Assembly (NCBI RefSeq): GCF_006874645.1
Contig: NZ_CP030082.1
Location: 1,550,001-1,614,000 of the forward strand
DNA from: Bdellovibrio sp. ZAP7
Lineage (GTDB): Bacteria > Bdellovibrionota > Bdellovibrionia > Bdellovibrionales > Bdellovibrionaceae
Reading direction: 5' to 3'
DNA length: 64,000 nt
This document shows positions 1 to 64,000 of this stretch, one piece after another; the stretch's first letter is position 1, and every line of letters begins with the position of its first letter. Made by a program: the position numbers and the translations under genes. Below the pieces are notes generated by a model. The model did no database searches. It was not told the DNA's origin and was given only the letters and a program-made list of their open reading frames with translations.

Positions 1-201
1 GACCATAGAAATGGTGTTGCTGAGAGAATTCCAAAAAATGATTTCTGAAGTAAGTTAAGTGATCTCATGTCTGCCCCCGTGAATAGGGACATTGCATTTG
101 GCGGGCCAGGTATAAGCAAATCTAATGCGGTCTCATCCGGAGATTTGTCACTTGTGTTTAGAAATCGCTATACAGGGTCTGAGGGCGTTTCAGCTGTCTA
201 A
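1..201 (+). other. Possible 3' end of an upstream gene, reading frame broken by TGA
   Basis: Frame 1 is open from the window edge to an in-frame TGA at 46-48. It then stays open through an ATG at 67 to a TAA at 199-201. The residues after the ATG look protein-like (Gly/Ser-rich), but there is no Shine-Dalgarno before it. Frame 2 is also open from the edge to a TAA at 56-58. Either frame could be the tail of a gene lying outside the window, and the 44-codon piece could be a decayed remnant. I cannot choose between these and see no recognisable domain. Confidence 0.2.
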
Positions 202-229
202 AAGGCGACATACATAGACAACTTTTATA

Positions 230-263
230 CAGGGGTTAATAAGTTCGTCCTTTTTAACCCCTG
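230..263. terminator. Hairpin between the window edge and the repeat-protein gene
   Basis: A 10-bp perfect stem (CAGGGGTTAA / TTAACCCCTG) encloses a 14-nt loop. It lies 26 bp beyond the stop codon of the minus-strand gene at 289, so it may end that transcript. No clean U-run follows the stem on either strand, so termination is an inference from position and stem strength. Confidence 0.45.
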
Positions 264-288
264 GTTTTGCTTATGATGGAACAGTGTT

Positions 289-963
289 TTATCGGTGGCC
301 ACGGTTCTTTCGAGAGCAGATGTGTGCCGCCTGTTCGTAAGATTCAATCCCTGTACCAGGAAGGCGGAAGTATTGATTTCTCACGCAAGTCTCGACAGCG
401 TCGGCGTCGCTAGTACCTCGGCATGCAATAGCTGCCACACGGTAGGTTTCAATGCCACTGCCACTGATGACGCTATATAGTCTGCGCATACAATCTTTGA
501 TTTGCTCCACAGGTCCTGGGCTTGAGCAGGCGATGCTGGCGACCGAGCGAGATTCTTCCCCGGAGCCTGGTAGCATGGCATAGATACTGTCAGTGCAGGA
601 AGTTCTTCTCTCTGCGTTTTCACCGCCATTTTTGCAAAGATGAGCAGCTTGTCTGTAAGACTCCAGGCCAATGCCGGGAAGACGGCTGTATTGTCGTTGT
701 ATGCATTCAGTGACGCTGTTGATGGGTGCACGTCCACTGCACGCAACGGCCGCCACTTCGTAAGTTTCAAGGCCGACGCCTGTCATGGAGAAGTATACGG
801 AAGACAAACAACTTTTTGCTTCCTCAGTTTCGCGACCACTTCGACACGCAATCTCTGCAATTTTTCGCGTTTCAAAACCCGATCCCGGCAAACTGAAGGA
901 GACTCCGTCAACGCAATTCTGATAATTGGCGTGGACTGTTAAGGCCAAGAAATTCAGTGCCAT
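289..963 (-). CDS. Cysteine-rich six-repeat secreted protein, leader interrupted by a stop codon
   Basis: I do not recognise the family. The 224 residues hold six tandem repeats of about 35 residues, each of the form C-x5-[YF]-x3-[PTS]-G-x-G-x-E-[TS]-x3-A-[AES]-x2-C. There are twelve repeat cysteines, two per repeat, as expected for a disulfide-bonded exported protein. Repeats 1/4, 2/5 and 3/6 resemble each other most, so a three-repeat block seems to have duplicated. The annotated ATG has no Shine-Dalgarno and gives only a short hydrophobic leader. Reading upstream in frame reaches ATG-AAA-TAA at 987-979 behind a strong GGAGG (998-994). The natural protein was probably MK-x-SIFLAMALNFLALTVHA, with codon 3 now TAA. 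Expression would need reinitiation at 963 or readthrough, otherwise this is a recent pseudogene. Confidence 0.7.
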   Translation of the reverse strand: MALNFLALTVHANYQNCVDGVSFSLPGSGFETRKIAEIACRSGRETEEAKSCLSSVYFSMTGVGLETYEVAAVACSGRAPINSVTECIQRQYSRLPGIGLESYRQAAHLCKNGGENAERRTSCTDSIYAMLPGSGEESRSVASIACSSPGPVEQIKDCMRRLYSVISGSGIETYRVAAIACRGTSDADAVETCVRNQYFRLPGTGIESYEQAAHICSRKNRGHR

Positions 964-978
964 CGCTAGAAAGATTGA

Positions 979-998
979 TTATTTCATTATTTTCCTCC
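979..998 (-). promoter_or_regulatory. Strong ribosome-binding site and ATG followed by a codon-3 stop
   Basis: On the minus strand GGAGG (998-994), a 6-nt spacer, ATG (987-985), AAA and TAA (981-979) precede the repeat-protein frame without any shift. This is the obvious native start of that gene, and TAA is one base from a lysine AAA codon. It marks either a nonsense mutation, a minimal two-codon upstream frame that controls the internal start, or a sequence error. Confidence 0.7.
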
Positions 999-1103
999 GT
1001 TTGGTTTGGTGATGCGAAACTCGCAAGAAACGCATCTGCAAGGTGCAAGCCATTAAATTTGGTGTCGTTATGAAACTGATTAATTCTGGGCAACACCCGT
1101 ATT

Positions 1104-1132
1104 TTGACGAACTTCTTTGGCCGTGCTAAAAC
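1104..1132 (+). promoter_or_regulatory. Candidate promoter for msrC, possibly giving a leaderless mRNA
   Basis: TTGACG (1104-1109) is followed after exactly 17 nt by TAAAAC (1127-1132), a 4/6 match to the -10 consensus. A start point 7-8 nt downstream would fall at about 1139-1140, on the ATG of msrC. That ATG has no Shine-Dalgarno, so a leaderless transcript is plausible. This is inference from spacing alone. Confidence 0.35.
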
Positions 1133-1139
1133 TTGCACC

Positions 1140-1640
1140 ATGGAAGAAATACAGAACAAGATTTCATATAGAGATAAGACCCAATTTTACCGCGAGCTGA
1201 ATTCAGAGGCTTTTGCCTTGTCCGAAAAAGAATGGTTCGTGAACCTTGCAAACTTTTCTGCGCTTTTGAATCAGCATTTGCCGGAAATTAATTGGGTTGG
1301 TTTTTACCTGAATCATAATGGGGAGCTTTTGCTTTCTTCATTTCAAGGTCTGCCGGCTTGTACTCGTATTAAGATGGGGAAGGGTGTTTGTGGGACTGCT
1401 GCGCAGACTTTACAAAGTCAGCTAGTGCCGGATGTTCATCAGTTTCCTGGGCATATAGCATGTGATGCTCGATCGCGTAGCGAGGTTGTGATTCCCTTGG
1501 TATTGGGGGATCGTCTGTTGGGTGTGCTTGATATTGATTCGCCTCATTTGAATCGTTTTGATTTGGAAGATGTGAAAGGGCTCGAGGAGTTTGCTCGCAT
1601 CTTGCTTGAGAAGACGGTGTGGCCGAGTTCCTTTGCTTAA
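1140..1640 (+). CDS. msrC: Free methionine-(R)-sulfoxide reductase (GAF-domain fRMsr)
   Basis: This 166-residue single GAF-domain protein belongs to the fRMsr (YebR/MsrC) family, which reduces free methionine-R-sulfoxide in the cytoplasm using thioredoxin. Family signatures are clear: INWVGFYL, the SFQGLPACTRI segment, GKGVCGTAA, and DVHQFPGHIACDARSRSE. These carry the three cysteines used for catalysis and resolution. I chose ATG 1140 because the family begins close to this point; an upstream TTG at 1104 overlaps a promoter-like TTGACG. A strong terminator follows the stop. It faces the diguanylate cyclase gene tail to tail. The role is oxidative-damage repair, which fits the osmC gene 4 kb downstream. 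Confidence 0.9.
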   Translation: MEEIQNKISYRDKTQFYRELNSEAFALSEKEWFVNLANFSALLNQHLPEINWVGFYLNHNGELLLSSFQGLPACTRIKMGKGVCGTAAQTLQSQLVPDVHQFPGHIACDARSRSEVVIPLVLGDRLLGVLDIDSPHLNRFDLEDVKGLEEFARILLEKTVWPSSFA

Positions 1641-1651
1641 CCGGTGGAAAT

Positions 1652-1681
1652 AAAAAAGGCCGGTTTGTACCGGCCTTTTTT
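1652..1681. terminator. Bidirectional rho-independent terminator
   Basis: A 13-bp stem with an AAAAAAGGCCGGT arm, a 4-nt loop (TTGT) and the complementary arm ends in a T-run. Because A- and T-runs flank the GC core symmetrically, it can end both msrC (plus) and the convergent diguanylate cyclase gene (minus). Confidence 0.9.
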
Positions 1682-1687
1682 ATTGAG

Positions 1688-2800
1688 TTATGCGACTCTT
1701 TTGATTCCTGAAGGGTTCGCGACAGTGTATTTGTTGCGGCCCGTTTGTTTGGATGTGTAAAGAGCTTCATCGACTCTTTTGTACCAGCCGTCGGGAGTTT
1801 CTCCGGCTTCAAGTTGGGCGATTCCTAAACTTGCGGTAAAGCGGATTTCCAGGTTGCCGTGGACGAAAACTTCCTTGCGGATTTTTGCCATGCAATCGTC
1901 GACCATTTTGATCGCTTGTTTGGTGTCGCAGCCAGGAAGGATCACAGCGAATTCTTCACCGCCAAGGCGGGCTACGAAGTCTTCTTCGCGGGCGAAGCTT
2001 TCTTGAAGCAGGCGCACGCATTGTTGAAGAACGAAGTCGCCGATATCATGGCCATAGGCATCGTTGATCTTTTTAAAGAAGTCGATATCGAATAACAGCA
2101 TGGTGACCGGATCGTGATCGAGCTGATTGATCTGGATATAGCGTTTTACTTGCTCGTCGAAACTTTTACGATTGTGGGCGCCCGTTAAATGGTCGGAACG
2201 CATGGTGCGATTTGCTTCCATCAATTGCTTTTTTACTGTGGAAAGACTTTTTTTGACCGTTTCCATACGTTTTGAACGGCGTTCATTCGAAGACGTTTGA
2301 TGCTTTAAATAGAAATCGATAAATTCGCGGGATTTTGCGCGCAAGTCTTCAATAGAATTTGATTCCACGGCCTCACGCAGTTGAGCCAGGCTATTGTTCA
2401 CCTGGCCTTCAGATGTGGCTTCGGCAGCGACCTCTTCACCTAGATTGTCTGCGAAGTCCCAGATAATGCGCTTGAAATCATCAAAGGTGTTTTGCACGTA
2501 CGTGGTTTCATCGATACGATAGCTTGAGATAAACTGACGGAAACGGAAAAGTGCGCTTTCCAGTTCTTCACCTTCCAATGTCATGAGCTCTTTGGCAACG
2601 GTATCCAGCTTCGCGCGCACTTTGCGAATTGAGTGATTTTGGACTTCGAATAAGTTCTTGTTATAGACATCCAAGATGTACAACAACGTTGCGCGATCTT
2701 CGGATAACGTAGGCTTATGGTCACTTTTGGTTTTTGCGTGACCCTCAGATCCCCAGTCCATGTCCAACTGATCAACCAGCTTTTTCATCCACTGTTTCAA
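1688..2800 (-). CDS. GGDEF-domain diguanylate cyclase (GGEEF active site, intact I-site)
   Basis: This 370-residue protein should make c-di-GMP from two GTP. The C-terminal catalytic domain covers about residues 200-360, with DHLTGAHNR at its start, FDIDFFKKIND for metal and substrate binding, and the active loop GGEEF at 280-284. REED lies five residues before it, matching the RxxD inhibitory site, so product feedback is expected. The N-terminal 200 residues are helical and charged with no transmembrane segment or named sensor domain; residues 170-200 look like a signalling coiled coil. The protein is probably cytosolic. It stands alone between a convergent msrC and a divergent oxidoreductase. 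PilZ proteins at 28.6 kb and 47.1 kb are possible readers of its product. Confidence 0.93.
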   Translation of the reverse strand: MKQWMKKLVDQLDMDWGSEGHAKTKSDHKPTLSEDRATLLYILDVYNKNLFEVQNHSIRKVRAKLDTVAKELMTLEGEELESALFRFRQFISSYRIDETTYVQNTFDDFKRIIWDFADNLGEEVAAEATSEGQVNNSLAQLREAVESNSIEDLRAKSREFIDFYLKHQTSSNERRSKRMETVKKSLSTVKKQLMEANRTMRSDHLTGAHNRKSFDEQVKRYIQINQLDHDPVTMLLFDIDFFKKINDAYGHDIGDFVLQQCVRLLQESFAREEDFVARLGGEEFAVILPGCDTKQAIKMVDDCMAKIRKEVFVHGNLEIRFTASLGIAQLEAGETPDGWYKRVDEALYTSKQTGRNKYTVANPSGIKRVA

Positions 2801-3023
2801 CTTGCGCCTCCGCGTACACTCCGACTCTCGTCGGAATAAAAATCATCATTCCTATTTCGGAAAATACGAGCCGAATATTAACGATTTCCCGACGCTGGTC
2901 CGGCAGATTCTCACAATGATACAGGTCTGGTTGGTGCTTTTTCGCAACGATGTGAAGCTTTGCTCAAGTCCTTCCCACAAGAAGTCTAAAGTAATCTGGA
3001 ACTGACAAAAAAGGAGTCACTTC

Positions 3024-4628
3024 ATGGGAACAAGTGCGCAGGTTTCCGGCCCTGATTTTACGAAAGGCGTTTCAGCTGAAGTTCTGAAAGATGGTGAAAC
3101 TCTTTTGGGACACGTCGGTGATAAAGCGGTGCTTTTGGTGAAGGTAGAGGGCGAGGTCTACGCCGTCGGTGCCAACTGCACCCATTACGGGGGGCCGTTG
3201 AATCAGGGACTTCTTTCCGGCCACCATATTCACTGCCCTTGGCATCATTCCAGCTTCAATGTGAAAACAGGGGAGGCGGAAAAAGCACCGGCCCTTGTAC
3301 CGCTTTCATGTTGGAGCACGGAAGTTCGTGACGACAAGGTTTTTGTGACTGGCAAAAAAACCATTCCTCAGCCGGTATTGCGGGGAACTGAAAGTCAGCA
3401 CATCGTGATCATCGGTGCCGGTGCTGCGGGCACGGCCTGCGCGGTCATGCTTCGTCGTCAGGGGTTTGCCGGCACCATTCAAATGGTCAGTCATGATGAT
3501 TCACTTCCTTACGATCGTCCCAATTTATCCAAAGACTATTTGGCCGGCAATGCCCCCGAAGAATGGTTGCCGATCATGAAGAGTTCGTTTTTCGATAAAA
3601 ATAAAATTCTGCTCAACCTCAATGTGTCAGCTGTTGAGATTAATGTGGATCAAAAGGCGGTACAGCTGTCTGATGGCCGCATGCTTTATTTTGATAAACT
3701 TTTGTTGGCAACTGGTGGGGAGCCTATCGCTCCACCGATTGTGGGGATAGAAAGTAAGAATGTGTTCATGCTTCGAACTTTAAAAGACTGCCGTCGCATC
3801 ATTGAGAAATGTCGTGAATCGAAATCCGTGGCGGTGGTGGGAGCAGGGTTCATTGGTTTGGAAGTTGCCGCCTCATTAAAGCAGCGGGGAATTGATGTTC
3901 ATGTTATTGCTCCTGAAGAAATGCCTTTGATGAAGACTTTGGGAATTCACGTCGGAAGCTATCTGAAAAAAGCCCATGAATCCCATGGCGTTCATTTTCA
4001 TTTGGGAAGAACAGTTAAGGAAGTCAAAGAGGACTCCGTGATTTTGGATGATGGTTCGACTATAGCCTGTGATTTTGTCGTCGTGGGAGTGGGGATTAAA
4101 CCCAACCTTTCCCTGGCAAGACAGGCGGGATGTGAAATTGATCAAGGTGTTTTAGTGAATGATTATTTGGAAACCAGCATTCCCGGAATTTATGCCGCGG
4201 GAGATATCGCGCGATGGCCTGACCCTCGCAGTCTGAGACCCATCCGTGTGGAGCATTGGGAGGTCGCTGAACGTCACGGTCAAGTTGTTGCCGCCAATAT
4301 GTTGGGAGCTCGAAGTAAATATCTTGATGTTCCTTTTTTCTGGACACAGCAGTACGACAAAATCGTTTGCTATATTGGTTTTTCCGATCGTTTTGATCGC
4401 ATGGAACTTTTAGGAGATCCCGGTAAAGACGATTTCGCCGTTATTTACTATGAGGACGATCGGGTCGCAGCCTTTATGACAGTGGGAAGGGATTTGGAAA
4501 ACCTCAAAGTCGAGCAAGCTTTGCAGCGGATTGATTATCGCAAGGTGGAAGAGCTTATCACCGAGTACGAACATCACTTAAAAAAACCGCAAAAACCTTT
4601 GCCCAACTATTTCGAGCCAAGTCCTTAA
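3024..4628 (+). CDS. Rieske [2Fe-2S] / FAD-dependent pyridine nucleotide-disulfide oxidoreductase
   Basis: This 534-residue fusion resembles the AIF-like (AIFM3/AIFL) family. An N-terminal Rieske domain carries CTH (about residue 52) and CPWHH, the two Cys-His pairs that bind the [2Fe-2S] cluster. An FAD/NAD reductase follows, with the FAD dinucleotide motif GAGAAGTACA near 132, the NAD(P)H motif GAGFIGLEVAASL near 273, and the second FAD signature YAAGDIARW near 390. A good Shine-Dalgarno (AAAGGAG) precedes ATG 3024. It likely passes electrons from NAD(P)H through flavin to the cluster, but substrate and partner cannot be read from sequence. There is no signal peptide. Its stop codon interlocks with that of the convergent PPK2 gene by 4 bp. 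Confidence 0.92.
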   Translation: MGTSAQVSGPDFTKGVSAEVLKDGETLLGHVGDKAVLLVKVEGEVYAVGANCTHYGGPLNQGLLSGHHIHCPWHHSSFNVKTGEAEKAPALVPLSCWSTEVRDDKVFVTGKKTIPQPVLRGTESQHIVIIGAGAAGTACAVMLRRQGFAGTIQMVSHDDSLPYDRPNLSKDYLAGNAPEEWLPIMKSSFFDKNKILLNLNVSAVEINVDQKAVQLSDGRMLYFDKLLLATGGEPIAPPIVGIESKNVFMLRTLKDCRRIIEKCRESKSVAVVGAGFIGLEVAASLKQRGIDVHVIAPEEMPLMKTLGIHVGSYLKKAHESHGVHFHLGRTVKEVKEDSVILDDGSTIACDFVVVGVGIKPNLSLARQAGCEIDQGVLVNDYLETSIPGIYAAGDIARWPDPRSLRPIRVEHWEVAERHGQVVAANMLGARSKYLDVPFFWTQQYDKIVCYIGFSDRFDRMELLGDPGKDDFAVIYYEDDRVAAFMTVGRDLENLKVEQALQRIDYRKVEELITEYEHHLKKPQKPLPNYFEPSP

Positions 4629-5437
4629 ATATGTTTTAGTTCTTTTTTAATTTTTGCCAGAGTTTTTTGGTCAAAGGCTGGTAAGACCGGATTTAGTTTT
4701 TCCAGCCTTTCGAGTAAAATCGAGGAGATAATGAGATTGCGTAAATTCTTATCATCGCCAGGAACGATAAACCACGGTCGGTCTGTGTGGTGGGTTTCCT
4801 GAATCACTTCTCCATAGGCTTTTTGATAATCGTGCCAATGGCGTCGTTCCGCTAAATCACTCAGTTCAAACTTCCAATGCTTTTCGGGGTCGTCGATTCG
4901 TTCGCGAAGTCGCGAAGCTTGTTCTTTGCGACTGATGTGCAGGAAGAATTTCAAAATAGTGACGCCCTCCCGAACCAGCATTTTTTCAAAGGCATTCACA
5001 TCGGAAATGCGTTCTTTAACTTGTTTAAGAGGGAGGGTTTTATGAACCAGAGGTACGATCAGGTCTTCGTAATGACTCCGATTGAAAATTACCATTTCCC
5101 CACGTTCCGGAGTCTGCTTGTGAATGCGCCACAAATAGTCGTGGCGCACTTCGATGTCCGTGGGTCTTTTGAACGAGACAACTCTTAACCCTTGAGGATT
5201 GATCGCGGCAAAGACATGTTTAACAGTGCCATCTTTACCCGACGTATCCAGTCCCTGCAAAATGATCAAAACTTTGTGCTTTGATTCCGCAAAAATCAAT
5301 TCTTGTAAACGGCCAAGCTTTTCGCTGATCAATTCAAATTCAGACTTTAAAGCCTTTTTTGAAACTTCCTTGGCTTCAATAGTCGATACCTTGGCAAGAT
5401 TTTTTGATGTCGGGTAAAAATGCTTTTCTTTAATCAT
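4625..5437 (-). CDS. ppk2: Polyphosphate kinase 2 family protein (PPK2)
   Basis: This 270-residue, single-domain PPK2 has Walker A GLDTSGKDGT at residues 62-71, a Walker-B region IFNRSHYED, and the Arg-rich lid segment SRKEQASRLRERIDDPEKHWKF (split here as SRKEQASRLR and ERIDDPEKHWKF). PPK2 enzymes transfer phosphate between polyphosphate and nucleotides. Length and motifs fit the short one-domain classes that phosphorylate AMP and/or ADP, but which nucleotide is used cannot be fixed by eye. The gene starts 4 bp after the osmC stop, so the two probably share an mRNA. No clear Shine-Dalgarno is seen, consistent with translational coupling to osmC. Its stop interlocks with that of the convergent oxidoreductase. 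Confidence 0.9.
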   Translation of the reverse strand: MIKEKHFYPTSKNLAKVSTIEAKEVSKKALKSEFELISEKLGRLQELIFAESKHKVLIILQGLDTSGKDGTVKHVFAAINPQGLRVVSFKRPTDIEVRHDYLWRIHKQTPERGEMVIFNRSHYEDLIVPLVHKTLPLKQVKERISDVNAFEKMLVREGVTILKFFLHISRKEQASRLRERIDDPEKHWKFELSDLAERRHWHDYQKAYGEVIQETHHTDRPWFIVPGDDKNLRNLIISSILLERLEKLNPVLPAFDQKTLAKIKKELKHI

Positions 5438-5441
5438 CTAT

Positions 5442-5888
5442 CTAGTGTGTGGCGCGCACTTCACCTCCGTCAAGTGCTGCATCCAAAGAGATTTCTGTAT
5501 CAAGTAAACGGGAAACCGGGCAGTTGTTTTTGGCATCTTCGGCAATGGTTTTAAATTGGTTTTGATCAATACCCGGAATTTTTGCGCGCAACACCAGGTT
5601 TGAGTGAGTGATAACCCAGTCACTGCCATTTTTTTCGATACTTACAGCGGCGTTTACGTTGATTGTTTCAGCTGTGAAACCTTTTTGGCCCAATGCTGCA
5701 CTAAACGCCATGGCAAAACAGGAAGAATGGGCGGCGGCGATCAATTCCTCGGGATTTGTCCCTTTTTCCGTGCCGAAACGACGACCGAAGGAATAAGGTG
5801 TTTTATTAAGAACGCCACTTTCAGTGGAGATCTCTCCCAGACCTTGTTGAATATTGCCCTTCCATTGAACCGATGCTTTTCTTTCCAT
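5442..5888 (-). CDS. osmC: OsmC family peroxiredoxin
   Basis: The 148-residue product matches OsmC in length and motifs: KGTNPEELIAAAHSSCFAMAFS with the peroxidatic cysteine, and KNNCPVSRLL with the resolving cysteine. The family reduces organic hydroperoxides in the cytoplasm. I chose ATG 5888 rather than the upstream ATG at 5912 because AGGAGG lies 7 nt before it and the family starts at this point. It is followed after 4 bp by ppk2, suggesting an oxidative or osmotic stress operon. Confidence 0.93.
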   Translation of the reverse strand: MERKASVQWKGNIQQGLGEISTESGVLNKTPYSFGRRFGTEKGTNPEELIAAAHSSCFAMAFSAALGQKGFTAETINVNAAVSIEKNGSDWVITHSNLVLRAKIPGIDQNQFKTIAEDAKNNCPVSRLLDTEISLDAALDGGEVRATH

Positions 5889-5976
5889 ACTAAACCTCCT
5901 GTTGTGATCCACAAAGAATAGAAGGGAAAGGAGGAGACGTTGACCGCTGCCTGATTTATTTGTTAAAGATCAATCC

Positions 5977-6519
5977 ATGACAGGAGCTCCAAGAAAAATT
6001 GCAGTGATCGGAAATGCGGGAGCAGGTAAAACCGTGTTGTCGCGTCGATTGGCAAAGCTTTATCAGCTTCCAATCACGCATGTGGATTCCATCCAGTTCG
6101 TGGAGGGAATGAAGATTCGCCCTCATAAGGAATCTATTACTCTTTTGTCCGATATCCAAAATCAAGAGACCTGGATCATCGACGGATATGGTCCTTTGGA
6201 TATCATCCAAAGGCGTTTTCAGTTGGCGGATAAAATTGTTTTGATCGATTTTCCATTGTGGCGTCATTATTGGTGGGCAACAAAACGCCAAATTCAAAAC
6301 CTCTGGTCTCCACGAAAAGAATTGCCCCCGGGATGTTCGGAGCTTTCCTGGGAGCACACCAAGAAACTTTATAAGACCATCGGCAACGTACACCGCTTAA
6401 TGCGCCCTGAGCTTTTACGTATTTTGAATCGCGAACAGCAGGGAAAAGTTGTGGTAATTCGTAATCTTTCTCAACTAAAACGTATTTCCCAGTTTGGTTT
6501 TGGTGAGGGTGGCCTTTGA
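5977..6519 (+). CDS. P-loop kinase-like protein (adenylate-kinase / FlaR topology-modulation type)
   Basis: The 180-residue product has a Walker A motif GNAGAGKT at about residues 12-19. A Thr-His-Val-Asp-Ser segment and a conserved WIIDGYG segment resemble the substrate-binding face of small P-loop kinases annotated as adenylate kinase or topology modulation (FlaR) proteins. Later segments contain aromatic-rich FPLWRHYWW. The substrate is unknown. No clear Shine-Dalgarno was seen before ATG 5977. It is divergent from osmC across an 88-bp gap and lies 65 bp before a histidine kinase gene in the same direction. Confidence 0.8.
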   Translation: MTGAPRKIAVIGNAGAGKTVLSRRLAKLYQLPITHVDSIQFVEGMKIRPHKESITLLSDIQNQETWIIDGYGPLDIIQRRFQLADKIVLIDFPLWRHYWWATKRQIQNLWSPRKELPPGCSELSWEHTKKLYKTIGNVHRLMRPELLRILNREQQGKVVVIRNLSQLKRISQFGFGEGGL

Positions 6520-6584
6520 CATCACTCCCTTAAGGAATTTTGAATTTATTTGGGCGGGGAGTTTCTGACGCGTACACTAGTTGT

Positions 6585-7991
6585 ATGAGCCCAAACTTAT
6601 ACATCGTTGTCCTGGTTTTTTCTGGCACCATGCTGGTCAATGTCCTTACCTCTGCCGCTCTCTGGTACATCCACGGGAATCGTATCTTTGGCTATATCAC
6701 TTTAAGCTGGGTGATCACTTCGATTAACTTTTTCCTGCAAAGCCAGTTCGTGGGTTATGACTATAAAATGCTGTTAGCCTTTAGCTTTTATTTGTTGGCT
6801 AGTTGGGTCTATTACGAGATCACATCGGCTCTTTTAGTTAAACCCGATCGGCGCTCCTGGGTCTATACGATACCGGTGACGCTGGTTATTCTTGGGCTTG
6901 TCACATTGCGCCTCACTCAATCCTTCCGCTTTGCTTCGATATTTTCGGCTATTGCGATTGCAATGCCGCTTCTTTGTGCCGCTCTTAAAGCTCGCAATGC
7001 CCGGGAGTCGCGCGGGGACACGAAGGGTTTCAAAATTCTCGCTCTGCTTTTGGTCTTGTTGGCCATTCACTATCTGGATTATCCGTTCCTGCGACAAAGT
7101 GAAACTGGTGCCGTCTTTGGATTTACGTTTGCCTTTCTGTTAACTTTTGCGTTTTCCATTTTCTTTCCCAGTTTCCTTTTATGGCAGTTGGCGGCGGAGT
7201 ACAGTGGGCGTTTACAAGGGGAAGTGACCAAACAAACCAAAGAGTTGGTTGATTTAGACAATCGCAACAAGGCATTGATTTCCATTTTAGTTCATGATCT
7301 TGCGACTCCTGTGACCACGGCAATGATGTCGCTAAATAAAATCCAAGACGGGGACGCCCCCGTGATGCAAAGACTCAGTAAATCCTTGCGCTATATCATG
7401 ACGACAATTGAAAAGGTTCGTGAACTTCAAGCGGTCACTTCGGGCAAAAAGAATTTGGATCTGAAAGTGTCAGATCCTGCGATTGCCGTCCACAATGCAG
7501 TTCAATACTATGCCGAACAATTGGCCGCGCAAAATTTGACGGTGCGATTTATTGATGAGCGCAAAAATCCGCAATCTTCAGTGTTGATTGATTCGCAGTT
7601 ATTGCAGGCTCAGATTATTGGTAACCTGATCAGCAATGCAATTAAGTTTTCTCCGCGCGGGGAGGAAATTGTCGTCAGATTCAGTGACGATCTCCGCTTT
7701 GTATATATCGAAGTCATAGATTTCGGTATTGGAATACCGGCAAACATAGCCCCTAAAATTTTCTCTTTCAGTGGGGCGACGACCCGTATGGGGCTTCATA
7801 ACGAAAAAGGAACGGGTTTTGGCCTTCCTTTAGTGAAGGCCTATGTGGATATGATGAATGGACGTATAGAATTTAAAACGAGTTACAAGGATCCATCGTT
7901 TTCACGCACTGTGGGAGTTTGTATGCGTGTTAGATTTCCTTTGGTCGTGCAGAAACCGCTTCTCTCTGAACGACGGGAGATGGAGTTGTAA
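6585..7991 (+). CDS. Multi-pass membrane sensor histidine kinase
   Basis: The 468-residue protein begins with about 210 residues of hydrophobic helices (six or seven membrane segments), followed by a short linker and a kinase core. The H-box is ILVHDLATPVTT, close to the HDL-x-x-P form. The ATPase boxes are N (ISNAIKFSPRGE), G1 (DFGIGIP), F (FSFSG) and G2 (KGTGFGLPL). I chose ATG 6585 because the first membrane helix begins just after it; an ATG at 6540 adds a polar tail. The membrane part suggests sensing within the bilayer or of small ligands. No receiver gene is adjacent on the same strand. Its last 62 bp overlap the convergent gene at 7930. Confidence 0.88.
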   Translation: MSPNLYIVVLVFSGTMLVNVLTSAALWYIHGNRIFGYITLSWVITSINFFLQSQFVGYDYKMLLAFSFYLLASWVYYEITSALLVKPDRRSWVYTIPVTLVILGLVTLRLTQSFRFASIFSAIAIAMPLLCAALKARNARESRGDTKGFKILALLLVLLAIHYLDYPFLRQSETGAVFGFTFAFLLTFAFSIFFPSFLLWQLAAEYSGRLQGEVTKQTKELVDLDNRNKALISILVHDLATPVTTAMMSLNKIQDGDAPVMQRLSKSLRYIMTTIEKVRELQAVTSGKKNLDLKVSDPAIAVHNAVQYYAEQLAAQNLTVRFIDERKNPQSSVLIDSQLLQAQIIGNLISNAIKFSPRGEEIVVRFSDDLRFVYIEVIDFGIGIPANIAPKIFSFSGATTRMGLHNEKGTGFGLPLVKAYVDMMNGRIEFKTSYKDPSFSRTVGVCMRVRFPLVVQKPLLSERREMEL

Positions 7992-8664
7992 ATATCGCCC
8001 GCTGCTTATACCAGGAAGTAAACATCAGATGAAACCACTCAAAAACCTCCAGCACAATCATCGCTGCGACTTTAGTTTCCTCTGGGGTTAATTCTAGTTC
8101 ATTTAAGTTGAGCTGGTGGGTTTCATCAATCCAGCTGCCTTGAGCATGGCTGGCTTCCTCAAAGAAGTGATGATCACCAAAGTATTTCAGTGCTTCCGGG
8201 GAGTGCGAATCAGAGGAGCGAACTGCTTCAATGAAAACCGCAAAGGCAAGCTCCAGGCACTCGATCATCAGAAGGCGCACGCCGGGGCTGGTTTTTTGAA
8301 ACGTCAATGACATTAACTTATAGGTTGCCTGACGTACACGCCAGTTGTCGTTGGACCAAATCTGACGAAGCGCGGTGGTGGTTTTTGTGCCCCAGGCGCT
8401 TTGGCCGACATTCAGAGTCTCTAAGTCTTCCAAAAAAAGTTGCCAGTGTTCCAAATCTTCTTTGCAGTGATGATTAACAGCTTTTTCCAGAGTGGTGGTG
8501 GCGTGGGGATATTCAAGATTTAAGAGCAAATCCTTAAATCCTAAGACGAAGAAACTCATCGCGGGCGCAAAGGATAGAGGGGTCTTAGAAGAGCGTATCC
8601 AGTGTATCAAAACATGCTCATTCAATTTACTTTTTTCCGCGAACAGCATTTTGTTAAAATCCAT
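7930..8664 (-). CDS. Conserved hypothetical, possible heme-oxygenase-like di-iron protein
   Basis: This 244-residue helical soluble protein has no signal peptide. Two ExxH-type motifs (EDLEHW near 73-78 and EEASHAQGSW near 175) lie far apart in helical context, with HHCKED and DHHFFEE nearby. That arrangement recalls heme-oxygenase-like di-iron oxidases (HDO) or TenA-like folds, but I do not recognise a specific family and the assignment is weak. ATG 8664 is followed by a coding-like sequence throughout. The gene is divergent from a response-regulator operon and its 3' end overlaps the convergent kinase gene by 62 bp. Confidence 0.78.
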   Translation of the reverse strand: MDFNKMLFAEKSKLNEHVLIHWIRSSKTPLSFAPAMSFFVLGFKDLLLNLEYPHATTTLEKAVNHHCKEDLEHWQLFLEDLETLNVGQSAWGTKTTTALRQIWSNDNWRVRQATYKLMSLTFQKTSPGVRLLMIECLELAFAVFIEAVRSSDSHSPEALKYFGDHHFFEEASHAQGSWIDETHQLNLNELELTPEETKVAAMIVLEVFEWFHLMFTSWYKQRAIFTTPSPVVQREAVSARPKEI

Positions 8665-8734
8665 TTGTACTCCGGTTGCAAAGTGAAAGTGTTCAGATCA
8701 ATCTAGTGTGTATACTCCTTAAAGGATGCAACAT

Positions 8735-9157
8735 ATGCCGCAGAAAATGAATCTCCTGGTGGTCGAGGATGATCGGGATCTGGGAGAGATGATCGTCGAT
8801 TCTTTGAAGGACCTTTTTCAAAGGGTTGAATTCACAACGAACTTTGAAAAGGCTCTGGAAATCCTTATAGCCTTACAGCCTGACGTCATTGTTACAGATC
8901 AAAATATCGAAGGCGGCTTTGGTATTGCCCTGGTTGCACATGCGAAAGAAAAAAATATGAATACTGTTGCCATTGTACAAACTGGCAACCCGTCTTTGGA
9001 ATTGCAAACGGAGGCGGCGCGATTAGGTGGCGTTGAAATTATTGAAAAGCCTTTTGATGCGCAACTTCTGCATCTGCGCGTTTCGCAATTGATTATGGTC
9101 GAAGGCATGCGTCGGGAGATGGAACACTCCTCTAACAATATGATACGCGGGTTTTAA
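8735..9157 (+). CDS. Single-domain response regulator (receiver)
   Basis: This protein of about 140 residues contains a CheY-like receiver only. Acidic pocket residues are in VVEDD, the phospho-acceptor is Asp55 in VTDQN, and the conserved lysine is in EKPF. The Thr/Ser switch position is the Thr of VQTGN. A 20-residue tail follows and there is no output domain. I chose ATG 8735 because AAAGG (8721-8725) is spaced 9 nt from it; an ATG at 8726 touches that site. It begins a four-gene signalling operon, 28 bp before the PAS kinase, so phosphotransfer with that kinase is likely. Confidence 0.88.
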   Translation: MPQKMNLLVVEDDRDLGEMIVDSLKDLFQRVEFTTNFEKALEILIALQPDVIVTDQNIEGGFGIALVAHAKEKNMNTVAIVQTGNPSLELQTEAARLGGVEIIEKPFDAQLLHLRVSQLIMVEGMRREMEHSSNNMIRGF

Positions 9158-9185
9158 TAGTTTATGAAGGTTCAGGAGATCGTTC

Positions 9186-10352
9186 ATGGAAATGGATAGA
9201 GAGTCGGCCGCGCACGCCGCCAACACGAAGTTCAAATCGGATAGTTCGATGTTCAATATGATCGTCGACTCTGTTCCTAATGGACTGATCGTGGTGGATG
9301 CGCGTGGTGAGATTCTGATGTCCAATGCCGAAATGGAAAGAATGTTCGGCTATGAAAAAGGTGAACTGGTTGGGCAAAGCCTTGAAATCCTGGTTCCACG
9401 AGAAGTCAGAACCAATCATGTAGGACTGCGAGCAGGATTTTTTGAAAACCCATCGAAGCGACAAATGGGAGCGGGCAGAGACTTACGAGGTATCCGTAAA
9501 GACGGCAGTGAGATGCCAGTGGAAATTGGTTTGAATCCTTTGGTAACGGCGCAGGGGAATTTCGTAGTCGCTTCCGTCGTGGACATCACCGAACGTAAGA
9601 AAATGGATTTAATGTTGATTAAAGCCTACGAAGAAGTGCAGCAAAAGAATCTGGAAATGGAACAATTCGTTTACACCGTTTCCCATGATTTAAAAGCTCC
9701 TCTCGTCACCAGCAGCTCCTATATTTCTTTCTTAAGAGAAGATTTGCAGGCAGGACGCTATACCGACCTGATGGATTCCCTGGAGAGGGTTGAAAAAGCC
9801 AATAAGAAAATGCATGAATTGATTTACGATCTTTTGCAGTTGTCTCGCACCTCGCGCATGGAGCTCAGAGTAACTTCTGTTGGATTAACTCAATTGATCA
9901 GTGAAACAAAAAAAGATCTGCGCGATCAACTTGCAGAGAAAAAGACAAACATTTTGATTCCTGACAACTTGCCTGTGGTGCAAGGGGATGCCAAACGTCT
10001 GACTCAGGTGTTCGAGAATCTGATCATCAATGCTTTAAAGTATGCAGCTGTTTTCGAAAACAATTTAATCGAAATTGTGCAGAAAGAAACCGAAAAAGAT
10101 TGGGAGATTGGGGTCAAAGACAATGGACCCGGAATTCCTGTGCAATATCATAAAAAGATTTTTGCCCTGTTTCAGCGCCTGGATAATCAAAAGGAAGGGA
10201 CAGGTGTGGGATTAGCAATTGTTTCCCGAATCATGGCTTTGCATGGGGGACGAGCCTGGGTGGAGTCGGAACCTAATCATGGTGCGACTTTCTGGGTGTG
10301 CTTTCCTAAACAGCCTAATTTTCCAAAGGAGAACCATGATGGAATCCACTGA
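9186..10352 (+). CDS. PAS-domain sensor histidine kinase
   Basis: The 388-residue cytosolic kinase has a PAS domain (about 22-135, with FGYEKGELVG and a C-terminal VVDITERKK), a short coiled linker, and a dimerisation helix with H-box VSHDLKAPL (His167). The ATPase boxes are N (NLIINALKYA), G1 (DNGPGIP), F (FALFQRL) and G2 (GTGVGLAI). The His-kinase part is of the type found in phytochrome-like kinases that pair with small Rcp1-like regulators, which fits the next gene. A Shine-Dalgarno (AGGAGA) precedes ATG 9186. The stop overlaps the next start by 17 bp, giving translational coupling. There is no membrane segment, so the signal is probably intracellular. Confidence 0.92.
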   Translation: MEMDRESAAHAANTKFKSDSSMFNMIVDSVPNGLIVVDARGEILMSNAEMERMFGYEKGELVGQSLEILVPREVRTNHVGLRAGFFENPSKRQMGAGRDLRGIRKDGSEMPVEIGLNPLVTAQGNFVVASVVDITERKKMDLMLIKAYEEVQQKNLEMEQFVYTVSHDLKAPLVTSSSYISFLREDLQAGRYTDLMDSLERVEKANKKMHELIYDLLQLSRTSRMELRVTSVGLTQLISETKKDLRDQLAEKKTNILIPDNLPVVQGDAKRLTQVFENLIINALKYAAVFENNLIEIVQKETEKDWEIGVKDNGPGIPVQYHKKIFALFQRLDNQKEGTGVGLAIVSRIMALHGGRAWVESEPNHGATFWVCFPKQPNFPKENHDGIH

Positions 10353-10857
10353 GAACAATGAACCAAGATCGCTGGCTATCCATCTGATTGAGGACGATGA
10401 CGACCATGCAGGCATCGTGGTGCGCTTACTCGCCCGATCCGCCTCTTCCAGCAAAGTGGAACGCTCCCGGGATGGCGAAGAAGCCATTGAGTATTTGGAG
10501 CAAGCAAAAAATGTAGAAACAAAAAAGCTTCCTGATTTGATTCTTCTCGATCTAAAACTTCCGAAAAAAGACGGGCACGAAGTTTTGCAGTTTATCAAGC
10601 AAGATCCAGTTCTGCACTCTATTCCCGTCGTGATCCTTTCAACCTCCGATGCTGAATCAGATCGGATAAAAGCCTATGAGCTTTATGCGAATAGCTATTT
10701 GGTGAAGCCACTTGAGCTGGGAAGTTTCAAAGAACTCACGGATGAAATTATCCGATATTGGGGCGTTTGGAATACTCCGGCGACAGAAAAGAAAGACGAA
10801 GCAGAATCCAAGATCGAAACTTCACTCAAGGGGAATGTGATTGAAAACCGACCCTAG
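10336..10857 (+). CDS. Rcp1-like single-domain response regulator
   Basis: The 173-residue receiver resembles cyanobacterial Rcp1-type regulators that act with phytochrome-like kinases. It has IHLIEDDDDHAG for the acid pocket, Asp72 in LLDLKLPKKDG as phospho-acceptor, the switch residue in ILSTSD, and the lysine in LVKP. An acidic/lysine tail of about 35 residues follows, with no output domain. I chose ATG 10336 because AAAGGAG lies 4 nt before it; the longer reading frame upstream lies within the kinase gene. It overlaps the kinase by 17 bp and the next hybrid kinase by 17 bp, so the trio is probably co-translated. Confidence 0.9.
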   Translation: MMESTENNEPRSLAIHLIEDDDDHAGIVVRLLARSASSSKVERSRDGEEAIEYLEQAKNVETKKLPDLILLDLKLPKKDGHEVLQFIKQDPVLHSIPVVILSTSDAESDRIKAYELYANSYLVKPLELGSFKELTDEIIRYWGVWNTPATEKKDEAESKIETSLKGNVIENRP

Positions 10858-12880
10858 ACAGTTAAGCATTTTGCTGATTGAGGATAACGACGAGCACGCC
10901 GATATTATTATGCGGCATTTGCGTCGTATCGATTCAATGAGCTTGAATGTGGTCAGGGAGCCCTTATTGGCCAAGGGTCTGCAGCGCTTGGCCGAAACCA
11001 AGTATGATGCGGTTCTATTGGATCTGCATTTGCCAGACAGTACTTTTTTGGAAACTCTTCCTCGCGTGGGGAAGGTGGCCAGTGAAACGCCGGTGATTGT
11101 GTTATCCTCCTTGGATGATCGGGGAAGTACGATCAAAGCCGCCCAAGAGGGCGCCTCAGACTTTCTTAATAAAGCGCATCTTTCTTCTGAACTTTTGGCA
11201 CGAACTATTCTTAGCTCCATTGAACGTAAAGAATCTGAAATAAAAATTAAACTTCAATTGCATCAGACAGCACAGCTTTCGGAGCTGAGTCAATTTGCCC
11301 TGAACGAGGTGAATCTGGAGAAAGTAAAGCTTCGTTGCCGCGGAATTTTGATGAACTCACTTTTAGTGGACTATGTGCAATTTGTGGAACCACCCCAAAG
11401 TGGCAAAGACATTTTGGCGCAACGAGTGATCGATGACGGAGTTCCATTTCTTTTTGGAGAACTGAGTTTCCTTGGGATGGCAGAACAGAAAGAGTCCTTA
11501 TTAAAATTGGGACTTAAATCCGGTATTAATGTGGTTATCACTACCAAAGATGCTGATATTCCGCCTATTGTGATGATGATCTATGATCATCGCGACAGAA
11601 CTTTTAAATATGATGAAATTGAATTTGTTAAGGCTGTCGCCAATATTTTGTCCTCGGTGGTGACTCATGCCTATCTGGAAAAACAGCTGCAACAGAAAAT
11701 TGAAAGCTTAAAACAGGCACATCAGAAAAAAGATGAATTTTTGGCGACACTTTCTCATGAGCTCCGCACTCCGCTGAATATAATCACTGGATATTTGGAA
11801 ATTGTGCGGGAAACTGATCCACAATCTGAAGAGTATTTTAACGCCATGTCGATTATTGATTCAAATCTTAAGATTGAAACAAAACTCATCGGTGAAATTC
11901 TGGATATGTCGCGAATCATCACTGGCAAGATGAAGCTGGATCTCAGTTTCTATGCCTTGGATGATATGATTGATTCCAGTATTGATTCCTTAAGTCTTGC
12001 GATAGCAGCAAAAAAAATTCATCTGGAGATGCATGTGGCTCCAAATCTGGGCCGTATGTGGGGTGACCGGGATCGAATGCGTCAAGTGGTGTGGAACTTG
12101 GTTTCCAATGCGGTCAAGTTCACTCCTCCAGAGGGTACTATTAAGATATTTGCTAACAAAGTGAATGATCTCTTTGAATTTTGTATCGAGGATAGCGGCG
12201 TCGGGATTAGTGAAGAAAACCAGGCCGATGTTTTTAATCGGTTTTGGCAGGAAGACGCCGCGATCACTCGCCAACACATGGGCTTGGGGTTGGGGTTGGG
12301 GATTGTTCGACATATCGTTGAACTGCATGGCGGAACTGTCGAAGCTTTCAGTGAAGGTCGGGGCAAGGGCGCCCGATTTACCATCCGAGTTCCTATCCAG
12401 CAGGTGCGCGCTGTTGACCCGGTACCAGTGGAAAAACGCTCAGAAGAATCTAAACCGCTGTTCAATCGCAATCTGACGGGTATGCATCTGTTAGCCATTG
12501 ATGATTCGGAAGACTCACTAAATTTACTGCAGCATCTATTAAAAAAATCCGGCGCAACTGTTGAGGCGACCAGCAATCCTCAGCAAGGCCTCGCCATGGC
12601 TAAACAAGATGGTTATGACGTGATCATTTGTGATATCGGTATGCCTATACTTGACGGCTACTCTTTGATTAAAGAATTACGTCATTGGGAAGAGCATGAA
12701 GGTCGCCCCTCGACCTCCGCCATCGCTCTTACGGCTTATGTCGGGCAAGAAGATGTCGATAAGGCATTGTCAGTGGGATTTCAGGCTCATATGCCAAAGC
12801 CTCTGAATCTCCCATTGCTGAAGCAAAAAATTATTGAGCTTGCGCCAGGGGAGTCATCCTCAGCCACCGGACAACTTTAA
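10841..12880 (+). CDS. Hybrid histidine kinase: receiver - GAF-like - HisKA - HATPase - receiver
   Basis: The 679-residue protein starts with a receiver (LLIEDNDEHAD, phospho-acceptor Asp61). A middle segment of about 150 residues (roughly 140-290) is GAF-like in pattern, and a coiled linker follows. The kinase core has H-box LATLSHELRTPLN, N-box (NLVSNAVKF), G1 (DSGVGIS) and G2 (GLGLGLGI). A second receiver (IDDSEDS, phospho-acceptor in ICDIGMP) closes the chain. The start is TTG 10841 behind AAGGGG (10829-10834), inside the previous gene. With receivers at both ends it can take phosphate from the upstream kinase and pass it inward. No membrane segment or DNA-binding output is present. Its last four bases overlap a tiny gene on the other strand. 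Confidence 0.92.
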   Translation: MKTDPRQLSILLIEDNDEHADIIMRHLRRIDSMSLNVVREPLLAKGLQRLAETKYDAVLLDLHLPDSTFLETLPRVGKVASETPVIVLSSLDDRGSTIKAAQEGASDFLNKAHLSSELLARTILSSIERKESEIKIKLQLHQTAQLSELSQFALNEVNLEKVKLRCRGILMNSLLVDYVQFVEPPQSGKDILAQRVIDDGVPFLFGELSFLGMAEQKESLLKLGLKSGINVVITTKDADIPPIVMMIYDHRDRTFKYDEIEFVKAVANILSSVVTHAYLEKQLQQKIESLKQAHQKKDEFLATLSHELRTPLNIITGYLEIVRETDPQSEEYFNAMSIIDSNLKIETKLIGEILDMSRIITGKMKLDLSFYALDDMIDSSIDSLSLAIAAKKIHLEMHVAPNLGRMWGDRDRMRQVVWNLVSNAVKFTPPEGTIKIFANKVNDLFEFCIEDSGVGISEENQADVFNRFWQEDAAITRQHMGLGLGLGIVRHIVELHGGTVEAFSEGRGKGARFTIRVPIQQVRAVDPVPVEKRSEESKPLFNRNLTGMHLLAIDDSEDSLNLLQHLLKKSGATVEATSNPQQGLAMAKQDGYDVIICDIGMPILDGYSLIKELRHWEEHEGRPSTSAIALTAYVGQEDVDKALSVGFQAHMPKPLNLPLLKQKIIELAPGESSSATGQL

Positions 12881-12990
12881 GTACAGCCACGGATTAAATA
12901 CAGTACCAAAAGAATTGGAACGGGAATTCCTATCAGCCACAGAAAGATCCAACCCATTTTACCTGCGGTGTCTTTTAGTGAAGGTTTCAT
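12877..12990 (-). CDS. 37-residue single-pass membrane protein
   Basis: This small gene is read on the minus strand from ATG 12990 to TAA 12877. The product starts MKPSLKDTAGKMGWIFLWL and ends with a hydrophobic helix closing in YLIRGCT. AGGAGG sits a short distance before the ATG, a strong ribosome-binding site. A short polar N-terminus, one membrane helix with two prolines and an Arg-Gly-Cys-Thr tail resemble a small conserved protein seen in many proteobacteria, of unknown function. It interlocks its stop with the stop of the hybrid kinase (4-bp TTAA overlap). Confidence 0.75.
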   Translation of the reverse strand: MKPSLKDTAGKMGWIFLWLIGIPVPILLVLYLIRGCT

Positions 12991-13181
12991 GTGATGTCCT
13001 CCTTTTTACATATGATAATTATATGATGATTCCTAACGCTGATGAGTCTTGAGTGATCATTGGTGTTTCTTTGCAGCCATTGAGATTTTTTCTTCTGGAG
13101 GAAGGTCGTATTTATTTCAAGTACAGCAATGTTGGGATCAAGCTTGACCCGTGTAAAATAACAGTTGGATAATTTTCGAGG

Positions 13182-15050
13182 ATGGCAAAGTTAGGAAGAG
13201 TTTTCATTCTGTGCGTGCTGGTTTTCCTGGCTTTCTCTGCTCGAGCCTCGTCATGGGATTTAACTTCCAATGTCAGGCTCGGGGTGTCTTCTCCCGGGGT
13301 CAGCGATTTTTCTACTGTCGAATTTAATAGTTTATCAACTGGTACTCTGACTCAAGGCTATTCTGATAAAGACCCCTGGTTTCAAATTCACATTCAAAAT
13401 TCCAGTGACCAGCCATTACAAAAGATTCTCTATTTTGATTCTCCTCAAATCGGACGCCTGACTTTGTGGCAAGAAGGGAAATATCGCCCGAGCTATTCTG
13501 GGCCGGGATATTCGTTGGAAGAAAGAGCTTACCCCTCACGTCTCGGAGCATTTCTCATTCAATTGGGACCGCAGCAAAATGGCGTATTTTATATTAAGCG
13601 CGACATTCACCATGCATTGAACTCCAAAGTCTTTCTGACGGATGAAAGTGATTTCTTAAAGCAGGAAAACTCTGCACGGATGATTTTCTTTTTCTATATA
13701 GGTGGAATTGTCGCCCTGGTTCTTTATAATTTTCTGCTGGGCGTGTTCACGACCGAAAAAGACTATTTGCATTACTCGTTGTTCGCAGGAAGCTTTGGAG
13801 CCACGGCCTTGGTTCTGCATGGAGTGGTGGATACATATCTTTTACCCATTCGTTTCATCGTTTTTTCAAACTATTTAATGTTCTTTTCCTCTCTGACGCT
13901 TCTATCGGCCTGTTTTTTTGTCGAGCGTTTTTTAGGAATCACCCGTGATTTCAAGCTGGGATTTAATGGCATTCGTGTTTTTAAATTTCTGGCTGCGGTT
14001 CCGCTGATCGCAAGTTTTGTGGTTCCCGAGCATCGCGAGTTGTTTTTCCTGGGGTTCTGGATAGATATTTCCATTGCCGCGGCGATTTTATTTTTTATTT
14101 TTAGCGGCTTTTACATGTTGCTGCGACACGCGCATCAATTAGCGACATATTTCTTATTTAGTTGGGTGGTTGTTTTACTCGGAACCTTCGTTTGGCTTGC
14201 GGCATTTTATGGCATTATCCCGAATAACGCTTTCACGCAATATTCGCTGCTGTTTGCGAACCTGGGCGAGATGGTGGTGCTCTCCCTGGGGCTTGCCTAT
14301 AAAATTCGTGTTTTGGATGAACAAAAGCGCCGTGCCTTGCGTGCGGCAGAAGACAAGGATCGTTATCATCGCTTGGTTCGAGTGCTATCTCATGATGTGG
14401 CAAATACTGTATCGGGTCTTCTGTATCACTCAGAAATGCTAAAAGCCCACGTCGAATCTGGGCCGGCTGATATTCATCTGGACCGTATTCATAATTCAAC
14501 AGGGCAGTTGATTCAGATTTTGAAATCGGTTCGTCATGAAGAGGTCTTTCATATCTTCCGTGAGCATGCCGAGATGGAGTTGGTGGATCTTAAATCGGTC
14601 TGCGAAGAGCTGGTGAATCACTATGCTTGGCAGTTGCGGGAAAAGCATTTAACGGCGGAAGTGAATATTTCTGCCCATTTGATGGTTCGCGCGGATCGTT
14701 CGGCTTTGTTAAATCAGGTGCTTTCAAATATATTTTCGAATGCTATTAAGTTCAGTGACGAATATAAAAAAGTATCACTCCAGGTGTTGGATGAAGGGGC
14801 ATTCCGCATCCTGGAAATCACTGACGAGGGTGTAGGTATTTTGCCAGAAGAAATTGAATTGATTTTCTTTAGTAAAAAAATTGTCAGCCATCGTGGCACA
14901 GGAAATGAGGCGGGTACCGGTCTGGGAGCTTCACTGATTTCAGAATATATGAAACTATTTGGCGGCCGTGTCGAAGTGCAATCTCGGCACCACAGCAAAC
15001 ACGACGTTTCTGGAACAACGGTGCGACTGCTTTTTCCGATTCTAGGGTGA
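13182..15050 (+). CDS. 7TMR-DISM sensor histidine kinase
   Basis: The 622-residue protein has a signal peptide (to about residue 23, ending ARAS). A periplasmic beta-rich 7TMR-DISM extracellular domain (about 24-160) precedes seven membrane helices (about 165-385) and a cytosolic kinase. The H-box is VLSHDVANTVSG, atypical because the usual Pro after the His-Asp pair is missing. The ATPase boxes are N (NIFSNAIKFSD), G1 (DEGVGI) and G2 (GTGLGASL). DISM extracellular domains are thought to bind carbohydrates or other small ligands in the periplasm, so it may sense host-derived compounds; that is inference. ATG 13182 gives the signal peptide directly. It is monocistronic in layout, 45 bp before marC. 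Confidence 0.92.
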   Translation: MAKLGRVFILCVLVFLAFSARASSWDLTSNVRLGVSSPGVSDFSTVEFNSLSTGTLTQGYSDKDPWFQIHIQNSSDQPLQKILYFDSPQIGRLTLWQEGKYRPSYSGPGYSLEERAYPSRLGAFLIQLGPQQNGVFYIKRDIHHALNSKVFLTDESDFLKQENSARMIFFFYIGGIVALVLYNFLLGVFTTEKDYLHYSLFAGSFGATALVLHGVVDTYLLPIRFIVFSNYLMFFSSLTLLSACFFVERFLGITRDFKLGFNGIRVFKFLAAVPLIASFVVPEHRELFFLGFWIDISIAAAILFFIFSGFYMLLRHAHQLATYFLFSWVVVLLGTFVWLAAFYGIIPNNAFTQYSLLFANLGEMVVLSLGLAYKIRVLDEQKRRALRAAEDKDRYHRLVRVLSHDVANTVSGLLYHSEMLKAHVESGPADIHLDRIHNSTGQLIQILKSVRHEEVFHIFREHAEMELVDLKSVCEELVNHYAWQLREKHLTAEVNISAHLMVRADRSALLNQVLSNIFSNAIKFSDEYKKVSLQVLDEGAFRILEITDEGVGILPEEIELIFFSKKIVSHRGTGNEAGTGLGASLISEYMKLFGGRVEVQSRHHSKHDVSGTTVRLLFPILG

Positions 15051-15095
15051 CGCTGAGACTTGCGGGCCCTTCCGAATTAAGATAACGTTTGTTCA

Positions 15096-15782
15096 ATGAA
15101 TTCTATTTCTATTGCGTCTTTCTATCATTATGTTTTCGTTTGTCTGGTGGCTTTGTTTCCGCCGGTGAATCCCTTCGGTACTGCTTTTATCGTCGGACCA
15201 TTTCTAAAAGGTCTTTCCACCAAGCGCCGTATGCAATCCGCAGCAGCAATTGCGATTTACTGCCTGGGAATTTGCATAACCTTTACCTTACTGGGGGGAT
15301 TTTTCTTTAAGCTTTTTGGAATCTCGGTGCCCGTGGTGCAGATCGCCGGGGGCATGTTGATTGCGCGTATGGGTTTTTCAATTCTGTCTGCGACCGATCC
15401 CCAAGAGGATCAAGAGAAAGTCGTGGATAATGACAATGCTGCCCGTAATAAATCTTTGAAGTCAATGCTGTTTTATCCCCTGGCGTTTCCAACGACCACA
15501 GGTGGTGGGACGATCTCCGTCCTGATGGCTTTAAGTGCGAATAGCTATCACGAAAACCACGCCATCCATATGTTCAACCTCCTTGCGACTTCAGTCGCGT
15601 GCGTGATCTTGGCTTTGATCATATTTGCCTGCTATTCACTGACTCCAACTATTCTGGACCGCTTAAATCTGCAAGCACTTCAGGTGGCAAACAAATTTAG
15701 CGGTTTTTTGACGTTTTGTGTGGGAATCCAGATTATGGTGGATGGCGTCTTGGGAGTCGCAAAAATTCTTATCAAAGGCTGA
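15096..15782 (+). CDS. MarC family integral membrane protein (UPF0056)
   Basis: The 228-residue protein has about six membrane helices. It shows MarC family signatures: FPPVNPFGTAFIVGPF near the N-terminus and the loop PLAFPTTTGGGTIS in the second half, which mirrors the first as an inverted repeat. The family is widespread, and its substrate remains unclear despite the historic link to multiple antibiotic resistance. ATG 15096 fits the usual family start. A lipoprotein gene follows after 22 bp. Confidence 0.88.
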   Translation: MNSISIASFYHYVFVCLVALFPPVNPFGTAFIVGPFLKGLSTKRRMQSAAAIAIYCLGICITFTLLGGFFFKLFGISVPVVQIAGGMLIARMGFSILSATDPQEDQEKVVDNDNAARNKSLKSMLFYPLAFPTTTGGGTISVLMALSANSYHENHAIHMFNLLATSVACVILALIIFACYSLTPTILDRLNLQALQVANKFSGFLTFCVGIQIMVDGVLGVAKILIKG

Positions 15783-15804
15783 AATTAGGGCTATCGTTTT
15801 TCTT

Positions 15805-17346
15805 ATGAAAAAAAGAACAACGACTCAGATTCTAGTAAGCACGTTATTAACAGGAACTATGCTTGGTTGCGCAGGGGGAGGCTCCACTTCGACTTCGTCC
15901 AACGCTCCCGTAAAAAAAATCCACGAAAGCATCGTTCTTAAAGGTGTGACTATCGTCAACACACAAAACGGTCAGTTGCTACCGAATATGGCAGTGATGA
16001 TTGACTCGGGAAAAATCTCAAAGATTATTTCGGCTGAGGCCGTTGGTGAGCAGGGCAGTAAGCGTGTCATCGACGCGACTGGAAAATATCTGGTGCCAGG
16101 GTATTTGGATATGCATGCGCACATCCTGGACGATTCTTCGTCTGCAGAGATGGGTGCCATCATGCTCGCACACGGAATCACGGGGTTTCGCCAGATGTCG
16201 GGTACTGACGAAATTCTGTTGCAACGTAAAGATGGTAAATTGAAATTGTCCGAAGACTCTCCGGAGCTTTTAGGAATGCCAGGTCCGGTTCTTTTGCGTT
16301 CGAATGCAAGTTCGGCAGATGCGGCTGTGGAACTCGTGCAAAAACAGCGTTCTGAAGGTGCCGACTTTATTAAAGTTGTTGATGTGGCCCCAAATGTTTT
16401 CTTTGCGGCTTTAGCTGAAGCAAAAAAAGAAGGGGAGTATTTCGCAGGTCATATCCCAGCTGGTGTCGATGCGGTGCAAGCATCCAAAGCAGGAATGCTT
16501 TCTATCGAACATCTGGGGCCTGTCGATTCCGTGTTGATCAGTTGCTCTACCAATGAAGCAAGTGTTCGTAAAGCTATTGGTTCTGAAGCGACCGTCAATA
16601 TGTCGGCAGAAATTGGCAAGCTCACAGTCGCAAACCCCTTGTTAGTACGTTTGATGGCTAATCAAAATGCCTTTTTGAAAACCCGCACGATCATTGATAC
16701 CTATAGTGATTCAAAATGCAAAAAAGTTGCCGAGACGTTTGCGAATTTCAAAACTTGGCATGTGCCGACGTTAATTCGTAACGTCACTATGCAACAGGCC
16801 GATAAAGCCGAATACACGAATTCTGCAAACCTTCAGTACGTTTCTCGAGGGACGCGCGAATACTGGGATGGAGTTTCTAAGCAGTTTACAAAAATTGTAA
16901 AACCGGTAGCTCGCGAAACTCTTCGTCAGTTGGGTGCGATGGACATGAAGCTGGTAAAACTATTTGATCAGCAGGGTGTGAAAATGATGACGGGAACTGA
17001 TGTGGGCGGGATGTGGGTCGTGCCTGGAGTCTCTTTGCACCAAGAGTTCGATCTTTTAGCGAAAGCTGGGTTGTCGCCATTAAAAGTTTTGCAGATGACT
17101 ACTTTAAATGGAGCAGAATTCTTGGGTAAGCGCTCCACAATGGGAACTGTGGAAGTAGGCAAAGATGCGAATTTGGTTTTGCTTGATGCAAACCCAGTCG
17201 TTAGCGTTGCGAATCTTCATAAAATCAACGGTGTCGTCAGAGACGGTAAATACTATTCCGAGCCGATGTTAAAGTCTCTTAAAGATGAAGCCGCGAAAAA
17301 ATTGGCTACGGTTGTAAATACGGATAGTAGCAGTCTCGTTCATTAA
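15805..17346 (+). CDS. Amidohydrolase family lipoprotein
   Basis: The 513-residue protein begins with a lipoprotein signal; the lipobox Cys is residue 22 in TMLGC. A metal-dependent amidohydrolase fold follows. The HxH metal motif is in LDMHAHIL, later histidines are in FAGHIPAG and SIEHLGP, and the catalytic aspartate is in MTGTDVGG. The C-terminal VGKDANLVLLDANP segment is typical of imidazolonepropionase-like amidohydrolases. Substrate is not predictable; membrane-bound members cleave peptides or prolyl compounds in some genera. I chose ATG 15805 because it produces the lipoprotein leader; upstream codons run into marC. Confidence 0.9.
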   Translation: MKKRTTTQILVSTLLTGTMLGCAGGGSTSTSSNAPVKKIHESIVLKGVTIVNTQNGQLLPNMAVMIDSGKISKIISAEAVGEQGSKRVIDATGKYLVPGYLDMHAHILDDSSSAEMGAIMLAHGITGFRQMSGTDEILLQRKDGKLKLSEDSPELLGMPGPVLLRSNASSADAAVELVQKQRSEGADFIKVVDVAPNVFFAALAEAKKEGEYFAGHIPAGVDAVQASKAGMLSIEHLGPVDSVLISCSTNEASVRKAIGSEATVNMSAEIGKLTVANPLLVRLMANQNAFLKTRTIIDTYSDSKCKKVAETFANFKTWHVPTLIRNVTMQQADKAEYTNSANLQYVSRGTREYWDGVSKQFTKIVKPVARETLRQLGAMDMKLVKLFDQQGVKMMTGTDVGGMWVVPGVSLHQEFDLLAKAGLSPLKVLQMTTLNGAEFLGKRSTMGTVEVGKDANLVLLDANPVVSVANLHKINGVVRDGKYYSEPMLKSLKDEAAKKLATVVNTDSSSLVH

Positions 17347-17390
17347 AGAATTTCCAATACAAACAAGGGACTGCTGGGCAGAATCTGTAT

Positions 17391-17798
17391 ATGAACGAAA
17401 TGTTTCGCCAAATCTCAAATAAAATTTCTCATTGGGTTGGAACACCGGCGGCCTTTGCCGTCGCGGTTCTGGGTATTGTTGCGTGGGCGATGTGTGGCCC
17501 GCTCTTTCATTTTTCAGATACCTGGCAGTTGGTGATAAACACGACAACCACGATCATCACTTTTCTTATGGTGTTCTTGATTCAAAACACGCAAAATCGG
17601 GATGCACGGGCCATCCACTTAAAGTTGGATGAATTGATTCGCGCCAACACCGGGGCTCGCAATTCATTGATTGATCTGGAAGAGATGTCTGATGAACTTT
17701 TAGATCAAGTACACGAAGACTTTAAAGCCTCGCACGAAAACATTACGTCTATAATTGAAGAAATCGAAAAGCAGAAAGAAAAGAGAACCAAGGACTAA
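17391..17798 (+). CDS. Low-affinity iron permease-like small membrane protein
   Basis: The 135-residue protein has two membrane helices (about 18-35 and 45-63) and a charged helical tail. The segments WVGTPAAF, WQLVINTTTTIITFLMVFLIQN and RDARAIHLKLDELIRA match the short bacterial members of the low-affinity iron permease family (PF04120). Iron transport has not been shown for these short forms, so the name is only a family label. Its stop interlocks by 4 bp with the convergent gene. Confidence 0.87.
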   Translation: MNEMFRQISNKISHWVGTPAAFAVAVLGIVAWAMCGPLFHFSDTWQLVINTTTTIITFLMVFLIQNTQNRDARAIHLKLDELIRANTGARNSLIDLEEMSDELLDQVHEDFKASHENITSIIEEIEKQKEKRTKD

Positions 17799-18319
17799 TG
17801 TTCCTTGTAGATCTTTTGATGATCCAAAGCCCAACGATATAAAGAATCCGGAGACAATCCCGGCGTGCCATCAAGGTCCCAGTAATTTTTGGGCCATACT
17901 TTTTTATTAAACATCATCGGGTGAGTCGGAATATTCAAAAGCTTGCCGATGATTTCAGAGCAGTACATCGCACTGTCATCCCAGGAGTACCAAAAATCAA
18001 AAGGCAAACCCAAATACGGGGTGATCTGCCGGGCATTCAATTCAGGCGTGACTTCGACGATTGCCGTAATGGTGCCGTGCTGGTTTAAGCGCTCTTCGCT
18101 AATCACCGCGACGCCTTCACCAGGATAAGCATTCAGCCAAAGGGGAGCGATATCATCGAATTGAATGGCTGTGTGAGAGAAGCGAGCGCCCGGCTCGTAT
18201 TCAACTCGCTCGCCGCGAGAATTAAAAGTTTCCAGGAAAGCGATGCGCGTAACAGCCTCAGCAGGAAGCTGCGATAAAAGAGTGAAAAATAGTAGGGCTA
18301 AACGGATTCCCAAGCGCAT
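17795..18319 (-). CDS. Secreted permuted-papain-like (YiiX/NlpC-type) putative hydrolase
   Basis: The 174-residue protein has a signal peptide (MRLGIRLALLFFTLL to AEA). Histidine in RFSHTAIQF precedes a later cysteine in AMYCSEII. That His-before-Cys order and the C-S-E triplet fit permuted papain-like (NlpC/P60 superfamily, YiiX/YebB-like) enzymes, which often cleave peptides or lipid amides. The substrate is unknown. I chose ATG 18319 because it yields the signal peptide; AAAGGAGG lies 12 nt upstream, a slightly long spacing. Its stop overlaps the iron-permease-like gene by 4 bp. Confidence 0.82.
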   Translation of the reverse strand: MRLGIRLALLFFTLLSQLPAEAVTRIAFLETFNSRGERVEYEPGARFSHTAIQFDDIAPLWLNAYPGEGVAVISEERLNQHGTITAIVEVTPELNARQITPYLGLPFDFWYSWDDSAMYCSEIIGKLLNIPTHPMMFNKKVWPKNYWDLDGTPGLSPDSLYRWALDHQKIYKEH

Positions 18320-18443
18320 GGGAGGGGTTGTCCTCCTTTGGGATGTGCCAGTCAAAATATTTCTGTTTGAAAAGTTAACGTGATCATTGTGTAGACCCCG
18401 GGGCCTTGCTATTTTTAACTGAGAATGCCGCATGGAGGCTGTC

Positions 18444-19151
18444 GTGAATAAAAATCAATCAACACCCCTCGTGTGCCTGCACGGGTTTCTATGTGATCCA
18501 CGACTGTGGCAAGACGTTAAGGTTATCCATGCTTATCCAGGGCCGGTGCATCTCATTGACTTTAAATTCTGTAAAACTCTGGAAGACATGCTCGGGCAAA
18601 TCGAAAGTCTGGCAGAGCCGCGCTTTCATCTGATCGGCTTTTCCATGGGTGGGTATATCGCGGAACTTTTTGCGACCAGATTTCCAGAGCGCATTGAGAC
18701 TCTGACTTTGATTGCCGCTAACGTGGGTGCCTTAAGCGAAAGAGACATCTCCACTCGCATGAAAATGGCCGAGATGCTTTTAAAGGTGCAGTACAAAGGC
18801 ATGTCAGAAAAAGAAGTTTCTAAATTCATTCACCCCGAATCAGCAAAAAATCCCCGCGTCGTGCAGGCGATCATTGAAATGAGTCGCGCCTATACATCCG
18901 CGATGTATGTGAACCAAATGCGGGCGACTTTGCACCGTGAAGATCTCACGGTAGCTCTGAATGCGCTTGATTTTCCTATCTCTATTATTGCAGGCAGGGA
19001 AGACCGCGTCGTTTCCTATCACTCCCTTAAAAAATTTCACGAAGCGATCTCGCGCTCGGACTTTCAGGTGATAGAGGAGAGTGGACATTACCTGCCACTG
19101 GAGAAACCCGATGATGTTGGTCGAGCTGTATTGCGAGTAATTTCTAGATAG
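18444..19151 (+). CDS. Alpha/beta-hydrolase fold protein
   Basis: The 235-residue hydrolase has an oxyanion HGFLCDP segment near the start, the nucleophile elbow GFSMGG, the acid in AGREDRVV and the catalytic His in ESGHYLPLEKP. It resembles short-chain esterase/MenH-like cytosolic hydrolases; substrate unknown. I chose GTG 18444 because GGAGG (18434-18438) lies 5 nt before it, while an ATG at 18432 overlaps this site. It is divergent from the papain-like gene. Confidence 0.87.
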   Translation: MNKNQSTPLVCLHGFLCDPRLWQDVKVIHAYPGPVHLIDFKFCKTLEDMLGQIESLAEPRFHLIGFSMGGYIAELFATRFPERIETLTLIAANVGALSERDISTRMKMAEMLLKVQYKGMSEKEVSKFIHPESAKNPRVVQAIIEMSRAYTSAMYVNQMRATLHREDLTVALNALDFPISIIAGREDRVVSYHSLKKFHEAISRSDFQVIEESGHYLPLEKPDDVGRAVLRVISR

Positions 19152-19241
19152 CTCTTTTCGAATCGCAATAAATCGGGACCAAAGAAGGCATCATATTTAG
19201 GACATTTGAATATCTGACAAAGACCGCGTAGCATTTTTTGT

Positions 19242-19919
19242 ATGACAACAATCAAATCAATGTGCGCGCTCGCCATCCTTTTGCTTTCTGCAAACCAATC
19301 CTTTGCTGCCAATGAAATACCTGTGAACGGAAGGCTGTTCATCGGGTCCACCGCCGTATCACCGTCGGATCTAAATACTTCGCTTGAATCGCAAAGTATG
19401 AAGAAGGTTGAAAACATCACTCAGTATGGGGTTGAAATCGTTTATCCCGCGTTTCGTTATTTGGATGTGGGGATTCGTTATACTCACAGAACATTAAGCA
19501 ACGATGAAAACCCATCGAACACGAGTACAGATTATTGGGCCAAGCTTGATCAAGACACCTACATGTTTCTGGCCAGATTCCCTTTTCTAAAAACCGACAT
19601 CGTAAGGCTTGATGCCTTTGCGGGAGCCGGGGGGAGTAACACGACTTACACGATTAAATCTGCTACCGAAGATGGTTCTTTGACGAAAAAAGCCAGTGGG
19701 TCCTTCTTTGCCACGCCATACGCGGCCGCAGGAGCCTCTGTGGCTGTGGGTTTCAAGTGGATTTACTTCGTGATGGAGTTAGGTATGGAAAGCAATAAGC
19801 CTGATTCTTTCGATCGTGCCGGAACCGTCAGCAGCAATATTAATAATATCGATCTTTCGGGTTCCTATTTGACGATCGGAATTCTATTCACCGGAGTTCC
19901 TGGTACTCTTGGAAAATAA
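19242..19919 (+). CDS. Outer-membrane beta-barrel-like secreted protein
   Basis: The 225-residue protein has a signal peptide ending SFAAN (cleavage near residue 22). Alternating polar/hydrophobic strands follow: VEIVYPAFRYLDVGIRYTHR, and segments with Gly/aromatic alternation such as YAAAGASVAVGFKWIYFVMELG. This suits a small eight-stranded outer-membrane barrel, though the last residue is not the usual terminal Phe. No named family is recognised. It stands alone before the tRNA genes, with no clear Shine-Dalgarno. Confidence 0.78.
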   Translation: MTTIKSMCALAILLLSANQSFAANEIPVNGRLFIGSTAVSPSDLNTSLESQSMKKVENITQYGVEIVYPAFRYLDVGIRYTHRTLSNDENPSNTSTDYWAKLDQDTYMFLARFPFLKTDIVRLDAFAGAGGSNTTYTIKSATEDGSLTKKASGSFFATPYAAAGASVAVGFKWIYFVMELGMESNKPDSFDRAGTVSSNINNIDLSGSYLTIGILFTGVPGTLGK

Positions 19920-20090
19920 TTCTGCTAAATTTTCGGCTCGCAGTGAAAACATTGCCTAATTTTTCATCTTTTTAGGGAATGATATTGCGAGCTTAGCTAT
20001 ATTCCGCGCGGCTTTGCTGAGATCTTGTGCAAACTCTCGCCGCACCCCAAAAAACTCTTAAATATTTTTAAAATACTGCAAGATTTCGTA

Positions 20091-20119
20091 TTGACTTTAA
20101 CCCCCGCTTAGAACAAATT
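20091..20119 (+). promoter_or_regulatory. Candidate promoter of the tRNA-Lys/tRNA-Glu pair
   Basis: TTGACT (20091-20096) is a strong -35 element. A 17-nt spacer leads to CAAATT (20114-20119), a weak -10. The position, 22 bp before tRNA-Lys, suits a stable-RNA promoter. The -10 may lie one base away. Confidence 0.4.
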
Positions 20120-20141
20120 AGCACTTCCTCAAACGGACAGT

Positions 20142-20217
20142 GGTTCGCTAGCTCAGCTGGTAGAGCACTTCACTTTTAATGAAGGGGTCGATGGTTCGAA
20201 TCCATCGCGAGCCACCA
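20142..20217 (+). tRNA. tRNA-Lys (anticodon TTT)
   Basis: All arms fold: the acceptor GGTTCGC pairs with GCGAGCC, the D-arm is GCTC/GAGC, the anticodon stem is CTTCA/TGAAG around loop CTTTTAA, and the T-arm is GATGG/CCATC around TTCGAAT. The 3' CCA is encoded (20215-20217). Length is 76 nt. Confidence 0.97.
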
Positions 20218-20244
20218 TTTTTTGTTCATTTGATTTCCCTGTAC

Positions 20245-20320
20245 GTTCCCATCGTCTAGGGGCCTAGGACACCTCCCTTTCACGGAGGATACAGGGGTTC
20301 AAATCCCCTTGGGAACGCCA
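20245..20320 (+). tRNA. tRNA-Glu (anticodon TTC)
   Basis: The acceptor GTTCCCA pairs with TGGGAAC, the anticodon stem is CCTCC/GGAGG around loop CTTTCAC, and the T-arm is AGGGG/CCCCT around TTCAAAT. The discriminator is G and CCA is encoded. It lies 27 bp after tRNA-Lys, so they are probably one transcript. Confidence 0.97.
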
Positions 20321-20405
20321 ACTTTTCTCACTCATCATGCTTCGCTTTCGCTTCGCCTGATTTCGAAAAGTTCCTGATTCACTTCGGCTCCGCCGAAGTA
20401 GTATT

Positions 20406-20433
20406 AAAACCGATCTGATGATCGGTTTTTTTA
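20406..20433 (+). terminator. Rho-independent terminator of the tRNA transcript
   Basis: The stem AAAACCGATC / GATCGGTTTT with a TGAT loop is followed by further T residues. A second small hairpin (ACTTCGGC / GCCGAAGT) lies just before it at 20381-20399. Confidence 0.8.
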
Positions 20434-20517
20434 TTTTCTGCATCTGGTTTTCAAAGACCAACCTTGCATAGACAATGAATTTCATCTGAATAGAATGTTC
20501 TTAGCAAAGGACGTGTC

Positions 20518-20988
20518 ATGAAGCTAATAATTCAACTTTTAGTTCTACTAGTTCTCACAACTCCCGCTTTCGCCATCACAGTGGGGGATTCGCTGTCTTC
20601 GTTTAAAATTCAAAACCAATTCGAAGAGCCTGCGGAGTTAAGTTCAGAAACTAGATGGATTCTTTTTAGCAGCGACATGAACGCTGCAAAGATGCTTACA
20701 GAATACTTAAACGAAAACGCATCGAAGCTTGATCTCAGAAAAACATTGATCATCTCCGACATCTCGAAAATGCCGGGTCTTGTTGCCAAGATGTTCGCGA
20801 TTCCAAAAATGAAAAAGTATAATTTCAAATTGGCTTTGGATAGAACCGGGGAGACAACGAAAGACTGGCCCCGTAAAGAGGGTTATCTGGTCATCATCAA
20901 ATTATCAGAGCTAAAAGTGGAATCAGTTGAGGAAGTGAATACGAAAGAAGCCGTCACAAGTTTCTTCACAGAAAAATTCACGAAATAA
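20518..20988 (+). CDS. Periplasmic thioredoxin-fold-like protein without CxxC
   Basis: The 156-residue protein has a signal peptide ending PAFA. The mature part follows a pattern seen in a small proteobacterial family sometimes mislabelled FAD/FMN-containing dehydrogenase: VGDSLSSFKIQNQ, RWILFSSDM, SDISKMPGLVAKMFAIPKMK and RKEGYLVIIKL. The layout resembles a thioredoxin fold, yet no CxxC redox motif is present, so thiol chemistry is unlikely. Function unknown. AAAGGA precedes ATG 20518 and a strong terminator follows. Confidence 0.85.
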   Translation: MKLIIQLLVLLVLTTPAFAITVGDSLSSFKIQNQFEEPAELSSETRWILFSSDMNAAKMLTEYLNENASKLDLRKTLIISDISKMPGLVAKMFAIPKMKKYNFKLALDRTGETTKDWPRKEGYLVIIKLSELKVESVEEVNTKEAVTSFFTEKFTK

Positions 20989-21015
20989 AAAAAGGCCGTT
21001 TTAGACGGCCTTTTT
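20989..21015 (+). terminator. Rho-independent terminator
   Basis: The stem AAAAAGGCCGT / ACGGCCTTTTT encloses TTTAG and starts directly at the stop of the upstream periplasmic protein. The symmetric A/T flanks may also serve the convergent lipoprotein gene. Confidence 0.9.
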
Positions 21016-21038
21016 GGCTTCCAACTATTTTAAATTTC

Positions 21039-21338
21039 TTAATTCTTCTCGCAAGACATTCTTGCGACCTTGCAGAAAGAAATCACTGTCTGATCCTGAC
21101 AGCGTGCGATCGCTTCCTCGCGGGCCTCAGCTTCGCTTTTAGCGGTTGCATAGACACGCTTGCCGTTAGCACCCACCATTGTGCAAGTATAGGTGCCGAC
21201 AAGCTTTGGAGTGTCTCCTGACCAGTCCACTGCCAAGGTGCCTTTTGTATCTGGCTTATTTGGGTCGATGACCTTCATGCCTGCGCAACCCATAAGTAAA
21301 TTAGACAAAATCAAAACAACCAGTGAAGCTTTCACCAT
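21039..21338 (-). CDS. Small lipoprotein of unknown function
   Basis: The 99-residue protein has a lipoprotein signal with lipobox LLMGC at about residue 18. The mature part contains four further cysteines (TCTM, RCQD, SFCKV, SCEKN), suggesting two disulfide bonds, and a short helix KSEAEAREEAIARC. No family recognised. It lies alone between two terminators. Confidence 0.8.
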   Translation of the reverse strand: MVKASLVVLILSNLLMGCAGMKVIDPNKPDTKGTLAVDWSGDTPKLVGTYTCTMVGANGKRVYATAKSEAEAREEAIARCQDQTVISFCKVARMSCEKN

Positions 21339-21456
21339 TCCGTGCCCCTTAATCCATTATTGGCGTGAAGTCCTAAGTATAGGGGAGTCTGACGGGCATC
21401 TCAAATGAAACGGCCCTGGATCCAGGGAAGGAATTTTATTGAGACAGTTATATAAA

Positions 21457-21483
21457 AAAAGCCCACTTTTAAGATGGGCTTTT
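21457..21483 (-). terminator. Terminator of purA
   Basis: On the minus strand the stem AAAAGCCCA / TGGGCTTTT encloses nine bases and is followed by a run of T. It lies 24 bp past the purA stop. Confidence 0.88.
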
Positions 21484-21506
21484 GTATTTATAATTTTAAA
21501 TAAACT

Positions 21507-22817
<1,311 letters not shown>

Positions 22818-22880
22818 TCAAAAGCGCGATGAGCGCCCGGGACATGACGATAGGAAGCCGGGGTTTAAATGTCAAATTTT

Positions 22881-23864
22881 CTATTTGTCAAAAGGCGTAG
22901 CTCCGTACCAAGGCGCTCTTGGCGGGAGAGTGTCAGAAGTGCTTCCATCCACGAAAAAGGCCATCAGCTTATTTGCTGCAACCTGACTCGCTTTAAAGAA
23001 AGCATCTTCCGTATTTGCTCCAATGTGCGGAGTTACCACCACATTCGGGTAACCCAGTAAATTGGATGTCTTAGAAAGAGGCTCCTTCTCGAATACATCC
23101 AGGCCCACGGAACGCAACCATCCGTTTCCTAAAGCCTCACAGAGGTCATTTTCGTTAATAACTGATCCGCGAGAGGTGTTTACTAGAATAATGCCGCGGT
23201 GAATGTATTCAAAGTGTGAACGGTCGAGCATGTGCTCGGTTTCCAAAGTTTTTGGAACGTGAAAACTTATAACATCTGCTGACTTCAAAACTTCTTCGTA
23301 GCTTAAACGCGGGATGTTTAAACGTTCAAAGTTTTCATCAGCGGCATAGGGATCGAAAGCCACAACATTCATGCCGAAAGCTTGAGCAAGCTCTGCAACG
23401 CGGGAGCCAATGCGACCCAAACCGATAATTCCATAAGTGCGACCGGAAAGTTCAATGCCCGTGATCAAATCACGCTTCCATTCGCCATCTTTGACCATTT
23501 TTTGAGCAGGCATAAGGTTGTTCACGCATGCAAGCACCAAGCCCCAAGTCAGTTGCGCCGCTGATTGAACGTTCGCAGTGGGAGTGTGCATCACTGTGAT
23601 GCCCCATTTTTCGGTGGCCGCTAAATCGATATGATCAAAGCCACTGGTGCAAGTGATGATCAGTTGCAGTTGACGGGCTTTTTGTAAAAGCTCTTCGTTA
23701 ATAACTGTGCGACTGCGAATGATTAAAGCGTGAGCAGAAACCAAATGCTCCAAAGGCAGATGAATGTGACTGTCGCTGCGAATGACTTCGAAGTTTTCAT
23801 TTTGTTGTAAGTAAAGGAAGCTATCTTGAGCAAAGCGATCCGTGATTAAGATTTTTTTCTTCAT
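22881..23864 (-). CDS. D-3-phosphoglycerate dehydrogenase-like 2-hydroxyacid dehydrogenase
   Basis: The 327-residue NAD-dependent dehydrogenase has the nucleotide motif GLGRIGSRV, the catalytic Arg in VNTSRGSVI, the Glu region LDVFEKEPL and the catalytic His in TPHIGANT. It lacks the C-terminal ACT domain of long SerA proteins, as in short forms. I chose ATG 23864 because it overlaps the upstream stop as ATGA, and GGAG lies 8 nt before it. The gene pair with a class V aminotransferase supports a serine-pathway role, but other 2-hydroxyacids remain possible. Symbol serA would be reasonable but is not certain. Confidence 0.92.
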   Translation of the reverse strand: MKKKILITDRFAQDSFLYLQQNENFEVIRSDSHIHLPLEHLVSAHALIIRSRTVINEELLQKARQLQLIITCTSGFDHIDLAATEKWGITVMHTPTANVQSAAQLTWGLVLACVNNLMPAQKMVKDGEWKRDLITGIELSGRTYGIIGLGRIGSRVAELAQAFGMNVVAFDPYAADENFERLNIPRLSYEEVLKSADVISFHVPKTLETEHMLDRSHFEYIHRGIILVNTSRGSVINENDLCEALGNGWLRSVGLDVFEKEPLSKTSNLLGYPNVVVTPHIGANTEDAFFKASQVAANKLMAFFVDGSTSDTLPPRAPWYGATPFDK

Positions 23865-25027
23865 GGATTTTGCTCCAACCATTGTCTGCCTTCATCCACC
23901 ACGACGGAAATTTGTTCTAGCGTCAAAGAACCTGGATCGAACTTACGTAAAACCTGTCCCAAATTGTCGATCAGTTTCAAAAGCTCCTGATCTTGAATAT
24001 ATCCCATATGACCCACGCGAATGATTTTACCTTTGGCTTGATCCTGGCCGCCCATAATCGTGATGTTGTGGGATTGCTCAAGCTCCAAGCGAATTTTTTG
24101 ACCGTCCATCGTTTGTGGAACGACCAGAGCCGTCACCGAATCACTCGGAGATTTTGCATACAGAGTGAAACCCAATTTCTGAGCGAAAATACGCGTAAAC
24201 TCAGCTCGGCGGTGAATGGTGTGGAACAAGCTTTCCAAGCCTTGCTTGTTGATCAAATTTAAAACCACATCCAAAGCGCGAGTGATCGCCACGTTCGAAG
24301 AAAAGAAAGTTTCGCCGGCAGCGTTGGCTTTCTTTTCCTTACGCACGTCATAGTAAAATCTTGGGCATTTGGCGGAATCAAAATAGCCTTGTGCTTTTTT
24401 AGAAAAAGAAATGAAGGCCATGCCTGTTGGAAGCATAAAGGCTTTTTGTGAGCCTGCGACTAAGCCGTCAATTTTCCATGCATCCATCGGCAGGGGATAT
24501 GCTCCCAAAGCCGTGATCGCATCCACCAGGAACAGAGTTTCAGAATACTGGGAAACGATTTCAGAAATTTCTTTGATCGGGTGAGCGACAGCAGTCGAGG
24601 TTTCGCAGGCCTGGCACAGAACCGCACGAGTTTCTGGGAAACGTTTCAAATGATCGGCGACGGATTCAGGCTTCACAGCCTCGCCCCAGGGAACATTGAT
24701 GATGGAAACTTCGGCGCCAAATGTTTTCGCCATTTCCGCCCAACGCTCTCCGAACTTTCCAGAGACGATTGCCAATATTTTATCACCCGGAGAGATCACA
24801 TTGACAAGCAACGCTTCCATGCCGCCAGAACCGGTGCAGCTTAAAAGATAAACATCTTCTTTCGTTTGGAAAACTTGGCGAATGCCCTCTAAAATGCGCT
24901 TTAAAATCACGTCAAATTCAGGTGTGCGATGATGAATCATCGGCAATGCCAAGGCTTTACGCACCTCAGGATGAAGGTTTACGGGGCCCGGTGCTAACAA
25001 GCTGTATTCATCATTGAAAGTAGTCAT
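23861..25027 (-). CDS. Class V aminotransferase (serine-glyoxylate / alanine-glyoxylate type)
   Basis: The 388-residue PLP enzyme has LAPGPVNLHPEV at the N-terminus, CTGSGGMEA for phosphate binding, and the Schiff-base lysine in AGSQKAFMLP. This matches alanine-glyoxylate/serine-pyruvate aminotransferases; some relatives act as phosphoserine aminotransferase. It overlaps the dehydrogenase start by 4 bp (ATGA), so the two are co-translated and could supply serine together. AAGGAAG precedes ATG 25027. The promoter must lie in the 44-bp gap shared with divergent lptE. Confidence 0.92.
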   Translation of the reverse strand: MTTFNDEYSLLAPGPVNLHPEVRKALALPMIHHRTPEFDVILKRILEGIRQVFQTKEDVYLLSCTGSGGMEALLVNVISPGDKILAIVSGKFGERWAEMAKTFGAEVSIINVPWGEAVKPESVADHLKRFPETRAVLCQACETSTAVAHPIKEISEIVSQYSETLFLVDAITALGAYPLPMDAWKIDGLVAGSQKAFMLPTGMAFISFSKKAQGYFDSAKCPRFYYDVRKEKKANAAGETFFSSNVAITRALDVVLNLINKQGLESLFHTIHRRAEFTRIFAQKLGFTLYAKSPSDSVTALVVPQTMDGQKIRLELEQSHNITIMGGQDQAKGKIIRVGHMGYIQDQELLKLIDNLGQVLRKFDPGSLTLEQISVVVDEGRQWLEQNP

Positions 25028-25071
25028 TTTTCTTCCTTGATCTCTTCCTTAATTTATACTCAACTGGGTCG

Positions 25072-25662
25072 GTGGACGCAATATTTAAAGGCTCTCGCAG
25101 CATTCTGATTCTCTCTCTACTTTGCCTACAGCTTCTTTCGGGTTGTGCTTATCATTTGGGTGTGGCCAGCAGAACAATTCCAGGCGGGTACAAACAGATT
25201 TCCGTTCCAGTTTTTAAAAATAAATCTCAAGAGCCGGGACTTGAAGTTGCGTTCACCAATGGTTTGATTCACGAATTTCAACGCTCTCGTGTGGCACGTG
25301 TTGTGGACAACTCACTTTCAGAAGTGGCTGTGATGGGAACCATCGACAGTGTCAGTTATTTGCCAGGTGCAAAACGTGTCGCCGGTGACTCTTCGACTTT
25401 TCTTCCTAAAGGAACTGTTATCGCGTCAGAATATCGTATTCTTCTGACAGTAACTGTCAAAGTTGTGAGACAAGCTGACGGCACGCAGTTGTGGGCGGGA
25501 AGCTTTACGGGGGAGCGTACTTATGCAGCACCTCAGGTAACGCTTGCTGGCGTAAACTCGGTGGATCCTCTTTACAATCTCTCAGCCCGAAGGCAAAACA
25601 TTGACCTTATGGCGAACGATCTCATGCTTGAAGCTCACGATCGTATTACAGAGAATTTTTAG
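25072..25662 (+). CDS. lptE: LPS-assembly lipoprotein LptE-like
   Basis: The 196-residue lipoprotein has lipobox LLSGC at about residue 25, followed directly by AYHLGV, the usual LptE/RlpB opening. The mature part matches the family pattern: ISVPVFKNKSQEPGLEVAFTNGL and a late DLMLEAHDRITENF helix. LptE plugs LptD in the outer-membrane LPS translocon. The start is GTG 25072; no Shine-Dalgarno is visible, and TATACT at 25055-25060 would start transcription within about 5-7 nt of the GTG, so the message may be leaderless. Linkage to holA (3 bp downstream) matches the lptE-holA order of many proteobacteria. Confidence 0.88.
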   Translation: MDAIFKGSRSILILSLLCLQLLSGCAYHLGVASRTIPGGYKQISVPVFKNKSQEPGLEVAFTNGLIHEFQRSRVARVVDNSLSEVAVMGTIDSVSYLPGAKRVAGDSSTFLPKGTVIASEYRILLTVTVKVVRQADGTQLWAGSFTGERTYAAPQVTLAGVNSVDPLYNLSARRQNIDLMANDLMLEAHDRITENF

Positions 25663-25665
25663 ACG

Positions 25666-26667
25666 ATGGCATTAATTGATTCACAAAAATTTTATAAAGA
25701 CTTGGAAAAGGGAAACCTGGCTCCAATGTACTTCTTATTCGGGGAAGAGCCGTATTTGTTGAATCAAAGTGTCGAGCGTTTCAAATATGCCGTTCTGACC
25801 GAGGGCGCGATCGATTTTAATTATAGCCTGTTTTACGCAAGTGACGCCGACATCGTGCAAGTTCGCGACGCCGTTGAAACTTTGCCGATGATGGCGCCTC
25901 GTCGTTTGGTGATCCTGAAGGAAGCTCAAGAACTGACAGACAAAGAATGGTCGCAATTGGAATCCTTGATCGAGGAGCCAGTGGACAGCACTTGTTTTGT
26001 GATCTTAGCTTCGCGCGTGGATAAGCGTAAAAAACAAATTCGCCAACTTTTGGACAAAGCCGAATGCGTCGAGTTCAAAAAACCTTACGAAAACCAAGTT
26101 CCATCTTGGATCAACTACATCGCTGAAACTTTGGGTTTAAAAATCTCCAACGACGCGATTCACTTGCTGCATAAATTGGTAGGACATCATCTGACTGAAA
26201 TCGAAGCCGAGTTGAAAAAGCTAGGGGAGTTCGTCGAAGGTGCACGCCGTATCGAAGTGCAAGACGTTGCGCAAGTGGTGTCTCGTTCCAAAGAAGAAAG
26301 CGTTTTCGATTTCACCAAAGCTGTTGGTTTGAATGACCGCGTGAAAGCGCTCGAGTACCTGGTTCATCTTTTGGATCAAGGTCAAAATGAAATTGGTATT
26401 ATTTCATTGGTCGCTCGCCATATTCGTATTTTGCTAGCGGTTAAGAAAGGCATGGAAGAAGGCCTGCACGGAGCAAAGCTAGCTCACTATGCGCAGGTTC
26501 CTCCATACTTCCTTGAAAACTACAGCGAACAAGCTCGCCTGTGGACTGCAAAAAAATTAGAGCAGACGATGGTCGTTTTGTCTGAGACTGACAAGGCTCT
26601 AAAATCTTCGCCTCTATCCAGCCACATTTGGCTCGAGAATATGGTCCTAAAAACCTGCACAGCTTAA
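25666..26667 (+). CDS. holA: DNA polymerase III delta subunit
   Basis: The 333-residue protein belongs to the HolA family of clamp-loader delta subunits. Recognisable segments are MYFLFGEEPYLLNQSVE near the start, PMMAPRRLVILKEAQEL, the AAA+ lid and collar regions, and QGQNEIGIISLVARHIRILLAVK. It opens the beta clamp within the clamp loader. It starts 3 bp after lptE and is very likely co-transcribed. Its stop codon is the first three bases of a 126-bp imperfect palindrome. Confidence 0.93.
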   Translation: MALIDSQKFYKDLEKGNLAPMYFLFGEEPYLLNQSVERFKYAVLTEGAIDFNYSLFYASDADIVQVRDAVETLPMMAPRRLVILKEAQELTDKEWSQLESLIEEPVDSTCFVILASRVDKRKKQIRQLLDKAECVEFKKPYENQVPSWINYIAETLGLKISNDAIHLLHKLVGHHLTEIEAELKKLGEFVEGARRIEVQDVAQVVSRSKEESVFDFTKAVGLNDRVKALEYLVHLLDQGQNEIGIISLVARHIRILLAVKKGMEEGLHGAKLAHYAQVPPYFLENYSEQARLWTAKKLEQTMVVLSETDKALKSSPLSSHIWLENMVLKTCTA

Positions 26668-26790
26668 TTTCAGTGAAAAAGGTCCAACTGCTGCGTTGTC
26701 GCGCGGCTTTCTCGCTTCAGCGTGCCTGGGGCACGCTTGCGCTGCGAAAGCCTTCTCCGCCTTGCATTTGGGCCTTTTTGACTGAAATTA
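26665..26790. repeat. 126-bp imperfect palindromic element after holA
   Basis: The two arms, each about 60 bp, are inverted copies with scattered mismatches. The outer arms TAATTTCAGTxAAAAAGGxC match inverted AAGG-type ends, and the centre is CGTGCC-TGG-GGCACG. The left arm begins at the holA stop. The whole could form a very long hairpin and may end transcription, or be a REP-type mobile hairpin. No coding sequence lies in it. Confidence 0.8.
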
Positions 26791-26936
26791 CCTTCATTCT
26801 CATTTTGAGACGTCAATGAGTTAGCTGCAGGGGTGACGTGTTTTGCTCTTCTATCCCGTTTTTCTGTTTATATTCATTCTGATTTAATTCACACGGCATA
26901 GCTCTTGAAATGAAACCTCACTATGTGGAGGTTTCT

Positions 26937-27431
26937 ATGAAACAGGTTATTGCTGCTATCGTTATGGTTTTCTCTGTACCGACAATCTCAATGGCAACGG
27001 CAATGTCTCCGGAAAGATCCAGATGCTGGTCGATGGAAGCATCGTTAGATAGCTATAAGGCCTGGAGTAAATCCTACAGTAAGTTTAAGGCCGAGGAATT
27101 GAACCTTGATGAGACGACGCGATTCTATCTAAAGCAAAAGGCCTTATCAAAGGTTGTGATGTTAACTGAAGACTTTGCTAAGCAAGCTCAAGTGAAAGCG
27201 CCCGTGAATTTAATTACTCAGGCAAAAGATTTGATTAAAGAGACCAAAGCCGGTCACATTCCACAGGCCTCAGCAGTAAAAATTATGACTTCAGGCTTAG
27301 AGCGATTTGAAGAAAAAATGGGTGAGATGATCAATAGAGCTGAAACCGACAATCAAGAGTGTTTCATGAAAGAAAGAGTTATTTATACCGAAAAAGATTC
27401 TGCTGTAAAGTCTTCCAAAGCTGTTAACTAG
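26937..27431 (+). CDS. Secreted helical protein of unknown function
   Basis: The 164-residue protein has a signal peptide (to about residue 20) and a helical, lysine/glutamate-rich mature part with two cysteines (near residues 30 and 142) that may form one disulfide. No family recognised. GGAGG lies 5 nt before ATG 26937; an earlier ATG at 26910 lacks such a site. The stop lies just upstream of the protease-like gene. Confidence 0.8.
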   Translation: MKQVIAAIVMVFSVPTISMATAMSPERSRCWSMEASLDSYKAWSKSYSKFKAEELNLDETTRFYLKQKALSKVVMLTEDFAKQAQVKAPVNLITQAKDLIKETKAGHIPQASAVKIMTSGLERFEEKMGEMINRAETDNQECFMKERVIYTEKDSAVKSSKAVN

Positions 27432-27508
27432 GATCAAAAGTTATTCTGAATTTAAAATTATTCCTTTTATTAATTTCAACAATCGCGGTTTCCCACACGG
27501 AAGCCGCA

Positions 27509-28297
27509 ATGCCTATTTTATTAGACCAATCCGGCCTATTTCCCCAAGTCGAATGCTCCCTTCAAGGTATCCCAGGTTTGTGCGCCCTTGATTTAGGAGC
27601 AGAAAACACTTTCATTTCGGCGAAAGCAGCCAAAGGCTTAAAAATCATCGGCGAACAATCCATGCAAACCCTGGGTGGGATACAAACATATCCAACGGTA
27701 GAAATTAAATCGTTAAAAATAGGCAGCGAACAGCTAGCGCAAAACTTAAAAGCCTTAGTGCAACTAGAAATCCCAACAACCTCAGGCCAAGAACTGATCG
27801 GCACCCTCGGAGCTGACACCATCAAAGACAAAACCCTCATCATCGACAACGCTAGAATCCTGTCAAATTCAGCAGCAATCTACATCAACCCAACACAAGA
27901 ACAATTGAAGCCCTTCAAAACCACAGGCAAACTGGTCCCGGCAAAACGTCCCATCATAGAAATCAAAATAGGAAACAAAACCGCTAAAGCACTTGTAGAC
28001 ACGCACGCCCAAAGCGCAGTGACCGGTACCTTCGTAAAAAACAATCCAGAACTCTTCCAACTATTGGGCCGCCAACAAAAAACCGACATAGCGGGCTTCA
28101 CAAAGTTTTATATGATGGCGCAACCCACAGAGCAAATCTGCATCCAAAACCAATGCTCCAAAAACCTATGGCCCTACTTGGTAATCCCACCCCAAGAAAA
28201 TATAGATATCATCTTAGGCATCGACCACATCCAACAATACACCTGGCTGCTATCTCCAAGGACCGCCACCTTTTCCGCAATTAAAAAGAAAAAATAG
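27509..28297 (+). CDS. Single-chain double retropepsin-like (clan AA) protein, probably exported
   Basis: The product holds two retropepsin-like half-domains in one chain. The first has ALDLGAENTF (Asp28 in a D-L-G-A site) and LIGTLGADTI. The second has ALVDTHAQSA (Asp164 in D-T-H-A) and IILGIDHI. Retropepsins normally pair two chains; here both halves are fused, as in pepsin. Each active-site triplet differs from D-[TS]-G, so activity is uncertain. Reading upstream in frame gives LNLKLFLLLISTIAVSHTEA before the ATG, an excellent signal peptide, with no ATG, GTG or TTG available. CTG 27446 or ATT 27443 would be the start, with GGA at 27431 as a weak ribosome site. The coding strand is unusually A/C-rich and G-poor compared with its neighbours, a possible sign of transfer. 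Confidence 0.82.
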   Translation: MPILLDQSGLFPQVECSLQGIPGLCALDLGAENTFISAKAAKGLKIIGEQSMQTLGGIQTYPTVEIKSLKIGSEQLAQNLKALVQLEIPTTSGQELIGTLGADTIKDKTLIIDNARILSNSAAIYINPTQEQLKPFKTTGKLVPAKRPIIEIKIGNKTAKALVDTHAQSAVTGTFVKNNPELFQLLGRQQKTDIAGFTKFYMMAQPTEQICIQNQCSKNLWPYLVIPPQENIDIILGIDHIQQYTWLLSPRTATFSAIKKKK

Positions 28298-28394
28298 ATC
28301 CCTTAGTTCATTCTCCAAAGATTGAAATCAGAACTTCGAACCTACCAAAGCAGCCGAAGCTCCTTTTCACACTTTGAAACAAGAACCGAGTTCT

Positions 28395-28530
28395 TGGCCT
28401 TAGCTGTGGGTAGGAGCGCTTGTGCAGCGACCTCCGTCGGCGCTGGATGCGCGAACCCGCCAAAGGCGGGCGACGGTGAGGCAAGGATGCCGTGTCGCGG
28501 AACAAGCCCTCCTACCCACAGCTAAGGCCA
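28395..28530. repeat. 136-bp imperfect palindromic element before the PilZ gene
   Basis: The outer arms TGGCCTTAGCTGTGGGTAGG and their inverted copy match for about 23 bp, with further imperfect pairing inward, including GCTTGTxCxGCGAC. A small hairpin CCCGCC-AAA-GGCGGG lies in the middle. Arms, length and nested hairpin suggest a REP/REPIN-like element. It occupies most of the 312-bp gap between the protease-like gene and the PilZ gene; the remaining ~170 bp show nothing else. Confidence 0.75.
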
Positions 28531-28609
28531 CGCACCCCGAGCCCATGCCTCAAAGTGAGACAAAGAAACAAGACTGCAAACCAAAAGAAAAAATTCCGAT
28601 AAGAACCCA

Positions 28610-29002
28610 ATGGCAGCAGACTTTCAGAAGATCAACATTCCAACGATAGAGGACAAAGCCGGTGGCTTCCGCCGTCAGTATCCGCGTCGTGTGATGAAAC
28701 GTAAAGTAGGCGTCCTTTGCGAGGGTTCCTATTTTATCGTGGAATCGGGAGAGATCGGTGAAGGTGGTATGTCGATTATTTCTGAATTCCTGCTCAATGA
28801 AAACGACGAAGTCGTCGTGAGCTTTCAAATCCCTCAGGGGGATTTCGTGTTCCTGCGTGGAGTGGTTCGTTCCACACAAAAAAAACAGGGTGACGCGACG
28901 GTCACCCATGGTCTTAGCTTTAGCAATATTAACTTTGCTACCAAAAGACAAATTCGTGCCTTTGTATCAGCGCGAACTCATTCCTCTTCTCAGGCTGCTT
29001 AA
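28610..29002 (+). CDS. PilZ-domain protein (candidate c-di-GMP receptor)
   Basis: The 130-residue protein has one PilZ domain. The N-terminal c-di-GMP motif RxxxR is present as RRQYPR near residue 21. The second motif, normally [DN]xSxxG, reads EIGEGG, so the Ser is replaced and binding may be weak or altered. Strands VGVLCEGSYFIVESGEI and EVVVSFQIPQGDFVFLRGVV fit the beta-barrel. It is cytosolic with no extra domain. It stands alone, downstream of a palindromic element that could carry its promoter. Confidence 0.83.
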   Translation: MAADFQKINIPTIEDKAGGFRRQYPRRVMKRKVGVLCEGSYFIVESGEIGEGGMSIISEFLLNENDEVVVSFQIPQGDFVFLRGVVRSTQKKQGDATVTHGLSFSNINFATKRQIRAFVSARTHSSSQAA

Positions 29003-29084
29003 ATAGAAAAGGGCGACTCAACGGTCACCCAATTTCTAACTCAAAATTATAAGCCACCTCTGACAAAGTCAGAGATTAATCCAA

Positions 29085-29345
29085 TTACTTCGCAGTTGCG
29101 CGAGTAGAAAGACGGCTGATTTTGCGAGAAGCAGTTTCTTTTTTGATAACGCCAGTTTTAGCAGCTTTCATCACTTGAGAAGTGAAGTTTTTCAACAACT
29201 CAGGAAGAGCTTTCACGTCTTTAGCTTCGATAGCTTTAACTAGTTTTTTTTCAGCTGTTTTTACAGTGCTTTTACGAGCATTGTTTACTGCTGTTTTACG
29301 GATAGATTGACGAGCTCTTTTTGCTGCTGACTTATGATTTGCCAA
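29085..29345 (-). CDS. rpsT: 30S ribosomal protein S20
   Basis: The 86-residue basic helical protein begins ANHKSAAKRARQS after the start and ends STRATAK, as in S20, which binds 16S rRNA early in 30S assembly. The start codon is TTG at 29345, not ATG: GGAGG (29353-29357) is spaced 7 nt from it, and no ATG is in frame nearby. The E. coli rpsT gene also begins with TTG, where it takes part in feedback control. It faces away from murJ across 51 bp. Confidence 0.95.
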   Translation of the reverse strand: MANHKSAAKRARQSIRKTAVNNARKSTVKTAEKKLVKAIEAKDVKALPELLKNFTSQVMKAAKTGVIKKETASRKISRLSTRATAK

Positions 29346-29396
29346 GGTATAGCCTCCACTTAATCTTTATAAACGAACCAAAGGGATTAACATAGG

Positions 29397-30980
29397 GTGT
29401 CTGTGGAGGCAAGCGGATTAAAAGAAGATCGCAAAAAGGTCTTCAAAAGAGCCTTTTTCATGGCGGGCGGGACCCTAACGAGCCGCGTTTTGGGCCTATT
29501 CCGCGATATGGCTCTGGCTGCCCTCTTTGACCGTACGGTCACCGATGCGTGGACCGCGGCGTTTCGCTTACCCAATCTTTTCCGTCGGCTTTTTGGCGAA
29601 GGCTCTCTCTCTGTGAGCTTTATTCCCGTTTTTATTGATGCTCAGGCCGAAGATGCCTCCGGTTACAGATCCCGAAACCTTATAAATGCCATTTACACAT
29701 TGTTACTGATTTTCCTGGGCGGAATGACCCTGTGGGGAATTATCAGCATGGAGCCGCTGTTAAAGCTGCTTTTAGCGGATAATTACGTGCTCGACGTTGA
29801 TAAATGGAATCTGACGGTGCGTATGGCGCGAATCATGTTTGGTTTCGTGTTTTTCGTCTGTTCCTACGCTTATTTCATGGGCATTTTGAATGCCTTGGGG
29901 AGCTTTGCTTTGCCGGCCTTGGCGCCCGCTCTTTTGAATATTTCGATGCTGGTTTTTACCTTTATGCCGGGAACGTGGTTTCCTGAAATCGGGGACGGCC
30001 TGGCTTGGGGTGTGTTTATCGGTGGGTTGCTGCAAGCCGTGATTTTATGGTGGGCCCTGCGCGAGAGAAACTATCTACCGCGATTCACCCGAAAGCTTTG
30101 GAATTCCGATGTGCGCTTGGTTTTAAAAAACATGGTGCCGGGTCTTTTAGGGGCGGGGCTGCTGCAACTTGCGACCTTGGTGAACTTACATTTTGCGAGT
30201 GGTCTGGGTGAGGGGGCACTGTCTTATATTTACTGGGCCGATCGCTTACTGGAGCTTCCGTTGTCGTTGGTGGCAGTGAGTATTGGTACCGCGTTGTTGC
30301 CGACCCTAAGTGATCTGGCTCAACGAAAACAAAAAGAGCAGTTTCAATCGGTGCTTCAAGAACACTTTTTAATGAACTTGTATTTGGCGTGGCCCGCGGC
30401 GGTGGGGTTGTTTTGTCTGGCTCAGCCGATTGTAGAAGTACTTTTTTATCGCGGGCATTTCAGTGCCGCGGATGCCGTGGGTACGACAATGGTTCTTAAG
30501 ATTTATGCGATCAGTTTGATTTTGGTTTCCTCGGTCCGAGTTTTGATTCCTGCATTTTATGCTGTGAAGAACACCTGGGTGCCCGCAGTGACTTCTTTGT
30601 TGGGCTTAGCTCTGCATATTACGATGGCGCCTTTCTGGATTCAGTCTTTGGGACTGCAAGGATTGGTGGTTTCAAGTTTGGTTGCAGCCGCGGCACAGCT
30701 CATCATGATTTTAGGTTTGATGGGATTGTATTCAGTCGGCATGAATTGGTGGGCTATGGCTAAAGAGCTTGCGAAAATCCTGGTGGCGGGTTTGATGATG
30801 GCGGTCTTTGCTGGAAGCATGGCTGATGCGGTGACGGCGACTTCATCAAGTTTGCTCAAGACGGTTTTTTTGGTGGGTGTTATTTCCGTCTGTGTTCTGG
30901 TGTATGGCTACACGTCTATGAAAATGAAAGTCGAGCAGGGGAGGTTCCTGCTCGACTTTGTAAAACGTAAAAAAACTTAA
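29397..30980 (+). CDS. murJ: Lipid II flippase MurJ
   Basis: The 527-residue protein has about fourteen membrane helices. The MurJ opening pattern is clear: [21 protein letters not shown], followed by [24 protein letters not shown]. It flips the peptidoglycan precursor lipid II across the inner membrane. The start is GTG 29397 (or GTG 29403), as the first helix begins about 20 residues later; no Shine-Dalgarno is clear. Its TAA interlocks by 4 bp with the stop of the convergent chemoreceptor gene. Confidence 0.94.
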
Positions 30981-32455
30981 GCTTCGATCATTGATTTATC
31001 GATACCCAATACCAATTTGTTCAGCTCTACAGTCAATCCTTGAGCCGTCGTTGCAAGACCATTGATCTCGCCACCCGTGGCTGCGATTTCTTCTGAAGAA
31101 GCTGCGTTTGATTGAGAAGCCTGATCCAATTGATTCATAGCTTTACTTATTTGTTGGATACCTGTTGTTTGCTCACCACTCGCAGCGGCGATTTCATTAT
31201 TCAAGTCAGAAACCTTTTTGATCGAGTTTACGATGTTGGCAAGAACGGTTCCGCTTTGATCCGCAATTTCACTTCCGCGTTCGATCTGAGAAACGGATTC
31301 CTTAATCAAAGATGAAATATCTTTTGCCGAGGCAGCACTACGTTGCGCCAATGCCCGAACGGCTTCTGCCACGACGGCAAAGCCTTTACCTTGTTCGCCG
31401 GCACGAGCGGCTTCCACCGCTGCGTTTAAGGCCAACAGATTCGTTTGGAAGGCGATATCATCGATGACTGAAATGATCTCTTCGATTTTCCTAGAAGACT
31501 GCGAGATCTGAGTCATTGCTGTGATCAGATTTTTGATGTCCGTTTCGCCTTCTTCAGCTGCCTGTCGTGAAGAGCCGGAAAGACTTGCCGCCTGTTTGGC
31601 ATTGTCAGAGTTCATTTGCACCATGGATGTTAATTCCTCGAGGGCCGCAACTGTTTCTTCAAGGGAAGCGGCAGCTTCAGTTGAGGAATGGGAAAGACTG
31701 CTGCTAGCTTCGCTAAGTTGCTCGACCGAAGAGGCTACATTAGAGCTGGCGTCGGTTAAGCGGCTTGCGATGGAAGCGACAGCTCCTGACATGCGCGCAG
31801 CCAACAGACAAAGGATAGAAAAGATAGCGATACCCGCAACGACCGAAGTCGCGATTAGCATATTCGCGGCTTCTTTTTGAAGAGCTTTAGCCTCAAGTTC
31901 TTGTTTTTCAGATGTATCCTCGTAAAGTTTTGCAACGTCACGATTGAAGTTACGAACGATACCGCCGAATTTTGTGTAGGGACCCTTCAAAAGTATACGC
32001 GCTTCTTTTATTTTTTCAGGATCGTTTGTTTTAACCAGTTCAAGAATAGAGTCCATGGCCTTATAGAAATCTCCAATGACAACCTTAGCTGGCTCGAACA
32101 TCTGAGCTTCCGTAGGCAAAAACGGTGCTTCTGAGTAAGACTTGTAGTTAGATTTAAATTCTTCAACACCTTCCAGTGCTGAAGTGATCGCTTTGGCTCG
32201 GTCCGTGTCGTTATCGGCATCCATCGCAGCAAGAGCTTGATAAGCGAATTTATTGCGCGCCTGGCGCATTTCGCCCATATACTGAAGATTTGGCACGATC
32301 GTGTTGCTATAGACTGTCAGCATGGCATTGTAACGGTTGACCGTCACAGTCGAAACTCCAAACAAGATGGCGAAGCCGATAATGGGGAGGATCGCCGTAA
32401 ACATCAGACGACCTTTAATACCTCTGAACCAACTTGAAATACCCTGTGATTGCAT
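30977..32455 (-). CDS. Methyl-accepting chemotaxis protein (paralogue 1)
   Basis: The 492-residue chemoreceptor has a membrane helix near 15-40, a helical periplasmic domain to about 190, a second membrane helix and a long signalling coiled coil. The hairpin tip is highly conserved: [18 protein letters not shown] followed by [16 protein letters not shown] and VRALAQRS. I chose ATG 32455 since AGAGG lies 5 nt before it and the paralogues also begin just before SSWFRGIKG; an upstream ATG at 32500 would add 15 odd residues. It lacks the C-terminal tail found in the two neighbours. No clear HAMP domain is seen after the second membrane helix. Confidence 0.94.
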
Positions 32456-32525
32456 ATGAACCTCTATGGTCTTGTGGTGCATTCGTACAAGAAGGTTCAT
32501 GAAGTGGAAAATTGAACTGTTAATA

Positions 32526-32547
32526 GGCGGGGAGCAGTCCCCACCTA
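32526..32547 (-). terminator. Hairpin between chemoreceptor genes 1 and 2
   Basis: A stem with one mismatch (AGGxGGGG / CCCCxCCT) encloses AGCAGT, just after the stop of the gene at 32558 on the minus strand. No U-run follows, so it may only weaken transcription into the next gene. Confidence 0.4.
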
Positions 32548-32557
32548 AGATTACTTA

Positions 32558-34219
32558 TTAGAATCCGTCAGTGGTGCCCACTTTGCGATCTGATTCCTCA
32601 TCAAAAGGGATCATATCAGAGGCAGTTGAGGGAGCTGGCGCGCTCTTTTTCGGAGGGGCCATCGCTGTTACAGGCTTTTTGAAAGGAATGACCTTTTTCG
32701 AAGTCGTTGCAGCACGGGACTTTTTCACAGGACTCTCTGTAGGAGTCATCGCCGGAATGTCGGAGGTTCCATAGATCACTTGGCCCAGTTCCACAGTCAG
32801 GTTCTGAGTTGTCGTTGCTAGATTATTGATCTCTCCACTAGTTGCAGCAATTTCCTCTGCGGATGCTGCATTGGACTGAGATGACTGATCCAATTGATTC
32901 ATGGCTTTACTGATTTGCTGAATACCTGTTGTTTGCTCGGAACTTGCTGCCGCGATTTCGTTATTCAGATCAGAAACTTTTTTGATCGAGCTTACGATGT
33001 TAGATAGGACCGCACCGCTTTCATCAGCAATTCTGCTACCATTTTCAATTTGCGAAACGGAGTCTTTGATTAATGAAGAGATGTCTTTGGCAGAAGAAGC
33101 ACTTCTTTGTGCCAGAGCACGAACCGCTTCAGCAACTACGGCAAAGCCTTTACCTTGTTCACCGGCACGAGCTGCCTCGACTGCGGCATTCAGTGCTAAT
33201 AAGTTTGTTTGGAAGGCGATGTCATCAATAACAGAGATGATTTCTTCAATTTTACGTGAAGATTGAGAGATTTCGGTCATAGCTGTGATCAAGCTTTTAA
33301 TATCATTTTCACCAGCTTCAGCATTCTGACGGGAAGTGGCTGAAAGGCCCGCCGCTTGCTTCGCATTGTCTGAATTCATTTGCACCATCGACGTCAGCTC
33401 TTCAAGAGCTGCAACGGTTTCTTCAAGGGATGCCGCAGCTTCCGTGGAAGATTGGGAAAGGCTGTTGCCGGCTTCATTGAGTTGTTCAACAGCTGAGGCG
33501 ACCTGTGCTGAAGACTCCGACAAACTGCTTGCGACGTGACCGACAGATTTTGAAAGTCGGATAGCAATGAATAAAAGGATTGAGAAAATTGCCAAACAGG
33601 AAACACCTGTTGTCATTAGAATGATAGTGCTGGACTTGGCAATAGTGCTTTTTGCTTCGGCAGAGTTCGCTTGGGCTGTTTTGTCATAGTACTTCATAGC
33701 AGAGCCTGCCATTTGATGCATGATTTTTCCAAGCTCCCACAGACGTCCATCCATTAGGTCTTGAACTTGTTTATGGTCTTCTGCTTTATTGGAGTCTGCC
33801 AAGCTTGCGACTTTATCCAAAAGGCCCAGATATTCATCAAGGACTGCATAGGCTTTCTTGTCGGTTTCTTGTAACTCTGGGGCGGCAGGAGCATTTTTGT
33901 AAAGCTCCATGTTCTCTTTAAATTCTTTGATACCCTCGCGAGCAAGCTTAATGCGCTCGTGACGTTTTTCTTCAGTCTCCATCGCTAAGGCTGCAAAAAT
34001 CTGATAACCGAATTTATTCCGAGCCTGGCGCATTTCACCAACAGCTGTCAGGTTCGGAATTGTATCTCCGTTTGCGATATTCAGCAAAGTACCTAAGCTA
34101 TTCATGCTCGAGCTAGAAATGACGTAATTAATGGCAAAACCCACCATTGGAAGGCAGGCAGCGAATAACAGTTTTCCCTTGATCCCACGGAACCACGAAG
34201 ACAATGAAGTCTGATTCAT
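32558..34219 (-). CDS. Methyl-accepting chemotaxis protein (paralogue 2)
   Basis: The 553-residue chemoreceptor starts [19 protein letters not shown], with one membrane helix near 15-35, a helical periplasmic sensor to about 200 and a second membrane helix. The signalling domain is nearly identical to the flanking paralogues around the [15 protein letters not shown] tip. After the signalling coil comes a Lys/Pro/Ala-rich linker of about 55 residues, ending in MIPFDEE...RKVGTTDGF. The terminal motif is shared with paralogue 3. AAGGA lies before ATG 34219 and a sigma-28-like promoter lies 60-87 bp upstream. Confidence 0.95.
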
Positions 34220-34279
34220 GATAGCAGTCCTTATATTTTATTTTGAAGTTGCACGAGGAGAAGGTGCCTGATGAAGTAA

Positions 34280-34306
34280 TTTTCGGTCCGAATCAAGGAA
34301 ACTTGA
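34280..34306 (-). promoter_or_regulatory. Sigma-28 (FliA)-like promoter of chemoreceptor 2
   Basis: On the minus strand TCAAGTTT (34306-34299), an 11-nt spacer and ACCGAAAA (34287-34280) match the enterobacterial FliA consensus TAAAGTTT-N11-GCCGATAA at 7/8 and 6/8 positions. The spacer length is exact. This would place the chemoreceptor under flagellar control. Confidence 0.65.
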
Positions 34307-34342
34307 AGTCTAGTTCTTGTATTTCAGTCAAAATGTGGAAAA

Positions 34343-34376
34343 AAAGGGAGAAGAACCCATGGTTCGTTCTCCCTTT
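34343..34376 (-). terminator. Terminator of chemoreceptor 3
   Basis: The stem AAAGGGAGAA / TTCTCCCTTT with an inner GAACC / GGTTC stem is followed, on the minus strand, by seven T residues. It lies 26 bp after the stop at 34402. Confidence 0.9.
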
Positions 34377-34401
34377 AAGAGTATTTTCTAAATTAAAGGA
34401 T

Positions 34402-36063
34402 TTAAAAGCCGTCTGTCGTTCCGACCTTACGTGCGTCATCTTCATCGAACGGGATCATATCTGCAGCAGGAGTGGCTTTGGTTGCTTTAACAGGGCCGGA
34501 TTTTACCGGTGGCTTTTTCATCGCAATAACTTTAGCAGTGTGTGCCTTTTGGGTTGGTTTGGCTTTCATGACCTTTTTAGGCTCGTGGATTTCCTCAGTG
34601 AATTGACCTTTACCCATAACTACTTCTGTTAATTCCACAGTCAGAGTTTGAGTCGTCGTCGCCAAGTTACTGATTTCGCCACTTGTTGCAGCTATTTCTT
34701 CTGCTGAAGCCGCATTTGATTGAGATGATTGGTCCAATTGATTCATGGCTTTGCTGATTTGCTGAATACCTGTCGTTTGTTCAGAGCTTGCCGCGGCGAT
34801 CTCATTGTTAAGGTCAGAAACCTTTTTAATTGAACTTACGATGTTAGACAATACCGTACCGCTTTTATCTGCAATGTCGCTTCCGCGATCAATTTGCGAA
34901 ACGGAATCTTTAATCAATGTGGAGATGTCTTTCGCAGAAGAAGCACTACGCTGTGCCAGCGCACGAACGGCTTCCGCAACCACTGCAAAGCCTTTACCCT
35001 GTTCTCCAGCGCGAGCAGCTTCAACCGCTGCATTCAGAGCCAAAAGATTCGTCTGGAAGGCGATATCGTCAATCACTGAGATAATCTCTTCGATTTTTTT
35101 GGAAGATTGAGAGATTTCTGTCATCGCCGTGATCAGGTTTTTAATATCGTTTTCACCGGATTCAGCAGACTGACGGGACGTTGCTGCCAAGCTTGCAGCT
35201 TGCTTCGCATTATCAGAATTCATTTGAACCATGGAAGTCAGTTCTTCCAAAGCTGCAACAGTTTCTTCCAAAGAGGCAGCTGATTCAGTCGAGGATTGAG
35301 AAAGATTGTTACCGGCGCTGTTCAATTGAACAACGGCTGCAGATACCTGGTGGCTGGATTCAGTCAGGCGATGTGCAACGCTGCCGACTGTTTTTGACAA
35401 ACGTACGGCAATGAAAATTAAGAGCGAAAAGACAACTAGGCAAGTAGCCGTGGTTGTAGCAACGATGATCGTTGTTGCCTGTGACATTTTCATTTCAGCT
35501 GTCTTGGAATCACTTACGGACTGACTTTCAAAGTATTTTACAGCGGCTGAAGTCATCGCTTTTAGGATGTTGGCGTTTTCTTTCGCACGACCATGAAGAA
35601 GTGCAAGTGCTGCTTTGTCGGATTCTGCGGTGTTCTTATCTAACAGTGCAACGATCTCTTCCAAAGCTGCACGATAGAGGGGAGCCGCTTTATCACCAGC
35701 GTTGTCAGTAGCTTCGATTTCCTTAGGACTTGGGAGTTTTGTGTAATTGCCATAGGCTTCGAAGTATTCAGGAATAGTTGTGCGTGCCTCCTCAATATGT
35801 GCTTTTCGTTCCTGGGCATCTTGTGCATATATCGCGGCTAACGCCAAATAGTTGAATTTATTGCGAGCCTGGCGCATTTCACCAATTTCAATAAGGTTAG
35901 GAGTCGTCTCTGTATTCGCTTTGGTAAGCATCGCATTGATTGCTTTCATACTGCTGAAAGCGATAACAAAGATGATTGTAAAGCCGATGACGGGAAGTAC
36001 CGCCGCAAAAAGAAGTTTTCCTTTGATGCCGCGAAACCAAGAGCTGAAAAATGCGTCGTTCAT
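34402..36063 (-). CDS. Methyl-accepting chemotaxis protein (paralogue 3)
   Basis: The 553-residue protein has the same plan as paralogue 2: first membrane helix near 15-35, periplasmic helical domain, second membrane helix near 185-210, signalling coil with the conserved tip, then a Lys-rich linker ending DMIPFDED...RKVGTTDGF. The periplasmic parts differ much more than the signalling parts, as expected for receptors with different ligands that share one kinase. Upstream, CCGAATA resembles a sigma-28 -10 box, but the -35 match is poor. A strong terminator follows. Confidence 0.95.
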
Positions 36064-36174
36064 ATGAGTATCCTATTTGTTGTTTCCTACTATTCGGTTA
36101 AGGGGGAGGGGTTATAAAGGTCTCTTGACAGATGTAATGGGAGAGTTCCGAAAATCTGGACGTAAACAAATAAA

Positions 36175-36204
36175 AAGAGATCAAGCCGGGGGACTTGATC
36201 TCTT
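36175..36204 (-). terminator. Terminator of the gliding-type operon
   Basis: The stem AAGAGATCAAG / CTTGATCTCTT encloses eight bases; on the minus strand it is followed by a T-run. It lies 35 bp past the stop of the last operon gene. Confidence 0.9.
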
Positions 36205-36238
36205 GCGAAACTTTGAACTAAATGTGAAATTATTCGTG

Positions 36239-36886
36239 TTATTTAACTTCAGCCAAAGAGTTGTAAGAGTCGCTGATTTTTTGTTGGCGCTCTACTTCTT
36301 TAGTCCAGCGATTGACTTCGCCTTTGTATCCTTGCTCTTTGCCCTTCCATTCTTTTTCTTCGGAAGCCAGCTCACGGATTTTTTTGTTCACGTTGTCATA
36401 TTGCTCTTTCAGAGTGTCACGACGAGACTGCCATACCTTTTTCTCTTCACCCAATTGGGACAATTGGTTTTGGTAGTCCTGAACGTTGTTTTCGCGTTTC
36501 TTTTGGTTTTCTTTGATCTTAGCGATCATAGCTTCCAATTCCGCGATTTTTTGGTTTTCCGCTGCTGTTTTGGATTGCTCGTCTTTGATCAAGCCTTGCA
36601 GTTCCATTTCCTGTTTACCAAGCTTTTGCATAGACTTCGTGTTTTCTTCAGCTTGGGCAGCCACTTCTTTTTGCTGGCTTTCCACGGAAGATTTAGCTTT
36701 GGCAACTTCATTCAAGTTACCTTCAACTGTTTTTAGATTTTTTTGATACTCTGACAAATTTGATTTTGAGTTGTTCAAGTTCGTCTTAATCCGCTCCAAG
36801 CCGTCTTTCGCTGTATTTTGTGCGAATGCAGCAGTGGAGAAGCTTAAAAGGACCGTCATTGCTGTTAATTTAAGAGATGTTTTCAT
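36239..36886 (-). CDS. Periplasmic coiled-coil protein, last gene of the gliding-type operon
   Basis: The 215-residue protein has a signal peptide ending AAFAQ. The rest is almost entirely coiled coil (Lys/Glu/Gln-rich heptads from about residue 30 to 200), with no cysteine. It may be a rod or spacer in the periplasm. No family is recognised; the inference on role comes from its place as the eleventh gene of the operon, 14 bp after the 707-residue protein. A strong terminator follows. Confidence 0.85.
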   Translation of the reverse strand: MKTSLKLTAMTVLLSFSTAAFAQNTAKDGLERIKTNLNNSKSNLSEYQKNLKTVEGNLNEVAKAKSSVESQQKEVAAQAEENTKSMQKLGKQEMELQGLIKDEQSKTAAENQKIAELEAMIAKIKENQKKRENNVQDYQNQLSQLGEEKKVWQSRRDTLKEQYDNVNKKIRELASEEKEWKGKEQGYKGEVNRWTKEVERQQKISDSYNSLAEVK

Positions 36887-36900
36887 AAGTATTTCCTTCC

Positions 36901-39024
36901 TTAGTGCTCATTCATGCCGGCTACAGAGTTATCCTGAGGGCATACGTTTTTCAAAGATGAACGGTAGTGACCAACTTCGTCTTCCCAGATTTCACCTTTA
37001 AATTTCCAGTTGAGGCTCTTTTCTTTCGCTACTTTAAGTTCTGGACGTTCTTTTTCGTTCACTTCGCCACCAGCCATTTGATAGCGGATGTGCTCACCAG
37101 CGCCCGAATACAATTCGTACTGAAGAACGTCATTTTGATCCAGAACGCGGTTCAAGTTGGCAACCATGTTTTTATAGTTGTCTTGAAGGGCTTTACCCGC
37201 TTCTACACGAAGCACGTCTTTTTCTTTCTCAATACGTGCGATACCTTGAGTACGCAGGTTTTTGATCGAAGTACGGGCTTTGTTGGCGATGTGGTACTGG
37301 ATTGAATAGCTCAAAAGCTTTTTATCAGCATCAAGGACAGCGGAAGATGGAGCCGCACCTGGCTTCATTTTAGCTTTCGCCGCGACTAAAGCTTTGCTGG
37401 CTTCATTTTTCTTCGTCAGGAAATCTTTTTCCATTTTAATCAATGTGAAAGAGATTTTGTTGAACTTCGTAATCTCGTCTTCATAGTTGTTGATCTGTTT
37501 TTGAACAGATACGAAACCAGGGTGACGAGCCAGTTCCACGATGAAAGCACGTGGCAAGCCATCAACTTCTTTCAAGTCAGAGTTTTTAGCCCAGTTTTTC
37601 ACAGTGTCATAGTAGTCCAAAGATTTCTTGTGGGAAGTTTTATACTCTTCCAATTTCTTTTTCCATGGACCGTATTTGCCACGCATCTCTTCAAGGACTT
37701 GAACACCGTCACCGTATTGGCAAAGATTCAAGTAGCCTACTGTACGAACCACGAAGGATTCCGGGTTGAAGGCATTTTTAAAGAAGTCCGTGTGCAACGA
37801 GAACATGTTACCGGCAGCGCCTTCATAGTCCTCAGACAAGATCTGAGTCCAAGCGCTTTCAGTCATGGCTTGCAACCAAAGCGGGCTGGAACGGTCTACC
37901 TTCAGGTAAGACTGGAACGCCTCTTTGTACATGCTTTTTTGGAACTGGATACGAGCCATAGTGATCGCACCCACGTTTCTGATTTGAGATTTCTTGTCGT
38001 CTTCGGTCGCTTTCAACAATTTCTCGATGTTGATAACAGCTTCGTCAACTTTATTTTGACGATAGTTGAATAGACCTGAAAGCAACAAAGCCTCTGGATA
38101 CTTTTTGGATTTTTCATCGATGTACATCAATGCGTCTTCCATCAGACCCAGATTACCGATTGAAGAGTAGTACTTCGCACGAGTGATTTGGTACTCATCG
38201 TTTTTAGTCACATCAATTTCGTATTTAGCAACCAAAGGGTCGATCAAAGAGATATCAGTCAACTCCAAAACCTTGATTCCTTCAACCAGGGCTTTCGTTG
38301 CTCTTTCTTGCCATTCTTTGTTCTTAGTTTCTTGGGAAACTTTGATCATGTAAGTTCTGAACTCTGTATTCAGACCCATGCCTTTTGCAGTCATCGCATA
38401 GTTGTAAAGAGCTTCTAGACGGTGCTCTTTATCATCCATCAGCTCTGCAAACAGACCCATCGCCAACTCATAGTTCTGTTGGATCTCAAGGAAGATCAAA
38501 GCTTGAAGTAATTTATAATCATTTGGACCCATTTCATCCATTTTCTGCAACGTCACTTGTGGTTCAGTTGTCGATGGATCTTTAACGGGACTCAACATTT
38601 TAACATCCGGGATTTTTGTAAATGCCTCGGGAGTTGTTAAAACTTTTGGAGGATTGACCACAGCAGTGTAAGGCGGAACCTTAATCTGCATTGGATCAAT
38701 GGAAGGAGATTTTTTGATTTCCTTCACCACCAATTCACGAGAAGCGGGCAGGCGGAGAGGGCTCAACGGAATTGCTTCCACTTGGCGCTCTAAGCCGATA
38801 TTCAGCTCTGGAATGGCTTTGACTTTGAAAGTTTCCGTTTTCCCTTTAACTACTTTCTTTTGATAGATTTCGTAGGTGGGAACGAGGCTGGATTTCACGC
38901 GCAGATTTGCAGCTGCGGGTGCACCCTGATTTTTCACGTTCAGCGCCTTGTGCTGAACTTCCTGTGCGAAAGCGGCACTGCACAGAAGCGGCAGTACCAT
39001 CATTGCTTTCATTGGCTTTTTCAT
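36901..39024 (-). CDS. Large secreted helical-repeat (TPR-like) protein of the gliding-type operon
   Basis: The 707-residue protein has a signal peptide ending AAFAQ, a proline-rich, beta-like first 150 residues, and then TPR-like paired helices from about 170 to 480 (for example LEALYNYAMTAKGMG, AITMARIQFQKSMYKEAFQSYLKV). Helical coiled segments follow to the C-terminus. Two cysteines near the end (CPQD region) and few elsewhere. Large TPR proteins in the Myxococcus Glt complex span the periplasm, so a similar scaffold role is inferred from context only. It lies 35 bp after the outer-membrane barrel gene. Confidence 0.88.
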   Translation of the reverse strand: MKKPMKAMMVLPLLCSAAFAQEVQHKALNVKNQGAPAAANLRVKSSLVPTYEIYQKKVVKGKTETFKVKAIPELNIGLERQVEAIPLSPLRLPASRELVVKEIKKSPSIDPMQIKVPPYTAVVNPPKVLTTPEAFTKIPDVKMLSPVKDPSTTEPQVTLQKMDEMGPNDYKLLQALIFLEIQQNYELAMGLFAELMDDKEHRLEALYNYAMTAKGMGLNTEFRTYMIKVSQETKNKEWQERATKALVEGIKVLELTDISLIDPLVAKYEIDVTKNDEYQITRAKYYSSIGNLGLMEDALMYIDEKSKKYPEALLLSGLFNYRQNKVDEAVINIEKLLKATEDDKKSQIRNVGAITMARIQFQKSMYKEAFQSYLKVDRSSPLWLQAMTESAWTQILSEDYEGAAGNMFSLHTDFFKNAFNPESFVVRTVGYLNLCQYGDGVQVLEEMRGKYGPWKKKLEEYKTSHKKSLDYYDTVKNWAKNSDLKEVDGLPRAFIVELARHPGFVSVQKQINNYEDEITKFNKISFTLIKMEKDFLTKKNEASKALVAAKAKMKPGAAPSSAVLDADKKLLSYSIQYHIANKARTSIKNLRTQGIARIEKEKDVLRVEAGKALQDNYKNMVANLNRVLDQNDVLQYELYSGAGEHIRYQMAGGEVNEKERPELKVAKEKSLNWKFKGEIWEDEVGHYRSSLKNVCPQDNSVAGMNEH

Positions 39025-39059
39025 AAAGACCCCCCGGCCTTGGAAGACGGTAAACTAAA

Positions 39060-39812
39060 TTAATGCCAATAAGTTAAACCGAACATCAACGACGTATCGT
39101 TAACCATTTTATCGCCCAATACGCGCGGGCTGCTTACTGTGTATGGCTTTTGCGATTCATTAGCCCATGTGTTGATCAAGTCTGCGCGCAACGCAAAGTG
39201 CTCAGAGAAAAAGATCTGCTGGAAAACACCCAGTTTGTAACCGATAGAAGATTTGGCTTCATTACCAGTTGATCTTGCGATCTCATAATTTACGTTACCC
39301 AGACCAACCGATACACCCATGTCGAAATAGATGATCGCTTTATCCAGAGCAGACATTTTTGCATAGAACGGAACCCAGATCGCAGAAGCGAAATACGATG
39401 ATTTCAAGATATTGTGATCGGGCATCGCACCGTTCTGAGTATGGAACTGTTCTGTACTGTCATTTTCAGTCAGGTTCGCGTTGTTGTAAGAAACTTCCAC
39501 GCCCCAGCGTTCATTGAAGAAGTAACCTACGTCAGCACCCATGATCGTACCTTCACTGAAGGCGTCGTTCACTGGAATACCAGCGCGAGCCGTCAAATAA
39601 AAGCGCTCTGCTTTTACATAACGACGGTTTTGTACCACGCCAAAGTCTTCGTCCTTAGCAGCCCAGTACTTGTTTTCTAGTTTTTTGATGTCAAGCTTGT
39701 CGCTGCCACGTTGCTCTGGTTGTGCAGATGGTGCAGGCGCTGGCTGTTTTGCTGTTTGTGCAAAAGCTTGAGCTGTCATCAAGATGAAAATTAATAGTGA
39801 TTTCTTAAACAT
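39060..39812 (-). CDS. Outer-membrane beta-barrel protein of the gliding-type operon
   Basis: The 250-residue protein has a signal peptide ending QAFAQ and a Pro/Ala/Gln linker. A conserved KLENKYWAAKDEDF segment leads into alternating strands such as RFYLTARAGIPVN, ADVGYFFNERWGVEVSYN, SSIGYKLGVFQQIFFSEHFALRADLI (split at SSIGYKLGVFQ), ending SLMFGLTYWH. The aromatic C-terminus and strand spacing fit an eight-stranded outer-membrane barrel of a type common in myxobacteria and Bdellovibrio. It could anchor the complex to the outer membrane, as GltA/GltB-like barrels do. Confidence 0.88.
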   Translation of the reverse strand: MFKKSLLIFILMTAQAFAQTAKQPAPAPSAQPEQRGSDKLDIKKLENKYWAAKDEDFGVVQNRRYVKAERFYLTARAGIPVNDAFSEGTIMGADVGYFFNERWGVEVSYNNANLTENDSTEQFHTQNGAMPDHNILKSSYFASAIWVPFYAKMSALDKAIIYFDMGVSVGLGNVNYEIARSTGNEAKSSIGYKLGVFQQIFFSEHFALRADLINTWANESQKPYTVSSPRVLGDKMVNDTSLMFGLTYWH

Positions 39813-39826
39813 TTCGGTCCCCCGTC

Positions 39827-41281
39827 CTAATTGGTACTTTTAAACAAAAATGGATATGTAACTAGCACGCGCGTTCCGCCTTGTGGGGCAGGGAACTTCC
39901 ATGCGGCTACACGATTCAAAATACAGCCTTCAACAGTTGAGTTCTTCAAAGTTGTATCGCCAATGATCTGTTGTTCAACTTGACCAGTACCACCGATCGT
40001 AAATTTAACAGCGACCTTACCGAACAAATCCGGATTCGCACTCAATTGTCTTTCGTAACAGTAAAGAATCTGACCCAATTTGGATTTGATATACTGAGCG
40101 ATAACCTCACGGTCCAAACCACCCGTAATCTCAGATTCCTCTTCGATCAAACCAACACCGGCATTACCAGTGCCACCAGCGGCCATACCACCCATGCCGG
40201 AAGCGTTTTTACCGCCGCCTTTACCATTTGTGGAAATCAACACGCCACTCCCGTTACCTGCAGCACCCCAGTCACGACCAGAGCGTTCGATGTTGCCTAC
40301 AGCTGCCAAGCCACGACCGGAAGGACCGGAGCCAGCTTTCACACCTTGAGCAAACATAACGTTCGCACTTTTCGCACCTTGTGCTGATACCTTACCAATC
40401 AATTTAGAAATACGACCGTCAGAGATCGATTTCATCATGTTGGCAAGTTTGCCTCCGCCACCCGCAGCAGGCGTATCATTTTTCGGAGAAGCGGCAGCCG
40501 GAGCTGCAGCAACTTGCTGCTGTTTAGCCGCTTCGGCCTTTTTACGCTTTGGCTTAATTTCTGTTTTAACAATGATCTTTTGCGCGACTTTAGGCTGTTC
40601 CACTGCAATCGAGTGAATATCTGTCTTAGGTCCAAACAATGCGGCTGTCACAAACAGGGCAGCGGCACCCAACATCAAGATCACGCCTTTTTTGGAGTCT
40701 TCATCCACCAGGGAAGAAGTGTTGAAGCGACCCATAGCCGCTGCATCGTCCATAGAAAGCGTTCTTTGTGATACTTCGACATCACCCAACAACTGACGAT
40801 GCCATTCCTGAGAAGGCACGCAAGCCACTTTGGTGTTACTGAAATCAGGTTTAAACGCTTTGTTCAAAGGCTGGATTTTAGTCTGTAGCACTCGACCATG
40901 TTGTTTCACCATGAACAATTGGAATTTCTTACCAACTGATTCATCGCGGCCGGCTTTATCCAAGCGGGCATAAAGGTCGACATCTTTTTTGATCGGATCG
41001 AATTGCAATGTGCATTCATCCAAAGTTACAGTCGTGTCCTTGTTCAAGGCGATGGCCGGGGATTGTTTCAATCCGCTGGAGGTAGCCATATCCATATCAA
41101 CATAGAACCATTGACCGTTACGATATTCAAAAACACCTTGAATACCTTTTGTCTTTGGAGAAATGGAAATAATATCCGCTAGGCGGGAAGAACCAAACGT
41201 TTGAGTTTCATTCGTTGGTCTCAATTTCCAGGTTTTTGCAGTCCCATCTTTTAGAGACTGACGTACAATCAACGTGAGCAT
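39827..41281 (-). CDS. FHA-like / AgmX-PglI C-terminal (TonB-like) domain protein
   Basis: The 484-residue protein likely spans the inner membrane and periplasm. Residues about 1-110 look like an FHA fold (RPTNETQTFGSSRLADI gives the GSS-R phospho-Thr-binding pattern). A membrane helix lies near 205-225 (VILMLGAAALFVTAALFGP). A Lys/Ala/Gly-rich periplasmic linker runs to about 380. The last 100 residues are the AgmX/PglI C-terminal domain: ILYCYERQL, FGKVAVKFTIGGTGQV, VEGCILNRVAAWKFPAP and VTYPFLF, with a likely Cys-Cys pair. In Myxococcus the matching GltG/GltJ proteins link the AglRQS motor to outer-membrane parts. Here FHA stands in place of the GltJ zinc/GYF region. Confidence 0.9.
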   Translation of the reverse strand: MLTLIVRQSLKDGTAKTWKLRPTNETQTFGSSRLADIISISPKTKGIQGVFEYRNGQWFYVDMDMATSSGLKQSPAIALNKDTTVTLDECTLQFDPIKKDVDLYARLDKAGRDESVGKKFQLFMVKQHGRVLQTKIQPLNKAFKPDFSNTKVACVPSQEWHRQLLGDVEVSQRTLSMDDAAAMGRFNTSSLVDEDSKKGVILMLGAAALFVTAALFGPKTDIHSIAVEQPKVAQKIIVKTEIKPKRKKAEAAKQQQVAAAPAAASPKNDTPAAGGGGKLANMMKSISDGRISKLIGKVSAQGAKSANVMFAQGVKAGSGPSGRGLAAVGNIERSGRDWGAAGNGSGVLISTNGKGGGKNASGMGGMAAGGTGNAGVGLIEEESEITGGLDREVIAQYIKSKLGQILYCYERQLSANPDLFGKVAVKFTIGGTGQVEQQIIGDTTLKNSTVEGCILNRVAAWKFPAPQGGTRVLVTYPFLFKSTN

Positions 41282-41306
41282 AATACACCTCTAAGTAAAA
41301 ATAATC

Positions 41307-41555
41307 TTAGTTATTCAAATACAGCGCTGATTCCCTGATGCGGCCGTCCATATCTTTTTGTACGTCATACAACGGCATAAATTTAATACCGCGTTTTTGT
41401 ACTAGATATGCGCCATCAGGGTTACGAACTGTACCCTTGAGGTTCATGTCACCGAAATTTACTTCCTGGACTTTACGAACTGTTCTTTGCTTAGCAAAGG
41501 CAGTCGCTGACCCCAGAAGAAGAAAAACTGTCATCAATTGGATGAAAGCTTTCAC
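41307..41555 (-). CDS. Small secreted protein of the gliding-type operon
   Basis: The 82-residue protein has a signal peptide (VKAFIQLMTVFLLLGSATAFA). The mature part is short and basic, RTVRKVQEVNFGDMNLKG followed by a strand-like tail. I chose GTG 41555 because GGAGGG lies 5 nt before it; the longer reading frame upstream runs into the TPR gene. No family recognised. Confidence 0.78.
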   Translation of the reverse strand: MKAFIQLMTVFLLLGSATAFAKQRTVRKVQEVNFGDMNLKGTVRNPDGAYLVQKRGIKFMPLYDVQKDMDGRIRESALYLNN

Positions 41556-41569
41556 TTGTACCCTCCATA

Positions 41570-44500
41570 CTACAAGTCTCCCGAAGTTACGTGCTGACCG
41601 ACTTTGTTTTGATTTTTGATAAATTGAATTTTCTTGCTTAACCATTCACGCAAATCTGCTTGCGCGCTGCTGGCTTTGAATGCCTTTTCATAGGAATCCA
41701 ACGCTAGCGTGGGGCTTCCTTTGAAAGTCTCAAGGATATGAGCTTGTTCCAGAAGGTAGTCGATATTGTCTTTCTTATTCGCAGTGATCAAATCTTTGAT
41801 CATTGCCAGAGCTTTATCGACCTGACCCTTTTGAGCATATGATTCACTCAAAAGCGTTCCCACATTTAAAGTATACAACTGATCTTTTTGGAGTGTAGAA
41901 AATTTTTCGACAGCGCGAGAGAAATCTCCCTCTGAGAAAGCCTTCACACCAGCGAAAGTTTCCATTTCTGTCGAAGGCATTTGCATGTCCAAAACCTTCT
42001 CAAAATATTGCATCGCGGATTTGATGCCATCTTCTTTATAAGTCAAACGAGCCTTTTGATATACAAAAGGAGACGCTTCAGGTTGAGCCTTCAAAGCAGC
42101 ATCAATCAACCACATCGCTTTGTCGCTATAGCCTTTACCTTCAGCTCCGACGCTCGCATAGAAAAGACCAAGGGCTCTGGTTTCTTTGCTCTTAGCGAGT
42201 TCCAAGCCCAGTTTTTCCACGATATCGAACTGTCTAGAACCATAACAATTTCCAGCAACTTCGAAAGTGTTTACTTTTGAAATATCACCAGTCATTACAG
42301 CAGTTTTGTTGCATGTCTTATTAGGACGAATCTCATAACGAGACACCTTACCAATCATCATATCAGCTGATGCCGGAAGGAAAACACTCAATTTTTCTGG
42401 AGCAGGGAACTGAGCAATCGGTGTGATCGTTTTGTCAGCGCCAATGCTTACATAAGAGCGTGTTGTCGTCGCCGATTGACCAACAGTTGCCGCCAAAGCT
42501 TTTAGCTTCGCGTCGTTGTCGTTCTTTTTATCCTGGATAGGATTCGTCAACTTCGCAAGCTCTCCACGCAATTGCTTTTGGTCATCAGGACTCAAAGAAG
42601 CAGGAAGTGGCATTGAAGTTAAACTATCAATGTAGTTGCCATACACACGGTCAATACCGCGCAAAGCTTCCAACTGTTGATAAGGGTCTTTGGACATTTT
42701 CAAAGCAGTCACATAAGCCGTTTGCGCTTTATCAAGTTTTTCAGTTTTGATCGCAAGAACTGTCGCGAATTTCTCTTCACGAGCTTTTACGCTTTGGGCG
42801 ATGAATTCTTTTTCCAAAACCGCAGCTTGAATCAGACGGGCAGCGGCACGAGTTTCTGCAGGTACAGAACGGCCGTTGGCCTTCATTGAAAGATCAAACG
42901 CTGCAGTCATTTTGCCGGCGTCAAGCAGAGCTTGAGCTTTCTCAATCATCGCTTCTGTCGTGTAAGGTTCGATACCTTTAGCAGAGATTTGATTCAAAAG
43001 CTTGTCGTACTCTGGAGACTTTTTGTCGTTTTTATAAGAATCAAGAAGCTTACCGTAAATACGCTCTGTCGTTTTGCTGTCTGCTGCTGAAAGGATACCC
43101 ATGTAAGAGGCGCGAGCGTCTTTCACACGTTTTTCCATCACATAGATATCAGCTGCCGCTTCCAGGTATTGGTTGCGACCTTTTTTATCCAATTCAGCCA
43201 CTTTCGCCAACGTATCAGCGGCTTTGGCCGTCTGACCGATGTCAGCATAGGCTTTGGCAGAGTCTTTCAAAGCATCCAGGTTCTTTTTATCGTCTGGATA
43301 TTTTTGCACGTATTTCAAAGACATCTCGGCAGCGTCATAGACTTTGCCTTCAGTATAAAGAATACCAATTGCCTGCCACAAAGCATCCTGAGAAAGTTTG
43401 GAGTTGTCATGCTCTTTAGCGTAAGCAATCAACTTTTGAGCTGCTTGGTCTTTGTTTCCAGTTTTTGCAAACTCCTGAATTTCAGTGAAGTGAGCTTCTT
43501 CCTGGATCTTGTTCATGTTCTTTTTACGAGAAGCATCAGTTGTCGAATTCGCGATTTGTTTCGAGAACTCTTTGATGCCCACGAAGTCTTTTTTGATATT
43601 AAGCATATCCAAAACCAGGTCTTCTGATTTTCTGCGGATATCGTCGTTGCCTTTCATTGTCGTCAAAGGCTTCAACCATTTTTCAGCTTCAGGGTAGTTG
43701 TTTTCTTCGTAGGCGATGTGACCGATTTTGAATTTAACCGCAATAGCGTATTTCCCAGTAGGGTGTTTCGCCAAATAGTTTGCAGCCAATTCTTTACGCT
43801 CAGATTCCTTCAAAGGTTCTGATTTTTTCTCGATAGATTTTTCTTTGGAGAATAGGGCAGCGTAGTTCGCGTCATGGCGAAGGATATCGTCAGTGGATTT
43901 GTCACCCACGATTTTATACTGTGTCGAAGCCTCATCGAATTTACCCAGTTGGAAAAGAAGTTCTGCATAAGCAAAACGTGTTTTCAAATCCGGTTTCGCA
44001 GGATCTTCGATATCAAGCATCAGTTTAAACAATTGTTGAGTCAGGTTCGAGAACTCAGTGTTTTGTTTGTTCTTAAGCCAGATCTCCCACCATTTTTTAG
44101 CCATATCCAGGCTGGTGCGGCGGAAACCTTCATCACAGGAAGTGATCACAGCGTCTTTTTTCTGTTCTTTTTTCCAAGAGGAATCAGCACGGCAAAGATC
44201 TGAAGCAAATTGCATGTGCTTCAAGACCAAATCACGTTTTTTCAACGTCTCGTTGGCTTCAACCAGCAAAAGGTGGGATTTAACCACGTCGGGACCAGTT
44301 GGGTGTTTGTCGATGTATTCTTCCAGGAAAATGTTCATTTCTTTTTGACGACTGTGCGATTCGTAAAGTTTCGCAAGGTTCATCATAGACTCACCCAACT
44401 CATCAGTTGTCGTAATGTCTTCAAAGAAAGAATAAAGTTTGTTTGCAGGGTAGGAGTCACCAATAAATATCGTCAAATCGCGCAAAGCCTCTTTGCGTAG

Positions 44501-45280
44501 ATTGTGACGGTTGGTTGGGACTTCACCATCTTGAAGTGGTGGATTGTTTTTTACAACCTGAACCAGTTTCTTGATACCGCATTCGCTATCGCGCATGTTG
44601 TAGCAAGCCCAAGCGGCTTTATACATACCGTAAGAATAAACACGGCTGTTCGGAAATTTTTCAAGTCTTTCAAATTGCTCCAGGGCCGCAGCAAATTTGC
44701 CTTGTTCATAAAGCAATTCACCCAAAGCCAAAGTTCCATCTGGAACCAGTGGTGATTTTGGGAAGTTCGTCAAAAGACGTTGGTAAAGTTCGTTCGAACC
44801 TTTCATTTGACCCACTTGTTGGTGAGCAAAGGCGTTGTTGAACAGAACCTCGTCCATGAAACGGAATCTTGGGAAATCCGCTTCGATTTTGGAATAGATC
44901 TTCATTGCGCGCTTAACTGACTCCGAGCCCTTTTCATTTGGAATCGGGAACGGGGAGAGTTTCATCATCGGATTGTCACGGTTCAAGTCAAAGAAACGAC
45001 CGGACTTAGAACGGCGCATGTAAAGCTCCGCAAGGCGGTACCATAAGTCCGCCTCATTCGAAGAGCCTTTTTGTTTTTTGATAACCGCTTGAAGGGAGTC
45101 GATCGCTTTATTTTCCGAGCGAGTGATCATCAACTCGGAACGAAGAGCTTTCTTTTCGTTCTCACCTTCGTCATTAGACATACGGACTTCTGGGATAAGT
45201 CCTTTTTCATTCTTTTCTGCAAAGCACAACAACGAGAATAAATGTATTGCCAGAAGTAACGTTATAGTTTGCAGCTTCAT
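41570..45280 (-). CDS. 1236-residue TPR-repeat secreted protein of the gliding-type operon
   Basis: The signal peptide ends CFAEK. The rest is a long superhelix of TPR-like units, for example DLWYRLAELYMRRSKSG, VLFNNAFAHQQVGQMKGSNELYQRLL, RFAYAELLFQLGKFDEASTQYKIV (each with W/Y-A-G signatures), continuing to the C-terminus. A region of about 940-1010 is less regular and has the cysteines NKTCNKT and GNCYG. Large TPR proteins GltD/GltE/GltI form the periplasmic part of the Myxococcus gliding complex. It starts 3 bp after the second ExbD gene. Confidence 0.92.
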   Translation of the reverse strand: MKLQTITLLLAIHLFSLLCFAEKNEKGLIPEVRMSNDEGENEKKALRSELMITRSENKAIDSLQAVIKKQKGSSNEADLWYRLAELYMRRSKSGRFFDLNRDNPMMKLSPFPIPNEKGSESVKRAMKIYSKIEADFPRFRFMDEVLFNNAFAHQQVGQMKGSNELYQRLLTNFPKSPLVPDGTLALGELLYEQGKFAAALEQFERLEKFPNSRVYSYGMYKAAWACYNMRDSECGIKKLVQVVKNNPPLQDGEVPTNRHNLRKEALRDLTIFIGDSYPANKLYSFFEDITTTDELGESMMNLAKLYESHSRQKEMNIFLEEYIDKHPTGPDVVKSHLLLVEANETLKKRDLVLKHMQFASDLCRADSSWKKEQKKDAVITSCDEGFRRTSLDMAKKWWEIWLKNKQNTEFSNLTQQLFKLMLDIEDPAKPDLKTRFAYAELLFQLGKFDEASTQYKIVGDKSTDDILRHDANYAALFSKEKSIEKKSEPLKESERKELAANYLAKHPTGKYAIAVKFKIGHIAYEENNYPEAEKWLKPLTTMKGNDDIRRKSEDLVLDMLNIKKDFVGIKEFSKQIANSTTDASRKKNMNKIQEEAHFTEIQEFAKTGNKDQAAQKLIAYAKEHDNSKLSQDALWQAIGILYTEGKVYDAAEMSLKYVQKYPDDKKNLDALKDSAKAYADIGQTAKAADTLAKVAELDKKGRNQYLEAAADIYVMEKRVKDARASYMGILSAADSKTTERIYGKLLDSYKNDKKSPEYDKLLNQISAKGIEPYTTEAMIEKAQALLDAGKMTAAFDLSMKANGRSVPAETRAAARLIQAAVLEKEFIAQSVKAREEKFATVLAIKTEKLDKAQTAYVTALKMSKDPYQQLEALRGIDRVYGNYIDSLTSMPLPASLSPDDQKQLRGELAKLTNPIQDKKNDNDAKLKALAATVGQSATTTRSYVSIGADKTITPIAQFPAPEKLSVFLPASADMMIGKVSRYEIRPNKTCNKTAVMTGDISKVNTFEVAGNCYGSRQFDIVEKLGLELAKSKETRALGLFYASVGAEGKGYSDKAMWLIDAALKAQPEASPFVYQKARLTYKEDGIKSAMQYFEKVLDMQMPSTEMETFAGVKAFSEGDFSRAVEKFSTLQKDQLYTLNVGTLLSESYAQKGQVDKALAMIKDLITANKKDNIDYLLEQAHILETFKGSPTLALDSYEKAFKASSAQADLREWLSKKIQFIKNQNKVGQHVTSGDL

Positions 45281-45283
45281 AGT

Positions 45284-45781
45284 TTATTCTCCGACCATAG
45301 TCACCAATTTCAACTGAGGAAAGCCTGCCATAGATGCTGTGTACATCACTTTGCGAAGTGTCGCATAAGGAAGGTCTTTATCAGCCTGTAAAAGAATTTT
45401 TCCTTCTTTTACCCACTTTTCCTTTTCGGTTGAATTCTTGGCCATGTGGTCCAGTTTTTCGAATAATGGTTTAATAAAGTTCGCATCAGTGGACTCAAGG
45501 TCCTGGGCTAAGAACTCGTCGTTCTTAACGTCTGCGATTTTATCTTTGTCGATCTTCAAAGCATCCTTCGACAAAGAAATCTTAACAGCTTCCACTGGAT
45601 TCGCAGTTGTTGCCGAAGTCGGCAAACGCAAGTTGGATTCTGGTAAAATCTCGACTTGGGAAGTTGAATAGCTTTGTAATAGGAACACTAGCAAAATCGT
45701 AAACATGTCGGTCATCGAAGTGATGTTCAAACCGAATGTCGATTTCTGTTTTGGAAGCTCATACGGACGACGGCGTGCCAT
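45284..45781 (-). CDS. ExbD/TolR-like motor subunit, Asp present
   Basis: The 165-residue protein has a short basic cytosolic start, one membrane helix (about 20-42) and a periplasmic domain. Asp25 in ITSMTDMFTILLVFLL sits at the ExbD/TolR proton-path position. The C-terminal LLQADKDLPYATLRKVMYTASMAGFPQLKLV matches the family fold (split at TLRKVMYTA). It should pair with the TolQ/AglR-like protein to convert proton flow into movement, as AglS/AglQ do. It lies 3 bp from its neighbours on each side. Confidence 0.93.
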   Translation of the reverse strand: MARRRPYELPKQKSTFGLNITSMTDMFTILLVFLLQSYSTSQVEILPESNLRLPTSATTANPVEAVKISLSKDALKIDKDKIADVKNDEFLAQDLESTDANFIKPLFEKLDHMAKNSTEKEKWVKEGKILLQADKDLPYATLRKVMYTASMAGFPQLKLVTMVGE

Positions 45782-45784
45782 AAA

Positions 45785-46330
45785 CTAGCCCTCCATCATG
45801 TTCGAGAAGATAACTTCAGGGAACATATACTTGGTTTCAACTGTCTTCCCTTGCTTCGTATCGAAGACAGGGAAGGTCACTGTCTTATCGTGTGCCTGGC
45901 GCGCTTCATCCATTACTTTGACGATGTCATTGTATGGAACTTTTGCTTCAGGGTTTAATTCAATTTTGAAAACTTCAGGATTGGCCTTTTTGACTTCAAC
46001 CAATTTTTGGTGAAGGGAAGGCAAATCATAAGATCCGTCTTTCAACGGGACCGTTTCTGTGTTTTCTTTACCAGCTTTAGTCACGACGATTGTATATCCC
46101 ACTTTTGGGTCTACTTCGATAGCGACGACAGTTGGCGTTTTATCTTGATCATTACGCTGAATAGCTTCGGCTACGACTTGGGGAAGTTCAGTTTCGATCA
46201 CCATCATTTGCACAAAGGCAGACGATAACAACAGAACTGGAACCAACTTTACCATCACGGCAAGCAGTGGTGCTAAGTCCAACTCGAACTCACTGTTATG
46301 ATTAATTTTAATCTTTTTTCCGCGTCTCAT
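45785..46330 (-). CDS. ExbD/TolR-like motor subunit lacking the proton-path Asp
   Basis: The 181-residue protein has a basic start, a membrane helix (about 20-42) and a periplasmic ExbD-type domain ending in the family's late KVPYNDIVKVMDEARQA. In the helix LDLAPLLAVMVKLVPVLL, the residue at the conserved Asp position is Ala24, while the paralogue next door keeps Asp. Lys28 lies inside the helix. This subunit may be structural while the other carries protons. I chose ATG 46330; an upstream TTG at 46342 would add four residues. Confidence 0.9.
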   Translation of the reverse strand: MRRGKKIKINHNSEFELDLAPLLAVMVKLVPVLLLSSAFVQMMVIETELPQVVAEAIQRNDQDKTPTVVAIEVDPKVGYTIVVTKAGKENTETVPLKDGSYDLPSLHQKLVEVKKANPEVFKIELNPEAKVPYNDIVKVMDEARQAHDKTVTFPVFDTKQGKTVETKYMFPEVIFSNMMEG

Positions 46331-46387
46331 ATACCCACCCAATAAGAATTAAAGATCCATCTTTGACTTTAGGCCCGAAGGCTTCAA

Positions 46388-47095
46388 TTAAGAAGCCTTA
46401 CCTGGAGCAGATGGAGGAGTTACTACCGGAGCAGCAACGTGGTCTGGGAATACGTTTTGGCGAGACAAGTTTGGAATGTGTGCGCTTGTCAACAACTCTG
46501 CCAACTTACCGCATTTTTCCATCATCTCTTCCAGCAATTCATTTTGACGTGAAGTTAGGACAGAGAAGAACACCATCGCAGGGATCGCAACCGCAAGACC
46601 CAACGCTGTTGTATACATGGATACGGAGATACCTTGTGCCAACAACTGTTGTTTCATTGCAGGGTCAGCTGATGCTACCGCTTGGAACGAAAGGATAAGA
46701 CCGTGGATCGTACCCAAAAGACCCATCAATGTAGCAACGTTGGCTAGCATGGAAAGGTAGTGTAGACGTTTCGTGTACAATGGAACGTTTTCAGCCATTG
46801 CGATATCGTGTGCTTGGAAGATTGTGTCGTCATCACGATCGGCTTTTTCAAGGATCGTTTTGAAAGCTGCCGCAAGAGGCTTCTTTTCAAGTTGCGCACA
46901 AAGAAGCAAAGCTTCATCTAATTTTTTAGCTAGAACTAGAGTTTGGATTTTACCCATGAACTCGTCCACATTCATGCCGTACTCTTTATAGAGCATTTTC
47001 GCACGTTCTGCGACAAGTACTAATGAACCGATACCAGTAAGAAGAATTAACCAGCCTACGACGCCAGATTCATTCATGAACTTTAAGAATGCCAT
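46388..47095 (-). CDS. TolQ/ExbB/AglR-like proton channel subunit
   Basis: The 235-residue protein has three membrane helices: about 12-32, then a pair at about 120-145 and 165-190. The MotA/TolQ/ExbB signature is clear: LHYLSMLANVATLMGLLGTIHGLI and QGISVSMYTTALGLAVAIPAMV (split at LGLLGT and ALGLAVAIP). In Myxococcus the equivalent AglR joins AglQ and AglS in the gliding motor. I chose ATG 47095, with AAGGGGG before it; the longer frame begins inside the GYF-PilZ gene, which it overlaps by 26 bp. Confidence 0.94.
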   Translation of the reverse strand: MAFLKFMNESGVVGWLILLTGIGSLVLVAERAKMLYKEYGMNVDEFMGKIQTLVLAKKLDEALLLCAQLEKKPLAAAFKTILEKADRDDDTIFQAHDIAMAENVPLYTKRLHYLSMLANVATLMGLLGTIHGLILSFQAVASADPAMKQQLLAQGISVSMYTTALGLAVAIPAMVFFSVLTSRQNELLEEMMEKCGKLAELLTSAHIPNLSRQNVFPDHVAAPVVTPPSAPGKAS

Positions 47096-47690
47096 TTGTT
47101 TCCCCCTTGGAACCGCCACCGCGAGCCCATTTAGTTAATTGAACCGAACCAGCTTCTGGCACTTGGAGGAAACGAACAGCATAGTGCAAGCCGGATTTCA
47201 CGTTAAGTCTTTGTTTCGAGTAATTCTTTCGGACGATTTCGCATAGAACATTAAATTCTACAGGATTTACATCCGAACTTCTGAAATGAAGCATAATTTT
47301 TTGACCTAAGTAGAGGAGGGGATCGTTCAACAGAACTAAAGCCCCGTTCTCACTTACGGACAAAGTGTGACCATCAAAAAATGAGTGATCGTTGTGCGCG
47401 TAGATTGGAGTTTTCAAATCTCTACGCGGAAATTTTCTTTCAATGAAAGCGCCGGACAAGTGATCCTTTGTTTGGATCAAACGCGCCAAGCGGTCTTTCG
47501 AGAATTCTGGAAGCTCGCCAACGAGTGTCCAGTTTTCAAGATGCGGAGCCCAAGCATAGTTATAATCTTGAAGCTCAGCGTTTTGGATCATTGAGATCAT
47601 GGATCTGTATTCGTAGGGACCATATTTCATGTCCCCGCGAAGTATGTACCATTGCTCAAGATTTGCTGCTGCAGATTGTTCCCCACCCAT
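47070..47690 (-). CDS. GYF-PilZ fusion: predicted c-di-GMP sensor of the gliding-type motor
   Basis: The 206-residue cytosolic protein has an N-terminal GYF_2 domain (about 13-63: WYILRGDMKYGPYEY, then YAWAPHLENWTLV) and a C-terminal PilZ domain (about 83-195). Both c-di-GMP motifs are visible: RxxxR in RKFPRRD and the [DN]xSxxG-type turn in LSVSENG, where the first position is Ser. GYF domains bind proline-rich peptides; GltJ of Myxococcus carries one. It overlaps the motor gene by 26 bp, so it is made with the motor. I infer that it couples c-di-GMP level to motor assembly. Confidence 0.88.
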   Translation of the reverse strand: MGGEQSAAANLEQWYILRGDMKYGPYEYRSMISMIQNAELQDYNYAWAPHLENWTLVGELPEFSKDRLARLIQTKDHLSGAFIERKFPRRDLKTPIYAHNDHSFFDGHTLSVSENGALVLLNDPLLYLGQKIMLHFRSSDVNPVEFNVLCEIVRKNYSKQRLNVKSGLHYAVRFLQVPEAGSVQLTKWARGGGSKGETNGILKVHE

Positions 47691-47705
47691 TACACAATCC
47701 TTTTC

Positions 47706-48746
47706 TTAGATCTTGATCGATTTTGGATCGAAGTTGATTTTCACGTTAGAGTTCGCATTCGGTACTGAGCTGCCATGGAAAGTGATTGTCAAAGTTGCGG
47801 CATCATACGTCCAACCGTTAACGGAGTCTTGTGGAACCACTGTGCCATCAACTGTTACTACGATCGATTCTGGAATCGGCTCGCGAGTCAGTTTGAAAGA
47901 GCTCGACAACTGGATGATGGAATCAGAGATCAACTCAAGAGTTGTACCGAAGTTCGAGCACAAGGAACCGTTGATACCACCAGTTTTGTTAGTGATTTCA
48001 TGGTAACGAGTCGGGAACTTGTCAGTTTTCAATTGATCGCGGCAAGCAGTGTCTTGAATCGCGATATTGGAAACAGAATAGTTTCTGCCGCCAGTTGTAC
48101 CACCAGTATAAGCATCCAAGAAGTCGATATAGTTTTGTACTGGGTACAATTTACTGTTCGTGTAGCTTTCGCTGAAAGTACTTACTGACTGAGAGAAGTC
48201 CTCTTCGTCAGATACGATGATAATTGCTAGAGTTGCATCTGGACGGCGGAAACCTGCATTGAACGGGTCATTCAGGATCTGTTTGATACTTTCAAATGCA
48301 CGTTCGTCACCGTTACCATTGATACCTTGTTTTACGTTAGTAATGAAGACGTTGCTTAAGTTAGGAGTGTTCTTATCCATAACAAACACGCCCGAGTGCG
48401 TGGAATCAACGCCATCTCTAAGTCTTGCTTTAAGTGAGTTCGCATTGAACTGTTTTTCCCAAGCATCAGTTGTACCCACAGCCATGTGGAAGTCACTGTT
48501 GTTTTGGTTAAAGCGAGCGATGAAGGACTGGAAGTTTGCAGCCAAGTTGTCTTGAGATGTTTTCATGGAACCAGAGTTGTCGATCACCCAAAGGATATCG
48601 ATTTTCTTTGGAACGTAGACAGCTTCCTGCTTATACGAATCTGAATCAGCGAGGATTGAGTATGTTCCTCCACTTTTTCCGCAACCAGCTAGCATTGTTA
48701 GCGCTGAAGCAACTACTACTGATTTGCGAGCGATTTGATTGATCAT
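47706..48746 (-). CDS. von Willebrand factor A-domain lipoprotein, first gene of the gliding-type operon
   Basis: The 346-residue protein has a lipoprotein signal with lipobox MLAGC at about residue 22. A vWA domain follows with the metal-ion-dependent adhesion motif DNSGSM (near 58), then DGVDSTHSGVF and IIIVSDEEDF, the later MIDAS positions. The last 70 residues are beta-rich (PESIVVTVDGTVVPQ, TLTITFHGSS). Lipoproteins of this type bind protein partners through a metal ion. I chose ATG 48746 because AGGAGGG is spaced 9 nt before it; an upstream ATG at 48773 has none. Confidence 0.9.
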   Translation of the reverse strand: MINQIARKSVVVASALTMLAGCGKSGGTYSILADSDSYKQEAVYVPKKIDILWVIDNSGSMKTSQDNLAANFQSFIARFNQNNSDFHMAVGTTDAWEKQFNANSLKARLRDGVDSTHSGVFVMDKNTPNLSNVFITNVKQGINGNGDERAFESIKQILNDPFNAGFRRPDATLAIIIVSDEEDFSQSVSTFSESYTNSKLYPVQNYIDFLDAYTGGTTGGRNYSVSNIAIQDTACRDQLKTDKFPTRYHEITNKTGGINGSLCSNFGTTLELISDSIIQLSSSFKLTREPIPESIVVTVDGTVVPQDSVNGWTYDAATLTITFHGSSVPNANSNVKINFDPKSIKI

Positions 48747-48799
48747 ACGGTTTGCCCTCCTGAGCCCCACCATGTTCGTGATGGATTCAGTTTCGTTTA

Positions 48800-48828
48800 A
48801 TTAGTGACAAAACTGAAATTGACCGCAA
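48800..48828 (-). promoter_or_regulatory. Candidate promoter of the gliding-type operon
   Basis: On the minus strand TTGCGG (48828-48823), a 17-nt spacer and ACTAAT (48805-48800) give a moderate sigma-70-like match, 54 bp before the first gene. Other weak matches exist in this AT-rich stretch. Confidence 0.3.
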
Positions 48829-49312
48829 CCTAGTGATTTTATTTTTTTATTCAAAAACGGTTTCACTATGAGACGCGGTAAAGTATTGAAATCATAGATG
48901 GTGAGTTCAAACACCAAGGTAAAAATAATTTTCAGTCGTCAACATTTTGGACGTTTTACCGGAAATATTTCTTGAGAACTCGGGGTAAGTCTGTGTTTTT
49001 TTAGGAAGTTCCTCGAATATGACGAACTTTTTGACGAATTTCACTTACATTTCTTGAGACCGTTTGCTGGGAACGGGGAGGGGTTTTCGCTGAAAACGGT
49101 CGACTTTGTTTTCACCCGTACGGAATGTGGGCGTAAATTTTTGTGGAAGTGGAAAGGCTTTCTGCAGATGTTCAGATTATTGATGTGGAGTCTTTGTGAT
49201 GTTTGGAAAAAGAGTTCGACAGAAATTGTATTTGGGATTTTTTGTCTAATGGGATCATTATATTTTATTTTGCGGGTTTTATTTTTTTGCAGTTTGTGAG
49301 ATGGGGACTTAC

Positions 49313-49432
49313 ATTAACTCATTAACTCATTAACTCATTAACTCATTAACTCATTAACTCATTAACTCATTAACTCATTAACTCATTAACTCATTAACTC
49401 ATTAACTCATTAACTCATTAACTCATTAACTC
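49313..49432. repeat. Tandem repeat: 15 copies of ATTAACTC
   Basis: An exact 8-bp unit is repeated 15 times without any mismatch over 120 bp. The array is not a multiple of three per unit, so it could not encode a constant peptide in one frame. It lies in intergenic DNA. Confidence 0.97.
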
Positions 49433-49505
49433 ACTCTTGGCTCACTAGCTCTATCTTTTCTATTTGTTTATTTTGAATTGCAAGTCTGGCAAATGTCGTT
49501 GAAAG

Positions 49506-49631
49506 ATCCATCATCCATCATCCATCATCCATCATCCATCATCCATCATCCATCATCCATCATCCATCATCCATCATCCATCATCCATCATCCATCATCC
49601 ATCATCCATCATCTATCATCTATCATCTATC
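49506..49631. repeat. Tandem repeat: 15 copies of ATCCATC, then 3 of ATCTATC
   Basis: A 7-bp unit fills 126 bp exactly. The last three units share one C-to-T change, so they probably spread together by slippage. Read as protein it gives a spurious His/Pro/Ser/Ile repeat. Confidence 0.97.
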
Positions 49632-49800
49632 AATCCCGTCGACTGTCAGTACTTTCTATTTTCAATTTGTATTCTTCGATAAAACGGTGTGATGAGTGTA
49701 ATTTGCATTGTTCAGATTTATTAGTTCCCTGAGCTGTATTCTTAGGTTTCATATTTGATATATTTTTTATGTTTAAATCCCTGAGTGCTGAGAGGATTAG

Positions 49801-49817
49801 CACCGAAACGGTGTCTA
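49801..49817. repeat. Inverted repeat CACCG-AAA-CGGTG with a second copy inside the HNH gene
   Basis: The 17-bp string CACCGAAACGGTGTCTA at this site occurs again at 50845-50861, inside the linker part of the HNH gene. The core is a palindrome. A shorter inverted match (TAGACACCG) occurs before bamA near 59253. Confidence 0.7.
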
Positions 49818-50050
49818 CACGATGTCATTGAAAAAGTTGTAACATAAAAAATGTTGACGTGATTTTCCTCTTGCGAGGATTGATTTGTTCGATCGATCTC
49901 TCTGTTGAATTTAAAAAATACAAAATGCCTGTTTATCCATGCAGGAAAGGCTTTTAACGCTTTTTATCGGCAGTTTAAATTTGATCTCAAGGCCACTGTA
50001 AAATTACTCCGGAAAACCCGTGCTATAAGAATCTCATCGAAAGGAATTAT

Positions 50051-51103
50051 ATGAACAAACTTTCCAAGATGAATAATGATGAACTAGAAGCTAGCTTTAA
50101 AGTGTTTGTAACGAACGAGCGCAAGATTTTGCATATCATTCTTGAGCACGTAAAAGAAATAGATTCACGAAGACTATTCTTGGAGCGAGGGTTTGATTCT
50201 ACATTGAGCTATTTAATTCACACGCACGGCTATAGCAAAACGGCGGCGGAAAAGAGACTGTATGCGGCTCGTTTATTAAGAGACGTACCTGAAATGGCGG
50301 CCAAAGTGGAAGAGGGTAGATTGAATTTGTCCCAGTTGTGCCAGGTTTCAAGCGCTATAAAGCAGAAAGAGCGAGTTCAAAAGTATGATGTGTCATTGGA
50401 GGAGAAAGCTTCTTTGCTTGCGCGGGTTGATGGCAAGAACTGTTGGGATACGCAGAAGGAACTTTCCTCTGCATTGGATTTGCCCTTAAAGCCCACGGAA
50501 AAACAGCTGGTTCAAAAGGATGAATCGGTTCATCTGCAATTGACGCTTTCAAAAGAACAATATGAATTGTTGGTGAAGTCACAAGAGCTTGGATTTCATC
50601 TGCTGCAGCAGAATCGGGATCATTCATTGGCGGGCCTAATCGAAGTTCTTTGCAGTCAGTTCATCAGATTGAAAGAAGTAGGTTCGAAATGTGCTAACTC
50701 AAATGGTGCTAGTTCGAAAGGTGTCGAATCGGCGGCAGGTGGAGTAAGGGATCTGAGGGAAGTTCTTCTGAACAAGCGAGAAGGAAGTGTTGTCGATTGC
50801 AATGGAATTGGGGCTTCAAATAAAGAAGCAATGCAAATCAAAAACACCGAAACGGTGTCTATGGCGAGTCATAATAAAACGATCACGCCGAAAACTCGTC
50901 AATTCGTTTTAATGCGCGATCGCTGCTGCCAGTACGTGGATAAGAGTACCGGTTTGATCTGCGAAAGTAAAATGGGCCTACAAGTGGATCATATTATTCC
51001 GAGGTGGGCGGGCGGAGATAATTCAGAAGAAAATTTGCAAGCGCTCTGTGGTCAACATAATAGACTCCGCTATAGACAACAGGCTGGAGTGGTTATTAGT
51101 TAA
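50051..51103 (+). CDS. HNH endonuclease domain protein
   Basis: The 350-residue protein has a long helical N-terminal part (about 1-210, with a repeated-helix pattern like DUF222-type proteins) and a low-complexity Ser/Gly/Asn linker (215-275). The C-terminal HNH nuclease domain has paired cysteines (CCQYVD, ICESKMG, ALCGQHN), VDHIIPRWAGG and the last His in GQHNRLR. Proteins of this kind occur in many copies in Bdellovibrio genomes; function unknown, with mobile or selfish behaviour suspected. AAAGGAATT precedes ATG 50051. Three tandem repeat arrays surround it, and its linker carries a copy of the CACCGAAACGGTG repeat. Confidence 0.88.
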   Translation: MNKLSKMNNDELEASFKVFVTNERKILHIILEHVKEIDSRRLFLERGFDSTLSYLIHTHGYSKTAAEKRLYAARLLRDVPEMAAKVEEGRLNLSQLCQVSSAIKQKERVQKYDVSLEEKASLLARVDGKNCWDTQKELSSALDLPLKPTEKQLVQKDESVHLQLTLSKEQYELLVKSQELGFHLLQQNRDHSLAGLIEVLCSQFIRLKEVGSKCANSNGASSKGVESAAGGVRDLREVLLNKREGSVVDCNGIGASNKEAMQIKNTETVSMASHNKTITPKTRQFVLMRDRCCQYVDKSTGLICESKMGLQVDHIIPRWAGGDNSEENLQALCGQHNRLRYRQQAGVVIS

Positions 51104-51417
51104 AACTCTAGATAGCGGCGCTCATAGATGGGCGCTATTTTGTGAAATAGAGAATGGGGAAATTGTGTTTGAGAGCCGCAGAGAGTAGTTAGAAGATCGA
51201 AGAAATCGGGAAAAGAAAAAGCGAAAAAGAGAATAGCGAGAATAGAGAATAGAGAATAGAGAATAGAGAATAGAGAATAGAGAATAGAGAATAGAGAATA
51301 GAGAATAGAGAATAGAGAATAGAGAATAGGTGAATAAATAAAAAGAATTAATAGGGAAATAGGAGCGAATAGCGAAAGGTAAGGAGCTTCCTCATATAGA
51401 TTTAGCCCCCAGTAAAA
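51104..51417. other. Gap between HNH gene and mazG
   Basis: These 314 bp hold a small hairpin near 51112-51133 (GATAGCGGCGC and GGGCGCTATTT arms, GCGCC core), the 7-bp tandem repeat at 51238-51328, and purine-rich sequence. No gene is seen. Confidence 0.6.
51238..51328. repeat. Tandem repeat: 13 copies of GAGAATA
   Basis: A 7-bp unit repeats 13 times without mismatch over 91 bp, preceded by one broken copy (GAGAATAGC). It lies between the HNH gene and mazG. Confidence 0.96.
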
Positions 51418-52242
51418 CTATTTTTTAAGAGCCGCCTTAGCTTTCAACCAAAACTGTTCTTTCTCTTCAACATTCAAAGCGCCCCAGTCTTTGCCATCCG
51501 CAGAGGCGAATTCAACCATCTTATTAAACCGCTCCTCAAAGCGAGTATTGCCTTTACGAAGAACCTGCTCAGGCTCCATACCTAAATGACGTCCTAACTG
51601 CGCTAAAGAAAATAAAACATCCCCCAGCTCGTGCTCGATCTCTGAATCCACGTCATTATCCAAAGCCTCGCGCAATTCATCGAATTCCTCTTCGACCTTC
51701 AACATCACGCCTTCAACGTTTTCCCAGTCGAATTTATACTTCTCGGTGCGTTTGCCTATTTTATAAGCGCGTTGCAAGGCGGGAAGGGGTGGGACTTTCA
51801 AGGCGTAGTCATGCCTGGTCCCACTACGGGCGCCACCGCCAATATCAGTTTCTTTCTTTTTAATCTCTTCCCAGTTCTTAACGACCTCGGCTGAATCAGC
51901 AACTTTCACATCGCCAAACACATGGGGATGGCGACGCACCAACTTTTCTGCCACATTTTCAATCACATCAGCCAGAGTAAATGCTCCACGTTCAGAAGCT
52001 AACTGCGAGTGAAGAATCACCTGGAAAAGCACATCGCCCAATTCATCTTTCATCTTGCGATCGCGCTCGGCGGGAGCACTTTCAATAGCTTCCACCAATT
52101 CAAAAGTTTCCTCGATTGCATACTGGGTCAAAGACTCGTGAGTCTGCTCTTTATCCCAGGGGCAGCCGTCAGGACCGCGTAGACTTGCGACGATCTCGAC
52201 CAAGGACTCAATATTACGTAATTCAGCAGGAGTTTTTGCCAT
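51418..52242 (-). CDS. mazG: Nucleoside triphosphate pyrophosphohydrolase MazG
   Basis: The 274-residue protein has two MazG domains in tandem. The first has GCPWDKEQTHESL and metal-binding EETFELVEAIE with DELGDVLFQ; the second has KVEEEFDELREAL with ELGDVLFSL. It hydrolyses NTPs to NMP and pyrophosphate and helps control ppGpp and damaged nucleotides. Length and motifs are normal. It is divergent from pgpH. Confidence 0.95.
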   Translation of the reverse strand: MAKTPAELRNIESLVEIVASLRGPDGCPWDKEQTHESLTQYAIEETFELVEAIESAPAERDRKMKDELGDVLFQVILHSQLASERGAFTLADVIENVAEKLVRRHPHVFGDVKVADSAEVVKNWEEIKKKETDIGGGARSGTRHDYALKVPPLPALQRAYKIGKRTEKYKFDWENVEGVMLKVEEEFDELREALDNDVDSEIEHELGDVLFSLAQLGRHLGMEPEQVLRKGNTRFEERFNKMVEFASADGKDWGALNVEEKEQFWLKAKAALKK

Positions 52243-52315
52243 ACAGCGCCTCGACTTTTTGACGGAATCCGCTCTATCTTAGCGCAAACACAGAGTGATT
52301 TCGACAATTAAGTTA

Positions 52316-52332
52316 ATTAGCGTTACGCTAAT
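52316..52332. promoter_or_regulatory. Perfect palindrome upstream of pgpH
   Basis: ATTAGCGT-T-ACGCTAAT is an exact 17-bp inverted repeat, 26 bp before the pgpH ATG and 74 bp before the mazG start. Its shape fits an operator for a dimeric regulator. The 9-mer TTAGCGTTA recurs before bamA at 59228-59236. Confidence 0.4.
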
Positions 52333-52357
52333 CGGGATAAGGACAACAGTCTGTATT

Positions 52358-54772
52358 ATGCCTCAGCGTGGTAAAGGTTCAAAAAAAAATGAGAGTCATG
52401 CGACTCGGGTTAATTACGAAGATCACAGTCTAAAGTTTTTGGACTGGGTTGATTCGATTGGCCTCGAAAAAACTTTCTTCGGGCGTGCATTGCATATGCT
52501 GGAAGAAAAACTTTTCGTGCGCAGGGCCGCTTTTATCTTCCTGTACTGTGTTCTTTTGTCTTACACCATCTTTTATCAATTCGATGTGCCTTATAACTTC
52601 AATGTCGGGGACGTGGCAAAATACGATGTCACATCTCCTATCGGTTTTGAAATGACCGACGAAGTAACGACCGAAGAAAAGCGCATGAAGGCCGAGTACG
52701 CGGTGCCAGTCGTTTACGATTTTGATACAAGTGTTTTTGAAAGAGTCTCCCTGGGGCTGATCCATTCCTTCCGCACGATGCGAAACTATCAGCGTGAAGT
52801 GGTCTGGCCAAAACAGCCTGCAGCGCAAAGAGCGAAAGTTAAAGAATTCTTCCAATACAAAAAAGAATTTGAATCAGAACTGGGCGTCAGCGTATCAGAC
52901 TTCATGTACGAGTGGCTGATCGATAACAAATTCAGCGCCCGTATCGAAGCGATCATGATTCGTAATCTGGAAAATTGGTACGAACAAAAAATCGCCGAAG
53001 CCCCAGATCGCTTTATCCCAGCAGGGCAGACGACAGTTGTGGCCCGCGTGGTGCACAGAAATAATCTGGGTCGTGAGTTCAACATCTCTCGCGCAGAAAT
53101 CATGGATATCCAGGATCCTGATCACTTCACCCTGGAAGACCGCAAAGAGTTAGATCGCTTCCAAGAGGGGGATCGCGCCAATATCCTGTACTTCGCAAGA
53201 TCGCTCTTGGTACCAAATCTGACGCTGAACAAACAAGAAACTGCCAGCCGCAAACAAGCCTCGCGCGATGCGGTGATTCCAGTGAATATCACTATCAAAA
53301 AGAATCAGGTGATCGTGGCCCAGGGCTCAGTGGTGCAGCCTTTCCACATGGCGGTCGTAAAACAAATCGAAAATATCCGTTCCGATAAACGTAAGGACCT
53401 GACAGCACTCGCAATGGCGTTGATGCTTTCGATGGCTATTATCGTTTTCTTCTCGTACTTAAAACGTTTCAGTCTCAACAGAGTAAAAGTCGACTTCAAA
53501 GACCTAATGGTCATGATGCTGATTACTTTTGGCACGATCCTTTTCACCAAAGTATACCTGTTCGTGATCGACGCGGCCTTCGTTTCAAAACTAGGACACC
53601 TGTTGCCGGCAACGTTCTTCCTATACGCAGCTCCGATTGCGACAGGACCGATGTTGGTGGGCCTATTAATTACATCAGGCGAGATCGTTTGGTTGTATAC
53701 AGCTTTCGTGTCCCTGTGTCTGGGAATCATGGTCGATTACAACTATGCCCTGATGCTTTTTAGTATGATCGGCGGTATCGCTGCGGCCCGTGGCGTGTTT
53801 AATTGTAAAACTAGAAATGATATCTACTTTGCCGGGGTCAGAACCGGGGTCGTGAATGCCTTGGTTATTGCCTTCGTTTTAACGATGACTCGTTTTGATC
53901 AAGAGGGTGCTTTAAGAGAAATCCTTTTCGCCATCCCAGCAGGTTTCATCGGTGGTATCTTAAGTTCCCTGTGTGCCATGATGTTCATTCCGCTTCTGGA
54001 GTCCATCTTCAATTACACGACCGACGTAAAACTTCTGGAACTTTCAAACCTAAATCATCCACTTCTAAAAGATATGATCGTAAAAGCCCCAGGAACATAC
54101 CATCACTCCATGATGGTGGGTTCGATGGTAGAGGCCGCGGCCGAAGAGATCGGCGCGAACTCCTTGCTAGGTAAAGTTATGTGCTATTACCACGATATCG
54201 GTAAAATGGAGCACGCGAACTACTTTATCGAGAATCAAAAACCCGGCAATAACCCGCACGATCATATCTCGCCATTTATGAGTAAAACGCTGCTAATCGC
54301 CCACGTAAAAGACGGGGTGGAGATGGGTGTCGCTTATAAATTAGGTAAGCCCATCATCGACGGCATTATTCAGCATCACGGAACAACGTTAATCTCTTAT
54401 TTCTATAATAAAGCTCTGGATCTTAAAAAAGAAGAAGACCCAGAAATCAGCGATCAGGATTTCCGTTATCCAGGTCCAAAACCTCAATTTCGTGAGGCCG
54501 CCTTGTGTATGCTCGCGGATTCTATCGAAGCGGCGGCAAGATCCCTGGATGAACCAACTCCAGCGCGCCTGCAAAATATCGTTAGAAATATCGTGCAAAG
54601 AAAGTTCTCTGACGGGCAGTTGGATGAGTGTAATTTGACCCTGAAAGATATTTCCAAGGTTGAAGCCGCTTTTATTCGCATCCTTTTGGGTATATACCAT
54701 CAGCGTATTGATTACCCACGCTCTGCCGGTGGCCAGTTGGGTGAATCCACGCCAACGACAAAACAAGGATAG
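52358..54772 (+). CDS. pgpH: PgpH-like 7TM HD-domain phosphodiesterase
   Basis: The 804-residue protein has a short basic tail, a membrane helix near 65-85, a large extracytoplasmic 7TMR-HDED-type domain (to about 340), a run of six or seven membrane helices, and a cytosolic HD domain: GTYHHSMMVG, YYHDIGKMEH and later IIQHHGT. PgpH of Listeria hydrolyses c-di-AMP, and the plan here is the same. The order pgpH-ybeY matches the phoH-pgpH-ybeY-era cluster in Firmicutes. ATG 52358 gives the normal start; AAGGA lies 14 nt before it, a long spacing, so start is uncertain. Confidence 0.9.
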   Translation: MPQRGKGSKKNESHATRVNYEDHSLKFLDWVDSIGLEKTFFGRALHMLEEKLFVRRAAFIFLYCVLLSYTIFYQFDVPYNFNVGDVAKYDVTSPIGFEMTDEVTTEEKRMKAEYAVPVVYDFDTSVFERVSLGLIHSFRTMRNYQREVVWPKQPAAQRAKVKEFFQYKKEFESELGVSVSDFMYEWLIDNKFSARIEAIMIRNLENWYEQKIAEAPDRFIPAGQTTVVARVVHRNNLGREFNISRAEIMDIQDPDHFTLEDRKELDRFQEGDRANILYFARSLLVPNLTLNKQETASRKQASRDAVIPVNITIKKNQVIVAQGSVVQPFHMAVVKQIENIRSDKRKDLTALAMALMLSMAIIVFFSYLKRFSLNRVKVDFKDLMVMMLITFGTILFTKVYLFVIDAAFVSKLGHLLPATFFLYAAPIATGPMLVGLLITSGEIVWLYTAFVSLCLGIMVDYNYALMLFSMIGGIAAARGVFNCKTRNDIYFAGVRTGVVNALVIAFVLTMTRFDQEGALREILFAIPAGFIGGILSSLCAMMFIPLLESIFNYTTDVKLLELSNLNHPLLKDMIVKAPGTYHHSMMVGSMVEAAAEEIGANSLLGKVMCYYHDIGKMEHANYFIENQKPGNNPHDHISPFMSKTLLIAHVKDGVEMGVAYKLGKPIIDGIIQHHGTTLISYFYNKALDLKKEEDPEISDQDFRYPGPKPQFREAALCMLADSIEAAARSLDEPTPARLQNIVRNIVQRKFSDGQLDECNLTLKDISKVEAAFIRILLGIYHQRIDYPRSAGGQLGESTPTTKQG

Positions 54773-54773
54773 T

Positions 54774-55220
54774 ATGCAGGTTCTGATCATCAACGAATCG
54801 AAACACACCGTGCCCCGCAAATTCATTCAGGAATGGATGGATCAAGTGGTGGCCGAGCTTAAAAAGCGTAAAGTTTTAAACGCTGAAAAAGCCCGTCGTG
54901 AGTTGACGTTGGTATTCTTAGATAAAAAACCTGCACAAAAGATCAATAACGAATTCCGTGGGAAAGACTATGCCACGGATGTTTTGTCATTTGACTCGAT
55001 GGATCCCTCCAGTTTTGGCGAACTTATTTTGTGCCCTGAAGTGCTGAAAAAACAAGCGAAGGAACACAAGCTGACTTTCCAAAAAGAGCTGGGTTACATG
55101 CTGTTGCACGGAACACTGCATCTCTTGGGATATGATCACGAGACGAATGAAAAAGACGCGAAAAAGATGTTCGATCTGCAAGATGCAATCTTTGAGCGTT
55201 TGCTGCGTAGCCCCACTTGA
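54774..55220 (+). CDS. ybeY: Endoribonuclease YbeY
   Basis: The 148-residue protein has the zinc site HGTLHLLGYDH (H-x3-H-x5-H) and the conserved TDVLSFD segment. YbeY acts in 16S rRNA 3' maturation and ribosome quality control. I chose ATG 54774 because it follows the pgpH stop by one base and AAGGA lies upstream. The longer frame lies inside pgpH. Confidence 0.95.
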   Translation: MQVLIINESKHTVPRKFIQEWMDQVVAELKKRKVLNAEKARRELTLVFLDKKPAQKINNEFRGKDYATDVLSFDSMDPSSFGELILCPEVLKKQAKEHKLTFQKELGYMLLHGTLHLLGYDHETNEKDAKKMFDLQDAIFERLLRSPT

Positions 55221-55285
55221 CACCCTGACATTTAGAAATAACTATAATCGGGTCCAGGACTACTGGATCAGAAGTAGGAATATAA

Positions 55286-56417
55286 ATGTCGATTATCACT
55301 GAATCCTCAGACGTTAAAAAACGTATCAACGAACTCGAAAGCTTCGCCAAGGAGCTTCGGGGGTATCTTTGACCTAGATAAAAAGAAAAAGCGCCTTGAT
55401 GAGCTGGCGATTCAGGCGGAAAACCCTGCCTTGTGGGGCAAGCCTGATGAAATGCAAAAGCTCAATAAGGAAAAAAGCCTGCTGGATAAAGCCGTGGGTG
55501 AGTTTGATTCTTTTACGAGTCGATTGAGTGATGCTTCAGTTCTACTGGAAATGGCAGCAGAAGCCACCGATGAGAGTAGTTTCGTAGAAGTTAAAACGGA
55601 AGTCTCTTCCCTGGAAAAATTAGCTCAAGAATTAGAATTAAAACGAGTTCTTAACGGAGAACTTGATGGCAATAGTACGTACCTTTCTATCAACTCTGGT
55701 GCCGGTGGGACCGAGTCTTGTGATTGGGCGGAAATGCTTTTGCGTATGTACACGCGTTACGCTGATAAACACGGTTATAAAACTCAAGTGATCGAGATGA
55801 CCGAAGGCGAGGGTGCGGGGATTAAATCTTGCACACTTTTGATTGAAGGCCCCTATGCTTATGGATATTTAAAAGCGGAATCAGGCGTGCATCGTCTGGT
55901 GCGTATTTCTCCATTTGATTCGAATGCTCGTCGTCACACGTCGTTTTCGTCCGTGTTTGCATGGGCCGAAGTCGATGACGATATCAATATCGAAATTCGT
56001 CCAGAGGATTTGAAAGTCGATACCTATCGCTCCAGCGGCGCTGGTGGTCAGCACGTCAATAAAACGGACTCTGCCGTTCGTATGACTCACATCCCGACGG
56101 GTGTGATCGTGTCTTGCCAAATTGAACGTTCCCAAGTGCAAAATCGTGAAAAAGCTTTGAAGATGTTGAAAGCAAAACTTTACGAAATTGAACTTGAAAA
56201 ACGCAATGCCGAAAAAGATGCGATGAACTCGTCTAAAAAAGCCAATGAGTGGGGGTCGCAAATCCGTTCTTACGTGATGCACCCCTATCAAATGGTGAAA
56301 GATCACCGTACTGATTATGAAACCAATCAAGTCGATGACGTGATGGACGGTGATTTGGATGGCTTTATCATGGCTTACCTAAAAGAACAGGTGAATCAGG
56401 AAGTGAAGCCCACGTGA
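55286..56417 (+). CDS. prfB: Peptide chain release factor 2 with programmed +1 frameshift
   Basis: RF2 ends translation at UAA and UGA. The gene is read from ATG 55286 for 28 codons to CTT (55367-55369), then TGA at 55370-55372; reading continues in the +1 frame from GAC (55371). The site CTT-TGA-C, with GGGGG-TAT just before it as the internal Shine-Dalgarno-like stimulator, is the classic autoregulatory frameshift of RF2: low RF2 allows the shift. The full product is 376 residues. RF2 motifs follow: ISPFDSNARR with the SPF recognition tripeptide and GAGGQHVNK with the GGQ catalytic motif. It is not a broken gene. It overlaps lolC by 4 bp. Confidence 0.97.
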
Positions 56418-57646
56418 ATAGAAACGCCCTCGTCTGGATCGCCTGGAAATTACTAAATTCAAAAAGAACCTTGTTCGGGGGAGCAGCTCCCTTGGCCTTA
56501 TTTGGTTTGGTTTTGGGTGTGGCATCTTTAGTTGTATCCATGGCTGTGATGAGTGGTTTTGAGACGACTTTGCAAAAGGCTATGACCGATGTTTCGGGTT
56601 ATGTGCAAGTCGTTAAACGTTCACGCTTTCCAGATGACTGGCGCGAACTGGAAGAAAAAATCCGTAAAGCTGATCCCAAATTAGTAAGTGCGGCACGCTT
56701 TGTCTTTGTGGAAGGCATCATGGCTCACAACGGGCAAATTTCAGGTGTGCTGTTAGAGGGCATCGATAAAGACCGTGTGAACCAGACGTTGAATTTAGGA
56801 AGCCGTGTGAAAGAGGGCTCTGCTGATTTATCACAGCCATCCGATGTGCCGTTGGCGCTCATTGGTTCTGGTCTTGCGAAAAAAATGGGCCTTCAGATTG
56901 GCGATCAATTCCGTGTGGTTCTGCCCATTGCAGATTCCTCTGATCCCTCAAGCTTTAACAGAAAAGTCGGCACCTTTAAATTGCAAGGTGTGGTAGAGCT
57001 GGGGAAATACGAATGGAATGAGCGCTTCATTATGATCGACCTGAAGGTCGCTCAAGAAGTGGCTGCTATTGGTGACCGTTATACGGGCTTAATGTTGAAA
57101 TTTGATGACGCTGCTTATGCTCGCGAGGCGGGGTTTCGCATCAGCACTGCTTTGGGTTCTCCATATTGGGTTCGCGACTGGCGTGATTCGAATGAAAACC
57201 TTTTCGATGCGGTGGCGGTTGAGCGTCCCGTTATTTTCTTTGTCGTTTCCATCATTATTTTCGTGGCGGCTTTTAATATTTCATCCTCCCTTTTTGTGAA
57301 TGTGATGCAAAGATTTAAAGACATCGCGATTTTAAAAACCGTGGGTGTCAGTCGCAAAGACGTGATTAAAATTTTTGCTGCCCAAGGACTTATCCTGGGG
57401 GCCGCGGGCTTGATCCTGGGTTTTATTTTGGGATTGATTTTATGTGTGCTCTTCAATTGGGCTCAAGGCCGACTGGGTTTAATCTCCGGTGCGGTTTACC
57501 GTGTTGATTCAATTCAAGTGAATATCCGCTTTTTAGACACCATTGCTATTTGTGTGGCGACGATGCTGATCTGTTTTCTGGCGACATTGGCTCCGGCAAA
57601 ACGGGGCGCTGATCTTAATCCTATGGAAGGACTGCGAAATGAATAA
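56414..57646 (+). CDS. lolC: LolC/E-type lipoprotein-releasing permease
   Basis: The 410-residue protein has four membrane helices (about 25-50, 270-295, 320-350, 370-395) with a large periplasmic domain between the first two, the MacB/FtsX core. MSGFETTLQKAMTDVSGYVQV and RFKDIAILKTVGVSRKDV match Lol permeases. With LolD it lifts lipoproteins from the inner membrane to LolA. Start is GTG 56414, overlapping prfB. Only one permease gene is present, so it may act as a homodimer (LolF-like) or with a partner elsewhere. Confidence 0.93.
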   Translation: MNRNALVWIAWKLLNSKRTLFGGAAPLALFGLVLGVASLVVSMAVMSGFETTLQKAMTDVSGYVQVVKRSRFPDDWRELEEKIRKADPKLVSAARFVFVEGIMAHNGQISGVLLEGIDKDRVNQTLNLGSRVKEGSADLSQPSDVPLALIGSGLAKKMGLQIGDQFRVVLPIADSSDPSSFNRKVGTFKLQGVVELGKYEWNERFIMIDLKVAQEVAAIGDRYTGLMLKFDDAAYAREAGFRISTALGSPYWVRDWRDSNENLFDAVAVERPVIFFVVSIIIFVAAFNISSSLFVNVMQRFKDIAILKTVGVSRKDVIKIFAAQGLILGAAGLILGFILGLILCVLFNWAQGRLGLISGAVYRVDSIQVNIRFLDTIAICVATMLICFLATLAPAKRGADLNPMEGLRNE

Positions 57647-58322
57647 TCCAACAAGCAATTTTCTTTCTGTTCGCAATATTCACAAGTCTTATCCAAGTGG
57701 TAATGGCGAACTGGAAATCCTTCGCGGCGTTAGCATGGAGATCCATGGTGGTGAAGCTTTAGCGATTTTAGGGTCTTCAGGCGCAGGAAAAAGCACGCTT
57801 TTGCAAATCATGGGAACTTTGGATCGTCCGACCATGGGGGAAGTGACTTTTGAGGGTCGTAACTTGCTGGCGATGAATGACGAGGAGCTTTCAAAATTTC
57901 GTAATGCGGAAATGGGTTTCGTATTCCAATTCCATCACTTGTTAAGCGAATTCAATGCACTAGAAAACGTCATGATTCCTTGCCGTGTCGCAGGGGAGGC
58001 GCCAAAGGCCGCAAAAGAAAAAGCCCTGCATCTGTTAGAGTTCATGGGCCTTGCGGACCGGGCTGAGCACTATCCGAATCAATTGTCAGGCGGGGAGCTG
58101 CAACGTGTGGCGATTGCCCGCGCCCTGGTTCGTCATCCTAAAATTCTTTTTGCGGATGAGCCGACGGGGAACTTGGATTCAAATACCAGCGGTAAAATTC
58201 AGGAATTGTTCTTCCGTTTAAAAGAAGAAATGAAGTTGGCGTTGGTCATCGTGACTCATGATCTGACATTCGCAACACGATTTCCTAAAGTCTATAGAAT
58301 GAAAGACGGACTTTGGGTTTAA
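57639..58322 (+). CDS. lolD: Lipoprotein-releasing ABC ATPase LolD
   Basis: The 227-residue ATPase has Walker A GSSGAGKST, the Q-loop, the ABC signature LSGGELQRVAIARAL and Walker B ILFADEPTGN, then the H-loop in VTHDL. It powers LolC. It overlaps lolC by 8 bp. Confidence 0.96.
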   Translation: MNNPTSNFLSVRNIHKSYPSGNGELEILRGVSMEIHGGEALAILGSSGAGKSTLLQIMGTLDRPTMGEVTFEGRNLLAMNDEELSKFRNAEMGFVFQFHHLLSEFNALENVMIPCRVAGEAPKAAKEKALHLLEFMGLADRAEHYPNQLSGGELQRVAIARALVRHPKILFADEPTGNLDSNTSGKIQELFFRLKEEMKLALVIVTHDLTFATRFPKVYRMKDGLWV

Positions 58323-58337
58323 GACCCAACAAGCCGT

Positions 58338-59153
58338 TTACTGACTTAAGCTCGGCTTATTCTTTTCAATCCAAGGAATGAAATCTGGAACGTACATCGC
58401 TTTTACGATGCCGTGACAAAATGTCATCGCATCGGGACCAAAAGTGGTGGAGATCACGGCTGCCAATTGAATCTGCTGGTTCACTTCGTAAAACACGGGT
58501 CCACCGGAGTCACCTTCGCAAGCGCCTTTAACCTCACCATTGGTTAAATACATCGCGCCCTTTTCTCCTTTATAGTTCACTAAAACATCTTTGATGCTTT
58601 TTGTAGTAAAGCGCAGATAACTTGAATCGCGGGATGTCTCAGTTGTTCGGCCGTAACCTGCTAATGTGACTTCCTGACTCGAAAGTTTTGCTTTGCCATC
58701 ATACAAAGGAATCGGTTCATAATCTCCCGGGACGGGTCTTTCTAGTTTCAACAGTGCGACGTCGTTGAATTGCTTGTTTCCCTCATCGACATAGTCTTCA
58801 TGGGTGATCCACTTCGTAACTGAAATGGAGTCTCTGGCGCGGTCATAGCCTGATTCTGGAGACATATCGATATGTGGAATGACGTAATATTTTACGATTG
58901 CAGGATTGATACAATGAGCGGCGGTGAGGACAATGTCTTTGTCGATAACGATGCCCGTGCAATATCCTCTGCCACCCATTTGGGTTGTGCCTAAAATTAG
59001 AACAACTTTCTTAGCCAACAAGTGATCAGCTGGGACTTCGGTTCCGCCGACAATGTTTGGATAGCGATCGATGTTTTTAAGAGACACTGAGCTGCAGGCG
59101 CCAAGACCTGCGAAGAAAACTAATGCTAATAGTCGTGCAAAAAAAATCATCAT
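58338..59153 (-). CDS. Trypsin-like serine protease lipoprotein
   Basis: The 271-residue protein has a lipoprotein signal with lipobox LGAC near residue 20. A chymotrypsin-fold domain begins at IVGG. The catalytic triad is complete: His in TAAHC, Asp in FNDVALLKL, Ser in CEGDSGGPV. It should be anchored to a membrane facing the periplasm or surface. Such secreted proteases are expected in predators that digest prey. AGAGGTGAT lies before ATG 59153. It converges with lolD, with 15 bp between. Confidence 0.93.
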   Translation of the reverse strand: MMIFFARLLALVFFAGLGACSSVSLKNIDRYPNIVGGTEVPADHLLAKKVVLILGTTQMGGRGYCTGIVIDKDIVLTAAHCINPAIVKYYVIPHIDMSPESGYDRARDSISVTKWITHEDYVDEGNKQFNDVALLKLERPVPGDYEPIPLYDGKAKLSSQEVTLAGYGRTTETSRDSSYLRFTTKSIKDVLVNYKGEKGAMYLTNGEVKGACEGDSGGPVFYEVNQQIQLAAVISTTFGPDAMTFCHGIVKAMYVPDFIPWIEKNKPSLSQ

Positions 59154-59409
59154 ATCACCTCTGATGGATTAACTTCTAATCGGTATAAAAGATGGTGTTT
59201 TGAAGGGAATAATTGTGTTCAAGTCAGTTAGCGTTAACGGGGGGCAATTTCTAGACACCGTGCCGCCGCTAGTCACTCAGTCGCTTTTTTATGTACTAGA
59301 CTTCAGTCGTGGGCTACGATTTTCGAGTTTAAAAGGTAACTATCGAGAAATCTTTGAGATTTTTGAAAATTGAGACCGTGAAAGGTCCCTCTCGGTTGGA
59401 GATTCGAAC

Positions 59410-61809
59410 TTGATTAAGCTTCTGTGTACTTTGTTATTAGTTACTGCCACATCGACTGCGATGGCGGCTCCCAAGAAAAAAACTCCCAAGAAGAATGGGC
59501 CGACGGCGTCTGCGCCAGCTCAACCAGCTTCTTCTGGCATTACGATTAAATCCATCGAAGTTGCCGGCAATCGCAAAATCGAAAAAGATGCCATTCTGAC
59601 TAAGATCACATCTAAAGCGGGTGCGGAATATAATGCTGCGACTGTTCGTGCAGATGTGGAAGCTCTTTTCAAGCTTGGTTTTTTCAATAACATCGAAGTC
59701 GATCGTCAAGTCACAGGCAAAGAAGCTGTGTTGACCTATAAAGTTTTGGAAAAACCATCCATCACTGAAATCACTTATGAAGGTAACAGCGAAATCAAAT
59801 CAGAAGATATCGCCGATGCCACAGGTATCAAAGCGTACCAGTTGTTAAACATGTCCAAAGTAAAAGAAGCCGTCGAGAAAGTTCAAAAACTTTACGAAGA
59901 CAAAGGTTTCTTTCTGGCTCGAGTGGAAGCGGAAGTTCAAAACATCACTCAAGACGAAACGGTGCGCCTGGTTTTCAAAATTCGTGAAAACGACAAAGTA
60001 AAAGTTCGCAAGGTGACTTTCCTTGGAGCTAAAAACCTGACAGAGACTGAGCTTAAAAGCAAAATGATCACTCAAGAGGGTGGTTTCTTCTCGGCGATGT
60101 CGGGCTCGGGTCAATATAAGCAAGAAGCTTTCGATCGTGACGTGCAGATCATTCGCTTTATGTACTATAACCAAGGTTACGTACAGGCGAAAGTGGATCG
60201 CCCTCAGGTGACGGTGACTCCGGATAAGAAAAACATCTACATCACTTTCCACGTTGAAGAGGGTGAGCAGTACTCCGTCGGTGATGTTGATTTCGCGGGC
60301 GACTTGTTATTCCCGAAATCTGAGCTTTATGAAGCGATCAAGATCGATAAAAACGGCGTTTTCTCCTATGAAGTTTTGCAAAAAGACATCAGCGAGTTGA
60401 CGGCAAAATACGGTGACTTGGGTTACGCGTTTGCCAATGTGATCCCGCGCACGCGGGCTAACGATAAAGAACGTAAGATGGACCTGGTGTTCGAATTCGA
60501 CAAAGGTTCCAAAGTTTACTTTGGTAAAATCAACGTCGTCGGAAATTCCAAAACCCGTGACAAGGTTGTTCGCCGTGAGTTGAAAGTTCACGAGGGTGAG
60601 CTTTACAACGAAACTCGTCGTCGTCAGTCCTTGGAAAACATCCAACGTCTGGGCTTCTTTGAGGATGTGAATTTTAAAACATCTGTGGATCCAGAAAAAA
60701 CAGACGTGATGAATGTCGATATCGCGGTTAAAGAACGTAATACAGGGCAAATCCAATTGGGTGCCGGTTACGGAACTTCTCAAGGTTTCACGTTGCAAGG
60801 TTCGGTACAACAATCGAACTTCCTGGGTCGTGGTCAAAACTTGGGTGCGAATGTTAACTTAAGCGGAACGGGCAGTTACTATAGCTTGTCTTTCACAGAG
60901 CCATACTTCAATGACACTGAATGGTCTTTGGGTGGCGATCTCTACCGAAGTCAGAATACCGGTCGTGTGGATTACGACGAGGCTCACACGGGTATGTCTC
61001 TTCGTATGGGACATCCTATTGCTGAATTCACTCGTGGTTTCTTGCGTGCGAAATACGATAAGTCAGAATTGACCGAGCGTAAGGATTCAACTGGGAAAGT
61101 GATCACGGATCAGGACTTGTTCCCATTGGCGACAGCCTCTGGTGAAACGATTTCTTTGACGGGGACTTTGGAATACGACACGCGTAATGACCGTTTCTCT
61201 CCAACAAAAGGTATCTTTGCTTCTGCATCTTATGAATATGCTGGTTTCGGTCAGCTGAAGTACAACCGTGCAAGCACAAGATTCAACTACTTCAAAAACA
61301 TCTTCTGGGATGTCGTTTGGAGAAATGACCTTCAGTACGCACGTATTGATGGTATTGATGGACAGGATGTACCGTTCAATGAATTGTACTTGCTGGGTGG
61401 ACCTTACTCACTACGTGGTTTCCGTTCTTACCGTGTTGGTAAAATGAAGAAATCTCAAAAAATTTATAATGACCTAACAAATCCGGCTGTGACTAATCCG
61501 CCACTATCTGCTGAGCAAGCCGAAATTCAGGCGATGCGTTTCTATGGTGGTACTCAACAGGCAATGGCTCGTACTGAATTGCAGTTCCCTTTGGTTAAAG
61601 ATGCTGGCATCATGGGTGCAGGATTCTTTGACGTGGGTGCTGCTGATGACGTCCTGACCAGTGATAGCTGGTTTGCAGACGTGGGCTTCGGTCTTCGTTG
61701 GTATTCACCGATCGGGGTTTTGAGATTCGAGTGGGGTTTCCCGCTGAACCGCGATCCGAATTACCACGATGCTTCGGTGTTTGAGTTCTCGATTGGTCCA
61801 AGTTTCTAA
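59410..61809 (+). CDS. bamA: Outer-membrane assembly factor BamA
   Basis: The 799-residue protein inserts beta-barrels into the outer membrane. The signal peptide ends AMAAP, followed by a short lysine/proline tail. Five POTRA domains (about 45-395) start with ITIKSIEVAGNRKI and end with YFGKINVVGNSKTRDKV. The C-terminal barrel has YLLGGPYSLRGFRSYRVG with the RGF motif in L6, and ends with the aromatic strand FEFSIGPSF. Start is TTG 59410, with GGAG 8 nt before it; no ATG is near. The skp gene follows. Confidence 0.96.
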   Translation: MIKLLCTLLLVTATSTAMAAPKKKTPKKNGPTASAPAQPASSGITIKSIEVAGNRKIEKDAILTKITSKAGAEYNAATVRADVEALFKLGFFNNIEVDRQVTGKEAVLTYKVLEKPSITEITYEGNSEIKSEDIADATGIKAYQLLNMSKVKEAVEKVQKLYEDKGFFLARVEAEVQNITQDETVRLVFKIRENDKVKVRKVTFLGAKNLTETELKSKMITQEGGFFSAMSGSGQYKQEAFDRDVQIIRFMYYNQGYVQAKVDRPQVTVTPDKKNIYITFHVEEGEQYSVGDVDFAGDLLFPKSELYEAIKIDKNGVFSYEVLQKDISELTAKYGDLGYAFANVIPRTRANDKERKMDLVFEFDKGSKVYFGKINVVGNSKTRDKVVRRELKVHEGELYNETRRRQSLENIQRLGFFEDVNFKTSVDPEKTDVMNVDIAVKERNTGQIQLGAGYGTSQGFTLQGSVQQSNFLGRGQNLGANVNLSGTGSYYSLSFTEPYFNDTEWSLGGDLYRSQNTGRVDYDEAHTGMSLRMGHPIAEFTRGFLRAKYDKSELTERKDSTGKVITDQDLFPLATASGETISLTGTLEYDTRNDRFSPTKGIFASASYEYAGFGQLKYNRASTRFNYFKNIFWDVVWRNDLQYARIDGIDGQDVPFNELYLLGGPYSLRGFRSYRVGKMKKSQKIYNDLTNPAVTNPPLSAEQAEIQAMRFYGGTQQAMARTELQFPLVKDAGIMGAGFFDVGAADDVLTSDSWFADVGFGLRWYSPIGVLRFEWGFPLNRDPNYHDASVFEFSIGPSF

Positions 61810-61849
61810 TTTGATTTTGAGTGTTTAAAATTTTATGGAGGAATTTTTT

Positions 61850-62356
61850 ATGAGAAAAATGATTATCGCAGCGACTGTGTTCATGATGACAGTGGCAGCT
61901 CAAGCGGCTGAAAACAGCAAAGTGGGCTTCGTAGACATGCAGAAAGCGATCCAAGCAACTTCTGCAGGTAAAAAAGCGAAAGCGGAACTAGAAACTGAGT
62001 TCAACAAAAAGAAAAAAGATCTTGAGAAAAAAGAAGCTGATCTGAAAAAGATGGGCGAAGATCTTGAAAAGAAAAAATCAGTTCTATCTGAAGATGCTCT
62101 TGGTAAAAAACAAGCAGAATTCCAGGAAGAAATGATCAAGTACCGTGATATCGTAGGCAAAAGCCAGATGGAAATTCAAAAGAAAGAGCGCGAATTGACG
62201 GCTCCAATTTTGACTAAAATGAAAACAGTTATTGGTAAATTGGCAAAGGACAAAGGTTACACTTTGGTTCTTGAGAATAACCAAGGTGTTTTGTACTCCA
62301 CTCCGGACTCTGACCTTACAGACGAAGTGATTAAGGCCTACGAGAAAGAAAAATAG
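61850..62356 (+). CDS. skp: Periplasmic chaperone Skp/OmpH
   Basis: The 168-residue protein has a signal peptide ending AQAAE, then KVGFVDMQKAIQAT and a long Lys/Glu coiled coil (residues 40-115) forming the Skp tentacle, followed by a family C-terminal segment (DKGYTLVLENNQGVLY). It carries unfolded outer-membrane proteins to BamA. GGAGG precedes ATG 61850. A terminator follows. Confidence 0.94.
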   Translation: MRKMIIAATVFMMTVAAQAAENSKVGFVDMQKAIQATSAGKKAKAELETEFNKKKKDLEKKEADLKKMGEDLEKKKSVLSEDALGKKQAEFQEEMIKYRDIVGKSQMEIQKKERELTAPILTKMKTVIGKLAKDKGYTLVLENNQGVLYSTPDSDLTDEVIKAYEKEK

Positions 62357-62368
62357 TTTTGAAAACTC

Positions 62369-62391
62369 AAAGGGCCCTAACGGGGCCCTTT
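62369..62391 (+). terminator. Terminator after skp
   Basis: The stem AAAGGGCCC / GGGCCCTTT with a 5-nt loop, followed by T residues, lies 12 bp past the skp stop and 44 bp before lpxA. lpxA therefore probably has its own promoter. Confidence 0.9.
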
Positions 62392-62434
62392 TTAAATTCA
62401 AGCATAGCAAAGTTGCATTTAGGATACAGTTTAC

Positions 62435-63259
62435 ATGGCAAATTATAAAGTACACCCTACAAGCGTCCTTTCCCCAGATGTTGAATTAGCCGATGATGTT
62501 GAAATCGGACCTTACTGCCTTATTCAAGGTAAAGTAAAAATCGGAAAAGGTACGTACGTAGAAGGTCACGTCACTTTGGGATCTCGCTACGGGATTTTGG
62601 AAATCGGCGAGAACAATCATTTCTGTCCAGGTGCCGTTATCGGTGGTGCTCCTCAAGACGTTTCTTATAAAAATGAACCGACATATCTTATCATCGGGAA
62701 CAACAATATGTTCCGTGAGTTCACGACTGTGAACTTGGCGACTTCTAAAGGTGATAAAAAAACTGAAATCGGAAACAACTGTTACTTCATGGCATACACT
62801 CACGTGGGTCATGATTGTAAGTTGGGTAATAACGTTATTATGGCGAACAACACTCATTTGGGTGGTCACTGTGAAATTGCTGACGGCGTATTTATCGGTG
62901 GTATGAGCGCACTTAATCAATTCACTAAAGTCGGCAAAATGGCCTTCATCGCGGGCAGCAGCATCGTTAACAAAGATATTCTGCCATTCTGCCGTGCTCA
63001 AGGGACTTACGCGACAATTCGCGCGACCAACAAAATCGGTTTGGCACGTAAAGGTTACGACCGTGCCGAAATCACGAACGTGCATAAAGCGATTCGTATA
63101 TTGATCATGGGTTCCCACACTGTTGAAGAAGGCATCAAACGTATTCAAGAAGAATGCACGATGAGCCCGAACATTGAATATTTCATTAACTTTATCCGTT
63201 CTTCTAAACGCGGTATCGCGGTGAACAGAACTCCTAAAGGCTGGCAAGAAGATGAGTAA
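62435..63259 (+). CDS. lpxA: UDP-N-acetylglucosamine (or diamino analogue) acyltransferase LpxA
   Basis: The 274-residue protein is a left-handed beta-helix of hexapeptide repeats with a helical C-terminus, catalysing the first lipid A acylation. The catalytic His126 (MAYTHVGHDC; E. coli His125) and His145 (E. coli His144) are present. The position of E. coli His160 is Asn161, and Gly174 lies at the acyl-chain ruler position (E. coli Gly173), consistent with a long acyl chain. ATG 62435 is clear. Its stop overlaps the next gene by 8 bp. That downstream oxidoreductase suggests acylation of 2,3-diamino-glucose. Confidence 0.93.
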   Translation: MANYKVHPTSVLSPDVELADDVEIGPYCLIQGKVKIGKGTYVEGHVTLGSRYGILEIGENNHFCPGAVIGGAPQDVSYKNEPTYLIIGNNNMFREFTTVNLATSKGDKKTEIGNNCYFMAYTHVGHDCKLGNNVIMANNTHLGGHCEIADGVFIGGMSALNQFTKVGKMAFIAGSSIVNKDILPFCRAQGTYATIRATNKIGLARKGYDRAEITNVHKAIRILIMGSHTVEEGIKRIQEECTMSPNIEYFINFIRSSKRGIAVNRTPKGWQEDE

Positions 63260-64000
63260 GAAATTGCGTGGCGCCGTTGTGGGCGTGGGTTACTTGGGTA
63301 ACTTTCATGCTCAAAAGTATAAAAACAATCCCCATGTTCAACTTGTGGGTGTTTGTGATCATTTCCCGGCGCAAGCTGATAAAATCGCAGCAGAACTTGG
63401 AGTACAAAGCTTTCACCATCCTCAAGATCTGATTGGTCAAGTGGACCTGGTTACGATTGCAGCCAGTACTCAGAGTCACTATGAAGTGGCGAAATTGTTT
63501 TTGCAAAACGGTATTCACGTGAACGTTGAAAAGCCGATCACGGCAACAGTTCCTCAAGCCGAAGAATTGTTGGCCTTGGCTGAAAAACACAAAGTGAAAT
63601 TGGCTGTGGGTCATATCGAAAGATTCAACCCTTCAGTGAATGAACTTAAAAAACACATGAAGAATGTCAGCACGATCGAGCTGATCAGAACGGCGCCTTA
63701 CAAAGCGCGCGGTGCTGATGTCAGCGTTCTTCATGACCTGGCAATTCACGATATGGATTTGTTGTTCTGGTTGACGGGCAGTGAAATAGAATCCTTCGTG
63801 GCTTCCGGTACAAAATTAGTTTCTCCAGAATTGGATACAGCGTCGATTTCTTTCAAAATGAAAAATGGTATTCACGCGATCATCACGGTCAGCCGTATTG
63901 CGCCCGTGGCACAACGCTCGGTTCGCGTTGTCCAGGACGACTGCACTCTGTTTGCAAACACAGGCATTCATGAACTTGAAAAAGTTGAAAAGGGTCCTGG
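63252..64000 (+). CDS. Gfo/Idh/MocA family oxidoreductase, possibly GnnA (cut by window edge)
   Basis: The gene starts at ATG 63252 inside the end of lpxA and runs out of the window at 64000 (about 249 residues seen). The N-terminal NAD-binding motif is GVGYLGNFHA, followed by the family's EKPIT segment (VNVEKPIT, near residue 93). Then comes GHIERFNP, and DLAIHDMDL near residue 168. In Acidithiobacillus and Leptospira, GnnA, an oxidoreductase encoded by lpxA, makes UDP-GlcNAc3N with GnnB. Bdellovibrio lipid A is reported to contain diamino-glucose. GnnA is therefore a reasonable guess. The C-terminus is not visible. Confidence 0.85.
   Translation, partial: MSKKLRGAVVGVGYLGNFHAQKYKNNPHVQLVGVCDHFPAQADKIAAELGVQSFHHPQDLIGQVDLVTIAASTQSHYEVAKLFLQNGIHVNVEKPITATVPQAEELLALAEKHKVKLAVGHIERFNPSVNELKKHMKNVSTIELIRTAPYKARGADVSVLHDLAIHDMDLLFWLTGSEIESFVASGTKLVSPELDTASISFKMKNGIHAIITVSRIAPVAQRSVRVVQDDCTLFANTGIHELEKVEKGP

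Follow-up and report, generated by a model that had tools for sequence, protein, structure and literature searches.

Does the cyclic-dinucleotide signalling on which Bdellovibrio gliding depends reach the gliding motor itself, and through which protein? Bdellovibrio needs gliding to leave exhausted prey on surfaces, and the enzyme DgcA (Bd0367) is known; no receptor was found in the literature searched. The stretch of the Bdellovibrio sp. ZAP7 chromosome analysed here (64,000 nucleotides, hereafter the window) encodes a protein with a GYF_2 and a PilZ domain (hereafter GYF-PilZ) next to a TolQ-like motor gene. Coordinates are those of the window unless a contig is named, and all operon genes, with the domains and motifs inside them, lie on the minus strand.

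A GYF-PilZ gene in a Glt-type operon

The operon reads VWA – GYF-PilZ – TolQ – TolR – TolR – TPR – GltF – GltG – OMP – GltC. GYF-PilZ (47070..47690, 206 aa from an ATG start, identified from its open reading frame and Pfam) is followed by a TolQ/AglR-type (MotA_ExbB) motor subunit (46388..47095, 235 aa from its ATG; Pfam E 4.1e-25) and, also by Pfam, by an ExbD/TolR subunit of the AglQ/S type (45785..46342) and a second ExbD/TolR subunit (45284..45781). AglR is a MotA homologue, and AglQ and AglS are MotB-type subunits (PMC9120999). Downstream lie a large TPR protein of 1236 aa that is GltD-like by position (41570..45280; domain search and operon order), a small secreted protein that is GltF-like by position (41307..41645; operon order), a GltG-like protein with an AgmX/PglI C-terminal domain (39827..41281; NCBIfam), an outer-membrane beta-barrel protein (39060..39812; domain search) and a GltC-like TPR protein (36901..39024; NCBIfam). 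The GltG and GltC matches (E 3.8e-38 and 3.7e-32, respectively) did not reach the NCBIfam equivalog cut-offs; the AgmX tail domain of the GltG-like protein scored 108 bits against a cut-off of 40. The first gene of the operon encodes a VWA/MIDAS-like lipoprotein (47706..48773) with weak matches to both Myxococcus CglD and Bdellovibrio MIDAS adhesins, all below cut-offs. The TolQ-like motor gene that a preliminary description of this DNA had placed beside GYF-PilZ was thereby confirmed as part of a Glt-type operon, with MotA_ExbB, two ExbD, GltG, GltC and CglD-like matches. We found three Glt-like clusters, including this operon, in the source genome (4.12 Mb, single contig).

The overlap of GYF-PilZ with the motor gene, given earlier as 26 bp, depends on the TolQ start: a GTG start gives 50 bp, and an internal ATG at 47095 gives exactly 26 bp (47070..47095). 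A strong Shine-Dalgarno sequence, AAGGGGG (47102-47108), lies 6 nt upstream of this ATG, which supports the 26-bp version. The overlap occurs mainly in the genus Bdellovibrio; in other genera the two genes are usually separated by a gap of about 0-200 bp.

Between the glt operon and MazG, the window carries three near-perfect microsatellite arrays, CATTAACT x15, ATCCATC x18 and AGAGAAT x14 (49312-49433, 49506-49632 and 51228-51329, respectively), flanking a gene for an HNH endonuclease (50051-51103; E 9e-7 for Pfam HNH). In the related loci L080, L083 and L084, MazG is found a short distance upstream of VWA. The HNH/microsatellite stretch looks like an insertion, possibly a phase-variable one. 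A further PilZ domain protein is encoded elsewhere in the window (28670-28966; 147-aa open frame).

Two domains in one soluble protein

Domain search placed both domains of the preliminary description in the one 206-residue protein, each above its Pfam cut-off. The GYF_2 domain (PF14237; residues 14-63, 47502..47651; Pfam, alignment and structure comparison) matched with E 2e-8 and 34.3 bits against a cut-off of 25.8, and the PilZ domain (residues 85-182, 47145..47438; Pfam and AlphaFold model) with E 3.5e-11 and 43.8 bits against 22.5. Given two scores above curated cut-offs and a fusion kept at the same place across the order (see below), the combination is not due to chance. No hydrophobic segment was found along the 206 residues, indicating a soluble protein. 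An alignment of 36 sequences revealed invariant residues in the GYF half (W14, G24, P25, Q36, W47 and W54) and in the PilZ half (R85, R89, S113 and G116, plus K155, Y170 and F174).

The PilZ fold, whose absence from a structure prediction would have counted against the earlier idea, is present in the AlphaFold model (pLDDT 85, pTM 0.70): its PilZ part matched solved, c-di-GMP-bound PilZ structures (among them MotI/DgrA, MapZ and BcsA) with Z 12-14 and YcgR with Z 11.5-11.7. The RxxxR motif, noted before as RKFPRRD, is RKFPR (R85 and R89, 47424..47438), and its arginines are intact in every aligned homologue from the operon. Both were present in 61/61 aligned homologues, 56 of which also had S113, and the three intervening positions are unconstrained (KFP, GAD, EAA, KNR and others), as would be expected if the arginines contacted a ligand, not if they served the fold. 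The second motif had been described as SxxG-type (VSENG), and S113 and G116 are indeed kept; the canonical (D/N)xSxxG is absent, position 1 being serine (SVSENG, with S111, S113 and G116, 47343..47360). Across homologues the motif reads SxSxxG or ExSxxG with S113 and G116 nearly invariant, position 1 being S, T or N in the GYF-PilZ type and E in the type with two GYF domains (GYF-GYF-PilZ). S113 was lost in a few lineages, among them L172 and L174.

From these residues, nucleotide binding by GYF-PilZ is predicted to be likely, and the ligand could be c-di-GMP or, instead, cGAMP. The specificity matters because gliding of B. bacteriovorus HD100 depends on Bd0367 (DgcA), a hybrid GGDEF enzyme that makes cGAMP (PMC9140294).

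Conservation of the gene and its place

Homologues of GYF-PilZ at E <= 1e-10 were detected in 96/291 genomes of the phylum. The gene lies directly before TolQ in 26/27 parsable loci of the family, usually after VWA, and 17 loci from other families of the order encode a protein with one or two GYF domains and PilZ within the same operon, while two orphan copies (L111 and L113) still adjoin a VWA gene. GYF-PilZ is a standing part of the Glt-type operon across Bdellovibrionales. At one locus (L100, genome G139), TolQ-TolR-TolR is divergent from GYF-GYF-PilZ and GltD, an orientation showing that the module can be split while receptor and motor stay together. The exception among the 27 loci is genome G005, which we take to be B. 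exovorus JSS: VWA and the whole motor were lost, and GYF-PilZ was kept beside MazG with both domains over the cut-off and the motifs retained (L086), which points to a function of the protein, past or present, outside this motor.

A genome of the same genus, G073, presumably B. bacteriovorus HD100, carries an orthologue with 78% identity at 1.403 Mb in the same arrangement. Among four gliding operons, Hobley 2012 noted one with a 'PilZ domain protein', Bd1482, at its 5' end and named this protein as a candidate receptor for DgcA signals (PMC3271064), and bd1480, which is induced on surfaces, has been called aglQ (PMC9140294). Since AglQ/S are MotB-type, AglR is MotA-type and Bd1480 is aglQ, the order PilZ-TolQ-TolR reads Bd1482-Bd1481-Bd1480; the orthologue is thus probably Bd1482, a locus tag derived from position and order. 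No mutation tying gliding to this GYF-PilZ cluster was found in the literature.

The source genome contains two further GYF-PilZ families, neither of them motor-linked: an orphan GYF-GYF-PilZ (C1:723282-724052) and a B-type GYF-PilZ (C1:2098705-2099361) that is near-universal in the family. The B-type protein and an M14 zinc carboxypeptidase (L038, 6693-7382 and 7474-8352; G000:C1:2098693-2100352) are encoded just before a second Glt-like cluster. We rejected this B cluster as a second motor-linked case: the B-type GYF-PilZ and B-type TolQ of HD100 lie far apart, at 1.911 and 0.398 Mb, respectively, which makes their neighbourhood in the source genome a local arrangement. In a distant Bdellovibrionota genome, two adjacent GYF-GYF-PilZ proteins of 356 and 515 aa (L116, 6153-7223 and 7240-8787) have no neighbouring motor. 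A scan of named genomes with one narrow pattern gave matches essentially only in Bdellovibrionota, a result that, given the narrowness of the pattern, leaves room for GYF-PilZ proteins outside this phylum.

A candidate ligand for the GYF half

The comparison with the GYF domain of Myxococcus GltJ, first made on the letters alone, held: this domain (7z3c) was the best solved-structure match by sequence profile (E 2.4e-6), and it was also matched in the structure comparison. Further fold matches were GIGYF and the complex of Smy2 with a proline-rich peptide (3fma, Z 6.0). The classical signature GP[YF]xxxx[MV]xxWxxx[GN]YF, as quoted in PMC12034629, is replaced in the window by GPYEYRSMISMIQNAEL, with Trp changed to Met and no GYF triplet, and the family name is therefore no sufficient ground for assuming ligand binding.

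A proline-rich FHA/AgmX linker had been suggested as the target of the GYF domain. This suggestion found no support here, since the cytoplasmic part of GltG in the same cluster (cluster A) has no conserved proline-rich stretch; long PP runs sit in the paralogous GltG of cluster C, in which no GYF-PilZ was found. The N-termini of the TolR subunits, which we also considered, have no conserved prolines. Within the operon, the best candidate is most likely the C-terminal tail of TolQ, judging from its sequence. TolQ ends in VAAPVVTPPSAPGKAS, with the tail TPPSAPGKAS in the window and PPSAPGKAS-COOH as the candidate ligand (46391..46417; alignment and shuffling test). Tails of different length and sequence in the TolQ alignment share the ending PPx(3-5)[KR]x[S/A/V]-COOH. 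A PP within the last 20 residues was present in 29/39 genera of the order/class, as against a mean of 6.6 and a maximum of 16 genera when the last 40 residues were shuffled in 20,000 trials, and it also occurred in genera added afterwards (g43, g172, g169 and g171). PP tails were found in 0/29 B/D-type TolQ paralogues from the same family and in 0/17 outgroup genera, and most TolQ tails without PP still end Kx[S/A/V].

A genome scan for PPx4K[AV]S-stop revealed no real C-terminus besides that of TolQ; of the two other DNA matches, one encodes W for S and one is antisense to dnaJ. The tail precedes a 45-bp gap to the first TolR, so that no overlapping operon gene forces its sequence, and an origin as a by-product of gene overlap was rejected. 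In the TolQ model the tail is the end predicted with low confidence (pLDDT about 47-52). In the TolQ/ExbB family the C-terminal tail is cytoplasmic, on the side where the soluble GYF-PilZ would be.

If the tail were the ligand, tail and pocket might be expected to co-vary, and in part they do: lineages that lost the PP tail often have a degenerate GYF pocket, an observation that we count as support. With the pocket positions fixed beforehand from the 36-sequence alignment (W14, G24, P25, Q36, W47 and W54), the invariants were intact in 30/30 PP-positive genera and degenerate in 4/12 PP-negative ones (Fisher p 0.004, by genus); two of the four degenerate genera (L172 and L174) are also those without S113. 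Counted by rows, the association had p 4e-8, with a signature partly chosen after inspection. On a tree of the TolQ core plus the TolRs, five independent pairs were supported, of which three or four agreed and none opposed (sign test p 0.125-0.25). Three genera (L102, L171 and G168, the last corresponding to L112/L318) kept the full pocket signature without PP. The association is not significant on independent pairs, and because the independent events on the tree are too few, we rejected it as proof.

Discussion

Starting from the two domains, the PilZ fold, the operon position, the invariant RxxxR arginines and a conserved tail motif in partial co-variation with the GYF pocket, we infer a function that joins nucleotide binding, a GYF-tail contact, a direction of switching and a link to gliding. 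We propose, at roughly even chances, that GYF-PilZ is a cyclic-dinucleotide receptor that would serve as a dedicated clutch or adaptor of the Glt/Agl-type motor by docking on TolQ. The GYF domain would dock on the flexible cytoplasmic C-terminal tail of TolQ/AglR; R85/R89 and S113/G116 of the PilZ domain would bind c-di-GMP (or cGAMP); and nucleotide occupancy would change the contact of the PilZ body with the motor, so that it would be engaged in one state and disengaged in the other. The arrangement would most likely be a clutch on TolQ comparable to YcgR or MotI at MotA. The preliminary description suggested that c-di-GMP could gate assembly of the machine, as it may; gating of the motor fits better.

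Unlikely, but to be weighed before the other alternatives, is the explanation that GYF-PilZ governs assembly or polar localization of the complex through another partner, such as the cytoplasmic domain of GltG or polarity proteins, with the TolQ tail serving a different partner or stability. In Myxococcus, the GYF domain of GltJ (structure 7z3c) is part of a regulatory module in the cytosol; some lineages retain the GYF invariants without a PP tail, and the Kx[S/A/V] ending outlasts PP in most tails. Against this, PP is confined to the TolQs of this operon type, pocket degeneration was seen only in PP-less lineages, and neither GltG nor the TolR N-termini of the cluster offer a conserved proline-rich stretch. 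We consider it improbable, somewhat more so than the preceding alternative, that the receptor and its docking are as proposed with 3',3'-cGAMP from Bd0367/DgcA as the messenger. The aspartate of DxSxxG touches the nucleotide base in solved structures (PMC7288161), and its replacement among GYF-PilZ homologues by S, T or N, or by E, would relax guanine specificity; Bd0367 makes the molecule and is needed for gliding, and a text search of PMC9140294 revealed no mention of a cGAMP effector or receptor. On the other hand, a further PilZ protein of the same genome (L022) carries SxSxxG as well, PilZ domains with an altered second motif, such as PixB, can still bind c-di-GMP (PMC8316039), and cGAMP in HD100 acts at least partly on the transcription of gliding genes (PMC9140294). 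The fuller version, in which the altered motif would read a mixed dinucleotide and the GYF domain would clip onto the AglR/TolQ tail, so that this receptor for the gliding motor would depart from YcgR in both messenger and docking, seems to us slightly more doubtful still.

Equally doubtful is a PilZ domain that has become a nucleotide-free structural adaptor, having lost binding with the D/N residue and making protein contacts only. The second motif is non-canonical, a few lineages have lost S113 too, and some PilZ proteins have lost their binding residues and act as adaptors (PMC7288161); the preservation of R85 and R89 in all 61 homologues, mostly together with S113 and around freely changing residues, speaks for a bound ligand. 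Least probable, in our judgement, is a general cyclic-dinucleotide adaptor with its main targets elsewhere and a motor neighbourhood of merely historical origin. B. exovorus, which lost the flanking VWA and motor genes and kept GYF-PilZ with its motifs, fits this account, as does the existence of the orphan GYF-GYF-PilZ and B-type proteins, but the operon position is conserved over the order and is accompanied by the TolQ tail association.

With the proposed clutch on TolQ, what had been a vague PilZ candidate becomes a concrete, testable pair, a 206-residue receptor and a ten-residue motor tail. If the proposal is correct, a chemical signal may switch the gliding motor directly, GYF_2 domains of this group would have a first proposed ligand in the tail, and within the MotA superfamily PilZ brakes would have evolved separately for flagellar motors and for those of envelope gliding.

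Comparison with known systems

The closest known counterpart is Bd1482 of HD100, a 78% identical copy in the same operon that was proposed as a receptor for DgcA signals; in the descriptions found in the literature, neither a GYF domain nor a docking motif on TolQ nor operon-wide conservation is mentioned. In the literature searched, mostly without subscription papers, we found no relevant paper joining GYF and PilZ and none on the TolQ tail. The PilZ part has thus been on record since 2012, whereas the GYF fusion and the docking motif on TolQ were not found described. An N-terminal GYF-like domain, as in GYF-PilZ, also occurs in the Bd0075-type protein of Bdellovibrio (PMC12034629), which differs in being a TPR protein without PilZ outside the motor operon (likely counterpart at C1:68122).

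GltJ (AgmX) of M. xanthus is a membrane protein with a zinc finger and contacts to MglA and AglZ, and it shares with GYF-PilZ the GYF domain and a place in the Glt machine. In contrast to GltJ, GYF-PilZ is soluble and fused to PilZ, with no membrane anchor and no AgmX/PglI C-terminal domain (no NCBIfam match). GltJ is absent from Bdellovibrio according to Luciano et al. (PMC3169522), and a GYF-PilZ beside the motor could fill part of its role there.

YcgR and MotI/DgrA are PilZ effectors of a proton-channel motor of the MotA family, MotI acting as a clutch on MotA (PMC7288161), and their PilZ fold aligns with that of GYF-PilZ (Z 11.5-13.6). GYF-PilZ differs from YcgR in carrying GYF_2 before PilZ where YcgR has YcgR-N (Pfam), and it is encoded beside an AglR/TolQ-type envelope motor, whereas the motor of YcgR and MotI is flagellar. 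Its proposed dock, unlike that of YcgR and MotI, would be a C-terminal tail peptide.
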